In this document: one piece after another, positions 1 through 64,000 of the stretch | Layout: each line of letters opens with the position of its first letter | Numbering within the stretch: the stretch's first letter is position 1 | Source of the DNA: Kineosporiaceae bacterium SCSIO 59966 | GTDB lineage: Bacteria > Actinomycetota > Actinomycetes > Actinomycetales > SCSIO-59966 | NCBI GenBank assembly: GCA_020881835.1 | Contig: CP052876.1 | Location: 868,001-932,000, forward strand | Reading direction: 5' to 3' | DNA: 64,000 nt | Position numbers and translations under genes: made by a program | Notes under the pieces: model-generated | What the model was told of the DNA's origin: nothing | Database searches by the model: none | The model's input: only the letters and a program-made list of their open reading frames with translations

Positions 1-23
1 CGTCGAGCCGTCATGCTGGTGGC

Positions 24-1769
24 GTGACCCAGCCCGACGACGGCCAGACCGACAGCACCACCTTCGCCGACCTGGGCCTGCGCAGCGAGCTGCTCGAGGC
101 CCTTGACACCCTCGGCTACGAGGAGCCGACCCCGATCCAGCGGGAGTCGATCCCCTGCCTGCTCGAGGGGCGGGACCTCGTCGGCCAGGCGGCCACCGGG
201 ACCGGCAAGACCGCCGCCTTCGCCCTGCCGATCCTGCACCGGCTCGTGGCGGGCTCCCGGCCGGACGCCGCCGGGCCGGCTGCACTCGTGCTCGTGCCCA
301 CCCGTGAGCTCGCCGTCCAGGTCTCCGAGGCCGTCCACCGCTACGGCCGCAGCCTCGGCGTCCGGGTGCTGCCGATCTACGGCGGTCAGCCGATCGGCCG
401 CCAGCTCGCCGCCCTCAAGGCCGGCGTCGACGTCGTCGTCGCCACCCCCGGACGTGCCCTCGACCACATCGGACGCCGCACCCTGCGCCTGGACGACCTC
501 GCCGTCGTCGTCCTGGACGAGGCCGACGAGATGCTCGACATGGGTTTCGCCGAGGACATCGGCGCCATCCTCGACGCCACCCCCGGTGAGCGGCAGACCG
601 TCCTGTTCTCCGCGACGATGCCGCACCGCATCGACGCCATGGTGCGTCGGTACCTGCGCGACCCGGTCCGGCTGCGGATCGAGCGGGAACGGCCGGCCGA
701 GGGGGAGCAGCCGCAGCTGCGGGAGAGCGCCTACCTCGTGGCCCGTGCCCACAAGCCCGCCGCCCTGGGGCGGATCCTCGACGTCGAGGTGCCGACCGCC
801 GCTCTCGTCTTCTGCCGGACCCGCGACGAGGTCGACCAGCTCACCGAGACCCTCAACGGGCGCGGGTACCGGGCCGAGGCGCTGCACGGCGGGATGGGCC
901 AGGAGCAGCGGGAGCGGGTGATGTCCCGGCTGCGCTCGCAGACCGCCGACCTGCTCGTCGCCACCGACGTCGCCGCGCGCGGGCTGGACGTCGAGCACCT
1001 CACCCACGTCGTCAACTACGACGTCCCGTCCGCACCGGAGGCGTACGTGCACCGGGTCGGCCGAGTCGGCCGCGGCGGCCGTGAGGGCGTGGCCATCACG
1101 CTCGCGGAGCCGCGGGAGCACCGGATGCTCAAGACCATCGAGCGGGTCGCCCGGCGCCGCATCACGATGGAGCGGGTGCCCACCGTCGCCGACCTGCGGG
1201 CGCGCCGCCTGGAGCTCACCAGGGCCGCGCTCGAGGAGAGCCTGCTCGCCGAGGACCTGGAGGCCTTCCGTGTCGTCGTCGAGGCCCTCACCGACGAGCA
1301 CGACCTCATGGAGGTCGCCCTGGCGGCCGTCCGGCTGGCGCACGAGGCCACCGGCGCCGGGGACGAGGCCGAGATCCCCCAGGTCGCCACCCGGCAGGAC
1401 CGGACCGGCCGAGGCGCTCGGGGCGAGCGTGCGGCGCACGACGTGCGGGGACGCGGCGAGGTGGAGCGACGCGACAACGGCGGGCAGGAGACCCGCTCGC
1501 AGCGCCGCGGCCCGCGGCCCGTCACGCCCGGTACCACGCGGCTCTACGTCGGCCTCGGCCGGCAGGCGGGTCTGCGCCCGCAGGACCTCGTCGGCGCCAT
1601 CACCGGCGAGACGTCGCTGTCGGGCAAGCAGATCGGCGCCATCGAGATCACCGAACGGTTCGCTCTCGTCGAGGTGCCGCAGGACGCCGCGCAGGAGGTC
1701 ATCGACGGCCTGCGCGCCAGCACCGTCCGGGGCCGGACCCCGTACGTCCGCCTCGACCGCCACGGCTGA
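24..1769 (+). CDS. deaD: DEAD-box ATP-dependent RNA helicase with DbpA-type RNA-binding tail
   Basis: Predicted cytoplasmic RNA helicase for cold-related or ribosome-assembly RNA remodelling. Visible in order: Q-motif region (TPIQ near residue 36), Walker A AATGTGKT (56-63), PTREL, DEAD (165-168), SAT near 197, and HRVGRVGR near 345. A charged linker (about 440-500) precedes a C-terminal segment of about 75 residues resembling the DbpA/CsdA RNA-binding domain. At 581 residues it has normal DeaD/CsdA length. The GTG start follows a -10-like CATGCT (12-17) by six bases with no ribosome site, so it fits the leaderless pattern seen elsewhere here. Family assignment is firm; the exact paralogue (deaD versus other) is inferred. 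Confidence 0.93.
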   Translation: MTQPDDGQTDSTTFADLGLRSELLEALDTLGYEEPTPIQRESIPCLLEGRDLVGQAATGTGKTAAFALPILHRLVAGSRPDAAGPAALVLVPTRELAVQVSEAVHRYGRSLGVRVLPIYGGQPIGRQLAALKAGVDVVVATPGRALDHIGRRTLRLDDLAVVVLDEADEMLDMGFAEDIGAILDATPGERQTVLFSATMPHRIDAMVRRYLRDPVRLRIERERPAEGEQPQLRESAYLVARAHKPAALGRILDVEVPTAALVFCRTRDEVDQLTETLNGRGYRAEALHGGMGQEQRERVMSRLRSQTADLLVATDVAARGLDVEHLTHVVNYDVPSAPEAYVHRVGRVGRGGREGVAITLAEPREHRMLKTIERVARRRITMERVPTVADLRARRLELTRAALEESLLAEDLEAFRVVVEALTDEHDLMEVALAAVRLAHEATGAGDEAEIPQVATRQDRTGRGARGERAAHDVRGRGEVERRDNGGQETRSQRRGPRPVTPGTTRLYVGLGRQAGLRPQDLVGAITGETSLSGKQIGAIEITERFALVEVPQDAAQEVIDGLRASTVRGRTPYVRLDRHG

Positions 1770-1770
1770 C

Positions 1771-2697
1771 TCACATCCGGGTGACTGGGCGCTCAGACAC
1801 ACCGGTGTCCGCCCCCGGTGCCCCCTCGCCGGTGAGCACGGTGTCGCAGACGGCGAGCAGCGCCGCGCGCAGCGGAGCCGCCCGGTCGGCGAACGCCCGC
1901 TGGGCCCGGACGTACTCCGCCTTGCCGTCCGGGGTCTCGATCGCGACGGGGGAGTACCCCAGCGCGGACAGGTCGTAGGGCGAGGCGCGCATGTCGAGGG
2001 TGCGGACGTCCCGGGCCAGCTCGAGGCAGTCGAGCAGCAGCTCGCCGGGGACGGCGGGCCCGAGCCGGAACGCCGCCTTGTAGAGGTCCATGGTGGCGTG
2101 CAGGCAGCCGGGCTGCTCCAGGTCCACCTGCGTGGCCCGGGTGGGCCGCAGCTCGTTGCGGGGCACGGCGTCGTCGGTGAAGAACCGGAACGCGTCGACA
2201 TGGCTGCACCGCAGGCGGTGGGACTCGACGACCTCGTCGGTGCCCCGGCTGCCCAGGCGCAGCGGCCAGTCCGCGTGCCGGACGGCGTCGGCCGGGCGCC
2301 GGTAGACCATCGCCCACTCGTGCAGGCCGAAGCAGCCCAGGTGCGGCGGGCGGGACGCGGTGGCCCGCAGCAGGGCCGCGGTGGCGCGCACGACCCGGCC
2401 CTGGTCGGCGAGCAGGGCCGCCACGTCGACGTGCAGGTCCCCGCCGGACCCGGCGGCGTACCAGCGCCAGCCCCGCCGGGCGTCGTCGGCGGGCACGTCG
2501 GCCAGCGTGACGCCGACGCCCGGGTGCCAGCGCCGTAGCCGGCCGGGCCGCAGGGAGTAGTACGTGAACAGGAAGTCCTCGACCGGGTGCCGGACGCCGC
2601 CGGCGGCCCGGGCACGGTGGGCGGCGGTCAGCCGGTCGGCGCGGTCCTCGTGGGCCGCCTGCCGCGCCGTCCACACCTCCGGCGCCAGCACGGTCAC
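1771..2697 (-). CDS. Conserved actinobacterial protein, family annotated as 3-methyladenine DNA glycosylase
   Basis: A 308-residue soluble protein containing HPVEDFLFTYYS near the N-terminus and a WHPG motif after it. I recognise these as features of an actinobacterial family that databases label 3-methyladenine DNA glycosylase; I see no classical helix-hairpin-helix glycosylase signature, so the label should be held loosely. It converges with the helicase gene, leaving one base between the two. The GTG start at 2697 is preceded by TACCCT on the reverse strand (2704-2709) with exactly six bases between, implying a leaderless transcript divergent from the GDSL gene. No signal peptide or membrane segment is visible. 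Confidence 0.75.
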   Translation of the reverse strand: MTVLAPEVWTARQAAHEDRADRLTAAHRARAAGGVRHPVEDFLFTYYSLRPGRLRRWHPGVGVTLADVPADDARRGWRWYAAGSGGDLHVDVAALLADQGRVVRATAALLRATASRPPHLGCFGLHEWAMVYRRPADAVRHADWPLRLGSRGTDEVVESHRLRCSHVDAFRFFTDDAVPRNELRPTRATQVDLEQPGCLHATMDLYKAAFRLGPAVPGELLLDCLELARDVRTLDMRASPYDLSALGYSPVAIETPDGKAEYVRAQRAFADRAAPLRAALLAVCDTVLTGEGAPGADTGVSERPVTRM

Positions 2698-2731
2698 CGG
2701 ACCAGGGTAGGCCGCCGCCTACAGTGGCCGG

Positions 2732-3670
2732 ATGCGACGCCGCACCGTGGCCGCCGTGCTCGGCGCCGTGCTCCTCGTCCTCCTCCTGGCCGCCGTGGCC
2801 GCGGTCGTCGGCCTCGGCGGGCGCGACGGCGCCGGGGACGACGGTGCGGCCGGGCCCGCGCCGGCCGCCACGACGCCCGCTCCGCCGGCGACCACCCCGG
2901 ACGGCTCCCCGGTCACCGATCTCGTCGTCCTCGGCGACTCGCTGGCCGCCGGCTACCAGCCGACGCCGCCGGGGGACCGTACCGACCGCGACGGCGGGTA
3001 CGCCGGCGTCCTGCGGGACGCGCTCGGCGAGGCCGCGGGGGAGCCGCCGGCGCTGACCAACCTCGCCTGCCCGGGGGAGACCGTCGGCACCTTCCTGGCC
3101 GGCGGCACGTGCGACTACCCGGCCGGCAGCCAGGCCGCCGCGGCGGACGCGGCGCTGCGGGCACTGCCCGACGGCGGCGCGGGGGCGCTCGTCACGGTCC
3201 AGCTCGGCGCCAACGACGTCCAGCGCTGCGCCCGGTTGGACGTGGGCGGGCCCACCGGTCCGTCCGCCAAGGTCGACGAGGCCTGCGCGGCGGCCGGTCT
3301 GGACGCCGTCCGGCAGGGGCTGGCCGAGGTGCTCGCCGGGGTCCGGGACGCCGCACCGCAGGCCCGGGTCGTCGTCCTGGACTACTACAACCCCTACGCC
3401 GTGGCCGCCCTGCTCGGCCCCGGGCTGGCCGAGTTCGCGACCCGCGCCGACGAGGTGCACACGGCGCTGAACGAGCTCGTGGCGGACGTCGCCCGGGACG
3501 TCGGAGCCGTCGTCGCGCCGGTCGGTGCCGCGTTCACCGCGGGGGACGACGGCGAGCCGCCGGTGGGGCCGATCTGCTCACTGACGTGGATGTGCGCCGA
3601 CCCGCCCGACATCCACGCCACCGACGCCGGGTACCGGGTCATGGCCGAGCAGGTGCTCGCCGTCCGCTGA
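2732..3670 (+). CDS. Exported SGNH/GDSL-family hydrolase
   Basis: Predicted extracytoplasmic serine esterase or lipase-like hydrolase of 312 residues. A short Arg-rich start and a hydrophobic segment (about 7-28) form a signal peptide or anchor, followed by a Gly/Pro/Ala-rich linker to about 60. SGNH blocks are present: LGDSLAAG with nucleophile Ser70, GAND near 158-161, and the C-terminal DIHATDAGY carrying Asp293 and His295. Several Cys are spaced as in secreted members, suggesting disulphides. The ATG start lies six bases after TACAGT (2720-2725), so leaderless expression is likely. Substrate cannot be told from sequence. Confidence 0.9.
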   Translation: MRRRTVAAVLGAVLLVLLLAAVAAVVGLGGRDGAGDDGAAGPAPAATTPAPPATTPDGSPVTDLVVLGDSLAAGYQPTPPGDRTDRDGGYAGVLRDALGEAAGEPPALTNLACPGETVGTFLAGGTCDYPAGSQAAAADAALRALPDGGAGALVTVQLGANDVQRCARLDVGGPTGPSAKVDEACAAAGLDAVRQGLAEVLAGVRDAAPQARVVVLDYYNPYAVAALLGPGLAEFATRADEVHTALNELVADVARDVGAVVAPVGAAFTAGDDGEPPVGPICSLTWMCADPPDIHATDAGYRVMAEQVLAVR

Positions 3671-3715
3671 CCTGCCCGCCGGGGGGACCCCGGTGGCCGC
3701 CGGTAGGGTCGCCGG

Positions 3716-4492
3716 GTGCGCATCGCGAGGTTCACCGACGGAGAGGATCCCCGCTTCGGCGTCGTCGAGGGTGCCCCCGGGCAGGAGGTGCTCCACGTGG
3801 TCGCCGGCGATCCCCTGTACGCCCCGCTCCAGCCGACCGGCGAGACGGTGCGGCTCGAGGACGTCCGGCTGCTGGCTCCGACGATCCCGCGCAGCAAAGT
3901 CGTCGGCATCGGCAAGAACTACGCCGACCACGCCGCCGAGATGGGCGGGGAGCCGCCCGCGGAACCGCTGGTCTTCCTCGCCCCGAACACGGCCGTCGTC
4001 GGACCGGACGACCCGATCGTGCTCCCGCCGTTCTCCGCCGAGGTGCACTACGAGGGCGAGCTGGCCGTCGTCATCGGCAGGATCTGCAAGGACGTCCCGC
4101 TCGAGCGGGTCCCCGACGTCGTCCTCGGCTACACCTGCGCCAACGACGTCACCGCCCGGGACGTGCAGCGCACCGACGGGCAGTGGGCCCGCGCCAAGGG
4201 GTTCGACACCTCGTGCCCGATCGGGCCGTGGATCGTCACCGACCTCGACCCCGGCGACCTGCGGGTGACCACCCGGCTCGACGGCCGCACCGTCCAGGAC
4301 GGGCGGACGAGCGACATGGTCTTCGGCGTCCCCGAGCTCGTCTCGTACGTCAGCCGGGCGTTCACCCTGCTGCCCGGGGACGTCCTGCTCACCGGGACGC
4401 CGGCCGGGGTGGGACCCATGGACGCCGGCCAGCGCGTCGAGGTGGAGATCGAGGGGATCGGCGTGCTCGCCAACCCGGTCGTGCGCCGGTGA
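3716..4492 (+). CDS. Fumarylacetoacetate hydrolase (FAH) family protein
   Basis: A 258-residue enzyme of the FAH superfamily, which cleaves or isomerises C-C bonds in 2-oxo acids using a divalent metal. Seen: [25 protein letters not shown] with metal ligands Glu113 and Glu115, [26 protein letters not shown], and [17 protein letters not shown] near the end. In the usual F-x-K-P motif the Lys is Ala89 ([11 protein letters not shown]), an oddity that may alter activity. GTG at 3716 is six bases after TAGGGT (3704-3709), a leaderless arrangement. The gene is just upstream of gltX, a neighbourhood common in actinobacteria. Substrate unknown; oxaloacetate or hydroxyhepta-dienedioate-type activities are possible. 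Confidence 0.9.
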
Positions 4493-4562
4493 CTCGGCCG
4501 CTGACCCGGCCGGTGACTCGGCCGGTGAACGGTCGTGGGACCCGCCGATAGGCTCGTCCTCC

Positions 4563-6083
4563 GTGACCTCCGAAGACCAGACCCCGTCGCCGGACCTGGC
4601 CGCCGGTGCGGGCGCGACCGCCGTCCGGGTGCGCTTCTGCCCCTCCCCGACCGGGACGCCGCACGTCGGCCTGCTGCGCACGGCACTGTTCAACTGGGCC
4701 TACGCCCGGCACACCGGCGGCCGGCTGGTCTTCCGCATCGAGGACACCGACGCCGCGCGCGACAGCGAGGAGAGCTACCACCAGCTGCTCGACGCGATGC
4801 GCTGGCTCGGCCTGGACTGGGACGAGGGTGTCGAGGTCGGCGGTCCGCACGCGCCGTACCGGCAGTCGCAGCGCGGGGAGATCTACGCCGACGTCCTGGC
4901 TCGGCTCGTCGAGGGCGGTCACGTCTACGAGTCCTTCTCCACCCCGGAGGAGATCGAGCGTCGGCACCTCGCGGCCGGCCGGGACCCCAAGCTCGGCTAC
5001 GACAACCACGACCGCGACCTCACCGTCGAGCAGCGGACTGCGCTGCGGGCCGAGGGCCGCACCCCGGTGCTGCGGCTGCGGATGCCCGACCAGGACGTCG
5101 TGGTCCACGACCTCGTCCGCGGGGAGGTCCGGTTCCCCGCCGGGAGCGTGCCCGACTTCGTCGTCGCGCGCGCCACCGGCCAGCCGCTGTACACCCTGGT
5201 CAACCCCGTCGACGACGCCCTCATGGGCATCACCCACGTGCTCCGCGGCGAGGACCTGCTCTCCTCGACCCCACGGCAGATCGCGCTGTACCAGGCGCTG
5301 CAGGACATCGGGCTGACCGACCGCGTACCGCAGTTCGGCCACCTGCCGTACGTCCTGGGGGAGGGCAACCGCAAGCTGTCCAAGCGCGACCCCGAGTCCA
5401 ACCTGTTCCACCACCGCGACCGCGGGTTCCTGCCCGAGGGGATGCTCAACTACCTGGCCCTGCTCGGCTGGGCAATCGCCCCGGACCGGGACGTGTTCAC
5501 CGCCGAGGAGATGGTGGCCGCCTTCGACGTCACCGCGGTCAACCCCAACCCGGCGCGGTTCGACGTCCGCAAGGCCGAGGCGATCAACGCCGCCCACGTC
5601 CGCCGGCTGACGGCCCGTGAGCTGCGTGACCGGCTCGTGCCGTACCTGCGCGCGGCCGGACTGCTCGGCGAGGAGCCCACCGCCGACCAGCTCGCCGTCC
5701 TGGACGCCGCCACCCCACTGGTCCAGGAGCGGATGACGCTGCTCGGTGAGGCGCCGGGGATGCTGGGGTTCCTGCTGCGGGACGACGCCGAGCACGTCGT
5801 CGAGGACGACGCGCTGGCCGCGCTGCCTCCGGAGGCGGCGCAGGTGCTCGCGGCGGCCATCGAGGCGCTCGAGCCGGTCACGGACTGGCGGGCGGCCACC
5901 ATCGAGGCGGCGCTGCGGGAGGCGCTCGTCGACCGGCTCGGCGTCAAGCCCAAGTTCGCCTTCGCCCCGGTCCGGGCGGCCGTCACCGGTCGCCGGGTGT
6001 CGCCGCCGCTGTTCGAGTCCATGGAGATCCTCGGCCGCGACCCGAGCCTGCGCCGGATCGCCGCGCTGCGCGAGCGACTGTGA
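4563..6083 (+). CDS. gltX: Glutamate--tRNA ligase
   Basis: Charges tRNA-Glu with glutamate. The class I signatures are present: PTGTPHVG at residues 29-36 (HIGH equivalent, inside [20 protein letters not shown]) and KLSKR at 271-275 (KMSKS equivalent). The 506-residue length fits discriminating or non-discriminating bacterial GluRS; specificity cannot be told from this window. The GTG start lies eight bases after a TAGGCT hexamer (4549-4554), so the leader is very short or absent. It overlaps the next gene by four bases (GTGA). tRNA-Gln and tRNA-Glu genes lie about 1 kb downstream. Confidence 0.98.
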
Positions 6084-7027
6084 CGCCACCGGGCCCGCCG
6101 GACGCCTGGTCGCCGCGGCCGTACCACCAGGTGCTGCGGGGACCGGCCCACCGCTGGTGGCGCCCGCTGCTCGGCCTCGGCGTCGTCCTGGCAGGGCTGG
6201 CCGTCATCCTCCTCGGCACGCTGGCGGTGACGGTGGTCGCCGCTGCCGTCGGCGCCGTCCGGCTCGAGGACCCCGCGGACGCCCTCGACGAGTGGTGGGT
6301 GCTGCTCGTCACCAACGTCGGGCTCGCGGCGCTCATCCCCGTCTCCGCCCTCGCCGTGCTGGCCGGTCACGGCTGGCGACCCGGCTTCCTGTCCTCCGTC
6401 GAGGGCAGGCTGCGGTGGCGGTGGCTGCTCGTCTGCGCCGCGGTGTCGGCGGTCGTGCTCGTCGGCGGCACGGCGGTGCTGTGGGGTGTCGGGGGCGTGC
6501 CCTCGGGGCGGGGCGGCGAGGACGTCGTCCTGCTGCTGGCCGTCGTGCTGCTCACCACGCCGTTGCAGGCCGCGGGGGAGGAGTACCTGTTCCGCGGCTG
6601 GCTCACCCAGGCGGTCGGGTCGTGGCTGCGCGGGCCGGTCGTCTCGGCGGTGGTCGCGGCCCTCGTCAGCGCCTCGCTGTTCGCCCTGGCGCACGGCGCC
6701 CAGAACGCCTGGCTGTTCACCGACCGGTTCGCCTTCGGCCTGCTGGGCTCCTACCTCGTGTGGCGCACCGGTGGGCTCGAGGCGGCGATCGCCGTGCACG
6801 CCCTCAACAACGTCGTCGTGCTGGTGCCGACGGTCCTCACCGGCGGGCTCGCGGACGCCCTGTCGGTGACGTCGGCGCCCGCGCTGCCGGTTCTCCTCGA
6901 CCTCGCCGTGATGGCCGTCACCGGGGTGGCGCTGACGCTGGCGGCCCGGCGGGCCGGGGTGCGACGGCTGCTCGTGCCGCCGTCACCTGCAGCGGGCGTT
7001 TTGGCCCCCTCCCGACCCCTCGGGTAG
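6080..7027 (+). CDS. CPBP (Abi/CAAX-like) family intramembrane metalloprotease
   Basis: A polytopic membrane protein of 315 residues with about eight hydrophobic segments. Signature motifs of the CPBP/Abi family are present: EEYLFRGW beginning at Glu167-Glu168, FALAHG near 213 and HALNN near 240, which together supply the Glu and His metal or catalytic residues. Such proteins are linked to prenyl-protein processing, bacteriocin self-immunity or regulated proteolysis; the role here is unknown. It starts at a GTGA overlap with gltX, so it is probably translationally coupled. The stop codon is part of the -10 element of the tRNA promoter. Confidence 0.85.
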
Positions 7028-7030
7028 AGT
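7001..7030 (+). promoter_or_regulatory. Predicted promoter of the tRNA-Gln/tRNA-Glu unit
   Basis: -35-like TTGGCC (7001-7006), an 18-base spacer and -10-like TAGAGT (7025-7030), placing a start near 7037, about 40 bases before tRNA-Gln. The -10 includes the TAG stop of the upstream gene. The nine bases GCGTTTTGG overlapping the -35 recur at the DUF177-rpmF promoter (25701-25709). Confidence 0.5.
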
Positions 7031-7077
7031 CCTGCGGCGGTAGGACGCCGGCGCGCAGCACCCGGTGGAATACCCCT

Positions 7078-7149
7078 TGGGGTATGGTGTAATTGGCAGC
7101 ACGACTGATTCTGGTTCAGTTAGTCTAGGTTCGAGTCCTGGTACCCCAG
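7078..7149 (+). tRNA. tRNA-Gln (anticodon CTG)
   Basis: A full cloverleaf can be drawn: acceptor TGGGGTA paired with TACCCCA (7142-7148), anticodon stem ACTGA/TCAGT around the loop TTCTGGT giving anticodon CTG, and T arm with TTCGAGT. The discriminator is G7149 and CCA is not encoded. The seven bases just upstream (TACCCCT, 7071-7077) nearly copy the 3' acceptor strand, making a 16-base palindrome across the 5' end. Confidence 0.95.
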
Positions 7150-7217
7150 CGCGAGTTGGGACTCCCCGCCCTCACCGGCTAGAGTCCCCTTCGCTCCGGC
7201 TCCTCGGAGCAGCGCAC

Positions 7218-7290
7218 GGCCCCGTTGTGTAGCGGCCTAGCACGCCGCCCTCTCAAGGCGGTAGCGCGGGTTCGAATCCCGTCGGGGCTA
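7218..7290 (+). tRNA. tRNA-Glu (anticodon CTC)
   Basis: Cloverleaf with acceptor GGCCCCG paired to CGGGGCT (one G-U at the end), anticodon stem CCGCC/GGCGG around loop CTCTCAA giving anticodon CTC, and T loop TTCGAAT. Discriminator A7290; CCA not encoded. It lies 68 bases after tRNA-Gln, is probably co-transcribed with it, and is followed directly by a strong terminator. Confidence 0.95.
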
Positions 7291-7299
7291 CGTCGACAG

Positions 7300-7329
7300 C
7301 CCGGTGCACCACCAGGTGCGCCGGGTTTT
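7300..7329 (+). terminator. Rho-independent terminator of the tRNA unit
   Basis: CCCGGTGCACC (7300-7310), a four-base loop ACCA and GGTGCGCCGGG (7315-7325) form an 11-bp stem with one G-U pair, followed at once by TTTT. It is one of the few hairpins in the window with a T run. Confidence 0.85.
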
Positions 7330-7379
7330 GTCGTCCGAGCGGGTGAGACGTCGCCGATCAGTCGACAGTCCCCCTCTTC

Positions 7380-7495
7380 GTGATCATGCAGTCCCGCCAC
7401 CCACCAGTCACTGGCCCAGCCCACGGGTCCAGCCCGCAGAGTGCTGGCTTGGAGGTGCGACACGCCGGCCACACCGTGTCGAGGACAGCATTCTG
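7380..7495 (+). repeat. Half-copy of a dispersed repeat: one box A plus one box B
   Basis: Box A is GTGATCATGCAGTCCCGCC and continues to 7402. Box B is an imperfect inverted repeat, CAGAGTGCTG (7437-7446) and CAGCATTCTG (7486-7495), separated by 39 bases. The same two boxes with the same 39-base spacing occur at both ends of the symmetric element at 19724-20255. This copy fills the space between the tRNA terminator and the 3' end of ndgR. I do not recognise a named repeat family. Confidence 0.8.
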
Positions 7496-7525
7496 TGGTC
7501 CTGACCGACGTGGGCTGCCACGACG

Positions 7526-8245
7526 TCAGGTGCCGGAGCGGCGCAGCACCTCGGTGAGCCGGTTGGCCGCCGAGACCACGGCCGCGGCGTGCTGGCGGCC
7601 CGGCTGGCGGGTGAGCCGCTGGATCGGCCCCGAGATCGACACGGCGGCCACGACCCGGCCGGACGGACCGCGGACCGGCGCGGACACCGACGCGACCCCC
7701 GGCTCGCGCTCGCCGACGCTCTGCGCCCAGCCGCGACGGCGGACGCCGGACAGCACCGTCGCGGTGAACCGGGCGTCGCGCAGGCCGCGGTGGAGCCGGT
7801 CCGGCTCCTCCCAGGCCAGCAGCACCTGAGCGGCGGAGCCGGCCTGCATGGTCAGCGTCGAGCCGACCGGGATGGAGTCCCGTAGACCCGAGGGGCGCTC
7901 CGCCGCGGCCACACACAGCCGGACGTCGCCCTGGCGGCGGAACAGCTGTGCGCTCTCACCGGTGTGGTCCCGCAGCGCGGTCAGCACCGGGCCGGCGGCC
8001 GCGAGCAGCCGGTCCTCCCCGGCGGCCGCTGCCAGCTCGGACAGCCGGGGACCGAGGACGAACCGGCCCTGCAGGTCCCGGGCGACCAGACGGTGGTGCT
8101 CGAGCGCCACCGCGAGCCGGTGCGCGGTCGGCCGGGCCAGGCCGGTCGCGGCCACCAGCTGGGCGAGGGTGGACGGGCCGGCCTCCAAGGCGGAGAGGAC
8201 CACGGCGGCCTTGTCCAGGACGCCGACTCCGCTACTCTTGTCCAT
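7526..8245 (-). CDS. ndgR: IclR-family transcriptional regulator next to leuCD (NdgR/AreB type)
   Basis: A 239-residue DNA-binding regulator divergent from leuCD, the conserved position of NdgR/AreB/LtbR, which control leucine and other amino-acid genes in actinobacteria. The N-terminal winged helix (about 8-60, with STLAQLVAATGLARPTAHRL as the recognition region) is followed by an IclR effector domain (about 75-235). ATG at 8245 is six bases from the -10 CAGTAT (reverse strand, 8252-8257), so the mRNA is predicted leaderless. A palindrome between its -35 and -10 suggests autoregulation. The 3' end meets a repeat element. Confidence 0.92.
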   Translation of the reverse strand: MDKSSGVGVLDKAAVVLSALEAGPSTLAQLVAATGLARPTAHRLAVALEHHRLVARDLQGRFVLGPRLSELAAAAGEDRLLAAAGPVLTALRDHTGESAQLFRRQGDVRLCVAAAERPSGLRDSIPVGSTLTMQAGSAAQVLLAWEEPDRLHRGLRDARFTATVLSGVRRRGWAQSVGEREPGVASVSAPVRGPSGRVVAAVSISGPIQRLTRQPGRQHAAAVVSAANRLTEVLRRSGT

Positions 8246-8251
8246 AAGCCG

Positions 8252-8280
8252 ATACTGCCGTCTCGCTGCCTGAGACGCAA
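8252..8280 (-). promoter_or_regulatory. ndgR promoter with internal palindrome (candidate NdgR operator)
   Basis: On the reverse strand: -35 TTGCGT (8275-8280), a 17-base spacer and -10 CAGTAT (8252-8257). The inverted repeat CGTCTC (8259-8264) and GAGACG (8272-8277) fills the spacer. It lies in the ndgR-leuC divergent region, so one bound regulator could act on both genes. The operator role is inferred. Confidence 0.6.
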
Positions 8281-8316
8281 GCGGGACACGAGCTCGACAC
8301 GTCCGGAGGGACCGCC

Positions 8317-9744
8317 ATGGGTCGCACGCTGGCCGAGAAGGTGTGGGACGCGCACGTCGTCCGCCGCGGGGAGCCGGGCGAACCCGACCTGCTGTACATC
8401 GACCTCCACCTCGTCCACGAGGTGACGAGCCCGCAGGCGTTCGACGGGCTGCGCCTGGCCGGTCGTCAGGTCCGCCGGCCCGACCTCACCATCGCCACCG
8501 AGGACCACAACGTCCCGACCCAGGCCATCGACCTGCCGATCGCCGACGCGACGAGCCGGACCCAGGTCGAGACGCTGCGCCGCAACTGCGCGGAGTTCGG
8601 CGTCCGGCTCCACCCGCTCGGCGACGCCGAGCAGGGCATCGTGCACGTCGTCGGTCCCCAGCTCGGACTCACCCAGCCCGGGATGACGGTGGTCTGCGGT
8701 GACTCGCACACCTCGACCCACGGCGCGTTCGGTGCGCTGGCGTTCGGGATCGGGACCTCGGAGGTCGAGCACGTCCTGGCGACCCAGACGCTGCCGCTCG
8801 TGCCGTTCCGCACGATGGCCGTCACCATCGAGGGCGAGCTCGCGGACGGCGTCACGGCGAAGGACGTCATCCTCGCCGTCATCGCGCGGATCGGGACCGG
8901 CGGCGGCCAGGGCTACGTCCTGGAGTACCGCGGCGAGGCGATCCGCCGCCTGTCGATGGAGGCCCGGATGACGATCTGCAACATGTCCATCGAGGCCGGC
9001 GCCCGCGCCGGGATGATCGCCCCTGACGAGACGACGTTCGAGTACCTGCGGGGTCGGCCGCACGCGCCCCAGGGGGAGCAGTGGGACGAGGCGGTCCGGA
9101 CGTGGCGCACGCTGCGGACCGACCCGGACGCGGTCTTCGACGCCGAGGTCGTCCTGCACGCCGACGAGATCGCCCCGTTCGTCACCTGGGGCACCAACCC
9201 GGGTCAGGGACTGCCGCTGTCGGCCTCGGTGCCCGCGCCGGAGGACTTCACCGACCCCGACCAGCGGGCGGCCGCCGAGCGCGCCCTGGAGTACATGGGC
9301 CTGCGGCCGGGGACGCCGCTGCGCGAGGTGGCCGTCGACACGGTCTTCATCGGCTCGTGCACCAACGGCCGGATCGAGGACCTGCGCGCGGCCGCGGACG
9401 TCGTCCGCGGCCGTCGCAAGGCCGACGGCGTCCGGGTGCTCGTGGTCCCTGGGTCGGCGCGGGTGCGCCTGCAGGCGGAGGCCGAGGGCCTCGACGCCGT
9501 GTTCACCGACTTCGGCGCGGAGTGGCGGCACGCCGGCTGCTCGATGTGCCTGGGGATGAACCCCGACCAGCTCCAACCGGGGGAGCGAGCCGCCTCGACG
9601 TCCAACCGCAACTTCGAGGGCCGGCAGGGCAAGGGCGGTCGGACCCACCTCGTCAGCCCGCTCGTCGCCGCCGCCACCGCCGTCCGGGGCACGTTGAGCT
9701 CGCCCGCCGACCTGGCCCCGCTGCGCGAGACCGTCGACGCCTGA
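8317..9744 (+). CDS. leuC: 3-isopropylmalate dehydratase large subunit
   Basis: With LeuD, isomerises 2-isopropylmalate to 3-isopropylmalate in leucine synthesis. The 475-residue aconitase-fold protein has the three Fe-S cluster cysteines: Cys348 in GSCTNGR and Cys408/Cys411 in [22 protein letters not shown] and [11 protein letters not shown] are also typical. ATG at 8317 follows GGAGGG (8304-8309). leuD begins ten bases after the stop with its own GGAG site, so the two form an operon controlled from the ndgR-leuC region. Confidence 0.98.
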
Positions 9745-9754
9745 GGAGACCGAG

Positions 9755-10351
9755 ATGGAACCGATCACCACCCACACCGGCGTCGGGATCCCGCTGCGCC
9801 GCAGCAACGTCGACACCGACCAGATCATCCCGGCCGTCTACCTCAAGCGGGTGACCCGTACCGGCTTCGAGGACGGGCTGTTCGCCGCGTGGCGGTCCGA
9901 CCCGGAGTTCGTCCTCAACCACCCCGCCTACCGCGGCGGCTCCGTCCTCGTCGCCGGTCCGGACTTCGGTACCGGCTCGTCCCGGGAGCACGCGGTGTGG
10001 GCACTCAAGGACTACGGCGTCCGGGCCGTGCTGTCCTCACGGTTCGCCGACATCTTCCGCGGCAACGCGGGTAAGCAGGGACTGGTGGCCGGTCGGTTGG
10101 CGCAGTCCGACATCGAGCTGATCTGGAAGGTGCTGGAGAACCACCCTGGCACCGGGGTCACCGTCGACCTGCGGGAGCGCCTCGTGCGCTGCGAGGACGT
10201 CGTCGCGCCGATGCACGTCGACGACTACACCCGCTGGCGGCTGATGGAGGGCCTCGACGACATCGCGCTGACGTTGCGGCACGCCGACGACGTCGAGGCG
10301 TTCGAGCGGTCCCGGCCGGCCTGGCTGCCGACGACACTGCCGGCTCGCTGA
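9755..10351 (+). CDS. leuD: 3-isopropylmalate dehydratase small subunit
   Basis: Swivelling-domain partner of LeuC. The 198-residue sequence has the usual N-terminal block ending [14 protein letters not shown] and the active-site segment [20 protein letters not shown] at 9755 follows GAGGAGAC closely. About 255 bases follow before the HU gene; I see no gene there, only the 15-base direct repeat GGCGGCGGAGCGGCG at 10356 and 10428. Confidence 0.98.
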
Positions 10352-10606
10352 GCTCGGCGGCGGAGCGGCGCCGCGGTCGACGTCTGGACGAAAACCGCTG
10401 CGTCACAAGGTCTTTCGCGGTGGCACTGGCGGCGGAGCGGCGACGGATCAGGCCCTGCGGCTCGGTGACGTCTTCGCCGGCCCCCTGTCGAGGCGTTGCG
10501 ACACAACAGGTTCCTCGGCCGGATGTGGTGGCGAAGATCACCGCGACGTCGTAGCGTCCCCCTCGAGCCGGGCGCCCGCCCTGCCGCGTTCATCGGAGGG
10601 GAAGCA

Positions 10607-11338
10607 GTGAACAAGGGACAGCTGGTCGAGGCCCTCGAGGCGCGACTGGGCAGCAGGAAGGCCGCGGCCGAGGCCGTGGACGCCGTCATCGACACCATCG
10701 TGCGGAACGTCGCGAAGGGCGAGCGGGTCGCGATCAGCGGCTTCGGCACCTTCGAGCGCGCTGCCCGTGCAGCCCGCACCGGTCGCAACCCGCGCACCGG
10801 TGAGACCGTGCGGATCAAGAAGACGTCGGTGCCCCGCTTCAAGGCCGGCTCGGCGTTCAAGGGATTCGTCGCCAAGCCGAGCACGCTGCCGAAGCAGGCA
10901 CGGGCAGCGGCCGGGACGGCGAAGGCCGCGACCACCCGTGGGGCCGCGACGACGTCGGCGACGCCGTCCTCCGGTACGGCGGCGAGGAGCACGACCTCGC
11001 GGACCCCGGCGACGAGGACCGCCGCCAAGAAGGCCACCCCCGCGAGCAGGTCGACGACGGCGAGCAAGACGACACCGGCGAAGAAGACCACGGCGACGAA
11101 GACCACAGCGACGAAGGCCACAGCGACGAAGAAGACGGCGGCGAAGAAGACCGCGACGGCAGCCAGGACGCCGGCCGCGAAGAAGAGCACGCCGGCGAAG
11201 AAGACGACGGCCGCCAAGAAGACGACGGCCGCGAAGAAGACGACGGCTGCCAAGAAGACGACGGCCGCCAAGAAGACGACCGCCGCGAAGAAGACGACGG
11301 CGCGCTCCACTGCGCGGACGACGACCAGCCGGTCCTGA
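10607..11338 (+). CDS. hup: HU-family nucleoid protein with long Lys/Ala-rich tail
   Basis: Histone-like DNA-binding protein of 243 residues. Residues 1-90 are a canonical HU fold beginning MNKGQLVEALEARLGSRKAA, with the DNA-arm region GRNPRTGETVRIKKTSVPRF. The rest is a low-complexity, strongly basic tail of AAKKTT/TATKK repeats, as in actinobacterial HupS/Hlp/HupB, which binds DNA non-specifically and compacts the nucleoid. An in-frame ATG exists at 10496, but the GTG at 10607 has GGAGGGG just upstream and gives the standard HU N-terminus, so I chose it. Tail DNA is internally repetitive and prone to length change. Confidence 0.95.
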   Translation: MNKGQLVEALEARLGSRKAAAEAVDAVIDTIVRNVAKGERVAISGFGTFERAARAARTGRNPRTGETVRIKKTSVPRFKAGSAFKGFVAKPSTLPKQARAAAGTAKAATTRGAATTSATPSSGTAARSTTSRTPATRTAAKKATPASRSTTASKTTPAKKTTATKTTATKATATKKTAAKKTATAARTPAAKKSTPAKKTTAAKKTTAAKKTTAAKKTTAAKKTTAAKKTTARSTARTTTSRS

Positions 11339-11353
11339 CCACCGCGTTGCCGA

Positions 11354-11388
11354 CCGGGGCGGTCCTCTCCGCGGAGGACCGGCCCCGG
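11354..11388 (+). terminator. Strong hairpin after hup
   Basis: CCGGGGC then GGTCCTC (11354-11367) pair with GAGGACC and GCCCCGG (11374-11388), with a six-base loop and a single bulged G: a 14-bp GC stem starting 15 bases after the hup stop. There is no T run, as is common for GC-rich actinobacterial terminators. Confidence 0.6.
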
Positions 11389-11499
11389 GTCGCGCCGGCA
11401 CCCGAGCCGCCGGCGCGGCGTCCCGTCCCCGGGTGGGGCAAGATGGAGGTGCTCCGGCGGCCGTGCCGGGGTCCTCGCAGCACCCGATGATGGGAACCT

Positions 11500-12837
11500 A
11501 TGAGCACCGTCCTGACCGTTGACGGCGGTCGTCCGCTGACCGGCAGCATCCAGGTCCGTGGCGCGAAGAACTTCGTCTCCAAGGCGATGGTCGCCAGCCT
11601 GCTCGGGGACACGCCGAGCCGGTTGCGCAACGTGCCGGCGATCCGCGACGTGTCCGTCGTCACGGGTCTGCTCCAGCTGCACGGCGTCGACGTCTCGGTC
11701 GGCGACGAGGACGGTGAGCTCCTCCTCGACCCGGCCAACGTCGAGCAGGCCCACGTCGCGGACATCGACGCGCACGCCGGAGCCAGTCGGATCCCGGTGC
11801 TGTTCTGCGGACCGCTCCTGCACCGCCTCGGGGAGGCGCACATCCCCGACCTCGGCGGGTGCCGCATCGGTGACCGGCCGATCAACTACCACCTCGACGT
11901 CCTGCGGCAGTTCGGGGCCGTCGTCGAGAAGCGCACCCAGGGCATCTGGATCAGCGCACCCCGCCCGCTGCGCGGCACCCGTCTCGAGCTGCCCTACCCC
12001 AGCGTCGGGGCGACCGAGCAGGTCCTGCTCACCGCGGTCCGGGCACAGGGAGTCACCGAGCTGCGCAACGCCGCCATCGAGCCCGAGATCGCCGACCTCA
12101 TCGCCGTGCTGCAGAAGATGGGCGCGGTCATCAGCGTCGGCACCGACCGGGTGATCCGGATCGAAGGCGTGGACCGGCTCACCGGGTACACCCACCGCGC
12201 CCTGCCCGACCGGATCGAGGCCGCGTCGTGGGCGTGCGCGGCGCTCGCCACCGGTGGCGACGTGCACGTCATCGGCGCGCAGCAGCAGCCGATGCTCACG
12301 TTCCTCAACGTCTTCCGGAAGGTCGGCGGCGCCTTCGACATCGACGACGACGGGATCCGCTTCTTCCACCCCGGCGGCCAGCTCAACTCGATCGCCCTGG
12401 AGACCGACGTCCACCCGGGCTTCATGACGGACTGGCAGCAGCCGCTCGTCGTCGCCCTCACCCAGGCCAGCGGGTTGTCGATCGTGCACGAGACCGTGTA
12501 CGAGAACCGGTTCGGCTTCGTCGAGGCGCTGCAGCGGATGGGCGCCACCATCCAGGTCTACCGCGAGTGCCTCGGGTCGGCACCCTGCCGCTTCAGCAGC
12601 CAGGACTTCCGGCACTCCGCGGTCATCTCCGGCCCGACGCCGCTGCGGGGCGCCGACATCGTCGTCCCGGACCTGCGCGGCGGGTTCAGCCACCTCATCG
12701 CCGCACTCGCCGCCGAGGGAACCTCCCGGGTGCACGGCATCGACATCATCGACCGTGGCTACGAGCACTTCTCGGCCAAGCTCACCGCGCTCGGCGCGGA
12801 CTTCAGCTACGAGGAGGCGCCGGTCCTCACGGGCTGA
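11500..12837 (+). CDS. murA: UDP-N-acetylglucosamine 1-carboxyvinyltransferase
   Basis: Catalyses the first committed step of peptidoglycan precursor synthesis (transfer of enolpyruvate from PEP to UDP-GlcNAc). A 445-residue EPSP-synthase-type fold. Key features: RGAKN (20-24, the Lys/Asn pair of MurA), GGCRIG with Cys121 (position of the catalytic, fosfomycin-sensitive Cys), PGFMTDWQQP carrying the catalytic Asp, and PDLRGG for the conserved Arg. Side sequences such as KNFVSKAMVASLL and INYHL differ from the common form, suggesting a distinct actinobacterial branch. It lies outside any mur cluster, after hup. Its 3' end overlaps the next, convergent gene by 11 bases. Confidence 0.93.
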   Translation: MSTVLTVDGGRPLTGSIQVRGAKNFVSKAMVASLLGDTPSRLRNVPAIRDVSVVTGLLQLHGVDVSVGDEDGELLLDPANVEQAHVADIDAHAGASRIPVLFCGPLLHRLGEAHIPDLGGCRIGDRPINYHLDVLRQFGAVVEKRTQGIWISAPRPLRGTRLELPYPSVGATEQVLLTAVRAQGVTELRNAAIEPEIADLIAVLQKMGAVISVGTDRVIRIEGVDRLTGYTHRALPDRIEAASWACAALATGGDVHVIGAQQQPMLTFLNVFRKVGGAFDIDDDGIRFFHPGGQLNSIALETDVHPGFMTDWQQPLVVALTQASGLSIVHETVYENRFGFVEALQRMGATIQVYRECLGSAPCRFSSQDFRHSAVISGPTPLRGADIVVPDLRGGFSHLIAALAAEGTSRVHGIDIIDRGYEHFSAKLTALGADFSYEEAPVLTG

Positions 12838-13036
12838 CCCCGAGGATCCGGACGCTGTCGACGCGCCGTGCGCCGACCGGGCCGCTCACCGTCACCGTGA
12901 CCCGCTGCCCGGGTCGCAGGTGGCGCAGCCCGCTGCCGTCGAGGGCCCCCGGTGCGAGGTCGAGCTCCACGCCGTCGTCGAGGACGCACGCACCCGTCGC
13001 GTCATCGCGGTCGTAGCGCAGCACCGTCGCTTGCAC
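12827..13036 (-). CDS. Conserved 69-residue actinobacterial protein of unknown function
   Basis: A small beta-rich protein with a charged N-terminal pattern (LRYDRDDATGACVLDDGVEL) and a GQRVTVTVSG stretch, resembling cold-shock or OB-like small proteins that I recall between cofC and murA in other actinobacteria. No catalytic motif is visible. The GTG at 13036 lies exactly six bases from reverse-strand TAGGCT (13043-13048), so it has its own leaderless promoter inside the 3' end of cofC; this supports it being real. Its 3' end overlaps murA. Confidence 0.65.
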   Translation of the reverse strand: MQATVLRYDRDDATGACVLDDGVELDLAPGALDGSGLRHLRPGQRVTVTVSGPVGARRVDSVRILGVSP

Positions 13037-13049
13037 GCCGACAGCCTAG

Positions 13050-13694
13050 TCAGGCGGGCTGCCGGCCCACGGACAGCTGAGCGGTGCGCGGTCCCACCCC
13101 CAGGGTCAGCGCCTGCTCGAGGTCGGCGGGGGTGTCCACGTCGCGGCGCAGGCGGGGCAGGTCCGGTTCGAACCGGACGGCGCCGAGCGCCTCGTGCGCT
13201 GCGGCCGAGCCCGGACCGAACGCCGTCCGCAGGCCCCGCGGCCCTGGCGCCGCCAGGAGCACCGTGCCGGTCCCCTCGGCGTCCGGGACGACGACGGCCG
13301 GCGCACCGGCGGCGAGCAGCCCTGCGGCACCGTCCAGGGCGGTGGACAGGTCCCCGGGACGCAGCGCGGGCACGTCGGCGAGCAGGACGGCGAGCGGTGC
13401 GTCCGGCAGGACGGCCAGACCGTCCTGCACCGCGGCGTCCAGACCCGCCCCCGGGACGGACTCGTCGACCACGCGTGCCCCGGCTGCGGTGACCGCGGCC
13501 GCCGCCCGGGCGTCGCCGGTCACGACGACGACGTCGTCCACGGCAGGACACCCCAGGACCGCTGCCAGAGTGTCCAGGGCGACCGCCTCCGCCAGCTGCC
13601 GCCGTGCCGCGGCGTCCCCGGCGAGCCGCGACTTCGCCGTCCGGCCGCCCTTGACCGGCAGCACGACGCGCCAGCGGCTCGACGGGGTGCGCAC
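13050..13694 (-). CDS. cofC: 2-phospho-L-lactate (or PEP) guanylyltransferase
   Basis: Activates 2-phospholactate or phosphoenolpyruvate with GTP in coenzyme F420 synthesis (CofC/FbiD family). A 214-residue nucleotidyltransferase fold: VVLPVKGGRTAKSRLAG near the N-terminus carries the nucleotide-binding Lys/Arg pattern, with VVVVTGDA, LLADVPALRPGDL (metal-binding Asp) and a C-terminal RDVDTPADLEQAL. The other F420 genes are not in the window. The start is the GTG at 13694. It is convergent with murA and divergent from plsC. Confidence 0.92.
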   Translation of the reverse strand: MRTPSSRWRVVLPVKGGRTAKSRLAGDAAARRQLAEAVALDTLAAVLGCPAVDDVVVVTGDARAAAAVTAAGARVVDESVPGAGLDAAVQDGLAVLPDAPLAVLLADVPALRPGDLSTALDGAAGLLAAGAPAVVVPDAEGTGTVLLAAPGPRGLRTAFGPGSAAAHEALGAVRFEPDLPRLRRDVDTPADLEQALTLGVGPRTAQLSVGRQPA

Positions 13695-13792
13695 GCCGGA
13701 GATCGTCGCACGCGTGCCAGGATGGGCGCCCGGCCCGGCCAGCCGCCGGGCGCCGGCCGACCGCCGGCAGCAGCGATCCCAGGAGGACCCGG

Positions 13793-14536
13793 GTGCCCAG
13801 GCGCGCAGCAGGTGGCGGGTACCTGGTCGCCGTCGCGATCGTCCGGCCGCTGCTGACGGCCCTCACCCGCCGGGACTGGCGGGGTGCGCAGCACCTGCCG
13901 GCCGACGGCGGCTTCGTCGTCGTGTCGAACCACCTCTCGCACGTCGATCCGTTCACCCTCGCGCACTTCCTGTGGGACAACGGCCACCCGGTGCGCTTCC
14001 TGACCAAGGAGTCGGTGTTCCGCATCCCGGTGGTCGGCTCCATCCTCCGCAGCGCCCGCCAGATCCCCGTCTACCGGGAGAGCGCGGACGCCGCCCGGGC
14101 GCTGTCGGCCGCCGTGGACGCCGTCCGGGCCGGGGAGTGCGTGGGGATCTACCCCGACGCGACGCTGACCCGTGACCCGGACCTGTGGCCGATGGTCGGC
14201 AAGACCGGGGCCGCCCGGGTCGCCCTGACCACCGGCTGCCCGGTGGTCCCGGTCGCCCAGTGGGGACCCCAGGAGATCCTGCCCCCGTACGGGCGCCGGC
14301 CGCGGCTGTGGCCCCGTCGCACGGTCCACGTCTGGGCCGGTCCGCCGGTCGACCTCAGCCAGTGGCAGGGGCGCCCCCTGGACCAGAGGACGCTGCGGGA
14401 GGCGACGGACGCGATCACCGCGGCGATCGTCGGGCTGCTCGAGGAGATGCGCGGCGAGCAGGCCCCGCCCCGCCGCTGGGACCCCCGCCAGCACCCGGCG
14501 CCGCGCACCGGCAACCCGAGGAGGCGCCGGCGATGA
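13793..14536 (+). CDS. plsC: 1-acyl-sn-glycerol-3-phosphate acyltransferase family protein
   Basis: Predicted membrane-associated acyltransferase of phosphatidic acid synthesis, 247 residues. The catalytic motif NHLSHVD (Asn46-His47 to Asp52) is intact, followed by the [14 protein letters not shown] block and VYRES. The usual motif III (F/Y)PEGT reads YPDATLT (120-126): both the Glu and Gly of the glycerol-phosphate binding motif are changed. It is followed by RDPDLWPM, typical of the actinobacterial subfamily. The C-terminus is basic. AGGAGGAC lies about ten bases before the GTG start, and it overlaps gpsA by ATGA, coupling two glycerol-phosphate enzymes. Confidence 0.9.
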
Positions 14537-15537
14537 CGACCCGCGCGGCGGTCCTGGGCACCGGCAGCTGGGGGACGACGTTCGCGATGGTCCTCGCCGA
14601 CGCCGGCTGCCAGGTCCGGATGTGGGGACGGCGTCCCGAGGTCTGCCAGGACATCACCCGGCGCCACCGCAACGGTGACTACCTGCCCGGCGTCGAGCTG
14701 CCCGCGACGATCAGCGCCGGCACCGACCCCGCGCAGGCCCTCGCGGACGCCGACATCGTCGTCCTCGCCGTACCGTCGCAGTCCCTGCGGGAGCACCTCG
14801 GCGCGTGGAAGGACCTCATCGCCGAGGACGCGCTCGTCGTCAGCCTCATGAAGGGCGTCGAGCTCGGCACCCACCTGAGGATGAGCGAGGTCGTCCACGA
14901 GGTCGCCGCCGTCCCCGCCGAGCGCGTCGTCGTCGTCTCCGGGCCCAACCTGGCCGCTGAGATCGCCGCCCACCAGCCGACCGCGACGGTCGTCGCCTGC
15001 ACCGACCACGCCGCGGCCGACCGGGTGGCACAGGCGTGCTCGGCGCCGTACTTCCGCCCCTACACCCAGACCGACGTCGTCGGGGTGGAGCTGGGCGGGG
15101 CGGTGAAGAACGTCATCGCGCTGGCCGTCGGGATCGCCGAGGGGCTCGGGTACGGGGACAACACCAAGGCGTCGATCATCACCCGCGGACTGGCCGAGAC
15201 CGCCCGGCTCGGTGCCGCGCTCGGCGCCGACCCGGCCACGTTCGCCGGCCTGGCCGGCCTGGGGGACCTCGTCGCGACGTGTGCGTCACCGCTGTCCCGC
15301 AACCGGACGGTCGGGGTGAACCTCGGTCGCGGGCGGTCCGTCGAGGAGGTCCTGGCCGGCACCCGGCAGACCGCCGAGGGTGTGAACTCCTGCCGGTCCG
15401 TCCTCGACCTGGCCCGCTCCGCCGGTGTCGAGGTGCCGATCGTCGAGCTCGTCGTCCGGGTGCTCCACTCCGGGATGCCGGTGCACGACATGGCCGGGGC
15501 CCTGCTGTCCCGGGCCCGCAAGCACGAGCTGGACTGA
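14533..15537 (+). CDS. gpsA: Glycerol-3-phosphate dehydrogenase [NAD(P)+]
   Basis: Makes sn-glycerol 3-phosphate for phospholipids from dihydroxyacetone phosphate. 334 residues: NAD(P)-binding GTGSWGTTF at the N-terminus, a phosphate-binding [10 protein letters not shown], the catalytic-Lys region [26 protein letters not shown] and GLGDLVATC. The start is the ATG inside the plsC stop (ATGA). The 3' end converges with the PLP-enzyme gene; the two stops lie within a small CTGAG/CTCAG hairpin (15534-15546). Confidence 0.97.
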
Positions 15538-15542
15538 GGCCC

Positions 15543-16682
15543 TCAGCCGGCGGCGTCGTCGAGAGCCGCTCGCAGGTCTGCCCACAGGTCCTCGACGTCC
15601 TCGACACCGACGGACAGGCGGACCAGGGACTCCGGGACGACGGGTGGCTCGGCGGCGTGCCGACGGCGGCGCTCCAGCGTCGACTCCACACCGCCCAGAC
15701 TCGTAGCGGGCACCCAGAGCGCGACGCCCGCGACGACCCGGTCGGCGGCCTGCGCGCCGCCACGGACCTCGACCGAGACCATCGTGCCCCAGCCGGGGTA
15801 CCGGACCCGCTCCACGGCCCGGTGGCCGCGCAGGCGCTGCGCCAGCTCTCGGGCGCTGGCCTCGGCGCGGTCCACCCTCAGGTGGACCGTACGCAGCCCG
15901 CGCAGCGCCAGCCACACCTCCCAGGGCCCGGGGACGGCGCCGTGCACGGTCCGGTGCCGGCGCAGGGCGGCGGCCAGGTCGGGGTCGGCCGTCACCGCGG
16001 CGCCGAGCAGGACGTCGGAGTGACCGGCGAGCAGCTTCGTCGCAGAGTGCACGACGACGTCTGCGCCGAGGGCGAGGGGCAGCTGCCGCAGCGGGGTGGC
16101 GAAGGTGCTGTCGACGACCGCGGTCGCCCCGTGTCGCCTCGCCGCGGCACAGCAGGCTGCCACGTCAGCGACCTCGAGCATCGGGTTCGTCGGTGACTCC
16201 AGCCACAGCAGGGCCGCGCCGTCCAGGGCCGCGGTGACCGCCTCGGCGTCCGTGACGTCGACCCGGCGCACGGTGATGCGGTCGGCGGCGGCGAGCTCGT
16301 CGAGCAGCGCCAAAGTGGTGTTGTACGCGGCAGTGGGCACGACGACCACCGGCGCCGCGCCCGGTCCTGCCTCCCTGGCCGCTCCGGCCGGCGCGGCGTC
16401 GCCGGTGGCACGGCGGCGCGCCAGCGCGACCTCCACCACCGCGGACACCGCGGCCATCCCGGAGGCGAACGTCACCGCGGTGCCGCCCTCGAGGGTGCCG
16501 AGCGCCGACTCGAAGTCCTCCCAGGTCGGGTTGGCGTACCGGCCGTAGCCCCGCGCAGCCGGGTCCTCGGAGGCGACGAACGTCGAGGACAGCACCGGCG
16601 GGGAGGTCAGGGGGGCGTCCGGCCGCCGCGGTGGGCGACCGGCGACGACGGCCCGGGTGGCCGGGCTCCAGCGGGGATCCAC
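15543..16682 (-). CDS. Cys/Met-metabolism PLP-dependent enzyme (cystathionine gamma-synthase/lyase family)
   Basis: A fold-type I PLP enzyme of 379 residues. Seen: LTSPPVLSSTFV, GYGRYANPTWEDFESAL, TFASGMAAVSA, the Asp-containing VVDSTFATP, and the PLP Lys in VVHSATKLLAGHSD. Members act as cystathionine gamma-synthase, beta/gamma-lyase or methionine gamma-lyase; specificity is not clear from sequence. An upstream extension of the frame exists, but it would run into ddl; the GTG at 16682 lies seven bases from reverse-strand TACGCT (16690-16695) and gives the normal length, so I chose it. Confidence 0.88.
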   Translation of the reverse strand: MDPRWSPATRAVVAGRPPRRPDAPLTSPPVLSSTFVASEDPAARGYGRYANPTWEDFESALGTLEGGTAVTFASGMAAVSAVVEVALARRRATGDAAPAGAAREAGPGAAPVVVVPTAAYNTTLALLDELAAADRITVRRVDVTDAEAVTAALDGAALLWLESPTNPMLEVADVAACCAAARRHGATAVVDSTFATPLRQLPLALGADVVVHSATKLLAGHSDVLLGAAVTADPDLAAALRRHRTVHGAVPGPWEVWLALRGLRTVHLRVDRAEASARELAQRLRGHRAVERVRYPGWGTMVSVEVRGGAQAADRVVAGVALWVPATSLGGVESTLERRRRHAAEPPVVPESLVRLSVGVEDVEDLWADLRAALDDAAG

Positions 16683-16724
16683 CTGCCGGAGCGTAGTGCC
16701 GCGGACCGATAGGGTCCGGCTCCG

Positions 16725-17867
16725 ATGAGCGCCTCCGTCACCCCCGGCCCTGCCGGTCGCCGTGCCCGGGTCGCCGTGGTCTTCGGTGGCCGCTCCTCCG
16801 AGCACGCGATCAGCTGTGTCACGGCTGCCGGCGTCCTGCGCGCGATCGACCGGACCCGGTGGGACGTCGTCCCGATCGGGGTCACCCGGACCGGCCGGTG
16901 GGTGCTCGCCGCCGACGACCCCGCCCGCTGGGAGATCACCGGCGGGCGGCTGCCCGAGGTGCCTGCGGAGGGCGGGGACGTCGTCGTCCCGCTGTCCACC
17001 GGACAGCGCGAGCTCGTCGTCCTGGAACCCGGCGAGGTGCCGCGCGCACTGGGCGCCGTCGACGTCGTCCTGCCCCTGCTGCACGGCCCGTACGGGGAGG
17101 ACGGCACGGTGCAGGGCCTGCTCGAGCTCGGCGACGTCCGGTACGTGGGGTCCGGTGTGCTGTCGTCGGCGCTGAGCATGGACAAGCACTACATGAAGCT
17201 CGTGCTCGCCGGGTCGGGGCTACCGGTCGGAGCGCACACGGTGCTGCTGCCGGGGCAGTGGGACACCGACCGGGCGGCCTGCCGGGCGCGCGTCGACGCG
17301 CTCGGCTACCCCGTCTTCGTCAAGCCGGCCCGCGCCGGCTCCTCGATCGGCATCACCCGGGTGGCCGGCCCGGAGGGACTGGACGCCGCGGTCGCCACGG
17401 CCGCCGAGCACGACCCCAAGGTCGTCGTCGAGGCAGGCCTGCAGGCCCGCGAGATCGAGTGCGGCGTCCTGGAGGACCCGGACGGCGGACCGCCGGCGGC
17501 GTCCCTGCCCGGAGAGATCGTCGTCACCAGTGAGCGGCACGAGTTCTACGACTTCGACGCCAAGTACCTGGCCGAGGACGGCGCCGTCCGGCTGGACTGC
17601 CCGGCCGACCTGCCCCCGGGCACCTCGGACGCCGTCCGCGAGCTCGCCGTCCGGGCGTTCACCGCGATGGGGTGCGAGGGTCTGGCCCGGGTGGACCTGT
17701 TCCTCACCGCGGACGGCCGACTCGTCGTCAACGAGATCAACACCATGCCCGGGTTCACGCCGGTGTCGATGTTCCCGCGGATGTGGCAGGCCACCGGACT
17801 GGACTACCGCGGACTCGTGGACCGCCTGCTCACCCTGGCCCTGCGACGTCCCACCGGTCTGCGCTAG
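16725..17867 (+). CDS. ddl: D-alanine--D-alanine ligase
   Basis: ATP-grasp enzyme that joins two D-Ala for the peptidoglycan stem peptide. 380 residues: N-terminal VAVVFGGRSSEHAIS, LLHGPYGEDGTVQGLLEL, VKPARAGSSIGI, and metal-binding LVVNEINTMPGFTP near the end, all diagnostic. ATG at 16725 is nine bases after TAGGGT (16710-16715), so the leader is very short. At the 3' end a 15-base unit carrying the TAG stop is duplicated in tandem (17855-17884), probably recent slippage with no coding effect. Confidence 0.98.
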   Translation: MSASVTPGPAGRRARVAVVFGGRSSEHAISCVTAAGVLRAIDRTRWDVVPIGVTRTGRWVLAADDPARWEITGGRLPEVPAEGGDVVVPLSTGQRELVVLEPGEVPRALGAVDVVLPLLHGPYGEDGTVQGLLELGDVRYVGSGVLSSALSMDKHYMKLVLAGSGLPVGAHTVLLPGQWDTDRAACRARVDALGYPVFVKPARAGSSIGITRVAGPEGLDAAVATAAEHDPKVVVEAGLQAREIECGVLEDPDGGPPAASLPGEIVVTSERHEFYDFDAKYLAEDGAVRLDCPADLPPGTSDAVRELAVRAFTAMGCEGLARVDLFLTADGRLVVNEINTMPGFTPVSMFPRMWQATGLDYRGLVDRLLTLALRRPTGLR

Positions 17868-17886
17868 AACGGTCTGCGCTAGAACG

Positions 17887-17921
17887 CCGCCCGGCCGGGC
17901 TCACGGCCGGCTCACGGGCGG
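17887..17921. terminator. Candidate bidirectional terminator between ddl and DUF3515
   Basis: CCGCCCG (17887-17893) can pair with CGGGCGG (17915-17921) around GC-rich inner repeats. It sits between two convergent genes. No T run; strength is uncertain. Confidence 0.4.
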
Positions 17922-17922
17922 G

Positions 17923-18384
17923 TCACAGGCACTCGCGCACCTGGGGGAGCTGCTCGACGAGCGGTCCCAGCTCGACGAGCACGGCCTCGGAGCCGGAGGT
18001 GTCCTCCGGCGGGAACGACACCTCCACGGCGGGCACGCGGCCGTAGGTCGTGAACACCGGGCGCTCACCGGAGTCGTCGAGCACCCAGTCCACGCCGTCC
18101 ACGCGCACGCACGCGTCGGTCGTGGGCCCGGGGGTGGGTACGCCGCAGCGCAGCAGCACCGGTGGGTCGCCCCAGGCCGCGGTCGACTGCGCGGTGGTGT
18201 CCCGGCGGGGGCGGTCGGCGAGCTCGTCCAGGCTTCCGGAGCGCAGTGACACCATGACCTCGGCGCACAGCGGGTCGGCGGCCTCGGGAGCCGCCTCCAC
18301 CGGGACCGCCGAGGCACAGCCCGTCAGCGTCACGAGCGTCGCGAGCGCCCCCGCGGCGAGGGTCAGGCGTGGACGACGGTGCAC
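17923..18384 (-). CDS. DUF3515-family lipoprotein
   Basis: A 153-residue predicted lipoprotein: Arg-rich start, hydrophobic core, then lipobox LTGC with Cys near residue 23. The mature part has several Cys (PLCAEV, LLRCGVP, DACVRVDGV, RECL), suggesting disulphides outside the membrane. This family is conserved in actinobacteria near ddl and thiL; function unknown, a cell-envelope role is plausible. Its GTG start lies inside the 3' end of the preceding Lrp-domain gene (22-base overlap), so the two are likely coupled. Confidence 0.85.
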   Translation of the reverse strand: MHRRPRLTLAAGALATLVTLTGCASAVPVEAAPEAADPLCAEVMVSLRSGSLDELADRPRRDTTAQSTAAWGDPPVLLRCGVPTPGPTTDACVRVDGVDWVLDDSGERPVFTTYGRVPAVEVSFPPEDTSGSEAVLVELGPLVEQLPQVRECL

Positions 18385-18596
18385 GTGACGGTGCGGGTGA
18401 TGCCCTTGACGCCCTGGATCTTCGACATCACGAGCGGCCCGAGCTCGTCCACCGTCGCGGCCTCCACCCGCGCGATGACGTCGTACGGGCCGGTCACGTC
18501 CTCGGCCAGCACCACGCCGGGCAGTCCCGCGATCTCCGCGGCCACCTCGGCGGCCTTGCCCACCTCGGTCTGGACCAGAACGTAGGCCTGAACCAC
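18363..18596 (-). CDS. Stand-alone Lrp/AsnC ligand-binding (RAM) domain protein
   Basis: A 77-residue protein made of only the RAM (regulation of amino-acid metabolism) alpha-beta sandwich: starts MVQAYVLVQTEVGKAAEV, then PGVVLAEDVTGPYDVIARV and ITRTVTCTVVH. There is no helix-turn-helix, so it probably acts as an amino-acid-sensing oligomer or partner rather than a DNA binder. Two GTG codons are adjacent (18599 and 18596); the second gives the family-standard start. Divergent from thiL. Confidence 0.88.
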   Translation of the reverse strand: MVQAYVLVQTEVGKAAEVAAEIAGLPGVVLAEDVTGPYDVIARVEAATVDELGPLVMSKIQGVKGITRTVTCTVVHA

Positions 18597-18693
18597 CACG
18601 GCGTCCTCCTCGGTCGTGCTCGTCTCGTCACCGGGTCCGGTGCGGTCGCACGCTACCGTGTCCGCTGCGCTGACCGGCAGGACGGAGGCCCAC

Positions 18694-19704
18694 GTGCAGG
18701 ACGGCCCGCGCCTGGACGACCTCGGCGAGGCGGGCGTGCTCAGCCGGATCGTGGCGCTGCTGCCCGCCGGGGAGAGCACCCTGCTCGGACCGGGCGACGA
18801 CGCGGCGGTCGTCGCTGCGCCCGACGGCCGGGTCGTCGTCAGCACCGACGTGCTGGTCGAGGGGGAGGACTTCCGCCGGGACTGGTCCACCGGCGCCGAC
18901 GTCGGGTGGAAGGCCGCGGCGCAGAACCTCGCCGACGTCGCGGCGATGGGAGCCGTGCCGACGGCCCTCGTCGTCGGACTCGCCGCTCCGGGCCGCCTGC
19001 CGGTCGCCTGGGCCGAGGACCTCGCCCGGGGGCTCGCCGCCGCGTGCGGCCCGCACGGCGTCGGCGTCGTCGGCGGGGACCTGTCCGCGGCGGCGCAGGT
19101 GGTCGTCTCGGTGACCGTGCTCGGAGACCTGGAGGGTCGCTCGCCCGTCCGCCGGGACGGCGCCCGGCCGGGGGACGTCGTCGCCGTGGCCGGGACCCTG
19201 GGCCGGTCCGCCGCCGGTCTCGCCCTGCTCCGCTCCGGGCGCCCGGGGGACGGCGCTGACCTCGTGGCCACGCACCTGCGACCGCGGCCTCCGCTGGCCG
19301 CCGGTCCGGCGGCCGCGCTGGCCGGGGCCACCGCGATGATCGACGTCTCCGACGGTCTCCTGCTGGACCTGTCCCGGGTCGCCGCGGCGTCCGGGGTCGG
19401 GGTGGACCTGGACCGCAGCGACCTGGCCGTCCACGTCGACCCCCTGGTGGGACCGCTGGCCCGGCTCGCGGACGACGGTGCGGACGGCGGGACCCAGCGG
19501 GGGAGGTCCGAGGCGTTGCGGGCGGTGCTCACCGGGGGCGAGGACCACGCGCTGGCCGCCTGCTTCCCGTCGGGGACGGCGCTGCCACCGGGTTTCGACG
19601 TCGTCGGCCGGGTCGTTGCGGCGTCCCCGCCCGGGTCGGTGCTCCTCGACGGCGCGCCGCCCCCCGACGGTGCTGCCGGCTGGGACCACTTCACCCCGCG
19701 GTGA
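18694..19704 (+). CDS. thiL: Thiamine-monophosphate kinase
   Basis: Phosphorylates thiamine phosphate to the active diphosphate. 336 residues in the PurM/ThiL fold: LLGPGDDAAVV (Mg/ATP-binding Asp cluster), VSTDVLVEGEDFR, GWKAAAQNLADVAAMGA, VGVVGGDLS, MIDVSDGLLLDLSR and LTGGEDHALAA. The frame is open further upstream, but GTG at 18694 has GGAGG about seven bases before it and gives the family N-terminus. It is the last gene before the repeat-filled gap. Confidence 0.96.
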   Translation: MQDGPRLDDLGEAGVLSRIVALLPAGESTLLGPGDDAAVVAAPDGRVVVSTDVLVEGEDFRRDWSTGADVGWKAAAQNLADVAAMGAVPTALVVGLAAPGRLPVAWAEDLARGLAAACGPHGVGVVGGDLSAAAQVVVSVTVLGDLEGRSPVRRDGARPGDVVAVAGTLGRSAAGLALLRSGRPGDGADLVATHLRPRPPLAAGPAAALAGATAMIDVSDGLLLDLSRVAAASGVGVDLDRSDLAVHVDPLVGPLARLADDGADGGTQRGRSEALRAVLTGGEDHALAACFPSGTALPPGFDVVGRVVAASPPGSVLLDGAPPPDGAAGWDHFTPR

Positions 19705-19723
19705 TCAGCCGAACACCCCCTCG

Positions 19724-19820
19724 GTGATCATGCAATCCCGCCACCCTGCACAACCCCCTCGTGATCATGCAATCCCGCCACCCCGCACAACCCCGTCGTG
19801 ATCATGCAATCCCGCCACCC
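19724..19820 (+). repeat. Left triplet of box A repeats
   Basis: Three copies of GTGATCATGCAATCCCGCC (each extending to CCACCC) start at 19724, 19761 and 19798, an exact 37-base period. The linkers (TGCACAACCCCCTC and CGCACAACCCCGTC) are also alike. Confidence 0.95.
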
Positions 19821-19829
19821 ACCGGCTCG

Positions 19830-19888
19830 CAGAATGCTGGGTTGGTGGCGCGACACGCCGGTCGAGCCGTGCTGAGCGCAGCATTCTG
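19830..19888 (+). repeat. Left box B inverted repeat
   Basis: CAGAATGCTG (19830-19839) and CAGCATTCTG (19879-19888) are perfectly complementary, separated by 39 bases that include CGACACGCCGG. Confidence 0.9.
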
Positions 19889-20080
19889 TGGTGGAGGCGC
19901 GCGACGCGGCATGGGCTGACACGGCAACCAGGACCAGCCTTCGCCCCTCGAGGTGGCCGCCAGCGGCCATGGGGCGTTCATGCAGGCCCTTCGGCCGCGG
20001 GGCGACACGTCGAGTGGCGCACCTCGCGGCGATGAAGGTAGGCCCCAGCTGCCCACCGCCCGACGACCGGGGGTCGGCTA

Positions 20081-20139
20081 CACGATGCTGGATTCGTCCC
20101 CGCTGTGCCGGCGTGTCGGGCCTACAACCCAGCACTCTG
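20081..20139 (-). repeat. Right box B inverted repeat
   Basis: Reverse-strand copy: CAGAGTGCTG (complement of 20130-20139) with a degenerate partner at 20081-20090, again 39 bases apart, with CGACACGCCGG conserved in the spacer. Confidence 0.85.
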
Positions 20140-20157
20140 CCGGCGGCGGGAGGGGCT

Positions 20158-20255
20158 GGGGTGGCGGGACTGCATGATCACGACGGGGGCGTGCGGGGTG
20201 GCGGGATTGCATGATCACGACGGGGTCGTGCGGGGTGGCGGGATTGCATGATCAC
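20158..20255 (-). repeat. Right triplet of box A repeats, inverted
   Basis: Three reverse-strand box A copies end at 20181, 20218 and 20255, again with an exact 37-base period. The innermost copy has ACTGCA, the other two ATTGCA. Confidence 0.95.
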
Positions 20256-20307
20256 GACGGGGGTGGCGGGTGGGCGAGGCCCGGTCAGGGTGACGAGGGG
20301 GAGCGGG

Positions 20308-20493
20308 TCAGCGGGTGACCTTGCCGGCCTTGAGGCACGAGGTGCACACGTTGAGCCGCTTCGGGGTGGACCCGACCATCGCGCGGACCCGCTGGATGTT
20401 CGGGTTCCAGCGCCGCTTCGTGCGACGGTGCGAGTGCGAGATGTTGTGACCGAAGCCCGGCCCCTTGCCGCAGACGTCGCAGTTGGCAGCCAC
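20308..20493 (-). CDS. rpmB: 50S ribosomal protein L28 (Cys-containing form)
   Basis: A 61-residue ribosomal protein: MAANCDVCGKGPGFGHNISH at the start and LNVCTSCLKAGKV near the end. The two CxxC pairs are the zinc-binding (C+) version, usually paired with a Cys-less paralogue used under zinc limitation. GTG at 20493 follows AGGAGAG on the reverse strand. A promoter and a leader of about 100 bases lie upstream, including the hairpin GTCCGCC/GGCGGAC (20554-20568). Confidence 0.97.
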   Translation of the reverse strand: MAANCDVCGKGPGFGHNISHSHRRTKRRWNPNIQRVRAMVGSTPKRLNVCTSCLKAGKVTR

Positions 20494-20603
20494 GGGTTCT
20501 CTCCTGACAGGTCTTGGTGCCACCGGCGGTGGTGGCGTCGTGCACGGATGTGTGTCCGCCCGGCGGACGCGCGGACGTACCCGGGTGGCCGGGCAACCCC
20601 GCA

Positions 20604-20633
20604 AGGGTAGCCGAGCGTCGTCCGCTGTCCCAA
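20604..20633 (-). promoter_or_regulatory. Predicted rpmB promoter
   Basis: Reverse strand: -35 TTGGGA (20628-20633), 18-base spacer, -10 TACCCT (20604-20609), giving a leader of about 100 bases before the rpmB start. Confidence 0.5.
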
Positions 20634-20712
20634 ACCCGCTGGCCCGAACCGACCAGGTCGCGGCGGCCGACCTGCTCGTTATCCTGCCCCGGACTGCAGG
20701 AGGGAGACCCGC

Positions 20713-22371
20713 GTGACGGCACCGCTGGCGGTACTCGACGCCGCTGCCGCCCGGCGGTGGGCCTCCGCCGCCGCCGGCGCACTCGAGGCGATGCGGGCGC
20801 AGATCGACACCCTCAACGTCTACCCCGTCCCGGACGGCGACACCGGCACCAACCTGCACCTCACCGTCGTCCAGGGTCTCGCCGAGGTGCAGGCCCTGCC
20901 GGACGGCGCCTCGCTCGGCGAGGTCAGCGCGGCGTACGCCCGAGGATGCCTGCTCGGGGCGCGCGGCAACTCGGGGATCATCGTCGCCCAGCTCCTGCAC
21001 GGCTGGGCGGAGGAGCTCGCCGGCCATGACGAGGCAGGCCCGGACGTCGTCCGCCGGGCTCTGCGCCGGGCGGACGCCGAGGCGTGGGTCGCCGTGGCGG
21101 ACCCGGTGGAGGGCACGATCCTGTCGGTGACGAGGGCGGCCGCGGACGCCGCCGCCGGCAGCGCCGGGACCCTGGACGAGCTCGTGACCGAGGTCGTCGA
21201 CGCCGCGCGGGCGGCGCTCGCCCGGACTCCTGAGCAGCTGCCGGTCCTCGCCGCCGCCGGTGTGGTCGACGCCGGCGGTGCCGGGCTGCTCGTCCTGCTC
21301 GAGGCCCTGCAGGACGTCGTCGCGGGCCGCCCTGGACGCCCTGGCGAGCTACCGGCCGCGGTCGTGCCGGCGGGCTCGGCGGCCTCGCAGGCGGCCCAGG
21401 GGTGTGCCCGCGCCCGGGACGACGACGATGACGATGACGACGACTCCTTCGGCTCCGAGGTCATGTACCTCCTGGAGGCCGACGACGCGGCCATCCCGGC
21501 TCTGCGCGAACGGCTGCGCTCCCTCGGCGACTCCCTCGTCGTCGTCGGTGGCCACGGCCTGTGGAACGTGCACGTGCACACCGACGACCCGGGGGCCGCG
21601 GTCGAGGTCGGTATCGACGCCGGGCGTCCCCGGCAGGTCCGGATCACCCACCTCGCCGAGCAGGTGCGCCGGACCGCCGGCGTGGCGGCGCGTTCCCCGG
21701 CCCGGCCCAGGGCGCTCACGGTGGTGGCCTTCGCCGCCGGTCCGGGCCTGGCGGGTGCCTTCGAGCAGGCCGGGGCCCTCGCCGTCCGGCCCGCCGCCGG
21801 GCACCGAGTGTCCACCGCGGAGGTCCTCGAGGCCGTCCGCGCGGCCGGCGCCCGCACGGTCGTCGTCCTGCCCAACGACCCGGACACCCTCGCCGTGGCG
21901 CAGGCGGCCGCCGAGCAGGCCCGGGCGCAGGGGGTGCAGGCGGTCGTCCTGCCGACCCGCACCCAGGTGCAGGGCCTGGCCGCGGTCGCCGTGCACGACC
22001 CGGGTCGCGATCCCGAGGAGGACGTCCTGGCGATGTCGGCCGCCGCCGCCGGGACCCGGCACGGTGCCGTGACCGTGGCCGCCCGGGAGGCGATCACCTC
22101 GGCAGGCCGGTGCCGGCCCGGGGACGTGCTCGGCGTTGTGGACGGCGACTTCGCGCTGATCGGCGAGGACCTGGTGGCCGTCGCCGTCGACGTCCTGCGC
22201 CGGCTGCTGTCCGGGGGTGGCGAGCTCGTCACCCTGGTCACCGGTGACGGTGCGCCGGACGACCTCGTGCCCGCCGTCCGGGGCGCCATCTGCGCGGACC
22301 GCCCGGACGTCGAGGTGCAGGTCGTCGACGGCGGCCAGCAGCGCTACCCGCTGCTCGTCGGCGTCGAGTGA
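20713..22371 (+). CDS. DAK2-domain (DhaL-like) protein, FakA/YloV-type fatty acid kinase subunit family
   Basis: A 552-residue two-part protein. The N-terminal DAK2/DhaL domain has PVPDGDTGTN at 38-47, the Asp cluster that binds Mg-ADP, plus GARGNSGII. An acidic hinge of about nine Asp near 236-244 joins it to a C-terminal part with NVHVHTDDPG and further alpha/beta segments. In Firmicutes FakA phosphorylates fatty acids held by FakB; no FakB is seen here, so the substrate is open. GTG at 20713 follows GGAGGGAG. Its place before recG is usual in actinobacteria. Confidence 0.88.
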   Translation: MTAPLAVLDAAAARRWASAAAGALEAMRAQIDTLNVYPVPDGDTGTNLHLTVVQGLAEVQALPDGASLGEVSAAYARGCLLGARGNSGIIVAQLLHGWAEELAGHDEAGPDVVRRALRRADAEAWVAVADPVEGTILSVTRAAADAAAGSAGTLDELVTEVVDAARAALARTPEQLPVLAAAGVVDAGGAGLLVLLEALQDVVAGRPGRPGELPAAVVPAGSAASQAAQGCARARDDDDDDDDDSFGSEVMYLLEADDAAIPALRERLRSLGDSLVVVGGHGLWNVHVHTDDPGAAVEVGIDAGRPRQVRITHLAEQVRRTAGVAARSPARPRALTVVAFAAGPGLAGAFEQAGALAVRPAAGHRVSTAEVLEAVRAAGARTVVVLPNDPDTLAVAQAAAEQARAQGVQAVVLPTRTQVQGLAAVAVHDPGRDPEEDVLAMSAAAAGTRHGAVTVAAREAITSAGRCRPGDVLGVVDGDFALIGEDLVAVAVDVLRRLLSGGGELVTLVTGDGAPDDLVPAVRGAICADRPDVEVQVVDGGQQRYPLLVGVE

Positions 22372-22434
22372 ACCGGCGCCGGCAGGCCGCGGGTGCGCCG
22401 CTCCGTCGTGGGTGCCGGGTGACAGGCTGAGCGC

Positions 22435-24645
22435 ATGTCGCGGATGGAGGAGTCCCTCACCCGGGTGCTCGGGCCGCGGACCGCGAAGGCGATGGAGTCG
22501 GCGCTCGGGCTGCGCACCGTCGGTGACCTGCTGCGGCACTACCCGCGTCGGTACGCCCACCGCGGCGAGCTCACCGACCTGGGGTCGCTGGTGGAGGGGG
22601 AGCACGTCACCGTGGTCGCCGAGGTCGTCTCCGTCACCACCCGTCGGATGCGCAACCGACCGGGCTGGCTCGGCGAGGCCGTCGTCACCGACGGCCGAGG
22701 CCGCGTCCGGCTCACGTTCTTCTACCGGCACGAGTACATGGCCGACCTGCTCACCGCGAAGCTGCGGCCTGGGACGACCGCCCTGTTCTCCGGCAAGGTC
22801 GAGTCCTACCGGGATCAGCTGCAGCTGACCCACCCGGACTTCGAGCCGCTGCCCGGCGCGCTCGCCGAGGACGAGGCGCAGGCCCTCGCCGGGCAGCCGC
22901 TGCCGATCTACCCGGCCTCGGCACGCCTGCAGACCTGGAGCATCGAGCGCTCCGTGCACGTCGTGCTCGACACCCTGGAGCCGCACGACGTCCCGGACCC
23001 GCTGCCGGTGGCGCTGCGCGAGCGGGACCAGCTGCCGTCCCTGCTCGACGCGTTCCACCTGGTCCACCGGCCCACCGACCTCGATCAGGTCGAACGAGGG
23101 GAGCGCCGGCTGCGCTACGAGGAGGCGTTCCTGCTGCAGACGGCCCTGGCCCGGCGCCGGGCCGCCGCCGCCGTCCTGCCCGCCTCGGCGTACCCGCCGC
23201 GCGACGACGGGCTGCTCGCGGCCTTCGACGCCCGGCTGCCCTTCACCCTGACCGCCGGCCAGCGCCGGGTGGGCGACACGATCGCTGCCGAGCTCTCCCG
23301 CCCGCACCCGATGCACCGGCTGCTGCAGGGCGAGGTCGGCTCCGGCAAGACCCTCGTCGCACTACGCGCCATGCTGCAGGTCGTCGACGGCGGCGCGCAG
23401 GCCGCCCTGCTCGCCCCGACCGAGGTGCTCGCCGTGCAGCACCAGCGGTCGATCACCGCGATGCTCGGCGACCTGGCCGCCGGCGGGATGCTCGGCGGTC
23501 ACGACCGCGCCACCCGGGTCGCCCTGCTCACCGGCGCCATGCCGGCCGCTGCTCGGCGGGCCGCCCTGCTCGACATCGCCGGCGGCGCCGCCGGGATCGT
23601 CGTCGGCACCCACGCGCTCCTGCAGGAGCACGTCGAGTTCGCCGACCTCGGGCTCGTCGTCGTCGACGAGCAGCACCGGTTCGGGGTGGAGCAGCGGGAC
23701 GCCCTGCGCGCCAAGGCCGGCGCGCCGCCGCACGTGCTCGTGATGACCGCGACGCCGATCCCCCGCACGGTGGCGATGACCGTCTTCGGCGACCTGGAGC
23801 TCTCGACGCTGACCGAGCTGCCGGCGGGCCGGCAGCCGATTCGCACGCACGTCGTCCAGGACGCCAACGAGCGGTGGGTGCGGCGGGTCTGGCAGCGGGT
23901 GCGCGAAGAGGTGGACGCCGGTCACCAGGCGTACGTGGTCTGCCCCCGGATCGGGGGCGAGGACGCCCCGGACGACGCACCGCCCCCAGAGGAGGACGAC
24001 GCCGGCCCGGGTACCGGTGCCCCGGCCCGTCGCCCCGGGGTCGCCGCCCTCGACGTCGTCACCGCCCTGCGCGCCCACCCGGACCTGGCCGGGCTGCGGA
24101 TCGAGGTGCTGCACGGCCGGCTCGGCGCGGAGGAGAAGGACGCCGTCATGGCGGCGTTCGCTGCCGGCGACGTCGACGTGCTCGTCGCGACCACGGTCGT
24201 CGAGGTAGGCGTCGACGTCCCGAACGCCACGACCATGGTCGTGCTGGACGCCGACCGGTTCGGCGTCTCCCAGCTGCACCAGCTGCGTGGCCGGGTGGGT
24301 CGGGGCAGCGCCCCCGGCCTGTGCCTGCTCGTCACCGGCCCTGCGCCGGCCGCGACCCTCGCACGCGTCGACGCCGTGGCCGGCACCACCGACGGCTTCC
24401 GGCTCAGCGAGATCGACCTCGAGCAGCGCCGTGAGGGTGACGTGCTCGGGGCCGCGCAGTCCGGTGGCCGCTCGTCCCTGCGGAAGCTCCGGCTGCGCCG
24501 CGACGAGGGGGTCATCGCCCAGGCCCGCCGGGACGCCGCCGAGATCGTCGCCGCCGACCCCGAGCTCACCGGCTACCCCGAGCTCGCGGCCGCCCTGGCG
24601 ACCGTCCTCGGCGAGGACCGGCAGGCGTTCCTGGAGCGTGGATGA
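22435..24645 (+). CDS. recG: ATP-dependent DNA helicase RecG
   Basis: Branch-migrating helicase that regresses stalled forks and resolves R-loops and junctions. 736 residues: N-terminal wedge/OB domain (about 50-150), Walker A GEVGSGKT near 300, DEQH box in VVDEQHRFGVEQRD near 411, TATPIPRT, and the C-terminal QLHQLRGRVGRG and TDGFRLSEIDLEQRREGDVLG blocks diagnostic of RecG. ATG at 22435 is six bases after CAGGCT (22423-22428), a leaderless arrangement. It overlaps rsmD by ATGA. Confidence 0.98.
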   Translation: MSRMEESLTRVLGPRTAKAMESALGLRTVGDLLRHYPRRYAHRGELTDLGSLVEGEHVTVVAEVVSVTTRRMRNRPGWLGEAVVTDGRGRVRLTFFYRHEYMADLLTAKLRPGTTALFSGKVESYRDQLQLTHPDFEPLPGALAEDEAQALAGQPLPIYPASARLQTWSIERSVHVVLDTLEPHDVPDPLPVALRERDQLPSLLDAFHLVHRPTDLDQVERGERRLRYEEAFLLQTALARRRAAAAVLPASAYPPRDDGLLAAFDARLPFTLTAGQRRVGDTIAAELSRPHPMHRLLQGEVGSGKTLVALRAMLQVVDGGAQAALLAPTEVLAVQHQRSITAMLGDLAAGGMLGGHDRATRVALLTGAMPAAARRAALLDIAGGAAGIVVGTHALLQEHVEFADLGLVVVDEQHRFGVEQRDALRAKAGAPPHVLVMTATPIPRTVAMTVFGDLELSTLTELPAGRQPIRTHVVQDANERWVRRVWQRVREEVDAGHQAYVVCPRIGGEDAPDDAPPPEEDDAGPGTGAPARRPGVAALDVVTALRAHPDLAGLRIEVLHGRLGAEEKDAVMAAFAAGDVDVLVATTVVEVGVDVPNATTMVVLDADRFGVSQLHQLRGRVGRGSAPGLCLLVTGPAPAATLARVDAVAGTTDGFRLSEIDLEQRREGDVLGAAQSGGRSSLRKLRLRRDEGVIAQARRDAAEIVAADPELTGYPELAAALATVLGEDRQAFLERG

Positions 24646-25211
24646 CCCGGATCGTCGCCGGACGCGCCCGGGGACGGCGGCTCGCCGTGCCCCGCGGCGC
24701 TGCGACCCGCCCGACCGCCGACCGGGTCCGGGAGGCCCTGTTCTCGCGACTGCAGCACGAGGACGTCCTCGAAGGCGCACGGGTGCTGGACCTGTACGCC
24801 GGCTCCGGTGCCCTCGGCCTGGAGGCCGCCAGCCGCGGGGCCGCCCACGTCGTCCTCGTCGACTCCGCGGCGGCGGCGTCGGCGGCCTGCCGCCGCAACG
24901 TGGCGGCGCTGGGCCTGGAGGGCGTGTCGGTGCGGGCCCAGGCGGTCTCCACGTTCCTGGCCGGCGACGTCGACGCGCCTTACGACCTCGTCCTGCTCGA
25001 CCCCCCCTACGACCTGCCCGAGACCACGTTGGCGACCGTGCTCGACGCGCTCGTCACGGGTGAGTGGCTGGCGGCCGGCGCCGTCGTCGTCGTCGAGCGC
25101 AGCGCCCGCAGTCCCGAGCCGCCGTGGCCTGCCGGGCTGGCCCGCTACGCCGAGCGCCGCTACGGCGAGACCCGGTTGTGGTTCGCCGAGCCGGCCGCCG
25201 CGGCGCGGTAG
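24642..25211 (+). CDS. rsmD: 16S rRNA (guanine(966)-N2)-methyltransferase
   Basis: SAM-dependent methylation of G966 in 16S rRNA. 189 residues: N-terminal RIVAGRARGRRLAVP and TRPTADRVREALFS, SAM-binding DLYAGSGALGLEAASRG and the DPPY catalytic motif (LLDPPYDLP). It is coupled to recG by an ATGA overlap, and coaD starts about ten bases after its stop, the usual rsmD-coaD pair. Confidence 0.96.
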   Translation: MTRIVAGRARGRRLAVPRGAATRPTADRVREALFSRLQHEDVLEGARVLDLYAGSGALGLEAASRGAAHVVLVDSAAAASAACRRNVAALGLEGVSVRAQAVSTFLAGDVDAPYDLVLLDPPYDLPETTLATVLDALVTGEWLAAGAVVVVERSARSPEPPWPAGLARYAERRYGETRLWFAEPAAAAR

Positions 25212-25221
25212 CGTGACGGCC

Positions 25222-25698
25222 GTGACCCGCTGCGTGTGCCCCGGCTCCTACGACCCGGTCACCGCCGGTCATGTCGACATCGTCCGGCGTGCCGCTCGGC
25301 TCTTCGACGAGGTCGTCGTCGCCGTGCTCGCCAACCCTGCCAAGCAGGGGATGTTCGCGGTGCCCGAGCGGGTCGAGATGCTCACCGAGGCGCTCGAGGG
25401 GGTCGACGGCGTCCGGGTCGAGGCCGTCGAGGGGGGCCTGCTCGTGGACTACTGCCGACGGGTCGGAGCCGCGGCGGTCGTCAAGGGGCTGCGGGGCGGC
25501 ACCGACTTCGCCTACGAGCTGCCGATGGCGCTGATGAACCGGCACCTCACCGGCCTGGAGACGGTGTTCCTGCCGGGGGACCCCCGGTTCGAGCACGTCT
25601 CCTCCAGCCTCGTCAAGGAGGTCGCCGGGCACGGGGGTGACGTCAGCGAGCTGGTCCCCCCTGGAGTGTGGGCCCGGCTCGTCGCCCGACGCGGCTGA
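25222..25698 (+). CDS. coaD: Phosphopantetheine adenylyltransferase
   Basis: Fourth step of coenzyme A synthesis. 158 residues from the chosen start: CPGSYDPVTAGHVDIV with the TxGH nucleotidyltransferase motif, VVKGLRGGTDFAYELPMALMNR, and the C-terminal SSSLVKEVA (family S-S-S-x-x-K/R-E). An in-frame GTG nine bases upstream (25213) is possible; the later GTG gives the standard MTRCVCPGS N-terminus. Confidence 0.97.
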   Translation: MTRCVCPGSYDPVTAGHVDIVRRAARLFDEVVVAVLANPAKQGMFAVPERVEMLTEALEGVDGVRVEAVEGGLLVDYCRRVGAAAVVKGLRGGTDFAYELPMALMNRHLTGLETVFLPGDPRFEHVSSSLVKEVAGHGGDVSELVPPGVWARLVARRG

Positions 25699-25703
25699 CC
25701 GCG

Positions 25704-25733
25704 TTTTGGGGCCGTCCCGCACGCTGGGATACT
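25704..25733 (+). promoter_or_regulatory. Predicted DUF177-rpmF promoter
   Basis: -35-like TTTTGG (25704-25709), 18-base spacer and -10 GATACT (25728-25733), in the coaD-DUF177 gap. GCGTTTTGG at 25701 is identical to the sequence at the tRNA promoter (6996-7004). The leader to the DUF177 start is about 85 bases. Confidence 0.55.
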
Positions 25734-25824
25734 CTTGCCCGTCGGCCTCGTCGCTGTGCGCGTCGGGGCCGGGGTCATGTGCGCCCCCGCCGGGGCGACC
25801 GGAGCCGACACCTGTGAGGAGACC

Positions 25825-26394
25825 GTGGCCGCCCTCGACCCGAGATCGCCGTTCGTGCTCGACACCGTCGAGCTCGGTCGCCGTCCGGGGTCGATGCGCA
25901 CGGTCCGTCGCACGGTGCCGGCGCCGGCGGACCTCGGGACCGACGTGATCGGCGTCCCCCAGGGCAGCGACCTCGAGCTGGACCTGCGGCTCGAGGCCGT
26001 CATGGAGGGTGTCCTGGTGTCCGGCACGGCACGCGGACGCGCCGCCGGCGAGTGCGTACGCTGCCTGGACGACGTCGGCCTGGACGTCGAGGTCGACGTC
26101 CAGGAGCTCTTCGCCTACCCGGGCAAGGCACCGGACGGTGACGAGGACGACGAGGTGCGCGAGCTCGAGGGCGACCTCCTCGACATCGAGCCCACCCTCC
26201 GGGACGCGGTGGTGCCTGCGCTGCCGTTCCAGCCGGTGTGCTCCCCGGACTGCCCGGGGCTGTGCCCGCAGTGCGGTGCCCGGTACGCCGACGAGCCGGG
26301 GCACGAGCACGACGTCGTCGACCCCCGGTGGGCGGCGCTGCAGGGCCTGGCCGGTGAGCAGCCGGCCCGGACGAACGACGAGAGAGAGAAGTGA
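25825..26394 (+). CDS. DUF177 (YceD-like) protein upstream of rpmF
   Basis: A 189-residue protein of the YceD/DUF177 family, which is widely linked to rpmF and implicated in 23S rRNA/50S metabolism. Conserved core: GECVRCLDDVGLDVEVDVQELF, an acidic segment, and the C-terminal Cys cluster CSPDCPGLCPQCGARY, probably a zinc site. The frame extends upstream, but GTG at 25825 follows GAGGAG closely and gives the family N-terminus. The rpmF start overlaps it within two bases of the stop, a coupled pair. Confidence 0.9.
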   Translation: MAALDPRSPFVLDTVELGRRPGSMRTVRRTVPAPADLGTDVIGVPQGSDLELDLRLEAVMEGVLVSGTARGRAAGECVRCLDDVGLDVEVDVQELFAYPGKAPDGDEDDEVRELEGDLLDIEPTLRDAVVPALPFQPVCSPDCPGLCPQCGARYADEPGHEHDVVDPRWAALQGLAGEQPARTNDEREK

Positions 26395-26395
26395 C

Positions 26396-26593
26396 GTGGC
26401 CGTCCCGAAGCGGAAGATGTCCCGCAGCAACACGCGTTCCCGCCGCTCCCAGTGGAAGGCGAGCGCTGCGACGCTGACCACGTGCCCGCGGTGCCGGGAG
26501 CCGAAGCTGCCGCACGCCGCGTGCCCGGCCTGCGGCGCCTACAAGACCCGCAGCTACGTCGAGGCGCTGCGTCCGGAGCACGGGCGCGGCTGA
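26396..26593 (+). CDS. rpmF: 50S ribosomal protein L32
   Basis: A 65-residue ribosomal protein: [20 protein letters not shown] start, then [21 protein letters not shown] carrying four Cys as the zinc-binding form, and the SYVEAL ending. The GTG start comes one base after the DUF177 stop. It lies immediately before rnc, the conserved order. Confidence 0.98.
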
Positions 26594-26603
26594 CCGCGTC
26601 GCG

Positions 26604-27359
26604 GTGGGAGAGCGGCAGCACACCGGCGCCGCCGGGGCCCAGGCCTCGGCCGGGCCGGGCAGCAGCCCGCTGGACGACCTGCAGGCCCGGCTGGGGCTGC
26701 GGATCGACCGCGGGCTGCTCGAGCGTGCCCTGACGCACCGGTCCTACGCCTACGAGAACGGCGGTCTGCCGACGAACGAGCGGCTGGAGTTCCTCGGTGA
26801 CGCGGTGCTCGGGCTCGTCGTCACTGACGCGCTGTACCGGCGGCACCCCGAGCTGCCCGAGGGCCAGCTGGCGAAGCTGCGCGCGGCCGTGGTGAACATG
26901 CGGGCGCTCGCGGACGTCGCCCGCGGGCTGGACCTCGGGGCGCACGTCCTGCTGGGGCGCGGGGAGGAGACCACCGGGGGACGGGACAAGTCCTCGATCC
27001 TCGCCGACACCCTCGAGGCCGTCCTCGGCGCGGCCTACCTCGACCACGGGATCGAGGTCACCCGGGACCTGGTCCACCGGCTCGTCGACCCGCTGCTCGC
27101 CTCGTCGATGACCCTTGGCGCCGGCCTGGACTGGAAGACCAGCCTGCAGGAGCTGACGGCCGGGCTCGCCCTCGGCGTCCCGGAGTACGGGCTGCAGGAG
27201 GAGGGCCCGGACCACGCCAAGGTCTTCCACGCCGTCGTCGTCGTCGGCGGCACGACCTGGGGTCAGGGGACCGGGCGCAGCAAGAAGGAGGCCGAGCAGG
27301 AGGCCGCCGCGGCTGCCTGGCGCGCACTGCGCGCCGAGGCCGGTCCGGCCCGGGACTAG
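26604..27359 (+). CDS. rnc: Ribonuclease III
   Basis: Double-strand-specific endoribonuclease for rRNA processing and RNA turnover. 251 residues: the catalytic signature [13 protein letters not shown] at 58-70, the second acidic cluster [15 protein letters not shown], and a C-terminal dsRNA-binding domain (about 175-245, with [10 protein letters not shown] and [16 protein letters not shown]). A short Ala/Gly-rich N-terminal extension of about 20 residues precedes the domain; an internal start is possible. Confidence 0.97.
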
Positions 27360-27364
27360 AGACC

Positions 27365-28270
27365 GTGCCCGAGCTGCCCGAGGTCGAGGTGGTGCGGCGC
27401 GGCCTCGTGCGCTGGGTGGTCGGCTCCCGGCTCGGCGCCGTCGAGGTCCTGCACCCCCGGCCGGTGCGCCGCCACCTGGCCGGTCCCGCGGATCTGGCGG
27501 CCCGGCTGCAGGGGGCCGTCGCCGTCGACGCGGTGCGCCGGGGCAAGTACCTGTGGCTCCAGCTCGACTCCGACGAGGCCCTGCTCGTGCACCTCGGGAT
27601 GAGCGGCCAGCTGCTGGTGCAGCCCCTGGACGCCCCCGCCGAGCGGCACCTGCGGGTGCGGGTGGGCCTGGACGGCGAGCGCGAGCTGCGGTTCGTCGAC
27701 CAGCGGATGTTCGGCGGGCTGGCCGTCGTCCCCCTCGAGCCCACCGCGGACGGTCTGCCGGCCGGCACCGGCGGCGCCGGGACGCCGTCCGCCGCTGCCC
27801 TGCCGCACCAGGTCGCGCACATCGCCCGGGACCCGCTGGACCCGTACCTGGACGTCGAGGCCTGGCAGCGTCGGCTGCGCCGCCGGCGCACCGGGGTCAA
27901 GCGGGCCCTGCTCGACCAGACCCTGCTGTCGGGGATCGGCAACATCTACGCCGACGAGGCGCTGTGGCGCGCGCGGCTGCACTACGCCCGGCCCACGGAC
28001 ACCCTGACCCGCGCCGCCGCCGTGGGGTTGCTCGGGCACGTCCGGGCGGTGCTGGGGGAGGCCCTGCAGCAGGGCGGGACGAGCTTCGACGCCCTCTACG
28101 TCGACGTCAACGGGCGCAGTGGCTGGTTCGACCGGTCGCTGGCGGTCTACGGCCAGGCGGGCCGACCCTGCCCGAGGTGTGCAGCGCTCGTGCGCCGCGA
28201 GCCGTTCATGAACCGTTCGTCGTTCACCTGCCCGGCGTGCCAGCGCCCGCCCCGGCGGGCACGCTGGTGA
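27365..28270 (+). CDS. mutM: Formamidopyrimidine-DNA glycosylase
   Basis: Base-excision repair of 8-oxoguanine and Fapy lesions with AP-lyase activity. 301 residues: MPELPEVE start providing the catalytic Pro2/Glu3, Lys61 in RRGKYLW, the helix-two-turn-helix segment [15 protein letters not shown], and a C-terminal zinc finger with two CxxC pairs around PFMNRSSF. It begins five bases after rnc, and acyP follows after a single box A repeat. Confidence 0.97.
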
Positions 28271-28294
28271 CCGGAGCGGGTTCGTCACCGCTGT

Positions 28295-28313
28295 GCCGGG
28301 ACTGCATGATCAC
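28295..28313 (-). repeat. Solo box A copy between mutM and acyP
   Basis: GCCGGGACTGCATGATCAC is a reverse-orientation box A of the family at 19724-20255. It ends four bases before the GGGAGG that serves as the acyP ribosome-binding site, so it lies in the acyP 5' region. Confidence 0.85.
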
Positions 28314-28327
28314 GAAGGGAGGGTCGA

Positions 28328-28621
28328 GTGGGCGCACCGCAGGACGTCGCGCGGCTCACCGCCGTGGTGCGCGGGCACGTCCAGGGGGTCGGGTTCCGCA
28401 GCTGGGTCCGCTCGCAGGCGCTCGCGCTCGGTCTGGTCGGCCACGCGCGTAACACCGACGACGGTCGCGTCGAGGTGGTCGCCGAGGGGGCCCCGGCGGC
28501 TCTGGCCGAGCTGCTCGCGCGGCTCGAGGGGCCGGTGCCCGGGCGGCCCGGTCGGGTGACGGGGGTCAGCGCCCGGTGGGCCGAGGCCACCGGGCGGCCG
28601 GCCGGCTTCGTCGAGCGGTGA
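28328..28621 (+). CDS. acyP: Acylphosphatase
   Basis: Hydrolyses acyl phosphates. A 97-residue small alpha/beta protein with the signature GHVQGVGFRSWVRSQA (catalytic Arg in GFR) and the Asn of GHARNTDDGRVEVVAEG. The C-terminus is slightly extended. GTG at 28328 follows GGGAGG. Its location between mutM and smc is common in actinobacteria. Confidence 0.94.
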   Translation: MGAPQDVARLTAVVRGHVQGVGFRSWVRSQALALGLVGHARNTDDGRVEVVAEGAPAALAELLARLEGPVPGRPGRVTGVSARWAEATGRPAGFVER

Positions 28622-28631
28622 CCGCTTCCGG

Positions 28632-28660
28632 TTGACCGCGCATACCCCCCTGGGTATTGT
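28632..28660 (+). promoter_or_regulatory. Promoter with CsoR/RicR-like operator
   Basis: -35 TTGACC (28632-28637), 17-base spacer and -10 TATTGT (28655-28660). The inverted repeat ATACCC-CCCT-GGGTAT (28642-28657) fills the spacer and overlaps the -10. TACCC...GGGTA arms are characteristic of operators bound by CsoR/RicR-family copper sensors. The regulator is not in the window. Operator identity is inferred from the motif. Confidence 0.65.
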
Positions 28661-28696
28661 TCGGACAACCGTCCCACCGACCCGGAGGAGATCGCC

Positions 28697-28810
28697 ATGT
28701 GCAGCCCCGTCGTCTGCCGTCAGTGCAACAAGATCACCTGGTCCGGTTGCGGCATGCACGTCGACCAGGTGATGGCCGGCGTCCCGCAGGACCGCCGCTG
28801 CACCTGCTGA
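28697..28810 (+). CDS. 37-residue Cys-rich miniprotein, possible metal-binding protein
   Basis: A very small protein with six Cys (2, 7, 10, 18, 35, 37) and one His (21): MCSPVVCRQC near the start, WSGCGMHVDQVMAGVP in the middle and RCTC at the end. I recall similar short Cys-rich hypothetical proteins in other actinobacteria. A GGAGGAGA ribosome site lies about nine bases before the ATG, and a good promoter with a CsoR/RicR-like operator lies upstream, so expression is credible. The terminal CTC resembles copper metallothionein ends such as mycobacterial MymT, but similarity is too short to claim homology. A role in copper or thiol handling is inferred. Confidence 0.75.
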   Translation: MCSPVVCRQCNKITWSGCGMHVDQVMAGVPQDRRCTC

Positions 28811-28822
28811 GCCTCGCTCAGC
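28806..28822. terminator. Hairpin across the convergent stops of the miniprotein gene and cydC
   Basis: GCTGAGC (28806-28812), loop CTC, GCTCAGC (28816-28822): a perfect 7-bp stem containing both stop codons. Only seven bases separate the genes, so this is the likely bidirectional terminator. Confidence 0.5.
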
Positions 28823-30533
28823 GCAGCTGCCCGGCCTCCCAGTCCACCGCCGCGCGGTAGTCCGGCCGGCCGAGCAGCACCTCGTGCGGGCCCCGGGCCA
28901 CGACCCGGCCCCCGCCGAGCAGCAGCACCTCGTCGACGGCCGCCAGGCCGGCGAGCCGGTGGCTCACCACGAGTAGACCGCGCCCGCCGGCCCGGCAGGC
29001 CGCCGCGAGGTCCGCGACGAGTGCGTCGGCGGACGCCGGGTCCAGGTGCTCGGCCGGTTCGTCGACGAGCAGCGTCGTCGCGCCGGTCAGCAGCGCCCGG
29101 GCCACGAGCAGCCGCCGGCGCTGGCCGCCGGACAGGTCCGTCCCCCCGCTGGCCAGCACCGTCTCCAGCCCCTGGGGCAGGGAGGCCAGCCACGGGCCGA
29201 GCCCCACCGTCTCCACGGCCCGCACGAGGACGGCGTCCGGGACTGCCCCGGCGGCCAGCCGGAGGTTCTCGGCCACCGTCGTGCCGAAGACGTGCGCCTC
29301 CTCACTGGTGAGGTGGACCGTCCCGGCGTGCACCGTGCCGGCCCGCGGCGGCAGCAGCCCGGCCAGCGTGAGCAGCAGGGTGCTCTTGCCCTCCCCGCTC
29401 GGCCCGGCGACCGCGACGACGCGACCCGGGGGGACGTCCAGGTCGATCCCCCGCAGCAGGACCGGTCCGTCCGGCCACCCGACGGCCAGCCCACGGGCGA
29501 CCAGGCCCCCTCCCGCGGCGTGCGAGCGCGGCGAGGGAACCCGGGCGGGGACCGGGGCCCCGGTCTCCTGCCCGGCCAGCAGGTCCGCCAGGCGGGCCGC
29601 CGCGTCCCGGCCGCGGACCAGCTCGGTCGCGGCCGCCGGCAGCTGGGCCACCGCCTCGGCGGCCGCCAGCGGCAGCAGGACGACGACCGGCAGCCACACC
29701 TCGCCGAGCGTGCCGGCACGGACCGCCGCAGAGCCCAGGACGAGCGCGCCCAGGACGGCCGCCCCGGTGGCGAGCACCTGGACCGCCGAGGCGAGGGCCG
29801 CCGGGCGCGCGGCGCGGTCGAGCCGCTGCGCCAGGTCAGCCTCGAGCTCCGCCAGCCGACGCCGCCGGGCGGGGACCGCACCGGCCACCTCGAGCTCGGC
29901 GAGCCCGTCGAGCAGTGCCGCGGTCTCGGCGGTGACCGCCTCGCGGGCCTGCTGGGCTCCGCGCAGGGCCTCGGTGGCCGAGCGGGCCGCCAGCTGCGGG
30001 GCCACGACGCCGGCCACGAGCAGGGCAGCCAGCAGCACGACGCCGGCGGCCGGCAGCACGAGGGTGGTGGCGAGCACCGCGCCCAGGCCGACGACGAGCG
30101 CCACCGCGAACGGCAGGATGCCGCGGACGACGACGTCCCCGACGGCGTCCACGTCGTCGCCGAACCGCGTCAGCAGCTCCCCGCGGCGCAGGGCCGCGAC
30201 CCGCTGCGGCGGGGCCGTGGCGAGCGACCGGTACACCCGCTCGCGCAGCACGACGAGCCCGCGCAGGGCGAGGTCGTGGGCGGCGACCCGCTCGAGGTAG
30301 CGGAACACCCCGCGGCCGATGCCCAGCGCCCGGACGCTGACCACTGCCAGGGTCAGGTCGAGCACCGGCGGCTGCTGCGAGGCCCGGGCGATCAACCACG
30401 CCGAGACGCCGGTGAGGGCCACGGCGCTGCCGAGGGCGAGGGCTCCGGCGAGGACGGCGACCGCGGCGCGCCGGGGCTCCACCTCCAGCGCGGCGAGCAC
30501 CTCGTGCAGCGGTCGCCGCGGGCGCGGGCTCAC
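28818..30533 (-). CDS. cydC: Thiol reductant ABC exporter subunit CydC
   Basis: Half of the CydDC heterodimer that exports cysteine/glutathione-type thiols and is required for assembly of the bd oxidase. 571 residues: about six transmembrane helices in the first 290, then an ATPase domain with Walker A GPSGEGKST, signature LSGGQRRRLLVARAL and Walker B TLLVDEPAEHLDP (the catalytic Glu is present in DEP). The GTG start overlaps the cydD stop by four bases. Last gene of the reverse-strand cydABDC cluster. Confidence 0.94.
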   Translation of the reverse strand: MSPRPRRPLHEVLAALEVEPRRAAVAVLAGALALGSAVALTGVSAWLIARASQQPPVLDLTLAVVSVRALGIGRGVFRYLERVAAHDLALRGLVVLRERVYRSLATAPPQRVAALRRGELLTRFGDDVDAVGDVVVRGILPFAVALVVGLGAVLATTLVLPAAGVVLLAALLVAGVVAPQLAARSATEALRGAQQAREAVTAETAALLDGLAELEVAGAVPARRRRLAELEADLAQRLDRAARPAALASAVQVLATGAAVLGALVLGSAAVRAGTLGEVWLPVVVLLPLAAAEAVAQLPAAATELVRGRDAAARLADLLAGQETGAPVPARVPSPRSHAAGGGLVARGLAVGWPDGPVLLRGIDLDVPPGRVVAVAGPSGEGKSTLLLTLAGLLPPRAGTVHAGTVHLTSEEAHVFGTTVAENLRLAAGAVPDAVLVRAVETVGLGPWLASLPQGLETVLASGGTDLSGGQRRRLLVARALLTGATTLLVDEPAEHLDPASADALVADLAAACRAGGRGLLVVSHRLAGLAAVDEVLLLGGGRVVARGPHEVLLGRPDYRAAVDWEAGQLR

Positions 30534-32215
30534 ACCGGCACCCGCTCAGCGGCGGCGGCCCGGACGGTCACGACGTCGTCGGCGGCTGCGACCAGGGCGG
30601 GACGGTGGGCGACGACGAGGACCGCGCACCCGGCGTCGCGCAGCCTCGCGATGACGTCCAGGGGCAGCCGTTCGCTGCCGGCGTCGAGGTGGGCGGTGGG
30701 CTCGTCGAGCACGACGACGTGTGCGCCGCGGGCCACCCGCAGCAGCGCGCGGGCCAGGGCGACCCGCTGCCGCTGCCCCGCGGACAGGCCCGACCCGCCG
30801 GCCCCCAGCGCGGTCTGCCACCCACCCGGCAGGGTGTCGACCACTTCGTCGAGCCCGGCCTGCGCCGCCGCGGCGCGCACCTCGTCGTCCGTGGCGTCAG
30901 GGGCGACGAGCCGGACGTTGCCGGCCAGGGTGTCGGGGACGAGGACGGGTCGCTGGGGGACCCAGGCGAGGCGGGACCGCCAGGCGTCCGGGTCCACCTC
31001 GGCCAGGTCCACCGGCGGTCCGCCGTCCGGCGGCACGACGAGCACCCTCCCGGCGTCCGGCCGGCGCAGGCCCAGGAGCACCTCGACCGCGGTCGACTTG
31101 CCGGCCCCGCTGTCGCCGACGAGGGCGGTGACCCTCCCGGGGACCAGCTCGAGGTCCAGGTCCGCGGGTGCGGTGACCGCCCGGCCGGGGTGCTCGACGC
31201 CCACTGCCTCGAACCGGATGCCACCGACCGCGGGAGCGGGCACCGTGCCGGCCCGGCGCACCGGGCCGGCCAGGACGTCGAGGGCCTCCCCGGCCGCGGC
31301 GATCCCGTCGGCGCTGGCGTGGAAGTGCTGCCCGACCATCCGCAGCGGCAGGTACACCTCGGGAGCGAGCACGAGGACGACGAGACCGGTCCGCAGGTCG
31401 AGGTCACCGGAGACCAGGCGCAGCCCGATGCCGACCGCGACGAGCGCGACCGCCAGGGTGGTGAACAGCTCGAGCACGAGGCTGGACAGGAACGCCTGGC
31501 GCAGCACCGCGCTGGTCGAGCGGCGGTAGGCCTCCCCGACCGCACGAACCCGGGCGGCCTGGTCGAGCTCGCGGCCGAGGGCCCGCAGCGTCGGCAGGCC
31601 GGCGACGAGGTCGAGCAGCTGCTCGCCGAGCCGCTCCATCCGCGCCATCCGCACCCGGGCCCGGCTGCGCGTCGTCCAGCCGACGAGGGCCATGAACAGC
31701 GGCACCAGCGGGAGGGTCACCGCCATGAGCACCGCGGACAGCAGGTCCTGGGTGAGGACGACGGCCAGCAGGGCCGGGGTCACCAGGGCGGTCGCGAGCA
31801 GCTGTGGCAGGTAGCGCACGAGGTAGCCGTCGAGGGCGTCCAGGCCGCGGGTCGCCAGGGTGGTCAGTGCGGCGGTCCTGCCGTGCAGCGCCGCCGGGCC
31901 GGCCGCCGCGAGGTGGTCGACGAGGGCGCCGCGCAGCTCGGCGACGACGTCCACGGCCGCCCGGTGGGCGAACCGCTCCTGGGCGCCGGCGAGCAGGGCC
32001 CGCGCGCCGACGACGAGGACCAGCCAGGCCACCGCCGTCCCGACCGAGGCGGCCGTGGCCGACCCGGTGACGACCCCGGCCAGCGCGTCGCCCAGCAGGA
32101 ACGCCTGGACCACGACGAGCGCGGCGTTGCCGACCTGGAGCGCGGCGGCGAGCGCCACCCAGCCGCGGGCCGCCCGGGCCCGGACCAGCAGCCGCGGGTC
32201 GAGCGGTGCGCTCAC
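30530..32215 (-). CDS. cydD: Thiol reductant ABC exporter subunit CydD
   Basis: Partner of CydC. 561 residues: membrane domain (about 1-300) followed by ATPase motifs GDSGAGKST, LSAGQRQRVALARAL and VVLDEPTAHLD. The frame is open further upstream, but the GTG at 32215 forms a GTGA overlap with the cydB stop and gives the usual N-terminus, so I chose it. Order A-B-D-C with overlaps means the whole unit is one operon. Confidence 0.94.
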   Translation of the reverse strand: MSAPLDPRLLVRARAARGWVALAAALQVGNAALVVVQAFLLGDALAGVVTGSATAASVGTAVAWLVLVVGARALLAGAQERFAHRAAVDVVAELRGALVDHLAAAGPAALHGRTAALTTLATRGLDALDGYLVRYLPQLLATALVTPALLAVVLTQDLLSAVLMAVTLPLVPLFMALVGWTTRSRARVRMARMERLGEQLLDLVAGLPTLRALGRELDQAARVRAVGEAYRRSTSAVLRQAFLSSLVLELFTTLAVALVAVGIGLRLVSGDLDLRTGLVVLVLAPEVYLPLRMVGQHFHASADGIAAAGEALDVLAGPVRRAGTVPAPAVGGIRFEAVGVEHPGRAVTAPADLDLELVPGRVTALVGDSGAGKSTAVEVLLGLRRPDAGRVLVVPPDGGPPVDLAEVDPDAWRSRLAWVPQRPVLVPDTLAGNVRLVAPDATDDEVRAAAAQAGLDEVVDTLPGGWQTALGAGGSGLSAGQRQRVALARALLRVARGAHVVVLDEPTAHLDAGSERLPLDVIARLRDAGCAVLVVAHRPALVAAADDVVTVRAAAAERVPV

Positions 32216-33243
32216 CGGGCCGCGGGCCGGTCGGGCTTCAGGCCGGTGTACTCGGGGATCCGGTCGAGCGTGATCCGGCGGCGGAACACCCAGTACGTCC
32301 AACCCTGGTAGAGGAGGACGAAGGGCAGCATCGCGACCGCGATCCAGGTCATCACCATGAGGGTGTACGGGCTGGAGGACGCGTTCTCGATGGTCAGCGA
32401 GTAGGCCGGGTCCGTGGTCGAGGGCATCACCGCCGGGAACAGCGAGCCGAACAGCAGGACCACCGCGGACGCGATCGTGACGGTGGTGAGCGCGAACGCC
32501 CGGCCCTCACGGCGCACCCGGGTCGCCCGCACCACGCCGAGGAGGGCAGCGGCTGCGACCACGACGGCGACCCAGGTCCAGGTCTTGCCCAAGGCCAGCT
32601 GGGTCCACAGGGCGAACACGCCCGCGACGACGCCCACCGGTACGGCGAGCCGCTCGGCCAGCCGGCCGGCGTCCTCGCGCACCGGGCCGTCGGTCTTGAG
32701 CGCCACGAAGACGGCGCCGTGCAGCGCGAACAGTCCCAGCGTGGTGAGCCCGCCGAGCAGTGCGTACGGGTTGAGCAGCGTGAGCACGGTGCCGGTGAAC
32801 TGCTTGTCCGCGTCGATCGGGACGCCGTGGACGATGTTGGCCAGCGCCACGCCCCACAGCAGCGCCGGTACGTAGGAGCCGACGATGATGGCCCAGTCCG
32901 CGCGCCGGCGCCAGCGGTCGTCGTTCACCTTGCCCCGCCACTCGAACGCGACCCCCCGGACGATCAGCGCGGCGAGGATGAGCAGCAGCGGCAGGTAGAA
33001 GCCGCTGAACAGGGTGGCGTACCACTCCGGGAAGGCGGCGAAGGTGGCGCCACCGGCGACGATCACCCACACCTCGTTTCCGTCCCACACCGGTCCGATG
33101 GTGTTGATCATGACGCGGCGGCGGCGGTCCTCGCGGCCCAGCACGGGCAGCAGCATGCCGACGCCGAAGTCGAAGCCCTCGAGCACGAGGTAGCCGAGCC
33201 AGAGCACGGCGATGAGCACGAACCAGACGACGGTGAGGTCCAC
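32212..33243 (-). CDS. cydB: Cytochrome bd ubiquinol/menaquinol oxidase subunit II
   Basis: Membrane subunit of the high-affinity bd oxidase. 343 residues, about eight or nine hydrophobic helices, beginning MDLTVVWFVLIAVLWLGYLV, with LEGFDFGVGMLLP, GPVWDGNEVWVIVAGGATFAAFPEWYA and LYQGWTYWVFRRR, all typical. GTG at 33243 follows GGAGG (reverse strand), 15 bases after the cydA stop. Confidence 0.97.
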   Translation of the reverse strand: MDLTVVWFVLIAVLWLGYLVLEGFDFGVGMLLPVLGREDRRRRVMINTIGPVWDGNEVWVIVAGGATFAAFPEWYATLFSGFYLPLLLILAALIVRGVAFEWRGKVNDDRWRRRADWAIIVGSYVPALLWGVALANIVHGVPIDADKQFTGTVLTLLNPYALLGGLTTLGLFALHGAVFVALKTDGPVREDAGRLAERLAVPVGVVAGVFALWTQLALGKTWTWVAVVVAAAALLGVVRATRVRREGRAFALTTVTIASAVVLLFGSLFPAVMPSTTDPAYSLTIENASSSPYTLMVMTWIAVAMLPFVLLYQGWTYWVFRRRITLDRIPEYTGLKPDRPAAR

Positions 33244-33258
33244 GGCGGTCTCCGGAGG

Positions 33259-34704
33259 TCAGTAGGCGAAGTGCAGGGGCTCGGACTCGTCGCCCTCGTC
33301 GAGGTGCTCCGGGGGCGGGTCCTCAACCGGGGCGCCGTGGGCGGCGTACCGCCGCATGAGCCCGAACCAGACCACGGCGAGGGCTCCGTAGATGACCGTG
33401 AAGGCGATCAGCGACACCCAGACCACCCAGGCGTCGTGCCCGGACACGCCGTCCCGGGTGAGCATCCACACGCCGTCGATCCCGGTCGGGTTCGGGGCAA
33501 CCACCCACGGCTGGCGGCCCATCTCGGTGAAGATCCAGCCGACGGTGTTCGCCAGGAACGGCGCCGGGATCGCCCACAGCGCCCAGCGCCCGAGACGCTC
33601 GTCGTCGGGTACCCGGCCTCGGCGGGTGAGCCACAGGCCCGCCAGGGCCAGCAGGGCTGACACCACCCCGAACCCGATCATGAGCCGGAAGCTCCAGTAC
33701 GTCACCGGCAGGATCGGCACGTAGGACCCGTTGTCGCCGTACCGCTCGGTGTACTCCTCCTGGAGGTCGCGCACTCCCTTGAGGGTGGCGTCAGGGTCCC
33801 CGGTCGCCATGAACGAGGTCAGTCCGGGCACGGTGAGCTGACGCACGTCGCAGCGGTTCTGCAGGTCGCCGACGGCGATGATGCTGAACCCGGCCCCGGT
33901 CTCGGTGTCGCACAGCGCCTCGGCGGCGGCCATCTTCATCGGCTGCTGCTCGAACATGAGCTTGGCCTGCCAGTCGCCGGTCACCGTGACGGCGACACCG
34001 GAGACCAGGATGGTCCACAGCCCGAGGATGGCGGCGGGCCGGTAGACGCGCGCCTCGGCGAGGTCCCCGCGGCGTGCCGAGCGCACCATCCACCAGGTCG
34101 CGATCGCCGCCATGAAGGTGGCCCCGGTGAGCACCGAGCCGGCGACCACGTGCGGGAAAGCGGCGAGCGTGGTGACGTTGGTCATCAGCTCCCAGATGCT
34201 CGTCAGCTCGGCCCGGCCCGTCTCCGGGTTGAACCGGACGCCCACCGGGTGCTGCATGAAGGAGTTCGCGGCGAGGATGAAGTAGGCGCTCGCCCAGGTG
34301 GCCACGGCCACAGCCCAGATGGTGGCGAGGTGGATCGCGCGCGGCAGCCGGTCCCAGCCGAAGATCCACAGCCCGAGGAACGTCGACTCGACGAAGAAGG
34401 CGGCGAGGCCCTCGATCGCGAGCGGGGCGCCGAACACGTCGCCGACGAACCGCGAGTACTCGCTCCAGTTCATCCCGAACTGGAACTCCTGGACGATCCC
34501 GGTGACGACGCCGATGGCGAAGTTGATCAGCAGCAGCTTGCCGAAGAACTGGGTGAGCCGGTAGTACCGGGCCTGGCCGGTGCGGTACCACATCGTCTGC
34601 AGGATCGCCACCAGCGGCGCCAGGCCGATCGTCAGCGGCACGAACATGAAGTGGTAGACGGTCGTCACGCCGAACTGCAGGCGGGCCACGTCGAGGGCGT
34701 CCAA
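33259..34704 (-). CDS. cydA: Cytochrome bd ubiquinol/menaquinol oxidase subunit I
   Basis: Haem-bearing quinol oxidase subunit. 481 residues: DALDVARLQFGVTTVYHFMF with the N-terminal haem-ligand His, WSEYSRFVGDVFGAPLA, PHVVAGSVLTGATF with the second His, and WIFTEMGRQPW at the quinol site. The Q-loop is short, as in most actinobacteria. I chose the TTG at 34704, because GGAGGAG lies about seven bases upstream and it yields the standard MDALDVAR start; an upstream in-frame start (34755) lacks such a site. Divergent from smc; the gap has clustered GGACC/GGTCC repeats (about 34779-34799), a possible operator. Confidence 0.95.
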   Translation of the reverse strand: MDALDVARLQFGVTTVYHFMFVPLTIGLAPLVAILQTMWYRTGQARYYRLTQFFGKLLLINFAIGVVTGIVQEFQFGMNWSEYSRFVGDVFGAPLAIEGLAAFFVESTFLGLWIFGWDRLPRAIHLATIWAVAVATWASAYFILAANSFMQHPVGVRFNPETGRAELTSIWELMTNVTTLAAFPHVVAGSVLTGATFMAAIATWWMVRSARRGDLAEARVYRPAAILGLWTILVSGVAVTVTGDWQAKLMFEQQPMKMAAAEALCDTETGAGFSIIAVGDLQNRCDVRQLTVPGLTSFMATGDPDATLKGVRDLQEEYTERYGDNGSYVPILPVTYWSFRLMIGFGVVSALLALAGLWLTRRGRVPDDERLGRWALWAIPAPFLANTVGWIFTEMGRQPWVVAPNPTGIDGVWMLTRDGVSGHDAWVVWVSLIAFTVIYGALAVVWFGLMRRYAAHGAPVEDPPPEHLDEGDESEPLHFAY

Positions 34705-34864
34705 CGGTCTCCTCCAGGATCGGGTCGGGACCGGGCCGCCGCCAGGTCCGGACAAACGCTAGGCCGCGTCGCGACCGGGGGACCAGGGTCCAAGGTCCCG
34801 GTTTCGTCCCCTCCCGGCGCTAGGGTGACCGCCGTCCGCAGGTCGACCAGAACTGAGCCGAGAC

Positions 34865-37800
34865 GTGCACCTCAAGACCCTCACCCTCAAGGGCTTCAAG
34901 TCCTTCGCCTCGGCGACCACGCTGCGCCTCGAGCCCGGCATCACCTGCGTGGTGGGCCCCAACGGCTCGGGCAAGTCCAACGTCGTCGACGCCCTGGCGT
35001 GGGTGATGGGCGAGCAGGGCGCCAAGAGCCTGCGCGGCGGCAAGATGGAGGACGTCATCTTCGCCGGCACCGCGGGACGCCCACCGCTGGGCCGCGCCGA
35101 GGTGAGCCTCACCATCGACAACACCGACGGCGCGCTGCCGATCGACTACACCGAGGTGACGATCACCCGGACGATGTTCCGGTCCGGCGGCTCGGAGTAC
35201 GCGATCAACGGCGCCCCCGCCCGGCTGCTCGACGTCCAGGAGCTGCTGTCCGACTCCGGTATCGGCCGGGAGATGCACGTCGTCGTCGGGCAGAACCAGC
35301 TCGACGCGGTGCTGCGGGCCACCCCCGAGGAGCGCCGCGGCTTCATCGAGGAGGCGGCCGGCGTCCTCAAGCACCGCAAGCGCAAGGAGAAGGCCCTGCG
35401 CAAGCTCGACGCGATGCAGGCCAACCTCACCCGGCTCACCGACCTCACCGCGGAGATCCGCCGACAGCTCGGCCCCCTGGGCCGCCAGGCCGAGGTGGCC
35501 CGTCGGGCCCGGACCGTGCAGGCCGACGTCCGCGACGCCCGCGCCCGGCTGCTCGCCGACGAGCTCGTCCAGCTCACCGCGACCCTCGAGGCGGAGGTCG
35601 CCGACGAGACCGCGCTACGCCGGCGCCAGCAGGAGGTGGAGTCGCGGCTGGAGGAGGCCAGGGCCCGTCTGGGCACGCTGGAGCGGCTGGCGCAGGAGGC
35701 CTCGCCGCGGCTCGCCGCGGCGGCCGACACCTACTACGCGCTCCAGTCGCTGCGGGAACGACTGCGCGGCACCGCGACCCTCGCCGCCGAGCGGCTGCGT
35801 CTGCTCGGCAGCGCGGCCACCGAGGAGCGCGGAGGCGGCCGGGACCCCGGTGACCTGGAGGCGCAGGCCGCCGAGGTGCGCGCGCAGGAGGCGGCCCTGG
35901 CGCAGGAGGTGGCCCGGCTCGGCGCCACCCTGCAGGACGCCGTCACCGCCCGCACCGACGCCGAGCAGGCGCTCACCGAGGAGGACCGCCGGGTCGCCGC
36001 CCGGCTGCGGGCCGCCGCCGACCGGCGTGAGGGCCTGGCCCGGCTCGCCGGGCAGGTCGCGGCCCGGCGCAGCCGGGTGGAGGCCGCGGAGGGCGAGATC
36101 GGGCGGCTGCGCGACGCCCTCGCCGAGGCCGAGCGCCGGGGCGCGGCCGCGCAGTCCGACTTCACCGCGGTGGAGTCGCAGGTCGCCGGGGTCGAGGAGG
36201 GCGAGGAGGACCTGGACGCCGAGCACGAGGCGGCGGTCGCCGCGCTGGCGGACGTCGAGGCCGAGCTCGACCGGCTGCGGGAGGCAGAGCGGGACGCCGA
36301 GCGTGACCGGGCCACGTGGACGGCGCGCCGTGAGGCGCTCGAGATGGGCCTGGAGCGCAAGGACGGCGCGGGAGCGCTGCTGGCCGCCGGCGAGCAGCTG
36401 CCCGGCCTGCTCGGTCCGCTGGCCGGCCTGCTCGCCGTCGAGGCCGGGTACGAGGACGCCGTCGCCGCCGCCCTCGGGGACGTGGCCGACGCCGTCGCCG
36501 TCGACGGGCTCGGCTCCGCCGTGGACGCCCTGCGGCTGCTGCGCGACCAGGACGCCGGCCGTGCGGGGCTGCTCGTCGGCCCGACCGGGGCCGGCGAGCC
36601 GGTCGAGGCGCCCTCCCTCGACGGGCTGCCCGAGGGCACGGTCGCGCTGGTGGACGTGGTCGCCGGCCGCGCCCCGGTGGCCGACGTCGTGCGCAGCCTG
36701 CTGGCCCGGCACGTCCTCGTCCCCGGGCTGGCCGAGGCCCGGCGGGTCGTCTCCGCCCGGCCCGACCTCGTCGCCGTCACCGCCGCCGGCGACGTGCTGT
36801 CCGTCACCACGGCCCGGGGCGGCTCGGCCGCCGCACCCAGCCGGCTGCAGGTGCAGGCGGCGGTGGACGAGGCGACCGAACGGCTGCAGGACGCCGTCCG
36901 GCGCGCCGAACGGTCCCGCTTCGGCGTCCAGGAGGCCACCGCCCGCCGGGACGCCGCCCGGGAACGGGTCGAGGCGGCCCTCGAGCGGCTGCACGAGTCC
37001 GACGCCCGGCTCGCGGCGGTCGCCGAGCGGCTCGGCCAGCTCGGGTCCGTGGTGCGGGCCGCCCGGGCGGAGGCGGAGCGGCTCACCAGCAGCCTGGCCC
37101 GGGCCACCGAGCAGCTCGAGGCCGACCGGCGGGACCTGCACGACCTCACCGAGCGGCTGCGGGCCGCGCAGGAGGAGCCGGCGGAGGCCGAGCCCGACAC
37201 CGGGGAGCGGGACCGGCTCGCCGCGGCGGCCGCGGCGGCCCGCACCGCGGAGACCGAGGCGCGTCTGGCGCTGCGGACCGGTGAGGAGCGGCTGCGGGCC
37301 CTGTCCGGGCGGGCCGAGTCCCTGGAGCGCGCGGCCCGGACCGAGCGCGAGGCGGCGGAGCGCGCCGCCCGCCGGGCCGAGCAGCGCCGCCGCCAGGCCG
37401 AGGTGGCGCGCGCCGTGGAGGTCGGGGCCGCCGCGGCGCTCCGGGTGCTCGAGCGGACCCTGGCGGCCGCCGCCGACGACCGGGACGCCGCCGAGGCCGA
37501 GCGGGCCCGGCGCGCCGCCGAGACCGCGCAGGTGCGCGAGCAGCTCGACACGCTGGCCGCCGAGCTGCGGGAGCTGACCGACTCCGTGCACGCCGACGAG
37601 GTCGCCCGCGCCCAGCAGCGGCTCCGGGTCGAGCAGCTCCAGCAGCGGGCCACCGAGGAGCTCGGACTCGACCCGGAGGTGCTCGTCGAGGAGTTCGGCC
37701 CGCACCGGCCGGTGCCCCCGTCGCCGCCGGCTCCCGGGGACCCGGAGCCGGACGAGCCGCCCGCCGCCGTCCCGTTCGTGCGCGCCGAGCAGGAGAAGCG

Positions 37801-38440
37801 GCTGCGCCGGGCCGAGCGTGCCCTGGCCCAGCTCGGCCGGGTCAACCCGCTGGCGCTCGAGGAGTTCGCGGCGCTGGAGGAGCGGCACAAGTTCCTCACC
37901 GAGCAGCTGGAGGACCTCAAGCGGTCCCGCAAGGACCTGCTGGACATCGTCCGCCAGGTCGACGAGCGGGTCGAGCAGGTGTTCGCCGAGGCGTTCGACG
38001 ACACCGCCCGCCACTTCGAGGAGGTCTTCCCGCGGCTGTTCCCCGGCGGCGAGGGCCGGCTCGTGCTCACCGACCCCGACGACCTGCTGACGACCGGCAT
38101 CGAGGTCGAGGCGCGGCCGGCGGGCAAGAAGGTCAAGCGGCTCAGCCTGCTGTCCGGCGGCGAGCGCTCGCTGACCGCCGTCGCCCTGCTGGTGGCCATC
38201 TTCAAGGCCCGGCCCAGCCCGTTCTACGTGCTCGACGAGGTCGAGGCGGCTCTGGACGACACGAACCTCGGCCGGCTCATCACCCTGCTCGAGGAGCTCC
38301 GCGCCTCCAGCCAGCTGATCATCATCACCCACCAGAAACGGACCATGGAGATCGCCGACGCCCTCTACGGCGTCAGCATGCGCGGCGACGGGGTGACGAC
38401 CGTGGTGAGCCAGCGGCTGCGCGAGCTCGCGGACGCCTGA
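34865..38440 (+). CDS. smc: Chromosome segregation protein SMC
   Basis: Condensin ATPase that loads at parS and aligns chromosome arms. 1191 residues: N-terminal head with GPNGSGKSN at about 31-39, long Ala/Glu/Arg-rich coiled coil (about 165-495), hinge (about 495-660), returning coiled coil to about 1000, and C-terminal head with LSLLSGGERSLTA near 1096 and Walker B YVLDEVEAALDD near 1123. A Pro-rich break (PVPPSPPAPGDPEPDEPP, about 956-975) interrupts the returning coil. GTG start; a weak -10 TAGGGT is at 34821. Confidence 0.98.
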   Translation: MHLKTLTLKGFKSFASATTLRLEPGITCVVGPNGSGKSNVVDALAWVMGEQGAKSLRGGKMEDVIFAGTAGRPPLGRAEVSLTIDNTDGALPIDYTEVTITRTMFRSGGSEYAINGAPARLLDVQELLSDSGIGREMHVVVGQNQLDAVLRATPEERRGFIEEAAGVLKHRKRKEKALRKLDAMQANLTRLTDLTAEIRRQLGPLGRQAEVARRARTVQADVRDARARLLADELVQLTATLEAEVADETALRRRQQEVESRLEEARARLGTLERLAQEASPRLAAAADTYYALQSLRERLRGTATLAAERLRLLGSAATEERGGGRDPGDLEAQAAEVRAQEAALAQEVARLGATLQDAVTARTDAEQALTEEDRRVAARLRAAADRREGLARLAGQVAARRSRVEAAEGEIGRLRDALAEAERRGAAAQSDFTAVESQVAGVEEGEEDLDAEHEAAVAALADVEAELDRLREAERDAERDRATWTARREALEMGLERKDGAGALLAAGEQLPGLLGPLAGLLAVEAGYEDAVAAALGDVADAVAVDGLGSAVDALRLLRDQDAGRAGLLVGPTGAGEPVEAPSLDGLPEGTVALVDVVAGRAPVADVVRSLLARHVLVPGLAEARRVVSARPDLVAVTAAGDVLSVTTARGGSAAAPSRLQVQAAVDEATERLQDAVRRAERSRFGVQEATARRDAARERVEAALERLHESDARLAAVAERLGQLGSVVRAARAEAERLTSSLARATEQLEADRRDLHDLTERLRAAQEEPAEAEPDTGERDRLAAAAAAARTAETEARLALRTGEERLRALSGRAESLERAARTEREAAERAARRAEQRRRQAEVARAVEVGAAAALRVLERTLAAAADDRDAAEAERARRAAETAQVREQLDTLAAELRELTDSVHADEVARAQQRLRVEQLQQRATEELGLDPEVLVEEFGPHRPVPPSPPAPGDPEPDEPPAAVPFVRAEQEKRLRRAERALAQLGRVNPLALEEFAALEERHKFLTEQLEDLKRSRKDLLDIVRQVDERVEQVFAEAFDDTARHFEEVFPRLFPGGEGRLVLTDPDDLLTTGIEVEARPAGKKVKRLSLLSGGERSLTAVALLVAIFKARPSPFYVLDEVEAALDDTNLGRLITLLEELRASSQLIIITHQKRTMEIADALYGVSMRGDGVTTVVSQRLRELADA

Positions 38441-38503
38441 GCCGCCCCGGCCGCGGGCCGGACCCGTGTGGCCGGGCGGTCGCGGGTGAGGCACCGTAGT
38501 GCC

Positions 38504-39049
38504 GTGACCGTCGTCGCCATCGGGATGCTCGTGAGCCTCGGCACCGCCGTGGTCGTGCTCGCGCTGGTGGCCGTGCCGCGGGTGCGGGAGGGGGAGCGGA
38601 TCCTCACCCCGGACGGCGAGGCGGCGGTGCGTGAGGCACGTGCCCGTGCCCGCGCTTTCGCCGTCGAGGCCCGGGAGCAGGCCCGGAGCCGTCGCGCCGG
38701 GTCCCGCGACCGCGGCGGCGCCCTGCGTGGTGCCGCGACCGGCGTCCGGGCCCGTGCCGGCTCGGTACGGGACACCACCGTCTCCGCGGGGCGCCAGGCC
38801 GCGACGGTCGGCGCGGCGGCCATCACCCGGGCCCGGGCGGCGACCCGCGCCGGGTCCACCGCGGTGGTCACCCGCTCGGCGACCGCCGTCGCCGACCCGC
38901 CACCGGTACCGGCCGCCGAGGACGACGTCATCGACCTGCGTGACCGGGCACCCGGCCCCGACCGGGAGCCTCCCGCCCTCGCGCGGGCCCGGCTGGCCCG
39001 CCGCCTGGAGTGGGGCGAGCCGGAGCCGGGGCCCCGGCACCGTCGCTGA
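38504..39049 (+). CDS. Hypothetical membrane-anchored Arg/Ala-rich protein
   Basis: About 181 residues: one N-terminal hydrophobic helix (TVVAIGMLVSLGTAVVVLAL), then a long Arg/Ala-rich helical region (RARARAFAVEAREQAR and similar), a Pro/Asp-rich spacer with VIDLRDR, and a basic end. I do not recognise a family. The frame also allows a GTG at 38468; I prefer 38504 because it begins right at the membrane helix. It lies between smc and ftsY and may be co-transcribed with either. Confidence 0.6.
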   Translation: MTVVAIGMLVSLGTAVVVLALVAVPRVREGERILTPDGEAAVREARARARAFAVEAREQARSRRAGSRDRGGALRGAATGVRARAGSVRDTTVSAGRQAATVGAAAITRARAATRAGSTAVVTRSATAVADPPPVPAAEDDVIDLRDRAPGPDREPPALARARLARRLEWGEPEPGPRHRR

Positions 39050-39074
39050 CCCGCGCCGGCAGCCCCTGAAGCGC

Positions 39075-39146
39075 CTGGAAGGCTCTCTGCAGGGCCGTCT
39101 GGAAGACCGTCTGGAAGGCCGTCTGGAAGGCCGTCTGGAAGGCTGG
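39075..39146 (+). repeat. Six-copy 12-base tandem repeat in the ftsY leader
   Basis: Six units of the form CTGGAAGGCCGT run from 39075 to 39146; units 4 and 5 are identical and the others differ by one to three bases. The GGAAGG of the last unit lies nine bases before the ftsY start and is its only visible ribosome site. Confidence 0.9.
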
Positions 39147-39151
39147 ACCCC

Positions 39152-42242
<3,091 letters not shown>

Positions 42243-42256
42243 CTGGTGGCGACGGC

Positions 42257-44638
42257 GTGCGGGTCGCACCGGTGCCGGCCGGGCGAGGGAGCCGGCCGGC
42301 CGGCTCCCGGGACCTGCGGGCCGAGCGGTTCGAGCTGGCTGCCCGCTGCGACCTGCGCGACCCGCAGGCCGGCGGCCGGCGCCGCCACGCGCTCGCCGCG
42401 CTCGTCGACAGCTGGCTCGGGGACGTCTGGGCGGCCGCGACGCCACCCCCTGCCGGGGTGGCGCTCGCGGCCGTCGGGGGGCACGCCCGTCGGGACGCCG
42501 GCCCGGCGGGGGACCTGGACCTGGTCCTGCTGCACGACGGTCGGACGGTGCGCGGGCCCGACGTCGCGGCGCTCGCCGAGTCCCTGTGGTACCCGGTCTG
42601 GGACGCCGGCCTGCGGCTTGACCACTCGGTCCGCTCGGTGGCGCAGTGCCGGCAGGTCGCCGCGCAGGACGTCACCGCCGCCGTCGGGCTGCTGGACCTG
42701 CGGCCGGTCGCCGGGGACGCCGCTCTCGTGCTGCGGGCCCGCGAGACGCTCCGGGAGGACTGGCGCCGGGGTGCCCGCAACCGTCTGCCCGCCCTGCTCG
42801 ACACGCTCACCGAGCGCGCGGAGCGGCACGGCGAGCTCGCCTACCTGCTCGAGCCGGACCTCAAGGAGGCCCGCGGCGGCCTGCGGGACGTCGTCGTCCT
42901 CGGCGCCGTCGTCGCCACCTGGCTCGCCGACGTCCCGCACGCCCAGGTGCGGGCGGCGACCACGCTGCTGCTCGACGTCCGGGACGCCCTGCACCTGACC
43001 ACCCGCCGCGCCGGGGAGCGGCTCGGGCTCGCCGACCAGGACGCCGTCGCCGAGGCGCTCGGCCTGCCGGACGCCGACGCCCTGCTCGCCCGCACCGCGC
43101 TCGCGGCGCGGGCGGTGACCCACTCCGTCGAGACCACGGCCCGGCGCGCCCGCGGCGCCGCGGCCCGCGGCCGGCCGCCACGTGAGCGCCCCCGGCCGCG
43201 ACCGGTGGCCCGTGACCTGGTCGAGCACGACGGCGAGCTGTGCCTCGCTGGGTCGGCACGGCCGCAGGGTGATCCGGTGCTCGCGGTGCGGGCCGGTGCG
43301 GCCGCGGCCCGCGCCGGCCTGCCGCTGTCACCGGTCACCGCCGGGCTCCTGGCGCGGTCGGCCCCACCGCTGCCGGACCCCTGGCCCCAGGAGGCCCGGG
43401 CAGCCTTCGTGGACCTGCTCGGCGCCGGCCCGGCGCTGGCGAGCGTCTGGGAGACCCTCGACCAGGCTGGGCTCGTCACCGCGTGGCTGCCCGAGCTGTG
43501 GCCCGTGCGCAACCGGCCCCAGCGCACCGTCGTGCACCGGCACACCGTCGACCGGCACCTCGTCGAGACGTGTATCGAGGCGTCCCGGCTGGTGCGAGAC
43601 GTGACCCGCCCCGACCTGCTGCTGCTCGCGGCCCTGCTGCACGACGTCGGCAAGCTGCCGGGTGCCACCGACCACTGCGCGGTCGGTGCGCCGATCGCCT
43701 GGCGAGTGGCGCGTCGCACCGGCCTCACCGCTGCCGACGCCGCCGTCGTCGAGCGCCTGGTGCGCGAGCACCTCACCCTCGTCGACATGGCCACTCGCCG
43801 GGACCCCGACGACCCGCGCACCGTCGAGGCGCTCGTCGCCGCGGTCGACGGCCGCGAGGACGTCCTGGACCTGCTGCGCGCGCTCACCGAGGCCGACGCC
43901 CGGGCCGCCGGGCCACCGGCGTGGTCGGCGTGGCGGGCGCGGCTCGTCGACGACCTCGTCGCCCGCGCCCGCCGGGTGCTGCGCGACGAGCCGGTCCCGC
44001 CGCCGGCCGACCCCCCCGGGGTGGGGGCCGACGTGGTCGCGGCGGTCGCCGCCGACGGGGTGCCGGAGGTCTCGGTGACAGAGGTGGACGGCGAGCACCT
44101 CGTCACCGTGGTGGCACCGGACCGTCGGGGCCTGTTCGCGGACATCGCCGGCACGCTCGCGGCCTCCGGGCTCACCGTGCGCTCGGCGACCGTCCGGACC
44201 GTCGACGGGGTGGCGGTGGACACCTGGCGGGTCGGCACCACCGGCTCGGCGCCCGACGCCACCGTCCTGCGCACCACGTTGCGGCGGCTGTCGGCCGGGG
44301 AGCCGGCGGTGCTCAAGCTGCTCCGGCGCCGGGAGGCGTCGTGGCGCCCGGGACCGCGGGCCGGGCCCGTGCCCGCGGCCAGGGTGACGCTCGTCCCCGG
44401 CGGGTCCAGCGACGCCACCGTCCTCGAGGTCCGCGCCGCCGACCGGCCCGGCCTGCTGCACCGGCTGGGCCGGGCGCTCGTCGGCATCGGGGTGGACGTC
44501 CGCTCGGCACACGTCGCCACGTTCGCCGGCCAGGCCGTCGACGTGCTCTACCTGTCCGGCCCGGACGGCGGGCGCCTCACCCCGGCCCTGGAGGCCGCGG
44601 CCTTCTCCGCGCTGGCCAGGTCCGCTGACGTACCCTGA
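42257..44638 (+). CDS. glnD: PII nucleotidylyltransferase/removing enzyme GlnD
   Basis: Modifies and demodifies PII according to nitrogen status. 793 residues: nucleotidyltransferase motif [16 protein letters not shown] (74-89, Asp86/Asp88), a GlnD helical domain with [13 protein letters not shown], an HD phosphohydrolase [10 protein letters not shown] near 461, and two C-terminal ACT domains (about 610-680 and 715-790) for glutamine sensing. The frame is open upstream into glnK; GTG at 42257 is the first plausible start after the glnK stop, with 42272 as an alternative and no clear ribosome site for either. Confidence 0.95.
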
Positions 44639-44677
44639 GGCCCGTTCGCCGTCCGCCTACGCCGAGGACCCCGCCCC

Positions 44678-46270
44678 GTGTTCTCCACGCTGTCCGACCG
44701 TCTCACCGCGACCTTCAAGAACCTGCGCGGCAAGGGCCGGCTCACCGAGGCCGACGTCGACGCCACCGTCCGCGAGATCCGTCGGGCCCTGCTCGACGCC
44801 GACGTCGCCCTGCCGGTGGTGCGCGAGTTCGTCGCGACCGTCCGGGAGCGGGCCCTCGGCGCGGAGGTGTCCCAGGCGCTCAACCCCGCCCAGCAGGTCG
44901 TCAAGATCGTCAACGAGGAGCTCGTCGGCATCCTCGGCGGGTCGACCCGCCGGCTCACGTTCGCCAAGACGCCCCCCACGGTCATCCTGCTCGCCGGCCT
45001 GCAGGGCTCCGGCAAGACGACCCTGGCCGGGAAGCTCGGCCACCTGCTGCGCCAGCAGGGCCACACCCCGTTGCTCGTCGCGGCCGATCTGCAGCGGCCG
45101 AACGCGGTCACCCAGCTCGAGGTCGTCGGGCAGCGTGCCGGGGTGCCGGTGTTCGCCCCCGAGCCCGGCAACGGTGTCGGCGACCCCGTCGACGTGGCCC
45201 GCCGCAGCGTGCAGGAGGCACGCGCCCGCCAGTACGACGTCGTCATCGTGGACACCGCCGGCCGCCTCGGCGTGGACGCCGAGATGATGCAGCAGGCCGC
45301 CGACATCCGCGACGCCGTCCAGCCCGACGAGGTGCTGTTCGTCCTCGACGCGATGATCGGCCAGGACGCCGTGAACGTCGCCCGCGCCTTCGCCGACGGT
45401 GTGGGCATCACCGGGGTGGCCCTGACCAAGCTCGACGGCGACGCCCGCGGCGGCGCGGCGCTGTCGGTGGCCTCGGTCACCGGCCGCCCGGTGATGTTCG
45501 CGTCCACCGGCGAGAAGCTCGGGGACTTCGAGCTCTTCCACCCCGACCGGATGGCTTCCCGGATCCTCGACATGGGTGACGTGCTCACCCTCATCGAGCA
45601 GGCGGAGAAGGCCTTCGACGCCGGTCAGGCCGAGGACCTCGCCACCCGCTTCCTCGAGGGGGAGGACTTCACCCTCGAGGACTTCCTCGTCCAGATGCAG
45701 GGCCTGCGCAAGATGGGCTCGCTGAAGAAGATGCTGGGGATGCTGCCGGGGATGGCCCAGGTGCGCGACCAGCTCGAGCAGTTCGACGAGCGGGAGATCG
45801 ACCGGATCGAGGCCATCGTCCGCTCGATGACGCCCGCCGAGCGCCGCCAGCCGAAGATCATCAACGGTTCGCGTCGTGCCCGGATCGCGAAGGGGTCCGG
45901 GGTCACCGTCACCGAGGTCAACCAGCTGCTCGAGCGCTTCGTCGACGCGCAGAAGATGATGCGCCAGCTCCGTCAGGGCGGCGGGGTGCCGGGGATGCCG
46001 GGGATGCCGGGGATGCCCGGCGGTGGCAAGAAGTCCCGCGGCCGGACCGCCCCGGCGAAGGGACGCCCTCGCAAGGCCAAGTCGGGCAACCCCGCCAAGC
46101 GAGCCCAGCAGGAGCAGGCGGCGCGGGAGAAGGCCGCCACCGGCCGCGGCTCGGCGTTCGGCGCCGGGGCGCTGGGTGCCGGCGCCCCCGGTCAGGACCC
46201 GGACGGCGAGCCGGACCTGTCCCAGGTCCAGCTGCCGCCGGGCTTCGAGAAGTTCCTCGGCGGCCGCTGA
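44678..46270 (+). CDS. ffh: Signal recognition particle protein Ffh
   Basis: GTPase that binds signal sequences and 4.5S RNA. 530 residues: N domain, GLQGSGKTT near 107-115, DTAGRLGVDAEMM, TKLDGDARGG, and an M domain with MGSLKKMLGMLPGM and NGSRRARIAKGSGV (RNA-binding). A tail beyond residue 430 holds GMPGMPGMPGG and Lys/Ala-rich segments. The GTG start is 39 bases after glnD. The 4.5S RNA gene is not in the window. Confidence 0.98.
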   Translation: MFSTLSDRLTATFKNLRGKGRLTEADVDATVREIRRALLDADVALPVVREFVATVRERALGAEVSQALNPAQQVVKIVNEELVGILGGSTRRLTFAKTPPTVILLAGLQGSGKTTLAGKLGHLLRQQGHTPLLVAADLQRPNAVTQLEVVGQRAGVPVFAPEPGNGVGDPVDVARRSVQEARARQYDVVIVDTAGRLGVDAEMMQQAADIRDAVQPDEVLFVLDAMIGQDAVNVARAFADGVGITGVALTKLDGDARGGAALSVASVTGRPVMFASTGEKLGDFELFHPDRMASRILDMGDVLTLIEQAEKAFDAGQAEDLATRFLEGEDFTLEDFLVQMQGLRKMGSLKKMLGMLPGMAQVRDQLEQFDEREIDRIEAIVRSMTPAERRQPKIINGSRRARIAKGSGVTVTEVNQLLERFVDAQKMMRQLRQGGGVPGMPGMPGMPGGGKKSRGRTAPAKGRPRKAKSGNPAKRAQQEQAAREKAATGRGSAFGAGALGAGAPGQDPDGEPDLSQVQLPPGFEKFLGGR

Positions 46271-46309
46271 CCCCCCGGCCCGGACCCGCTGCCCGGTAGG
46301 TTGCCGGGC

Positions 46310-47413
46310 ATGACCGACGTCCTGCACCTGACCGGCCCGGTCCTGGTCGACCACACCGACGCCGGGACCGACGTCCGCGACGAGGCCTGGGTGGTCGGCG
46401 GCCGGCTGACCTTCGAGCGGCCCACCGGTGACCACGACGTGACCACCCTCGACGGCTGGGTGCTGCCCGGCCTCGTCGACGCCCACTGCCACGTCGGGCT
46501 GGACGCGCACGGCGCCGTCGACGACGCCACCGCGGAGCAGCAGGCGCTGCAGGAGCGGCAGGCCGGCGCGCTGCTCCTGCGGGACGCCGGGTCGGCCGCC
46601 GACACCCGGTGGATCGACGACCGGGAGGACCTGCCCCGGATCGTGCGGGCCGGGCGGCACATCGCCCGCACCCGCCGGTACATCCGCAACTACGCCCACG
46701 AGATCGAGCCCGAGGACCTCGTGGCGTACGTCCGGCGGGAGGCCCGTCGCGGTGACGGCTGGGTCAAGCTCGTCGGGGACTGGATCGACCGCGAGGTCGG
46801 GGACCTGACCCCGTGCTGGCCCGCCGACGCGCTGCGTGCGGCGATCGCGGCGGCGCACGAGGAGGGGGCGCGGGTGACCGCGCACTGCTTCAGCGAGGAC
46901 TCCCTGCCGGACCTGGCCGAGGCCGGGATCGACTGCGTCGAACACGCCACCGGGCTCACGCCGCAGACCACCGCCCTGTTCGCCGAGCGGGGGATCGCCG
47001 TCGTGCCGACCCTGGTGAACATCGCCACCTTCCCCGGTATCGCCGCCGCCGCCGAGGCCAAGTTCCCGGTCTACGCGGCGCACATGCGGGACCTGCACGC
47101 GCGCCGGTACGAGACCGTCCGCAGCGCCGTCGAGGCCGGGATCGAGGTCTACGTCGGCACCGACGCCGGCGGCTCCCTGCCGCACGGGCTCGTCGGCCAG
47201 GAGGTGGCCGAGCTCGTCACCGCCGGGCTGCCGCCGGTGCAGGCCCTGTCCGCGGCGACGTGGGCGGCCCGCCGCTGGCTGGGCCGCCCCGGACTGAGCG
47301 AGGGCGAGGAGGCGGACCTCGTGGTCTACCCGCAGGACCCGCGCGCGGACGTCGGGGTGCTGGCCAGCCCCCGTGCGGTCGTGCTGCGTGGTCGGGTGGT
47401 CGCCGCCGGTTAG
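46310..47413 (+). CDS. Amidohydrolase-family protein
   Basis: A metal-dependent hydrolase of 367 residues in the imidazolonepropionase-like branch. Metal-binding residues: HxH in LVDAHCHVG (His59, His61), [21 protein letters not shown] and the Asp in [11 protein letters not shown]; the C-terminus carries [14 protein letters not shown]. The substrate is unknown. ATG at 46310 lies seven bases after TAGGTT (46297-46302), so leaderless expression is likely. Its position between ffh and rpsP is frequent in actinobacteria. Confidence 0.9.
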
Positions 47414-47433
47414 GGGTCCGGCGCCCGGTCTGG

Positions 47434-47532
47434 CAGAATGCCCGCCGTACCCGGTGCGCTCGGCCCCTCTCACCGTGCGCCGCCGCGTCCGCCCGGGAGC
47501 CCCGGTGCCTCCGACCCCACACGGTGGCCGAG
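47434..47532 (+). promoter_or_regulatory. rpsP promoter (-10) and structured 5' leader
   Basis: A -10-like CAGAAT (47434-47439) puts transcription start near 47446. In the leader, CTCGGC (47459-47464) plus CACCGTG (47471-47477) pair with CACGGTGGCCGAG (47520-47532): 13 bp with one six-base bulge on the 5' side. It could be an autoregulatory ribosomal-protein leader; this is inferred. Confidence 0.45.
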
Positions 47533-47570
47533 AGGCTCCCACCCCCACAAGAGCAGGAGACACCACAGAC

Positions 47571-48077
47571 GTGGCCGTCAAGATCCGACTGAAGCGCCTC
47601 GGCAAGATCCGGGCGCCGTACTACCGCGTCGTCGTCGCCGACTCCCGGACCAAGCGGGACGGTCGAGCGATCGAGGAGATCGGCAAGTACCACCCGACCG
47701 AGGAGCCGTCGCTCATCGAGATCGACTCCGAGCGGGTCCAGTACTGGCTCGGTGTCGGCGCCCAGCCGACCGAGCAGGTGCTCGCCCTGCTCAAGGTCAC
47801 CGGCGACTGGCAGAAGTTCAAGGGCCTGCCGGGCGCCGAGGGCACGCTCAAGGTGGCCGCTCCCAAGGCTGACAAGCGGGCCGTCTTCGAGGCCGCCGCC
47901 AAGGAGGCCATGGACGAGCCGACCGCCGAGGCGACGACTCCGCGGAAGAAGGCGACGAAGGCCGCTGAGCAGCCCGCCGCTGAGCAGCCCGCCGCTGAGC
48001 AGCCCGCCCCTGAGCAGCCCGCCGACGAGTCGGCTGCCGAGGGCGAGACCGTTCCGGCTGAGCGAGCCGAGGCCTGA
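47571..48077 (+). CDS. rpsP: 30S ribosomal protein S16 with repetitive acidic tail
   Basis: 168 residues; the first 90 or so are canonical S16 ([40 protein letters not shown]). A C-terminal extension holds a basic patch ([10 protein letters not shown]) and then four repeats of [10 protein letters not shown] encoded by a 15-base tandem repeat (47964-48023), ending in acidic residues. GTG at 47571 follows AGGAGA about ten bases upstream. It heads the rpsP-khpA-rimM-trmD block. Confidence 0.97.
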
Positions 48078-48079
48078 CC

Positions 48080-48319
48080 GTGCTGGCCGACGCGTGCGAG
48101 CACCTCGTCCGCGGGATCGTCGACCACCCGGACGACGTCCGGGTGGCCGAGAAGAACCTGCGCCGCGGAGTGCTGCTCGAGGTGCGGGTGCACCCCGAGG
48201 ACCTCGGTCGGGTCATCGGCCGCTCCGGTCGCACCGCCAAGGCGCTGCGCACCGTGGTCGGGGCGCTGGCCGGTGACCGCGGGGTCCGGGTCGACCTCGT
48301 CGACGTCGACCGCCGCTGA
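48080..48319 (+). CDS. khpA: KH-domain RNA-binding protein KhpA
   Basis: A 79-residue single KH domain protein with the GxxG loop in VIGRSGRTAKALRTVV. KhpA proteins bind many RNAs and affect cell division and ribosome assembly in Gram-positives. The GTG start is two bases after the rpsP stop, so it is translationally coupled. A perfect 13-bp hairpin follows the gene. Confidence 0.95.
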   Translation: MLADACEHLVRGIVDHPDDVRVAEKNLRRGVLLEVRVHPEDLGRVIGRSGRTAKALRTVVGALAGDRGVRVDLVDVDRR

Positions 48320-48326
48320 CACCGCC

Positions 48327-48366
48327 GCCTCGAGCGGGCTCCCGAGCGCGGGGGCCCGCTCGAGGC
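48327..48366 (+). terminator. Perfect 13-bp hairpin between khpA and rimM
   Basis: GCCTCGAGCGGGC (48327-48339) and GCCCGCTCGAGGC (48354-48366) are fully complementary, with a second small CCCG/CGGG stem in the loop. No T run. It may be a partial terminator or attenuator that lowers rimM-trmD relative to rpsP. Confidence 0.55.
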
Positions 48367-48394
48367 GCGTGAGCGCCTGAGCACAGGAGGACCT

Positions 48395-48901
48395 ATGGAC
48401 GTCGTCGTGGCCCGGGTGGGCCGCCCGCACGGGGTCCGCGGCGAGGTGACCGTCGAGGTGCGCACCGACGTCCCGGAGCTGAGGCTGCGTCCCGGGGCCG
48501 TGCTGTCCACCGACCCCGACCGCGGCCGGTTCACGGTCGGGTCGGCACGCGACCACAACGGCCGGCTGCTGCTCACCTTCGCCGAGGTGACCGACCGCAC
48601 CACGGCCGAGGGCCTGCGCGGCGTCCTGCTCGTGGCCGACGTCGACCCCGAGGCCGAGGAGCCCGAGCACGACGCCTGGCCGGCCGCGCGGCTCGTCGGC
48701 CTGCGGGCGGTCACCGTCGACGGGCGGGAGGTGGGACGAGTCGCCGGGGTGCTGCACCTGCCCGCCCAGGACCTGCTCGAGGTGGACCAGCCGTCCGGGG
48801 CCACCGTCCTCGTGCCGTTCGTCCGCGCCATCGTGCCGCAGGTCGACGTCGACGGCGGCCGGGTCGTACTCGACCCGCCCGGCGGGCTGCTGGAGGACTG
48901 A
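48395..48901 (+). CDS. rimM: Ribosome maturation factor RimM
   Basis: Assists 30S head assembly by binding S19. 168 residues: MDVVVARVGRPHGVRGEVTV start, N-terminal RimM beta-barrel, linker, and a C-terminal PRC barrel with LLEVDQPSGATVLVPFVRAIVPQVD. ATG follows CAGGAGG. trmD starts at the very next base after the stop. Confidence 0.97.
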   Translation: MDVVVARVGRPHGVRGEVTVEVRTDVPELRLRPGAVLSTDPDRGRFTVGSARDHNGRLLLTFAEVTDRTTAEGLRGVLLVADVDPEAEEPEHDAWPAARLVGLRAVTVDGREVGRVAGVLHLPAQDLLEVDQPSGATVLVPFVRAIVPQVDVDGGRVVLDPPGGLLED

Positions 48902-49705
48902 GTGCGCCTCGACGTCGTCACGATCTTCCCCGAGTACCTCGCCCCGCTGGACCTGTCGCTCATCGGCCGGGCCCGGCGCGACGGCGTCCTCGACCTCGCC
49001 GTCCACGACCTGCGGGACTTCACCCACGACCGGCACCGGACCGTCGACGACTCCCCGGCCGGCGGGGGAGCCGGCATGGTGATGCGGCCTGAGCCGTGGG
49101 GCGAGGCCCTGGACGCCGTCCTGGCCGCCGGCCGCTCCGCGCTCGGCGACGACACCGCCTTGCCCACCCTCGTCGTGCCCACCCCGAGCGGGACGCCGTT
49201 CACCCAGGCGGCCGCGCACGAGCTCGCCGGACTGCCCTGGCTGGCGTTCGCCTGCGGTCGGTACGAAGGCATCGACGAGCGGGTGCTCGAGGACGCCGCC
49301 GAGCGGATGCCGGTCCGACCGCTGAGCATCGGCGACTACGTGCTGGGCGGCGGCGAGGCCGCCGTCCTCGTCGTCGTCGAGGCCGTGGCCCGGCTCCTGC
49401 CGGGGGTCGTCGGCAACCCCGAGTCCCTCGTCGAGGAGTCGCACGCCGCCGGCCTGCTGGAGTACCCGGTGTACACCCGGCCAGCCACCTGGCGCGGCCG
49501 GTCCGTGCCCGAGGTGCTGTCCTCCGGGAACCACGCGCTCGTCGCCCGCTGGCGCCGGGACGAGGCTCTGCGCCGCACCGCGCGACGGCGACCCGATCTC
49601 GTGGAGCGGCTGGACCCGGCCGGTCTGGACGCCGCCGACCTGGCCCTGCTCGACGACCTCGGTTGGGTGCTCGAGCACGGGCGGCTGCGCCGGGCCGGGC
49701 CCTGA
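48902..49705 (+). CDS. trmD: tRNA (guanine(37)-N1)-methyltransferase
   Basis: Methylates G37 next to the anticodon, preventing frameshifting. 267 residues in the SPOUT trefoil-knot fold: [11 protein letters not shown] start, [24 protein letters not shown] and [17 protein letters not shown], which form the SAM knot, then the C-terminal tRNA-binding domain with [19 protein letters not shown] abuts the rimM stop with no space. A perfect terminator hairpin follows. Confidence 0.97.
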
Positions 49706-49713
49706 GCCGGCAC

Positions 49714-49746
49714 CCGGAGCCCGCGGTTTCGCCCCGCGGGCTCCGG
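49714..49746 (+). terminator. Perfect 13-bp terminator hairpin after trmD
   Basis: CCGGAGCCCGCGG (49714-49726), a seven-base loop, CCGCGGGCTCCGG (49734-49746). It ends seven bases before the rplS -10. No T run. Confidence 0.7.
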
Positions 49747-49752
49747 CTGTGG

Positions 49753-49831
49753 CAGACTGAGCGATCGTGTCGCGCCCGCGACCGTCCGGTCCTGCCGCAG
49801 GGGGACCGGTCCGAGGCGGGACGCGCGACAC
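49753..49831 (+). promoter_or_regulatory. rplS promoter (-10) and nested-stem 5' leader
   Basis: -10-like CAGACT (49753-49758) predicts a start near 49765. The RNA would begin almost at once with GTGTCGCGC (49767-49775) pairing with GCGCGACAC (49823-49831), enclosing CCGGTCC (49786-49792) paired with GGACCGG (49803-49809). A candidate L19 autoregulatory leader; the role is inferred. Confidence 0.5.
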
Positions 49832-49915
49832 CCACCGAACCGGACACCCCGGCGCCACGCCGCGCCGCCGAGCAGCGCGCACGTGACCTGTGGCACGGCG
49901 CAGAGAGCGACTGAC

Positions 49916-50275
49916 ATGCACACCCTGGACTCCGTCGACGCCGCCAGCCTGCGCGACGACCTGCCGGACTTCCGCGCCGGCGACACCGTCAAGGTCCACG
50001 TCAGGGTCGTGGAGGGCAACCGCTCCCGCGTCCAGGTCTTCCAGGGCGTCGTCATCCGCCGCCAGGGGGACGGGGTCCGCGAGACCTTCACCGTCCGCAA
50101 GGTCAGTTTCGGCGTCGGTGTCGAGCGCACCTTCCCCGTGCACACCCCGGTGATCGAGAAGATCGAGCGGGTCAGCCGAGGTGACGTCCGCCGCGCCAAG
50201 CTGTACTACCTGCGCAACCTGCGCGGCAAGGCCGCCAAGATCCGCGAGAAGCGCGAGACCACCCCGGCGCGCTGA
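49916..50275 (+). CDS. rplS: 50S ribosomal protein L19
   Basis: A 119-residue ribosomal protein at the 30S-50S interface. Recognisable: [52 protein letters not shown] and [18 protein letters not shown] at 49916 is the family start; an in-frame start 33 bases earlier lacks support. Signal peptidase genes follow, the usual actinobacterial order. Confidence 0.98.
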
Positions 50276-50328
50276 CACCCGGCGCAGCGGCACCCGGGGC
50301 GCCGAGGCCCGTCGGCCGAGGCTCCGCC

Positions 50329-50892
50329 GTGCCGGCTCGCAGGTGGCCCTGGTGGGCCGAGGTCGCCGCCGCGGCCGTGCTCGCGGTGCTGGTCACCGTG
50401 GCGCTGCGGCTGCTCGTCGTCCAGGCGTTCGTCATCCCGACGGCGTCCATGCAGCCGCTCCTGCAGCCGGGGGACCGGGTGGCGGTCCTGCGGCTGCCGG
50501 CGTTCACCGGCGACGTTCAGCGCGGTGACGTCGTCGTGTTCGACGGCCGCGGGACCTTCCCCGACGGCGGCGACTACGCCAAACGGGTGGTCGGCGTGGC
50601 CGGGGACCGGGTCGCCTGCTGCGCCGCCGACGGCCGGCTCACCGTGAACGGTGCGCCGCTCGAGGAGCCCTACCTCTATCCTGGCGACCGGCCGAGTGAC
50701 CTCCAGTTCGACGTGGTCGTCCCGCAGGGGCGGCTCTGGGTGCTGGGAGACCACCGCAGCGTGTCCGCAGACTCGCGTTCCCTCCTGGGTCGCCCAGGCG
50801 GTGGGATGGTGCGTCAGGACCGGGTCACCGGCCGCGTCGTCGCGGTCCTGTGGCCGGTCGACCGGATCGGGATCGTCGAGAGGACGCCGTGA
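50329..50892 (+). CDS. lepB: Signal peptidase I (first copy)
   Basis: Membrane serine protease that removes signal peptides. 187 residues: N-terminal helix (about 9-30), catalytic Ser40 in IPTASMQPLL and Lys85 in YAKRVVGVAGD, then YLYPGD and the box E region VLGDHRSVSADSR. A double Cys (VACC) after the Lys motif is shared with the next gene. The GTGA overlap with the second lepB shows a coupled pair that probably arose by duplication. Confidence 0.95.
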   Translation: MPARRWPWWAEVAAAAVLAVLVTVALRLLVVQAFVIPTASMQPLLQPGDRVAVLRLPAFTGDVQRGDVVVFDGRGTFPDGGDYAKRVVGVAGDRVACCAADGRLTVNGAPLEEPYLYPGDRPSDLQFDVVVPQGRLWVLGDHRSVSADSRSLLGRPGGGMVRQDRVTGRVVAVLWPVDRIGIVERTP

Positions 50893-51590
50893 GCGAGCGC
50901 ACCGAGGAACGTCGCGCCGGCACCCGGCTGCTGGGTCTGGTCCGCGAGACCGTCATCGTCGTGGGCACCGCCCTCGTGCTGTCCCTGCTGATCAAGACGT
51001 TCCTCGTCCAGGCCTTCTACATCCCGAGCCCGTCGATGGAGCCGACCCTCGTCGCGGGGGACCGGGTGCTCGTCAGCCAGCTCACACCCGGGCCGATCGA
51101 CCTGTCCCGAGGTGACGTCGTCGTCTTCCACGACCCCGGCCAGTGGCTGGACCCGGTGCCGCAGCCCGACCGCAGTGCGGTCGGGGACGTCGTCGTCGAC
51201 CTGCTGACGTTCGTCGGGATCCTGCCGCAGGACTCCGGCGAGCACCTCATCAAGCGGGTGATCGGGCTGCCCGGGGACGTCGTCGCCTGCTGCGACGCGC
51301 AGGGCCGGGTGACCGTCAACGGCGTCCCGCTGGACGAGCCGTACGTCTACCCCGGCGATGCACCCAGCGACATGACCTTCGAGGTGACCGTCGGTCCCGA
51401 CGCGCTGTGGGTGATGGGCGACCACCGCGGGGCCTCCCAGGACTCCCGTTGGCACCAGGACCTCCAGGGCGGCGGCACCGTGCCGGTCGACGAGGTCGTC
51501 GGGCGTGCGATCGCCGTCATCTGGCCGCCGTCGCGGCTGGACTGGCTGGGGAACCACCCCGAGGTCTTCGAGGCTGTCCCCGAGCCGTGA
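50889..51590 (+). CDS. lepB: Signal peptidase I (second copy)
   Basis: 233 residues: N-terminal helix [20 protein letters not shown], catalytic Ser49 in [10 protein letters not shown] and Lys122 in [18 protein letters not shown] and [15 protein letters not shown]. It is longer than the first copy because of an insert (about 84-118) between the Ser and Lys motifs. The frame extends upstream, but the GTG overlapping the first copy's stop is the natural start. It ends in a GTGA overlap with the Nudix gene. Confidence 0.95.
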
Positions 51591-52090
51591 GCGCCGGAGC
51601 CGCCGACCGGGGTACCGGGACGGCACCCGCGGGGCGGCGCGCCGCCCGGGTGCTGTGCCTCGACCCGGACGGCGCCCTGCTGCTGGTCGGCGGCACGGAC
51701 CCGGCGCGCCCGCTCGCCCCGGCGGTGTGGCTGCCGCCCGGTGGCGGGGTGACGGCCGGGGAGAGCGCCGAGGCCGCCGCCCGCCGGGAGCTCTTCGAGG
51801 AGACGGGGCTGTGGCTGGACGACGTCGGCCCGGCCGTCACCGCGCGGACCGTCGAGTTCGACTTCGCCGGACGCCGCTTCCGCCAGCGGGAGACCTGGTT
51901 CGCCGTCCGGGTCGCACGTTTCGAGCCCCGTCCGACGGCGTGGACCCCGTGGGAGCGCAGGTCGCTCGTCGGTACGACGTGGTGGCGTCCGGGGGACCCG
52001 CCGCCGGGGCCCGTCCCGGACGACGTCGTCCGGCTCGGCCTCGGCGCCCACCGGGACCTGCCGGCCGCGCCCAGGCGGGTGGGGCTGTGA
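51587..52090 (+). CDS. Nudix hydrolase
   Basis: A 167-residue hydrolase of nucleoside diphosphates linked to other moieties. The Nudix box is intact: [20 protein letters not shown] continuing ETGL (G-x5-E-x7-REUxEExGU). VWLPPGGG just before it is typical. Substrate unknown. Start and end both use GTGA overlaps (with lepB and rnhB), so it lies in a tightly coupled run from lepB to DUF2469. Confidence 0.9.
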
Positions 52091-52911
52091 CGGTGGCAGC
52101 CGCCCGCCGCGGGCCGCGCTCGACGGTCCCCACGCTGCGGGAGGAGCGCCGGCTGCTGCGCGCCGGTGCCCGGCTCGTCGCCGGCGTCGACGAGGTGGGC
52201 CGCGGAGCGCTCGCCGGGCCGGTGACGGTCGGCGTCGTCGTCGTGCAGGCCACGACCCGCAGCGCGCCGGCCGGTCTGCGCGACTCCAAGCTGCTCACCC
52301 CCGCGGCCCGCGAGGCACTCGTGCCCCGGCTGCGCCGCTGGGCCACCTCCTGGGCGGTCGGGCACGCCGAGCCGCACGAGATCGACGCCCACGGCATCCT
52401 GTCCGCTCTGCGCCTCGCCGGGAACCGGGCGCTGGCCCGCCTGCCCGAGCCCCCGGACGCCGTCCTCCTCGACGGGTCCTACGACTGGCTGACCCGCCCG
52501 GCCCTGCCGCTGTCCCTGTTCGGCGACCTCGAGCCGGACGCCGCCCCCGACGTCCACCTCGCCGAGGGCTGCGTGCGCACCCTGGTCAAGGGCGACCTGC
52601 GGTGCGCCGCCGTCGCCGCGGCCAGTGTCCTGGCCAAGACCGAGCGGGACGCGCTGATGCGGCAACGGGCGCAGGTGTACCCGGACTACGGCTGGGCCGG
52701 GAACAAGGGCTACTCCGCGCCCGAGCACCTCGAGGCTCTTGGGCTCCTGGGCCCCTGCGAGCAGCACCGGCGCAGCTGGCGCCTGCCCCGCAGCGGGCCC
52801 GCGGACGCCGCCCGGACCGGTGCCGGCGAGCCGGCCGCCGGGGTCCCTGAGCCCGGCGCCGGGACCGTGCCGCTCTTCGAGGACCCGTCCGACGGCACAA
52901 TGGCCCCGTGA
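52087..52911 (+). CDS. rnhB: Ribonuclease HII
   Basis: Removes RNA, including single ribonucleotides, from DNA hybrids. 274 residues: [14 protein letters not shown] with catalytic Asp35/Glu36, LLDGSYDWL with the third Asp, [13 protein letters not shown] and [14 protein letters not shown]-terminal extension of about 45 residues (Ala/Gly/Pro-rich) follows the catalytic core. GTG start overlaps the Nudix stop; its stop overlaps the DUF2469 start. Confidence 0.96.
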
Positions 52912-53231
52912 GCGCCGAGGACCTGGAGAACTACGAGACCGAGATGGAGCTCGCGCTCTACCGCGAGTACCGGGACGTCGTGGGGCTGTTCTCCTACGTC
53001 GTGGAGACCGAGCGGCGCTTCTACCTGGCCAACCGGGTCGAGCTCGTCCCCAGGACTTCGGACGGCGAGGTGTGGTTCGAGCTCACCCTCACCGACGCCT
53101 GGGTCTGGGACGTCTACCGCTCGGCCCGGTTCGTCAAGAGCGTACGGATCGTGACCTTCAAGGACGTCAACGTCGAGGAGCTGTCGAAGACGGACCTCGA
53201 GGTGCCCAAGCCGGAGGGCTTCTCCCGGTAG
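52908..53231 (+). CDS. DUF2469-family protein
   Basis: A 107-residue conserved actinobacterial protein ([20 protein letters not shown] start; [32 protein letters not shown]; ends VPKPEGFSR). Highly conserved, always near rnhB and yraN; function unknown. It starts at a GTGA overlap with rnhB, completing the coupled series. The gap after it (53232-53348) has a weak CCTGT/ACAGG hairpin. Confidence 0.93.
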
Positions 53232-53348
53232 CAGCCGCGGCACCTGTCCCGCACAGGCGGGCCAGCCGGGCCGGCCGTCCACAGGGTTCCCCGGAGCGGC
53301 CCTCGCCCCGCCCGGCGCACGTCACCGTGGCGCCCGGAGGTGGTTGCG

Positions 53349-53723
53349 GTGCGGGCGAAGGACGCCGTCGGACGGTACGGGGAGCGGGTCGCGGTACGGC
53401 ACCTGCTCGACCTCGGCTACCAGGTGCTGGACCGCAACTGGCGCTGCTCCCTCGGCGAGCTCGACGTCGTCGCCGTCGACGACGACTGCCTGGTCGCGGT
53501 CGAGGTGAAGACCCGCCGGTCGCTGGCCGCCGGGCACCCGCTGGAGGCGGTCACCCCCGCCAAGCTCGCCCGGCTGCGCCGGCTGCTCGGCGTCTGGCTC
53601 GCCGAGCACGCGGACGACCCGGTCCGTGGGCGGCGCTGGCCGCAGGTGCGCATCGACGTCGTCGCGGTGCTGCGGCCCGCGCGGGGTGCGGCCGTCGTCG
53701 ACCACGTGCAGGCGGTCGGGTGA
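53349..53723 (+). CDS. YraN/UPF0102-family protein (predicted endonuclease-like)
   Basis: A 124-residue PD-(D/E)XK-fold protein: GRYGERVAVRHLLDLGYQVL, NWRCSLGELDVVAVDDDCLV and AVEVKTRRSLAAGHP carry the E-x-D and E-V-K residues of the nuclease core. Often linked to DNA processing because of its place before comM and dprA. GTG at 53349 lies eight bases after GGAGG; an in-frame GTG at 53340 overlaps that site and is less likely. Its stop overlaps the comM start by one base. Confidence 0.92.
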   Translation: MRAKDAVGRYGERVAVRHLLDLGYQVLDRNWRCSLGELDVVAVDDDCLVAVEVKTRRSLAAGHPLEAVTPAKLARLRRLLGVWLAEHADDPVRGRRWPQVRIDVVAVLRPARGAAVVDHVQAVG

Positions 53724-55258
53724 TGCTCGGGCGCACCCGCTCGGTCGCCCTGCTCGGGGTCGAGGGGCACGTCGTCGAGGTGGAGGCGCACGTGGCCGAC
53801 GGGCTGCCGGCGTTCGCGCTCGTCGGTCTGCCCGACGCGTCGCTGTCCGAGGCCCGGGACCGGGTCCGGGCCGCCCTGGCCAACGCCGGCCACGGCTGGC
53901 CGCAGCGACGGGTGACCGTCAACCTGTCCCCGGCGTCCCTGCCGAAGACCGGGTCCGGGTTCGACGTCGCCGTCGCCGTCGCCCTGCTCGCCGCCCTCGG
54001 GCAGGTGCCGCCGGACTCCGCCGCCGGCACGCTGCACGTCGGCGAGCTCGGGCTGGACGGCCGGCTGCGGCCGGTCCGCGGCGTCCTGCCGGCCGTGCTG
54101 GCCGGTGCGAGGGCGGGGGTGCGGCGGGTCGTCGTGCCCGCCGCGGACGCCGACGAGGCCCGCCTCGTCGGGGACGTCGACGTGGTCGCCGCGGTGGACC
54201 TCGCCGACGTCGTCCTCGCCCACGGCGGCCTTCCCGGGCGGCCCCCGGGGCGCTCGGTGCCGGTGCCGCACCCGGTCGCCGCCCGGGCGGGTGCGCCGCG
54301 GCCGGAGCCCGACCTCGCCGACGTCGTCGGCCAGGAGGAGGCCCGTCACGCACTCGAGGTCGCCGCCGCCGGCGGCCACCACCTGCTGCTGCTCGGCCCC
54401 CCGGGAGCGGGCAAGACGATGCTCGCCGCCCGGCTGCCGGGGCTGCTGCCGGACCTCGATGACGACACCGCGGTGGAGGTCACCGCCGTGCACTCGGTGG
54501 CCGGCACCTTCGACCCCCGTGGCGGACTGCTGCGCCGGCCCCCGTTCGAGGACCCGCACCACACCGCCTCGACCGCGTCCGTCGTCGGCGGCGGGACGGG
54601 TCTGCCACGGCCCGGCGCCGCCTCCCGGGCCCACCGCGGCGTGCTCTTCCTCGACGAGGCGCCCGAGTTCCGGCACAGCGTGCTGGAGGCGCTGCGGCAG
54701 CCCCTCGAGCACGGCGAGCTCGTCATCGCCCGCTCCCGCGGGGTGGCCCGGTACCCGGCCCGCTTCCAGCTCGTGCTGGCCGCCAACCCGTGCCCGTGCG
54801 GCAAGGGCGGCGGCAAGGGCCTGGAGTGCACGTGCACGTCGCTCGCGCGGCGCCGCTACCTGCAGCGGCTGTCCGGGCCGTTGATGGACCGGGTCGACCT
54901 GCAGGTGCAGGTGCAGCCGGTGTCGCACCGGGCGATCCGCGGTGGGCCCGGGGAGAGCAGCGCCGTCGTCGCCGGCCGCGTCCGGGCCGCGCGGGCCGCC
55001 CAGCGGGAGCGGCTCGCCGGCACCGGCTGGCAGTGCAACGGGGAGGTGCCGGGCCCGCTGCTGCGTGGCCGCTTGCGCCTGGCGCCGCCGGCGACGGCGG
55101 CGATCGACCGGGCCCTGGACCGCGGCCTGCTCACCGCCCGCGGGTACGACCGGGTGCTGCGGACGGCGTGGACGCTCGCCGACCTGGCCGGCAGGAGCCC
55201 CGGGCGCGAGGAGGTGGAGCGGGCCGTGTTCCTGCGGACGATGGGGGGCGCGGCGTGA
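53723..55258 (+). CDS. comM: YifB/ComM-family Mg-chelatase-like AAA+ ATPase
   Basis: 511 residues. ComM is a hexameric helicase promoting branch migration during natural transformation. Seen: an N-terminal Lon-like domain (GLPAFALVGLPDASLSEARD), Walker A GPPGAGKTM, Walker B LFLDEAPEF, and NPCPCGKGGGKGLECTCT, a Cys cluster probably binding zinc. It overlaps dprA by GTGA, so the pair is co-expressed; whether this organism is competent is unknown. Confidence 0.95.
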   Translation: MLGRTRSVALLGVEGHVVEVEAHVADGLPAFALVGLPDASLSEARDRVRAALANAGHGWPQRRVTVNLSPASLPKTGSGFDVAVAVALLAALGQVPPDSAAGTLHVGELGLDGRLRPVRGVLPAVLAGARAGVRRVVVPAADADEARLVGDVDVVAAVDLADVVLAHGGLPGRPPGRSVPVPHPVAARAGAPRPEPDLADVVGQEEARHALEVAAAGGHHLLLLGPPGAGKTMLAARLPGLLPDLDDDTAVEVTAVHSVAGTFDPRGGLLRRPPFEDPHHTASTASVVGGGTGLPRPGAASRAHRGVLFLDEAPEFRHSVLEALRQPLEHGELVIARSRGVARYPARFQLVLAANPCPCGKGGGKGLECTCTSLARRRYLQRLSGPLMDRVDLQVQVQPVSHRAIRGGPGESSAVVAGRVRAARAAQRERLAGTGWQCNGEVPGPLLRGRLRLAPPATAAIDRALDRGLLTARGYDRVLRTAWTLADLAGRSPGREEVERAVFLRTMGGAA

Positions 55259-56430
55259 CGGACCTGCTGACCCGTCGCGGCGACGCCGACCGGGTGGCCC
55301 GCGCCGCGTGGACCCGGCTGGCCGAACCGGGTGACGAGGCGGCCGGCGCGGCCATCGCGGCGCTCGGCGCCGCCGGCGCCCTCGAGCACGTCCTGGCCGG
55401 GCGGCGGCTGCCGCCGGAGGTCCTCGAGCACTGGGACGCGGGCAGCCCGGCCCGCCTGAACCGGGCGCTGGCCAGGTGGCGCACCCGGGTCGACGTCCTG
55501 GCCCCGGACCGGGACCTGGACACCGTGGCCCGCTTCGGCGGACGGTTCGTCACCCCCGAGGACCCGGAGTGGCCCGCCGGGGTCGACGACCTCGACCTCG
55601 CCCGCCCGTACGGGCTGTGGGTGCTCGGGCAGCGGCCGCTCGGGCCGGCGGTCGGCGCCGGGGTGTCCGTGGTGGGCGCCCGGGCCGCGACGGCCTACGG
55701 GCTCACCGTCGCCACCGACCTCGCCGCCGGTCTCGCCGCCCAGGGGCTCACCGTCGTCTCCGGCGCCGCCTTCGGCGTCGACGCCGCCGCGCACCGCGGC
55801 GCGCTCGCCGCCCCCGGTCTCACCGTCGCCGTGCTCGCCTGCGGCGTCGACCGCTTCTACCCGATGGCGCACGAGAGCCTGCTGCGCACGGTCGCGGCCG
55901 AGGGCCTGGTCGTCGCCGAGGTCGCCCCCGGCACCACGGTGATGCGGGACCGGCTGCTGCAGCGCAACCGGCTCATCGCCGCGCTCACCCGCGGCACCGT
56001 CGTCGTCGAGGCCGGCGTGCGCTCGGGCGCCCTGGTCACGGCCCGGCACGCCGCCACGCTCGGGCGGGCCCTCGGCGCCGTCCCCGGGCCGGTCGGCTCC
56101 GCCGCCAGCGCCGGCTGCCACGTGCTGCTGCGGGAGTACGGCGCCGTGTGCGTCACCGACGCCGACGAGGTCGCCGAGCTGGTCCGGCCGATCGGGGTCG
56201 GGCCGACCGCCGCGGACCGTGCCCCCTCGGCGCCGGAGGAGGACCTGCCGCCGCAGCAGGCCCGGGTCCTGGAGTCGCTGCCCGTGCGCCGGCCCGTCGG
56301 CGTGGACTCCCTGGTCCGGGTGGCCGGCCTGCCCCGGCCGGACGTCGAGCAGGCGCTGGCCGGTCTCTACCTGGCCGGCCTGGCCGAGTTCCGGACCGGA
56401 GCCGACGGCCAGGTGTGGCGACGGACCTGA
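55255..56430 (+). CDS. dprA: DNA-processing protein DprA
   Basis: Loads RecA on incoming single-stranded DNA. 391 residues: N-terminal SAM-like extension, Rossmann-like core with [57 protein letters not shown] and AVPGPVGS, and a C-terminal winged-helix segment ([19 protein letters not shown]). GTG overlaps the comM stop. It is followed by xerC and the sigma factor gene, the standard actinobacterial order. Confidence 0.96.
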
Positions 56431-56561
56431 GACGGGTGCCGCTCGGACCAGGCCCCGAGGCCGCCTGTTCCGACGCGAGGGGACACGCCGTGCCCGGGCC
56501 GCCACGCCGGGCGTGTCGACGGTGCTTGTGCCGGGGCGCGGCAGGGTCCACGGTGTGCGCC

Positions 56562-57530
56562 ATGACGACGGAGGTGCCCGCCGCCGCGGCGTCCACGCGT
56601 CTGCCGGAGGACCCGCGTCTGCCGGAGCAGCTGGAACAGGTGCTGGTGGACTTTCGCCGGCACCTGGAGGCCGAGCGTGGGCGCTCGACGCACACCGTGC
56701 GCGCCTACCTCGCCGACGTCGCGGGGCTGCTCGCGGAGGTTGCGGCCACCGGTGCCACCGGCCTGGACGGACTCGACCTGCCGCTGCTGCGCTCCTGGCT
56801 GGCCCGGATGGCCGCCGCCGGCCTGGCCCGCAGCACCCTGGCCCGGCGGGCGTCGGCGGCCCGGACCTTCACCTCCTGGGCGGTTCGCACCGGCCGGCTC
56901 GAGACCGACCCGGCGCTGCGGCTGCGCGCGCCGCACCCGGACCGGCACCTGCCCACCGTGCTGCGGGCGGAGCAGGCCGCGCGGCTGCTGGACCTTGCCG
57001 CGGTCCGGGCCGACGACGGTGCGCCGACGCACCTGCGGGACCGGGCCGCTCTCGAGCTGCTCTACGCGTGCGGCATCCGGGTCGCCGAGCTCGTCGGCCT
57101 CGACGTCGACGACGTGGAGCTCGACCGCCGCACCCTGCGGGTGCTCGGCAAGGGCGCGCGCGAACGGGTGGTGCCCTTCGGGGTGCCGGCCGAGCGGGCG
57201 GTCCGCGGCTGGCTCACCCGGGGACGCCCGCGGCTGGCCACCGCGGCGTCCGGGCCGGCCCTGCTGCTCGGAGCACGGGGCAACCGGTGGGGCACCCGTC
57301 AGGTCCGGGACGTCGTGCACCGGCTGCTCGCCGACCTCGGGGACGGCACGGACGCCGGGCCGCACGCGCTGCGGCACAGCGCGGCGACCCACCTGCTCGA
57401 CGGGGGCGCGGACCTCCGCAGCGTTCAGGAGCTTCTCGGTCACGCTAGTCTCGCCACGACGCAGGTCTACACGCACGTGTCGGTGGAGCGCCTGCGTCGC
57501 AGCTACGACCGGGCCCACCCACGGGCATGA
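56562..57530 (+). CDS. xerC: Tyrosine recombinase XerC
   Basis: Resolves chromosome dimers at dif with a partner recombinase. 322 residues: N-terminal core-binding SAM-like domain ([20 protein letters not shown]), then catalytic residues Arg in [12 protein letters not shown], Lys in [29 protein letters not shown] (His, Arg), [16 protein letters not shown] (His, nucleophile Tyr). ATG at 56562; the stop overlaps the next start (ATGA). No dif-like site is seen nearby. Confidence 0.95.
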
Positions 57531-58543
57531 CGAGGCGGACGGGGAGCACAGTGCCCGAGGACGTCGAGCACGAGGGCAGGGTGCGCGAGCGCAGCGTGCG
57601 CGACCACCCGGTGCGTGACGACCCGGTGCGTGACGACCGGGCGCACCAGGACGGGGTACCGGTCGGCCGGGCGGCCGACCACGCCACGCCCGAGAGCACA
57701 GTGCCTGAGAGCACAGTGCCCGAGGACTCAGTGCCCGAGGAGCCGGTGCCCGAGGAGCAGGTGCCCGACCCGGCCGCCGAGAACGAGGCGCTCCTGCACG
57801 GGCTCTGGCGGAGGTTCAAGGACACCGGCGACGAGTCCGTGCGCGAGCGGCTGATCCTGCACTACTCGCCGCTGGTCAAGTACGTCGCGGGCCGGGTCGG
57901 CGTCGGCCTGCCGCCCAACGTCGAGCAGGCCGACCTCGTGTCGCACGGGATCTTCGGCCTCATCGACGCGATCGAGAAGTTCGACCTGGACCGGGCGATC
58001 AAGTTCGAGACGTACGCGATCTCCCGGATCCGCGGCGCGATCATCGACGAGCTGCGCGCCCTGGACTGGATCCCCCGGTCGGTGCGCAGCAAGGCCCGCG
58101 AGGTGGAGCGTGCCTACGCCGCGCTCGAGGCCGACCTGCACCGCACCCCCACCGAGGCGGAGGTGGCCGACCGGCTGGGGATGCCGGTGACGGACCTGCA
58201 CGCGGTGTTCACCCAGGTGTCCTACGTCAACGTGCTGGCGCTGGACGAGCTCATGTCCTCCGGCGACCGGGGGGAGGGCGGCCTGTCACTGGGGGACACG
58301 CTCAAGGACGCCAAGGCGGAGGACCCGGTCCTCGCGTTCGAGGGCGAGGAGACCAAGTTCCTGCTCGCCCGTGCCATCGACCAGCTCCCGGAGCGGGAGA
58401 AGATCGTCATCACCCTCTACTACTACGAGGGCCTCACCCTGGCGGAGATCGGCCGTGTCCTGGGTGTCACCGAGTCCCGGATCTGCCAGATGCACACCAA
58501 GGCCGTCGTGCAGCTGCGGGGCAAGCTGCGCGACGCCGGGTGA
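57527..58543 (+). CDS. whiG: RNA polymerase sigma factor, WhiG/FliA (sigma-28) family
   Basis: Alternative sigma factor, 338 residues. Domain 2 ([58 protein letters not shown]), domain 3 ([15 protein letters not shown]) and domain 4 ([40 protein letters not shown]) are complete. Synteny (xerC, rpsB) matches Streptomyces whiG, a sporulation sigma; in motile relatives it is FliA. An unusual N-terminal extension of about 85 residues is built of two 15-base tandem-repeat arrays (57596-57640, 57689-57763) with many in-frame GTG codons, so the true start may lie within it. The 3' end is overlapped by a reverse-strand frame. Confidence 0.93.
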
Positions 58544-59158
58544 CCCCGGCCGGGCGCTGACGGGCACGACGCCTCTCAGCGGCAGCAGCACCGGCGGACC
58601 CGGCGGCCCGAGCAGTCCCAGCGGGTCCACGTACCGCTCACCGCGGCGCACCCCCCAGTGCAGGCACGACCGGGCGTCGCAGTGGCCGGTACCGGCCGCC
58701 ACCACCCCCACCACCTGGCCACGCGCCACCGGCGTGCCGGCCGGCAGCAGCGCCTCCACCGGCTCCACGCTGCTGCGCAGCCCGCCGGCGACGGTGACGG
58801 TCAGCACCCCACGGTCCACGACCCGGCCGGCGAACGTCACCACGCCGTCCGCCGGAGCCAGCACCGGGTCGCCCGGCGCCGCCGCCAGGTCCACCCCGCG
58901 GTGCCCCGGCGCCCACGGCGAGGCCGGGATCGCGGGCAGCCGGAGCACCGCGGGCACAGGACGTAGCGGCCAGTCCCAGCCCCGGCCCGGGTCCGCGGCC
59001 CGGCCGGGCGGTGCCACCGACACGGCGCCGGCCAGCAGGACGGCGGCCACCGCCACCGTCAGCAGTGCGACGGACCTGCCCGCCGCCACCCGCGCGGCGG
59101 ACCCGCCCGCCGCCGCCGGTCCGTCGGCCCTGGACCTCGACCACCCGTTGCGTCCCAC
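58286..59158 (-). CDS. M23-family (LytM-like) peptidase with antisense read-through tail
   Basis: 290 residues: signal peptide or anchor ([20 protein letters not shown], 29-48), then a peptidoglycan-peptidase-like domain with HRGVDLA (His86, Asp90) and CLHWGV in which the usual HxH is Cys165-x-His167. Homologous sequence should end near residue 195 (LLPLR); instead the frame continues about 95 residues, overlapping whiG by 258 bases. A TGA in the +1 frame sits exactly at the expected end (58576-58578). GTG at 59158 lies six bases from reverse-strand CAGGGT (59165-59170), supporting the start. Confidence 0.75.
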
Positions 59159-59250
59159 CCCGCCACCCTGACCGCCACCACCTGGCCGGACGACGTCACC
59201 GGCGGCCGCTGTGCACGACGCACCGGGCCGCGGCGGCTGTGGAGGACCAG

Positions 59251-60417
59251 TCAGGCCCTCCGCAGCCTCCGCAGCCGGCGCACCGCCTCGGCCAGCACGT
59301 CCTCCCGCTTGCAGAACGCGAACCGGACGAGCGAGCGCACCGGCTCGACGTCGTCCGCGAAGGCCTGCACCGGCACGCCGACCACGCCGGCGAGCTCGGG
59401 CAGCCGCCGGCACAGCTCCAGCCCGTCCGGGTAGCCGAGCGGGGCGGCGTCGGCGAGCACGAAGTACGTGGCCTGCGGCACGACGACGTCGAACCCCGCG
59501 TCGACCAGGCCCTCGCACAGGACGTCCCGGCGGCGGGCGAGGTCCGCCGCCTGCTCGGCGAAGAACTCCCGCGGCCAGCCCAGGGCCCCGGCGACCGCGG
59601 GCTGCAGCGGCCCGCCGGAGACGAAGGTGACGAACTGCTTGACGGCCGCGAGGGCGTCGACGAGGGCGGCCGGACCGTGCACCCAGCCGATCTTCCAGCC
59701 GGTCACCGAGAACGTCTTGCCGGCAGAGGAGACGGTCAGGGTCCGCTCGGCCATCCCCGGCAGCGACGCCAGCGGCACGTGCCGGGCGTCGTCGTCCAGG
59801 ACGAGGTGCTCGTAGACCTCGTCGGTGACGACGACGAGGTCGTGCCGGCGGGCGACGTCGGCCACCGCCTCGAGCTCGGTGCGGTCCAGCACCCGGCCGG
59901 TAGGGTTGTGCGGGGTGTTGAGCAGGACGAGCCGGGTCCGTCCGGTGACGGCGGCCTCCAGCGCCGCGGCGTCCAGGGAGAAGCCCGGCCCGAACGGCAC
60001 CGGCCGGCGCACCGCCCCCGCCAGCGCCACGGACGCCGCGTAGGAGTCGTAGTAGGGCTCCAGGGTGACCACCTCGTCGCCGGGCTCGCACAGGGCCAGC
60101 ACCGCCACTGCGATGGCCTCGGTCGCCCCGGTGGTGACGAGCACCTCGGCGTCCGGGTCGACGTCCAGCCCGTACCAGTCCCGCTGGTGGGCGGCGATCG
60201 CCTCGCGCAGCTGCGGGACCCCGCGCGGCGGCGGGTACTGGTTGTGCTCGTGACCGCGCAGGGCCGCGACCGCCGCCTCGAGCAGCTCGTCAGGACCGTC
60301 GGTGTCCGGGAAGCCCTGGCCGAGGTTGACCGCACCGGTGGCCCGCGCCAGCGCGGTCATCTCGGCGAAGACCGTGGTCCCGAAGCCCTGCATCCGCGTC
60401 ACGAGTCCGGCCGGCAT
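59251..60417 (-). CDS. Class I/II PLP-dependent aminotransferase
   Basis: 388 residues: N-terminal AVNLGQGFPDTDGP, NQYPPPRGVPQLREAIAAH, TTGATEAIAVAVLAL, NTPHNPTGRV, TDEVYEHLVLD and the PLP Lys in SSAGKTFSVTGWKIGW near 231. It resembles the kynurenine/methionine aminotransferase (YbdL) and N-succinyl-diaminopimelate aminotransferase (DapC) group; substrate is not certain. ATG at 60417 is six bases from a reverse-strand TAGGGT, so its mRNA is predicted leaderless. Divergent from rpsB. Confidence 0.9.
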   Translation of the reverse strand: MPAGLVTRMQGFGTTVFAEMTALARATGAVNLGQGFPDTDGPDELLEAAVAALRGHEHNQYPPPRGVPQLREAIAAHQRDWYGLDVDPDAEVLVTTGATEAIAVAVLALCEPGDEVVTLEPYYDSYAASVALAGAVRRPVPFGPGFSLDAAALEAAVTGRTRLVLLNTPHNPTGRVLDRTELEAVADVARRHDLVVVTDEVYEHLVLDDDARHVPLASLPGMAERTLTVSSAGKTFSVTGWKIGWVHGPAALVDALAAVKQFVTFVSGGPLQPAVAGALGWPREFFAEQAADLARRRDVLCEGLVDAGFDVVVPQATYFVLADAAPLGYPDGLELCRRLPELAGVVGVPVQAFADDVEPVRSLVRFAFCKREDVLAEAVRRLRRLRRA

Positions 60418-60439
60418 GCCCCGACCCTAGACGCGTGGT

Positions 60440-60468
60440 TTGGGTGGCGCCCGCGCGCGGCGTAGGAT
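60440..60468 (+). promoter_or_regulatory. Predicted rpsB promoter
   Basis: -35 TTGGGT (60440-60445), 17-base spacer, -10 TAGGAT (60463-60468). Start expected near 60475, giving a leader of about 190 bases. Confidence 0.55.
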
Positions 60469-60500
60469 GACCCGCGGTCGGCTCCGGTCGACCTCACTTC

Positions 60501-60537
60501 GCGTGCCCGCACACCGCCGGAGACCGGCGGGGCACGC
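60501..60537 (+). promoter_or_regulatory. Two-part hairpin in the rpsB leader
   Basis: GCGTGCC (60501-60507) pairs with GGCACGC (60531-60537), and inside it CCGCCGG (60514-60520) pairs with CCGGCGG (60524-60530), with a six-base bulge on the left. A further small CCCGC/GCGGG hairpin follows. This resembles a ribosomal-protein binding leader for S2 autoregulation, an inference. Confidence 0.45.
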
Positions 60538-60665
60538 CGCCTCGGTCCCGCACCAGCGGGTGGACGGCGCGTCGCGGGCACCAGGCGCGGCGGCCGCGGT
60601 GGCCGTTCGCGAGGAACCGAGAAGGTGCTGCCGGCCCGGCCGCAGCACGGAAGGAGTGCGTCGGC

Positions 60666-61682
60666 ATGGCCGTCGTCACGATGCGCCAGCTCCTCGAGAG
60701 CGGCGTCCACTTCGGGCACCAGACCCGCCGCTGGAACCCGAAGATGAAGCGCTACATCTTCACCGAGCGCAACGGCATCTACATCATCGACCTGCAGCAG
60801 ACGCTGAGCTACATCGACCGCGCCTACGACTTCGTCAAGGAGACCGTCGCGCACGGCGGCAGCATCCTGTTCGTCGGGACGAAGAAGCAGGCTCAGGAGC
60901 CGCTGGCCGAGCAGGCCACCCGGGTCGGCATGCCCTACGTCAACCAGCGCTGGCTCGGCGGCATGCTGACGAACTTCCAGACGGTCTCCAAGCGCCTCCA
61001 GCGCCTCAAGGAGCTCGAGCAGATCGACTTCGACGACGTCGCCGCGAGCGGCCGGACGAAGAAGGAGCTGCTCATGATGCGCCGGGAGAAGGAGAAGCTC
61101 GAGCGCACCCTCGGCGGCATCCGCAACATGGCGAAGGTGCCGAGCGCCGTCTGGATCGTCGACACGAACAAGGAGCACCTCGCGGTCGACGAGGCCCGCA
61201 AGCTCGGCATCCCGATCGTCGCCATCGTCGACTCCAACTGCGACCCGGACGTCGTGGACTACCGGATCCCGGGCAACGACGACGCCATCCGCTCGGTCAC
61301 CCTGCTCACCCGGGTCATCGCCGACGCGGTCGCCGAGGGCCTCATGGCCCGCTCGCGCGGCAGCGAGTCCGGAGCCGACGGCGCCGTCGCCGAGGAGCCG
61401 CTGGCCGAGTGGGAGCGCGAGCTGCTGGCCGGCCAGGAGGCTGAGCAGGCCCAGGGCGGGCAGGCCCAGAGCGAGCAGGCGGCCGGCGAGGCGACCGTGG
61501 GCGGACAGCCGGACGCCGGCCCGGAGCAGGTTGCGCAGGACGTCCAGGAGGGCGCCGCCGAGGCCGAGCAGGTCGTCGAGCAGCAGGCGCACCAGCTGGC
61601 GGAGCCGGCCGAGCCTGAGTCTGAGCCTGAGTCTGAGCCTGAGCGTGAGTCTGAGTCTGAGTCTGAGTCTGCGCAGGCCTGA
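60666..61682 (+). CDS. rpsB: 30S ribosomal protein S2 with long acidic repeat tail
   Basis: 338 residues. The first 230 or so are canonical S2 ([65 protein letters not shown]). The C-terminal extension is Glu/Gln/Ala-rich and ends in a Glu-Ser/Glu-Pro repeat encoded by ten hexamers (61611-61670). ATG at 60666 follows GGAAGGAG. tsf starts 37 bases after the stop, the standard rpsB-tsf pair. Confidence 0.98.
61611..61670 (+). repeat. Hexamer microsatellite in the 3' end of rpsB
   Basis: Ten consecutive in-frame hexamers of the form GAGTCT or GAGCCT (one GAGCGT) encode alternating Glu and Ser/Pro. Copy number can vary without a frameshift. Base composition is lower in GC than its surroundings. 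Confidence 0.95.
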
Positions 61683-61719
61683 GCCCGGCTACACCAACCG
61701 AGAGGGAGTACCACCTTCC

Positions 61720-62544
61720 ATGGCGAACTTCACCGCCGCCGACGTCAAGAAGCTCCGGGAGCAGACCGGCGCCGGCATGATGGACTGCAAGAACGCGCTC
61801 GCGGAGAGCGACGGGGACCTCACCAAGGCCGTCGAGCTGCTGCGGGTCAAGGGCCTCAAGGGTGTGACGAAGCGTGAGGGCCGCACCGCGTCCAACGGGC
61901 TCGTCGCCGCGTCGGTGGCCGACGGCGTCGGCACGATGGTCGAGGTCAACTGTGAGACCGACTTCGTCGCCAAGGGGGACACGTTCCAGGCGCTCGCCCA
62001 GCAGGTGCTCGACGCGGCGGTGGCCACTGGTGCGCAGGACGTCGACTCCCTGCTGACCGCCCAGGTGGACGGCAAGGACGTCAAGACCCTGCTCGACGAG
62101 GCGAGCTCCACCATCGGGGAGAAGATCGAGGTCCGCCGGGTGGCCCGGCTGCAGGGCGGGCACGTCGCCTCCTACCTGCACCGCACCAGCCCCGACCTGC
62201 CGCCGCAGATCGGCGTCCTCGTCGTCACCGACGTCGAGCACGAGGTCGCCCGGGACGTCGCCATGCACATCGCGGCGATGTCCCCGACCTTCCGTGCCCG
62301 GGAGGACGTCCCCGCCGAGACGGTGGAGAACGAGCGTCGCCTGGCCGAGGAGACCGCCCGGGAGGAGGGCAAGCCCGAGCAGGCCCTGCCCAAGATCATC
62401 GAAGGCCGGGTCAACGGCTACTTCAAGGACGCCGTGCTGCTCGAGCAGCCGTTCGCGAAGGACCCGAAGAAGACGGTCTCGGCCGTCCTCGCCGACGCCG
62501 GGGTGCAGCTGAGCGCCTTCGCCCGGTTCCGCGTCGGCGCCTGA
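61720..62544 (+). CDS. tsf: Elongation factor Ts
   Basis: Nucleotide-exchange factor for EF-Tu. 274 residues: N-terminal [20 protein letters not shown] then KNAL, the EF-Tu-contacting [14 protein letters not shown] region, and two core subdomains ending [18 protein letters not shown]. The frame is open upstream into rpsB; ATG at 61720 follows GAGGGAG and gives the family N-terminus. Confidence 0.98.
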
Positions 62545-62556
62545 GCCGACCCGTGC

Positions 62557-62596
62557 TGCACGGCCCCGTCCCGGCGTCCGGGGCGGGGCCGTTGCA
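62557..62596 (+). terminator. Long hairpin between tsf and pyrH
   Basis: TGCACGGCCCCG (62557-62568) pairs with CGGGGCCGTTGCA (ending 62596) with one bulged base, enclosing CCCGG/CCGGG. No T run. Its right arm contains part of the pyrH -35. Confidence 0.65.
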
Positions 62597-62619
62597 CGAG
62601 CGGTGCAGTGCGGCAGACT
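62592..62619 (+). promoter_or_regulatory. Predicted pyrH promoter
   Basis: -35 TTGCAC (62592-62597), 16-base spacer, -10 CAGACT (62614-62619), the same -10 hexamer as at rplS. The leader to the ATG is about 28 bases with a GGGGAGA ribosome site. Confidence 0.5.
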
Positions 62620-62653
62620 GCCCCGCACAGCCGCCCACCACCAGGGGAGACCG

Positions 62654-63406
62654 ATGAGCCAGACCGACGAGCTGGACCCGACCCCCCACGGGGGGACCCG
62701 CTACCACCGGGTGCTGCTCAAGCTCTCCGGTGAGTCCTTCGGCGGCGGCAGCGTCGGCGTCGACCCGGACGTCGTGGCCCGCATCGCCCGGGAGATCGCG
62801 GCCGTGGTCGCCGAGGGCGTCGAGGTCGCCGTCGTCACCGGCGGCGGCAACTTCTTCCGCGGGGCCGAGCTGTCCCAGCGCGGGATGGACCGGGCCCGGG
62901 CCGACTACATGGGCATGCTCGGAACGGTGATGAACTGCCTGGCCCTGCAGGACTTCCTCGAGCAGGGGGGGACCGACACCCGGGTGATGACCGCGATCAC
63001 CATGGGGCAGGTGGCCGAGCCGTACATCCCGCGCCGGGCGATCCGGCACATGCAGAAGGGCCGCGTGGTGATCTTCGGCGCGGGCGCCGGGCTGCCCTAC
63101 TTCTCCACCGACACCGTCGCCGCCCAGCGGGCCCTGGAGATCCACGCCGACGTCGTCCTGATGGCCAAGAACGGGGTTGACGGGGTGTACACCGCCGACC
63201 CCCACGTCGATCCCACCGCCCGCCGCCTCGAGCGGATCACCTACACCGAGGCGCTCCAGCGGGGGCTCAAGGTCGCCGACGCGACCGCGTTCAGCCTGTG
63301 CATGGACAACAAGCTGCCGATGATCGTCTTCGGTCTGGAGCGCGAGGGCAACGTCCTGGCCGCGGTCCGGGGTGAGAGGATCGGGACCCTGGTCGTCGCC
63401 GAGTGA
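62654..63406 (+). CDS. pyrH: UMP kinase
   Basis: Phosphorylates UMP to UDP; bacterial hexameric amino-acid-kinase fold. 250 residues: [60 protein letters not shown] and [14 protein letters not shown]. The frame extends upstream, but ATG at 62654 follows GGGGAGA. frr follows after 34 bases. Confidence 0.98.
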
Positions 63407-63440
63407 CGTCCGCGGGTACGACACGACGAAGGAGCGAGGC

Positions 63441-63998
63441 GTGATCGACGAGACCCTCCTCGAGGCGGAGGAGAAGATGGACAAGGCCGTGGAGGTCGCC
63501 AAGGAGGAGTTCGCGGCGATCCGCACCGGCCGTGCGAACCCGGCCATGTTCGCCCGGATCACGGTGGAGTACTACGGCAGCCCGACGCCGCTGCAGCAGC
63601 TCGCCTCGTTCCAGACCCCGGAGGCCCGCACCGTCCTCATCACCCCGTACGACCGGTCCTCGATGAGTGCCATCGAGAAGGCGCTGCGCGACTCCGACCT
63701 GGGCGTCAACCCGGCCAACGACGGGAACGTGATCCGGGTGAACCTGCCCGAGCTCACCCAGGAGCGGCGCCGCGACTACATCAAGATCGCGCGCGCGAAG
63801 GCGGAGGAGGCCCGCGTGTCGGTCCGCAACATCCGCCGCCGGGCCAAGGAGGAGCTGGACCGCATCGCCAAGGACGGCGAGGCCGGCGAGGACGAGGTCG
63901 CCCGCGCCGAGAAGGAGCTCGAGCAGCTCACCAGGCGCCGGGTGGACGCCGTCGACGAGCTCCTGCGGCACAAGGAGAGCGAGCTGCTCGAGGTCTGA
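63441..63998 (+). CDS. frr: Ribosome recycling factor
   Basis: With EF-G, splits post-termination ribosomes. A complete 185-residue protein: three-helix bundle with [55 protein letters not shown] and [17 protein letters not shown] at 63441 follows AAGGAGCGAGGC. The window ends two bases after its stop. Confidence 0.98.
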
Positions 63999-64000
63999 GC

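Follow-up and report, generated by a model that had tools for sequence, protein, structure and literature searches.

A putative CstR-repressed, Cys/His-rich miniprotein associated with persulfide homeostasis in Actinomycetota

Introduction

In Streptomyces coelicolor the sulfane-sulfur sensor ScCsoR (SCO0620), a protein with two Cys residues, binds ATACC-n6-GGTAT at the promoters of dioxygenase and rhodanese genes and has TauE as a further target, in what PMC7533328 presents as a four-gene circuit. Two other persulfide-sensing repressors of the CsoR family are CstR from S. aureus and YrkD from B. licheniformis (PMC9918477). MymT is a copper metallothionein of the mycobacterial RicR regulon (PMC10961391).

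Here we analyse a gene for a 37-residue Cys-rich protein of Kineosporiaceae bacterium SCSIO 59966, found in a 64-kb stretch of DNA (64,000 nucleotides) which we call the window. With MymT the protein shares its short length, its richness in Cys and a place under a CsoR-family repressor. PMC10961391 assigns MymT to a copper regulon, and we set the two proteins apart by regulon and neighbours. The ScCsoR circuit is alike in repressor type (CsoR family, two Cys), operator spacing and partner genes; unlike that circuit, the regulon proposed here spreads over several promoters and counts the miniprotein among its members, of which the passages of PMC7533328 consulted make no mention. The likeness to CstR and YrkD lies in the control of rhodanese, dioxygenase, TauE and thioredoxin genes, whereas the passages of PMC9918477 consulted do not name the miniprotein family and our own genome search covered Actinomycetota. 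Bacterial metallothioneins and Pfam zinc-finger families are likewise small and rich in Cys/His, but no Pfam model matches any of 72 miniprotein members at E 0.01. A search of the open-licence literature, which included core peptide sequences, returned no description of the family.

Results

A preliminary description of this DNA had proposed a near-ideal promoter with a TACCC...GGGTA palindrome in its spacer, driving a gene for a 37-residue product with six Cys residues and RCTC at its end, and all of these are present (Table 1). The two hexamers stand 17 bases apart and form the single promoter-like site in 28000–29500, against a mean of 0.0 in shuffled sequence. The 14-bp core palindrome TACCCCCCTGGGTA (TACCC-N4-GGGTA, below N4; other spacings are named likewise) occupies 28643–28656 and runs into the -10 hexamer, and the surrounding 16-bp site reads ATACC-CCCCTG-GGTAT. 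Translation of the ORF yields MCSPVVCRQCNKITWSGCGMHVDQVMAGVPQDRRCTC, whose ligand-type residues are C2, C7, C10, C18, H21, C35 and C37.

Table 1 Features of the window locus and further N4 sites at reactive-sulfur genes of the same genome.
Feature	Position	Strand	Remarks
Acylphosphatase gene	28328–28621	+	PF00708, E 1.3e-21; upstream; outside proposed system
-35 hexamer TTGACC	28632–28637	+	Sequence and promoter scan
Predicted operator, 16 bp, ATACCCCCCTGGGTAT	28642–28657	+	Within promoter spacer, overlaps -10
-10 hexamer TATTGT	28655–28660	+	First bases common to operator right half
Shine-Dalgarno-like GGAGGAG	28684–28690	+	6 bases 5' of ATG, by eye
Cys/His miniprotein ORF	28697–28810	+	37 residues; short form (core, without C-terminal tail)
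cydC	28818–30533	-	TIGR02868, 505 bits against cut-off 329; convergent; outside proposed system
cydD	30533–32215	-	Convergent with miniprotein gene
N4 site	L043		Between CstR-like gene and divergent rhodanese and persulfide dioxygenase genes
N4 site	L044:4703–4716; G000 C1:2244202		Rhodanese-thioredoxin-DUF302 set
N4 site			Thioredoxin gene
N4 site			Rhodanese lipoprotein gene

Homologues are present in 32 of 59 relatives; a single-sequence query found them in 47 of 396 genomes across the phylum, and a profile in 118 of 296 across the class. In homologous pairs the median pN/pS is 0.42 and 98.5% of the sampled pairs lie below 1, that is, change is mostly synonymous. Judged by these comparisons, 28697–28810 is a real gene, given its homologues in more than half of the relatives and the synonymous nature of their differences. 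The protein proved unrelated to the annotated families tested: at E 0.01, neither Pfam nor NCBIfam has a model that matches a single one of 72 members; in PHROGs one member had a match at that threshold, and none was usable. The genomes searched were those of Actinomycetota, other groups being reached through plasmid, phage and viral collections, and genes were called by a simple script that scores codons after training on genes of the window. The ten genera listed among 78 plasmid records are actinobacterial. One named locus (L150) comes from a metagenome-assembled genome labelled Acidobacteria and ends at a contig edge.

Neighbourhoods were studied in 80 named loci, selected by the pattern KxTW[AST]GCGxH together with similarity to a long-form query; they are the best 80 of 588 confirmed candidates, and short forms like that of the window are under-represented among them. 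The pattern preselected columns 12, 14–19 and 21 in these 80 loci, whereas C2, C7, C10, C35 and the end of the protein were free to vary. Across 132 distinct members residues 1–35 align without a gap, there is no variation at C7, C10, G17, C18, G19, H21 and C35, and C2 is found in 131. At the last ligand position only C or H occurs, in the form C-x-C (31 members), C-x-G-H (92) or C-x-G-x-H (9). Lengths range from 37 to 67 aa among 139 collected proteins, most of which have 52–67 aa and none of which is a fused form. Long forms continue through a variable linker into a tail such as FLxRLFGR (94 of the 132 by a loose pattern); the window protein has no tail, so the core must be able to function without one.

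AlphaFold2 predicts a beta-hairpin and a helix for the window protein (mean pLDDT 82.7, pTM 0.43) and, in a long member, a tail helix at residues 45–55 with a pLDDT of only 51–59. Foldseek returned 39 matches to solved structures at E up to 10 and none at 0.001, and the best E-value of a sequence-profile search of the PDB was 0.081, so no solved fold was matched. The core contains the knuckle-like pairs C-x2-C and C-x2-H, and these pairs, together with the exchange of C and H at the last ligand, suggest metal binding; we infer that the miniprotein is likely to be a metal-binding fold. Zinc is the usual metal for such Cys/His pairs, and is here no less plausible than copper.

The preliminary description had also called for a search of the genome for other copies of the operator and for a csoR or ricR gene. 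Further copies of the operator and genes of the CsoR family were found. The 14-bp N4 pattern occurs at eight places in the 3.1-Mb genome, against two for its backwards control, which makes a match inside a given promoter unlikely by chance. Besides the window site, four lie at reactive-sulfur genes (Table 1), one over tRNA-Gln and two inside ORFs. The site of the rhodanese-thioredoxin-DUF302 set is identical to that of the window over all 14 bases. This operator is common to that set and a divergent SAM methyltransferase gene, whose product weakly resembles TehB and is a candidate for sulfur methylation within the regulon; such a gene is near only one of the 80 named homologous loci (best 80 of 588). 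The copy over tRNA-Gln lies in the window itself, where a perfect 16-bp operator-like palindrome, ATACCCCTTGGGGTAT, at 7070–7085 overlaps the 5' end of the tRNA gene (7078–7150); since tRNA-Gln starts with TGGGGTATGG, this is probably a chance match, although it may alternatively be a regulator site.

Four CsoR-family (PF02583) genes are present, three with the copper-type C-H-C signature and one with C-G-C, and the likely regulator is this last, CstR-like one, not a copper-type protein. The CstR-like protein has two Cys and carries Gly at the place of the copper-binding His. Its gene (G000 C1:1961613–1961876) is divergent from a rhodanese gene and one for a metallo-beta-lactamase/rhodanese protein of the kind typical of persulfide dioxygenases by Pfam, beyond which we named OsmC-, DsrE-, DsrC- and SQR-like genes by eye. 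The three C-H-C repressor genes, read in the same way, stand with copper chaperone and ATPase genes, and all three loci (L047–L049) have N5 palindromes; four further N5 sites fell outside the comparison. Two operator spacings thus occur in one genome, N4 at the CstR-like locus and N5 at the copper-type loci. The NCBIfam RicR model scores the CstR-like protein at 44 bits and a copper-type paralogue at 135, with a cut-off of 175. Among the best PDB matches of the CstR-like protein, CsoR, InrS and FrmR-like chains have comparable E-values (entry 7mq1 is a CstR), and sequence searches alone leave the repressor unsorted.

Among homologues the N4 operator recurs. Counted by eye, it lies at most 160 bp upstream in 15 of 30 relatives' loci (N3 in one), and in seven of the nine short forms (up to 42 aa) among these first 30 loci. 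In 79 upstream regions of 300 bp from the named loci (best 80 of 588), N4 was found in 44, N3 in two and N11 in one, and all other spacings from 0 to 12, N5 included, in none. Some copies thus lack the operator. Over the whole length of the named loci (from the best 80 of 588), N4 is present in 68, N3 in three, N5 in one and N11 in one; the control palindrome ATCCC-N4-GGGAT is present in one. In a pool of 131 distinct upstreams the numbers were 64, 3 and 1 for N4, N3 and N11, and in 38 of the 64 with N4 a TATNNT lies over the right half, an overlap of operator and -10 like that seen in the window. The 250 bp upstream of the CstR-type genes themselves contained N4 in 14 of 55 fetched cases, N3 in one and no site in 40, and those of three copper-type genes N5 in one and none in two; both counts are a weak test.

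Sulfur genes are frequent around the miniprotein. Within 5 kb, a CstR-type gene was found in 43 of the 80 named loci (best 80 of 588), and none of these 43 repressors is C-H-C, all being without the copper His. CoA-disulfide-reductase-like cores were found in 26 and persulfide-dioxygenase-like cores in 25 of the same best 80 of 588, counted by cores because whole queries were inflated (43 and 32) by a common rhodanese domain; rhodanese matches occur in 33 of these 80 loci and may fall within either kind of protein. TauE and thioredoxin were each matched in 13 of these loci (best 80 of 588) and the copper ATPase CopA in six; CopZ and Fpg gave no match in any of the 80. At least one of CstR, the CoA-disulfide-reductase core and the dioxygenase core accompanies the miniprotein in 59 of the best 80 of 588, and 74 of them have such a neighbour or the operator, leaving six with neither. 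CstR, dioxygenase and CoA-disulfide-reductase-like genes often directly adjoin the miniprotein gene. In the 59 relatives the miniprotein occurs in 24 of 27 with the 16-bp operator versus 8 of 32 without it (p 1e-6), and in 26 of 33 with CstR versus 6 of 26 without (p 2e-5), by Fisher tests that ignore relatedness.

Plasmids of Rhodococcus and Arthrobacter carry the miniprotein inside sulfur clusters of this kind with C-G-C repressors. In pRHL3 of R. jostii RHA1 it (RHA1_RS51140) lies between dioxygenase/thioredoxin and rhodanese/CstR/DUF302/TauE genes, with N4 45 bp upstream. A gene for an MMPL-family transporter is found in seven of the 80 named loci (best 80 of 588) and in two Rhodococcus plasmids (clusters L122, L123, L139, L186, L190, L193, L194 and others); in plasmid pdjl-6-4 the miniprotein (L194:7001–7111) fills a gap in the incomplete distributed gene table, between the dioxygenase and MMPL genes.

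The gene had at first been noted to sit against cydDC. The adjacency is real, but we rejected a link: cydDC and the miniprotein gene are convergent, and the CydA and CydD queries each matched one locus, the same one, among the 80 named (best 80 of 588), so that the adjacency looks incidental. Queries with sulfur genes gave no match within the window itself.

Not all copies lie in the sulfur regulon. Among the 32 relatives with the miniprotein, six have no CstR match and eight no 16-bp operator. In one family (f113, genomes of 1.2–2.2 Mb) operator and sulfur genes are both absent around the copy in 10 of 14 fetched loci, and four have the operator; in the same fetch, of 20 loci, four have two copies in one sulfur cluster, the short copy under N4. 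The operator-free copies of f113 (L262–L275) stand in constant contexts, for instance adjoining a gene named by eye as quinone-oxidoreductase-like, and operator-driven copies are added where a sulfur cluster is present. Such operator-free copies away from sulfur genes indicate that the job of the miniprotein is not bound to the sulfur regulon, and its chemistry probably reaches beyond it.

Three viral contigs with 35–37% GC (L229, L230 and L231) encode 37-residue versions near position 5001, which have all seven ligand positions, end in CNC, CKC and CTC and have no adjoining operator; two of these three AT-rich contigs carry tailed-phage-like genes or genes of no clear type. We rejected a phage or mobile origin of the family, since the pattern of the profile was found in only five contigs of the viral collection. 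A record named 'Bacteriophage sp.' and marked UNVERIFIED (MT835623.1, L195) contains a cluster of CstR, TauE and dioxygenase genes with three N4 sites and the miniprotein, and by its gene content looks like bacterial DNA.

Discussion

Family, conservation, operator and genetic linkage are observations made by comparison. On these genomic grounds we consider it very probable that the window gene is a member of a reactive-sulfur regulon and a target of the predicted CstR-like repressor; that the window site has the form ATACC-n6-GGTAT bound by ScCsoR counts for such a regulon. Our main reading, to which we give a probability of roughly 60%, is that the gene encodes a miniprotein which is repressed by CstR, probably binds metal and takes part in persulfide homeostasis.

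From the operator and its surroundings we infer the identity of the repressor and the course of induction at the window promoter. The CstR-like repressor most likely binds the 16-bp palindrome over the -10 and blocks transcription. Sulfane sulfur would modify its two Cys residues and release it, upon which the cell would produce the 37-residue protein alongside rhodanese, persulfide dioxygenase, thioredoxin and other proteins of that kind. We picture this product as, most likely, a small folded metal-thiolate protein with zinc as the probable metal, in which a beta-hairpin and a helix would be held by C7, C10, C18, H21 and the C35-x-C37 end. During sulfur stress it may serve as a buffer or carrier of sulfane sulfur, or it may shield metal-thiolate sites or replace them. 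This role as a buffer, carrier or guard is suggested by the sulfur genes that keep the miniprotein company, and we propose it only tentatively over other roles. It is conceivable, if rather speculative, that the family represents a dedicated, phylum-wide, persulfide-induced metal-thiolate protein, the sulfur counterpart of metallothionein, which takes up sulfane sulfur on its zinc thiolates and delivers it to rhodanese, dioxygenase or CoA-disulfide-reductase-like proteins, or which provides zinc where persulfides have stripped it away.

Ranked second after the buffer, carrier or guard role is a zinc-finger-like adaptor which binds and modulates the CoA-disulfide-reductase-like protein, rhodanese, dioxygenase or CstR, its Cys and His residues holding the fold and the FLxRLFGR tail of long forms serving as a docking helix. 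The rigid, gap-free 35-residue core shared by 132 distinct members would suit such a function, as would the tail motif conserved in 94 of them after a variable linker and predicted as a helix in a long member, the frequent direct adjacency of candidate partner genes, and the C-to-H exchange at the last ligand, which speaks for a metal with a structural role, and against a reactive thiol, at that place. Nevertheless, we hold an adaptor to be rather unlikely, as none of the 139 collected proteins is fused to a partner, the window form is tailless, no single partner gene is constant in the 80 named loci (best 80 of 588) and the tail helix is predicted with low pLDDT. Operator-free copies in constant non-sulfur contexts, in 10 of 14 f113 loci and a few other lineages, and the viral 37-residue versions with no adjoining operator would instead agree with a general zinc-buffering or housekeeping miniprotein, made at all times in many actinobacteria and drawn into the sulfur regulon on account of the loss of metals from thiolates that persulfides cause; with sulfur operator or genes at 74 of the best 80 of 588 loci, we regard this as improbable.

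Copper control was the original interpretation, which left room for a sulphide response as well, a palindrome of CsoR/RicR type having been taken as the hallmark of such operators. The assignment is sound as far as the repressor family goes but fails as a pointer to copper. A copper metallothionein under a CsoR/RicR copper repressor would be short and Cys-rich, as the window protein is, and the genome does contain copper-type PF02583 repressors. Their own loci, however, are marked by N5, which is absent from all 79 homologous upstreams (best 80 of 588), N4 instead marks reactive-sulfur genes, and the neighbourhood of the miniprotein differs from the copper setting of MymT, with CopZ in none and CopA in six of the 80 loci (best 80 of 588) and all 43 nearby repressors devoid of the copper His. 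We therefore consider copper control very unlikely. That the gene is a chance ORF under promoter-like sequence, for which its small size and nothing more can be said, is practically dismissed by the widespread homologues, the invariant residues and the mostly synonymous change.

The so far unnamed Cys-rich miniprotein is thus probably a new part of the handling of toxic sulfur in actinobacteria, a family common in these bacteria yet one for which neither Pfam nor NCBIfam has a model. The known persulfide regulons consist of enzymes, to which a universal small Cys/His protein would add a non-enzymatic buffer or carrier component and, if this is true, sulfur stress would be tied to metal-thiolate chemistry. 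The N4 and N5 spacings found in one genome offer a simple, testable sign by which persulfide and copper operators of one repressor family may be told apart.
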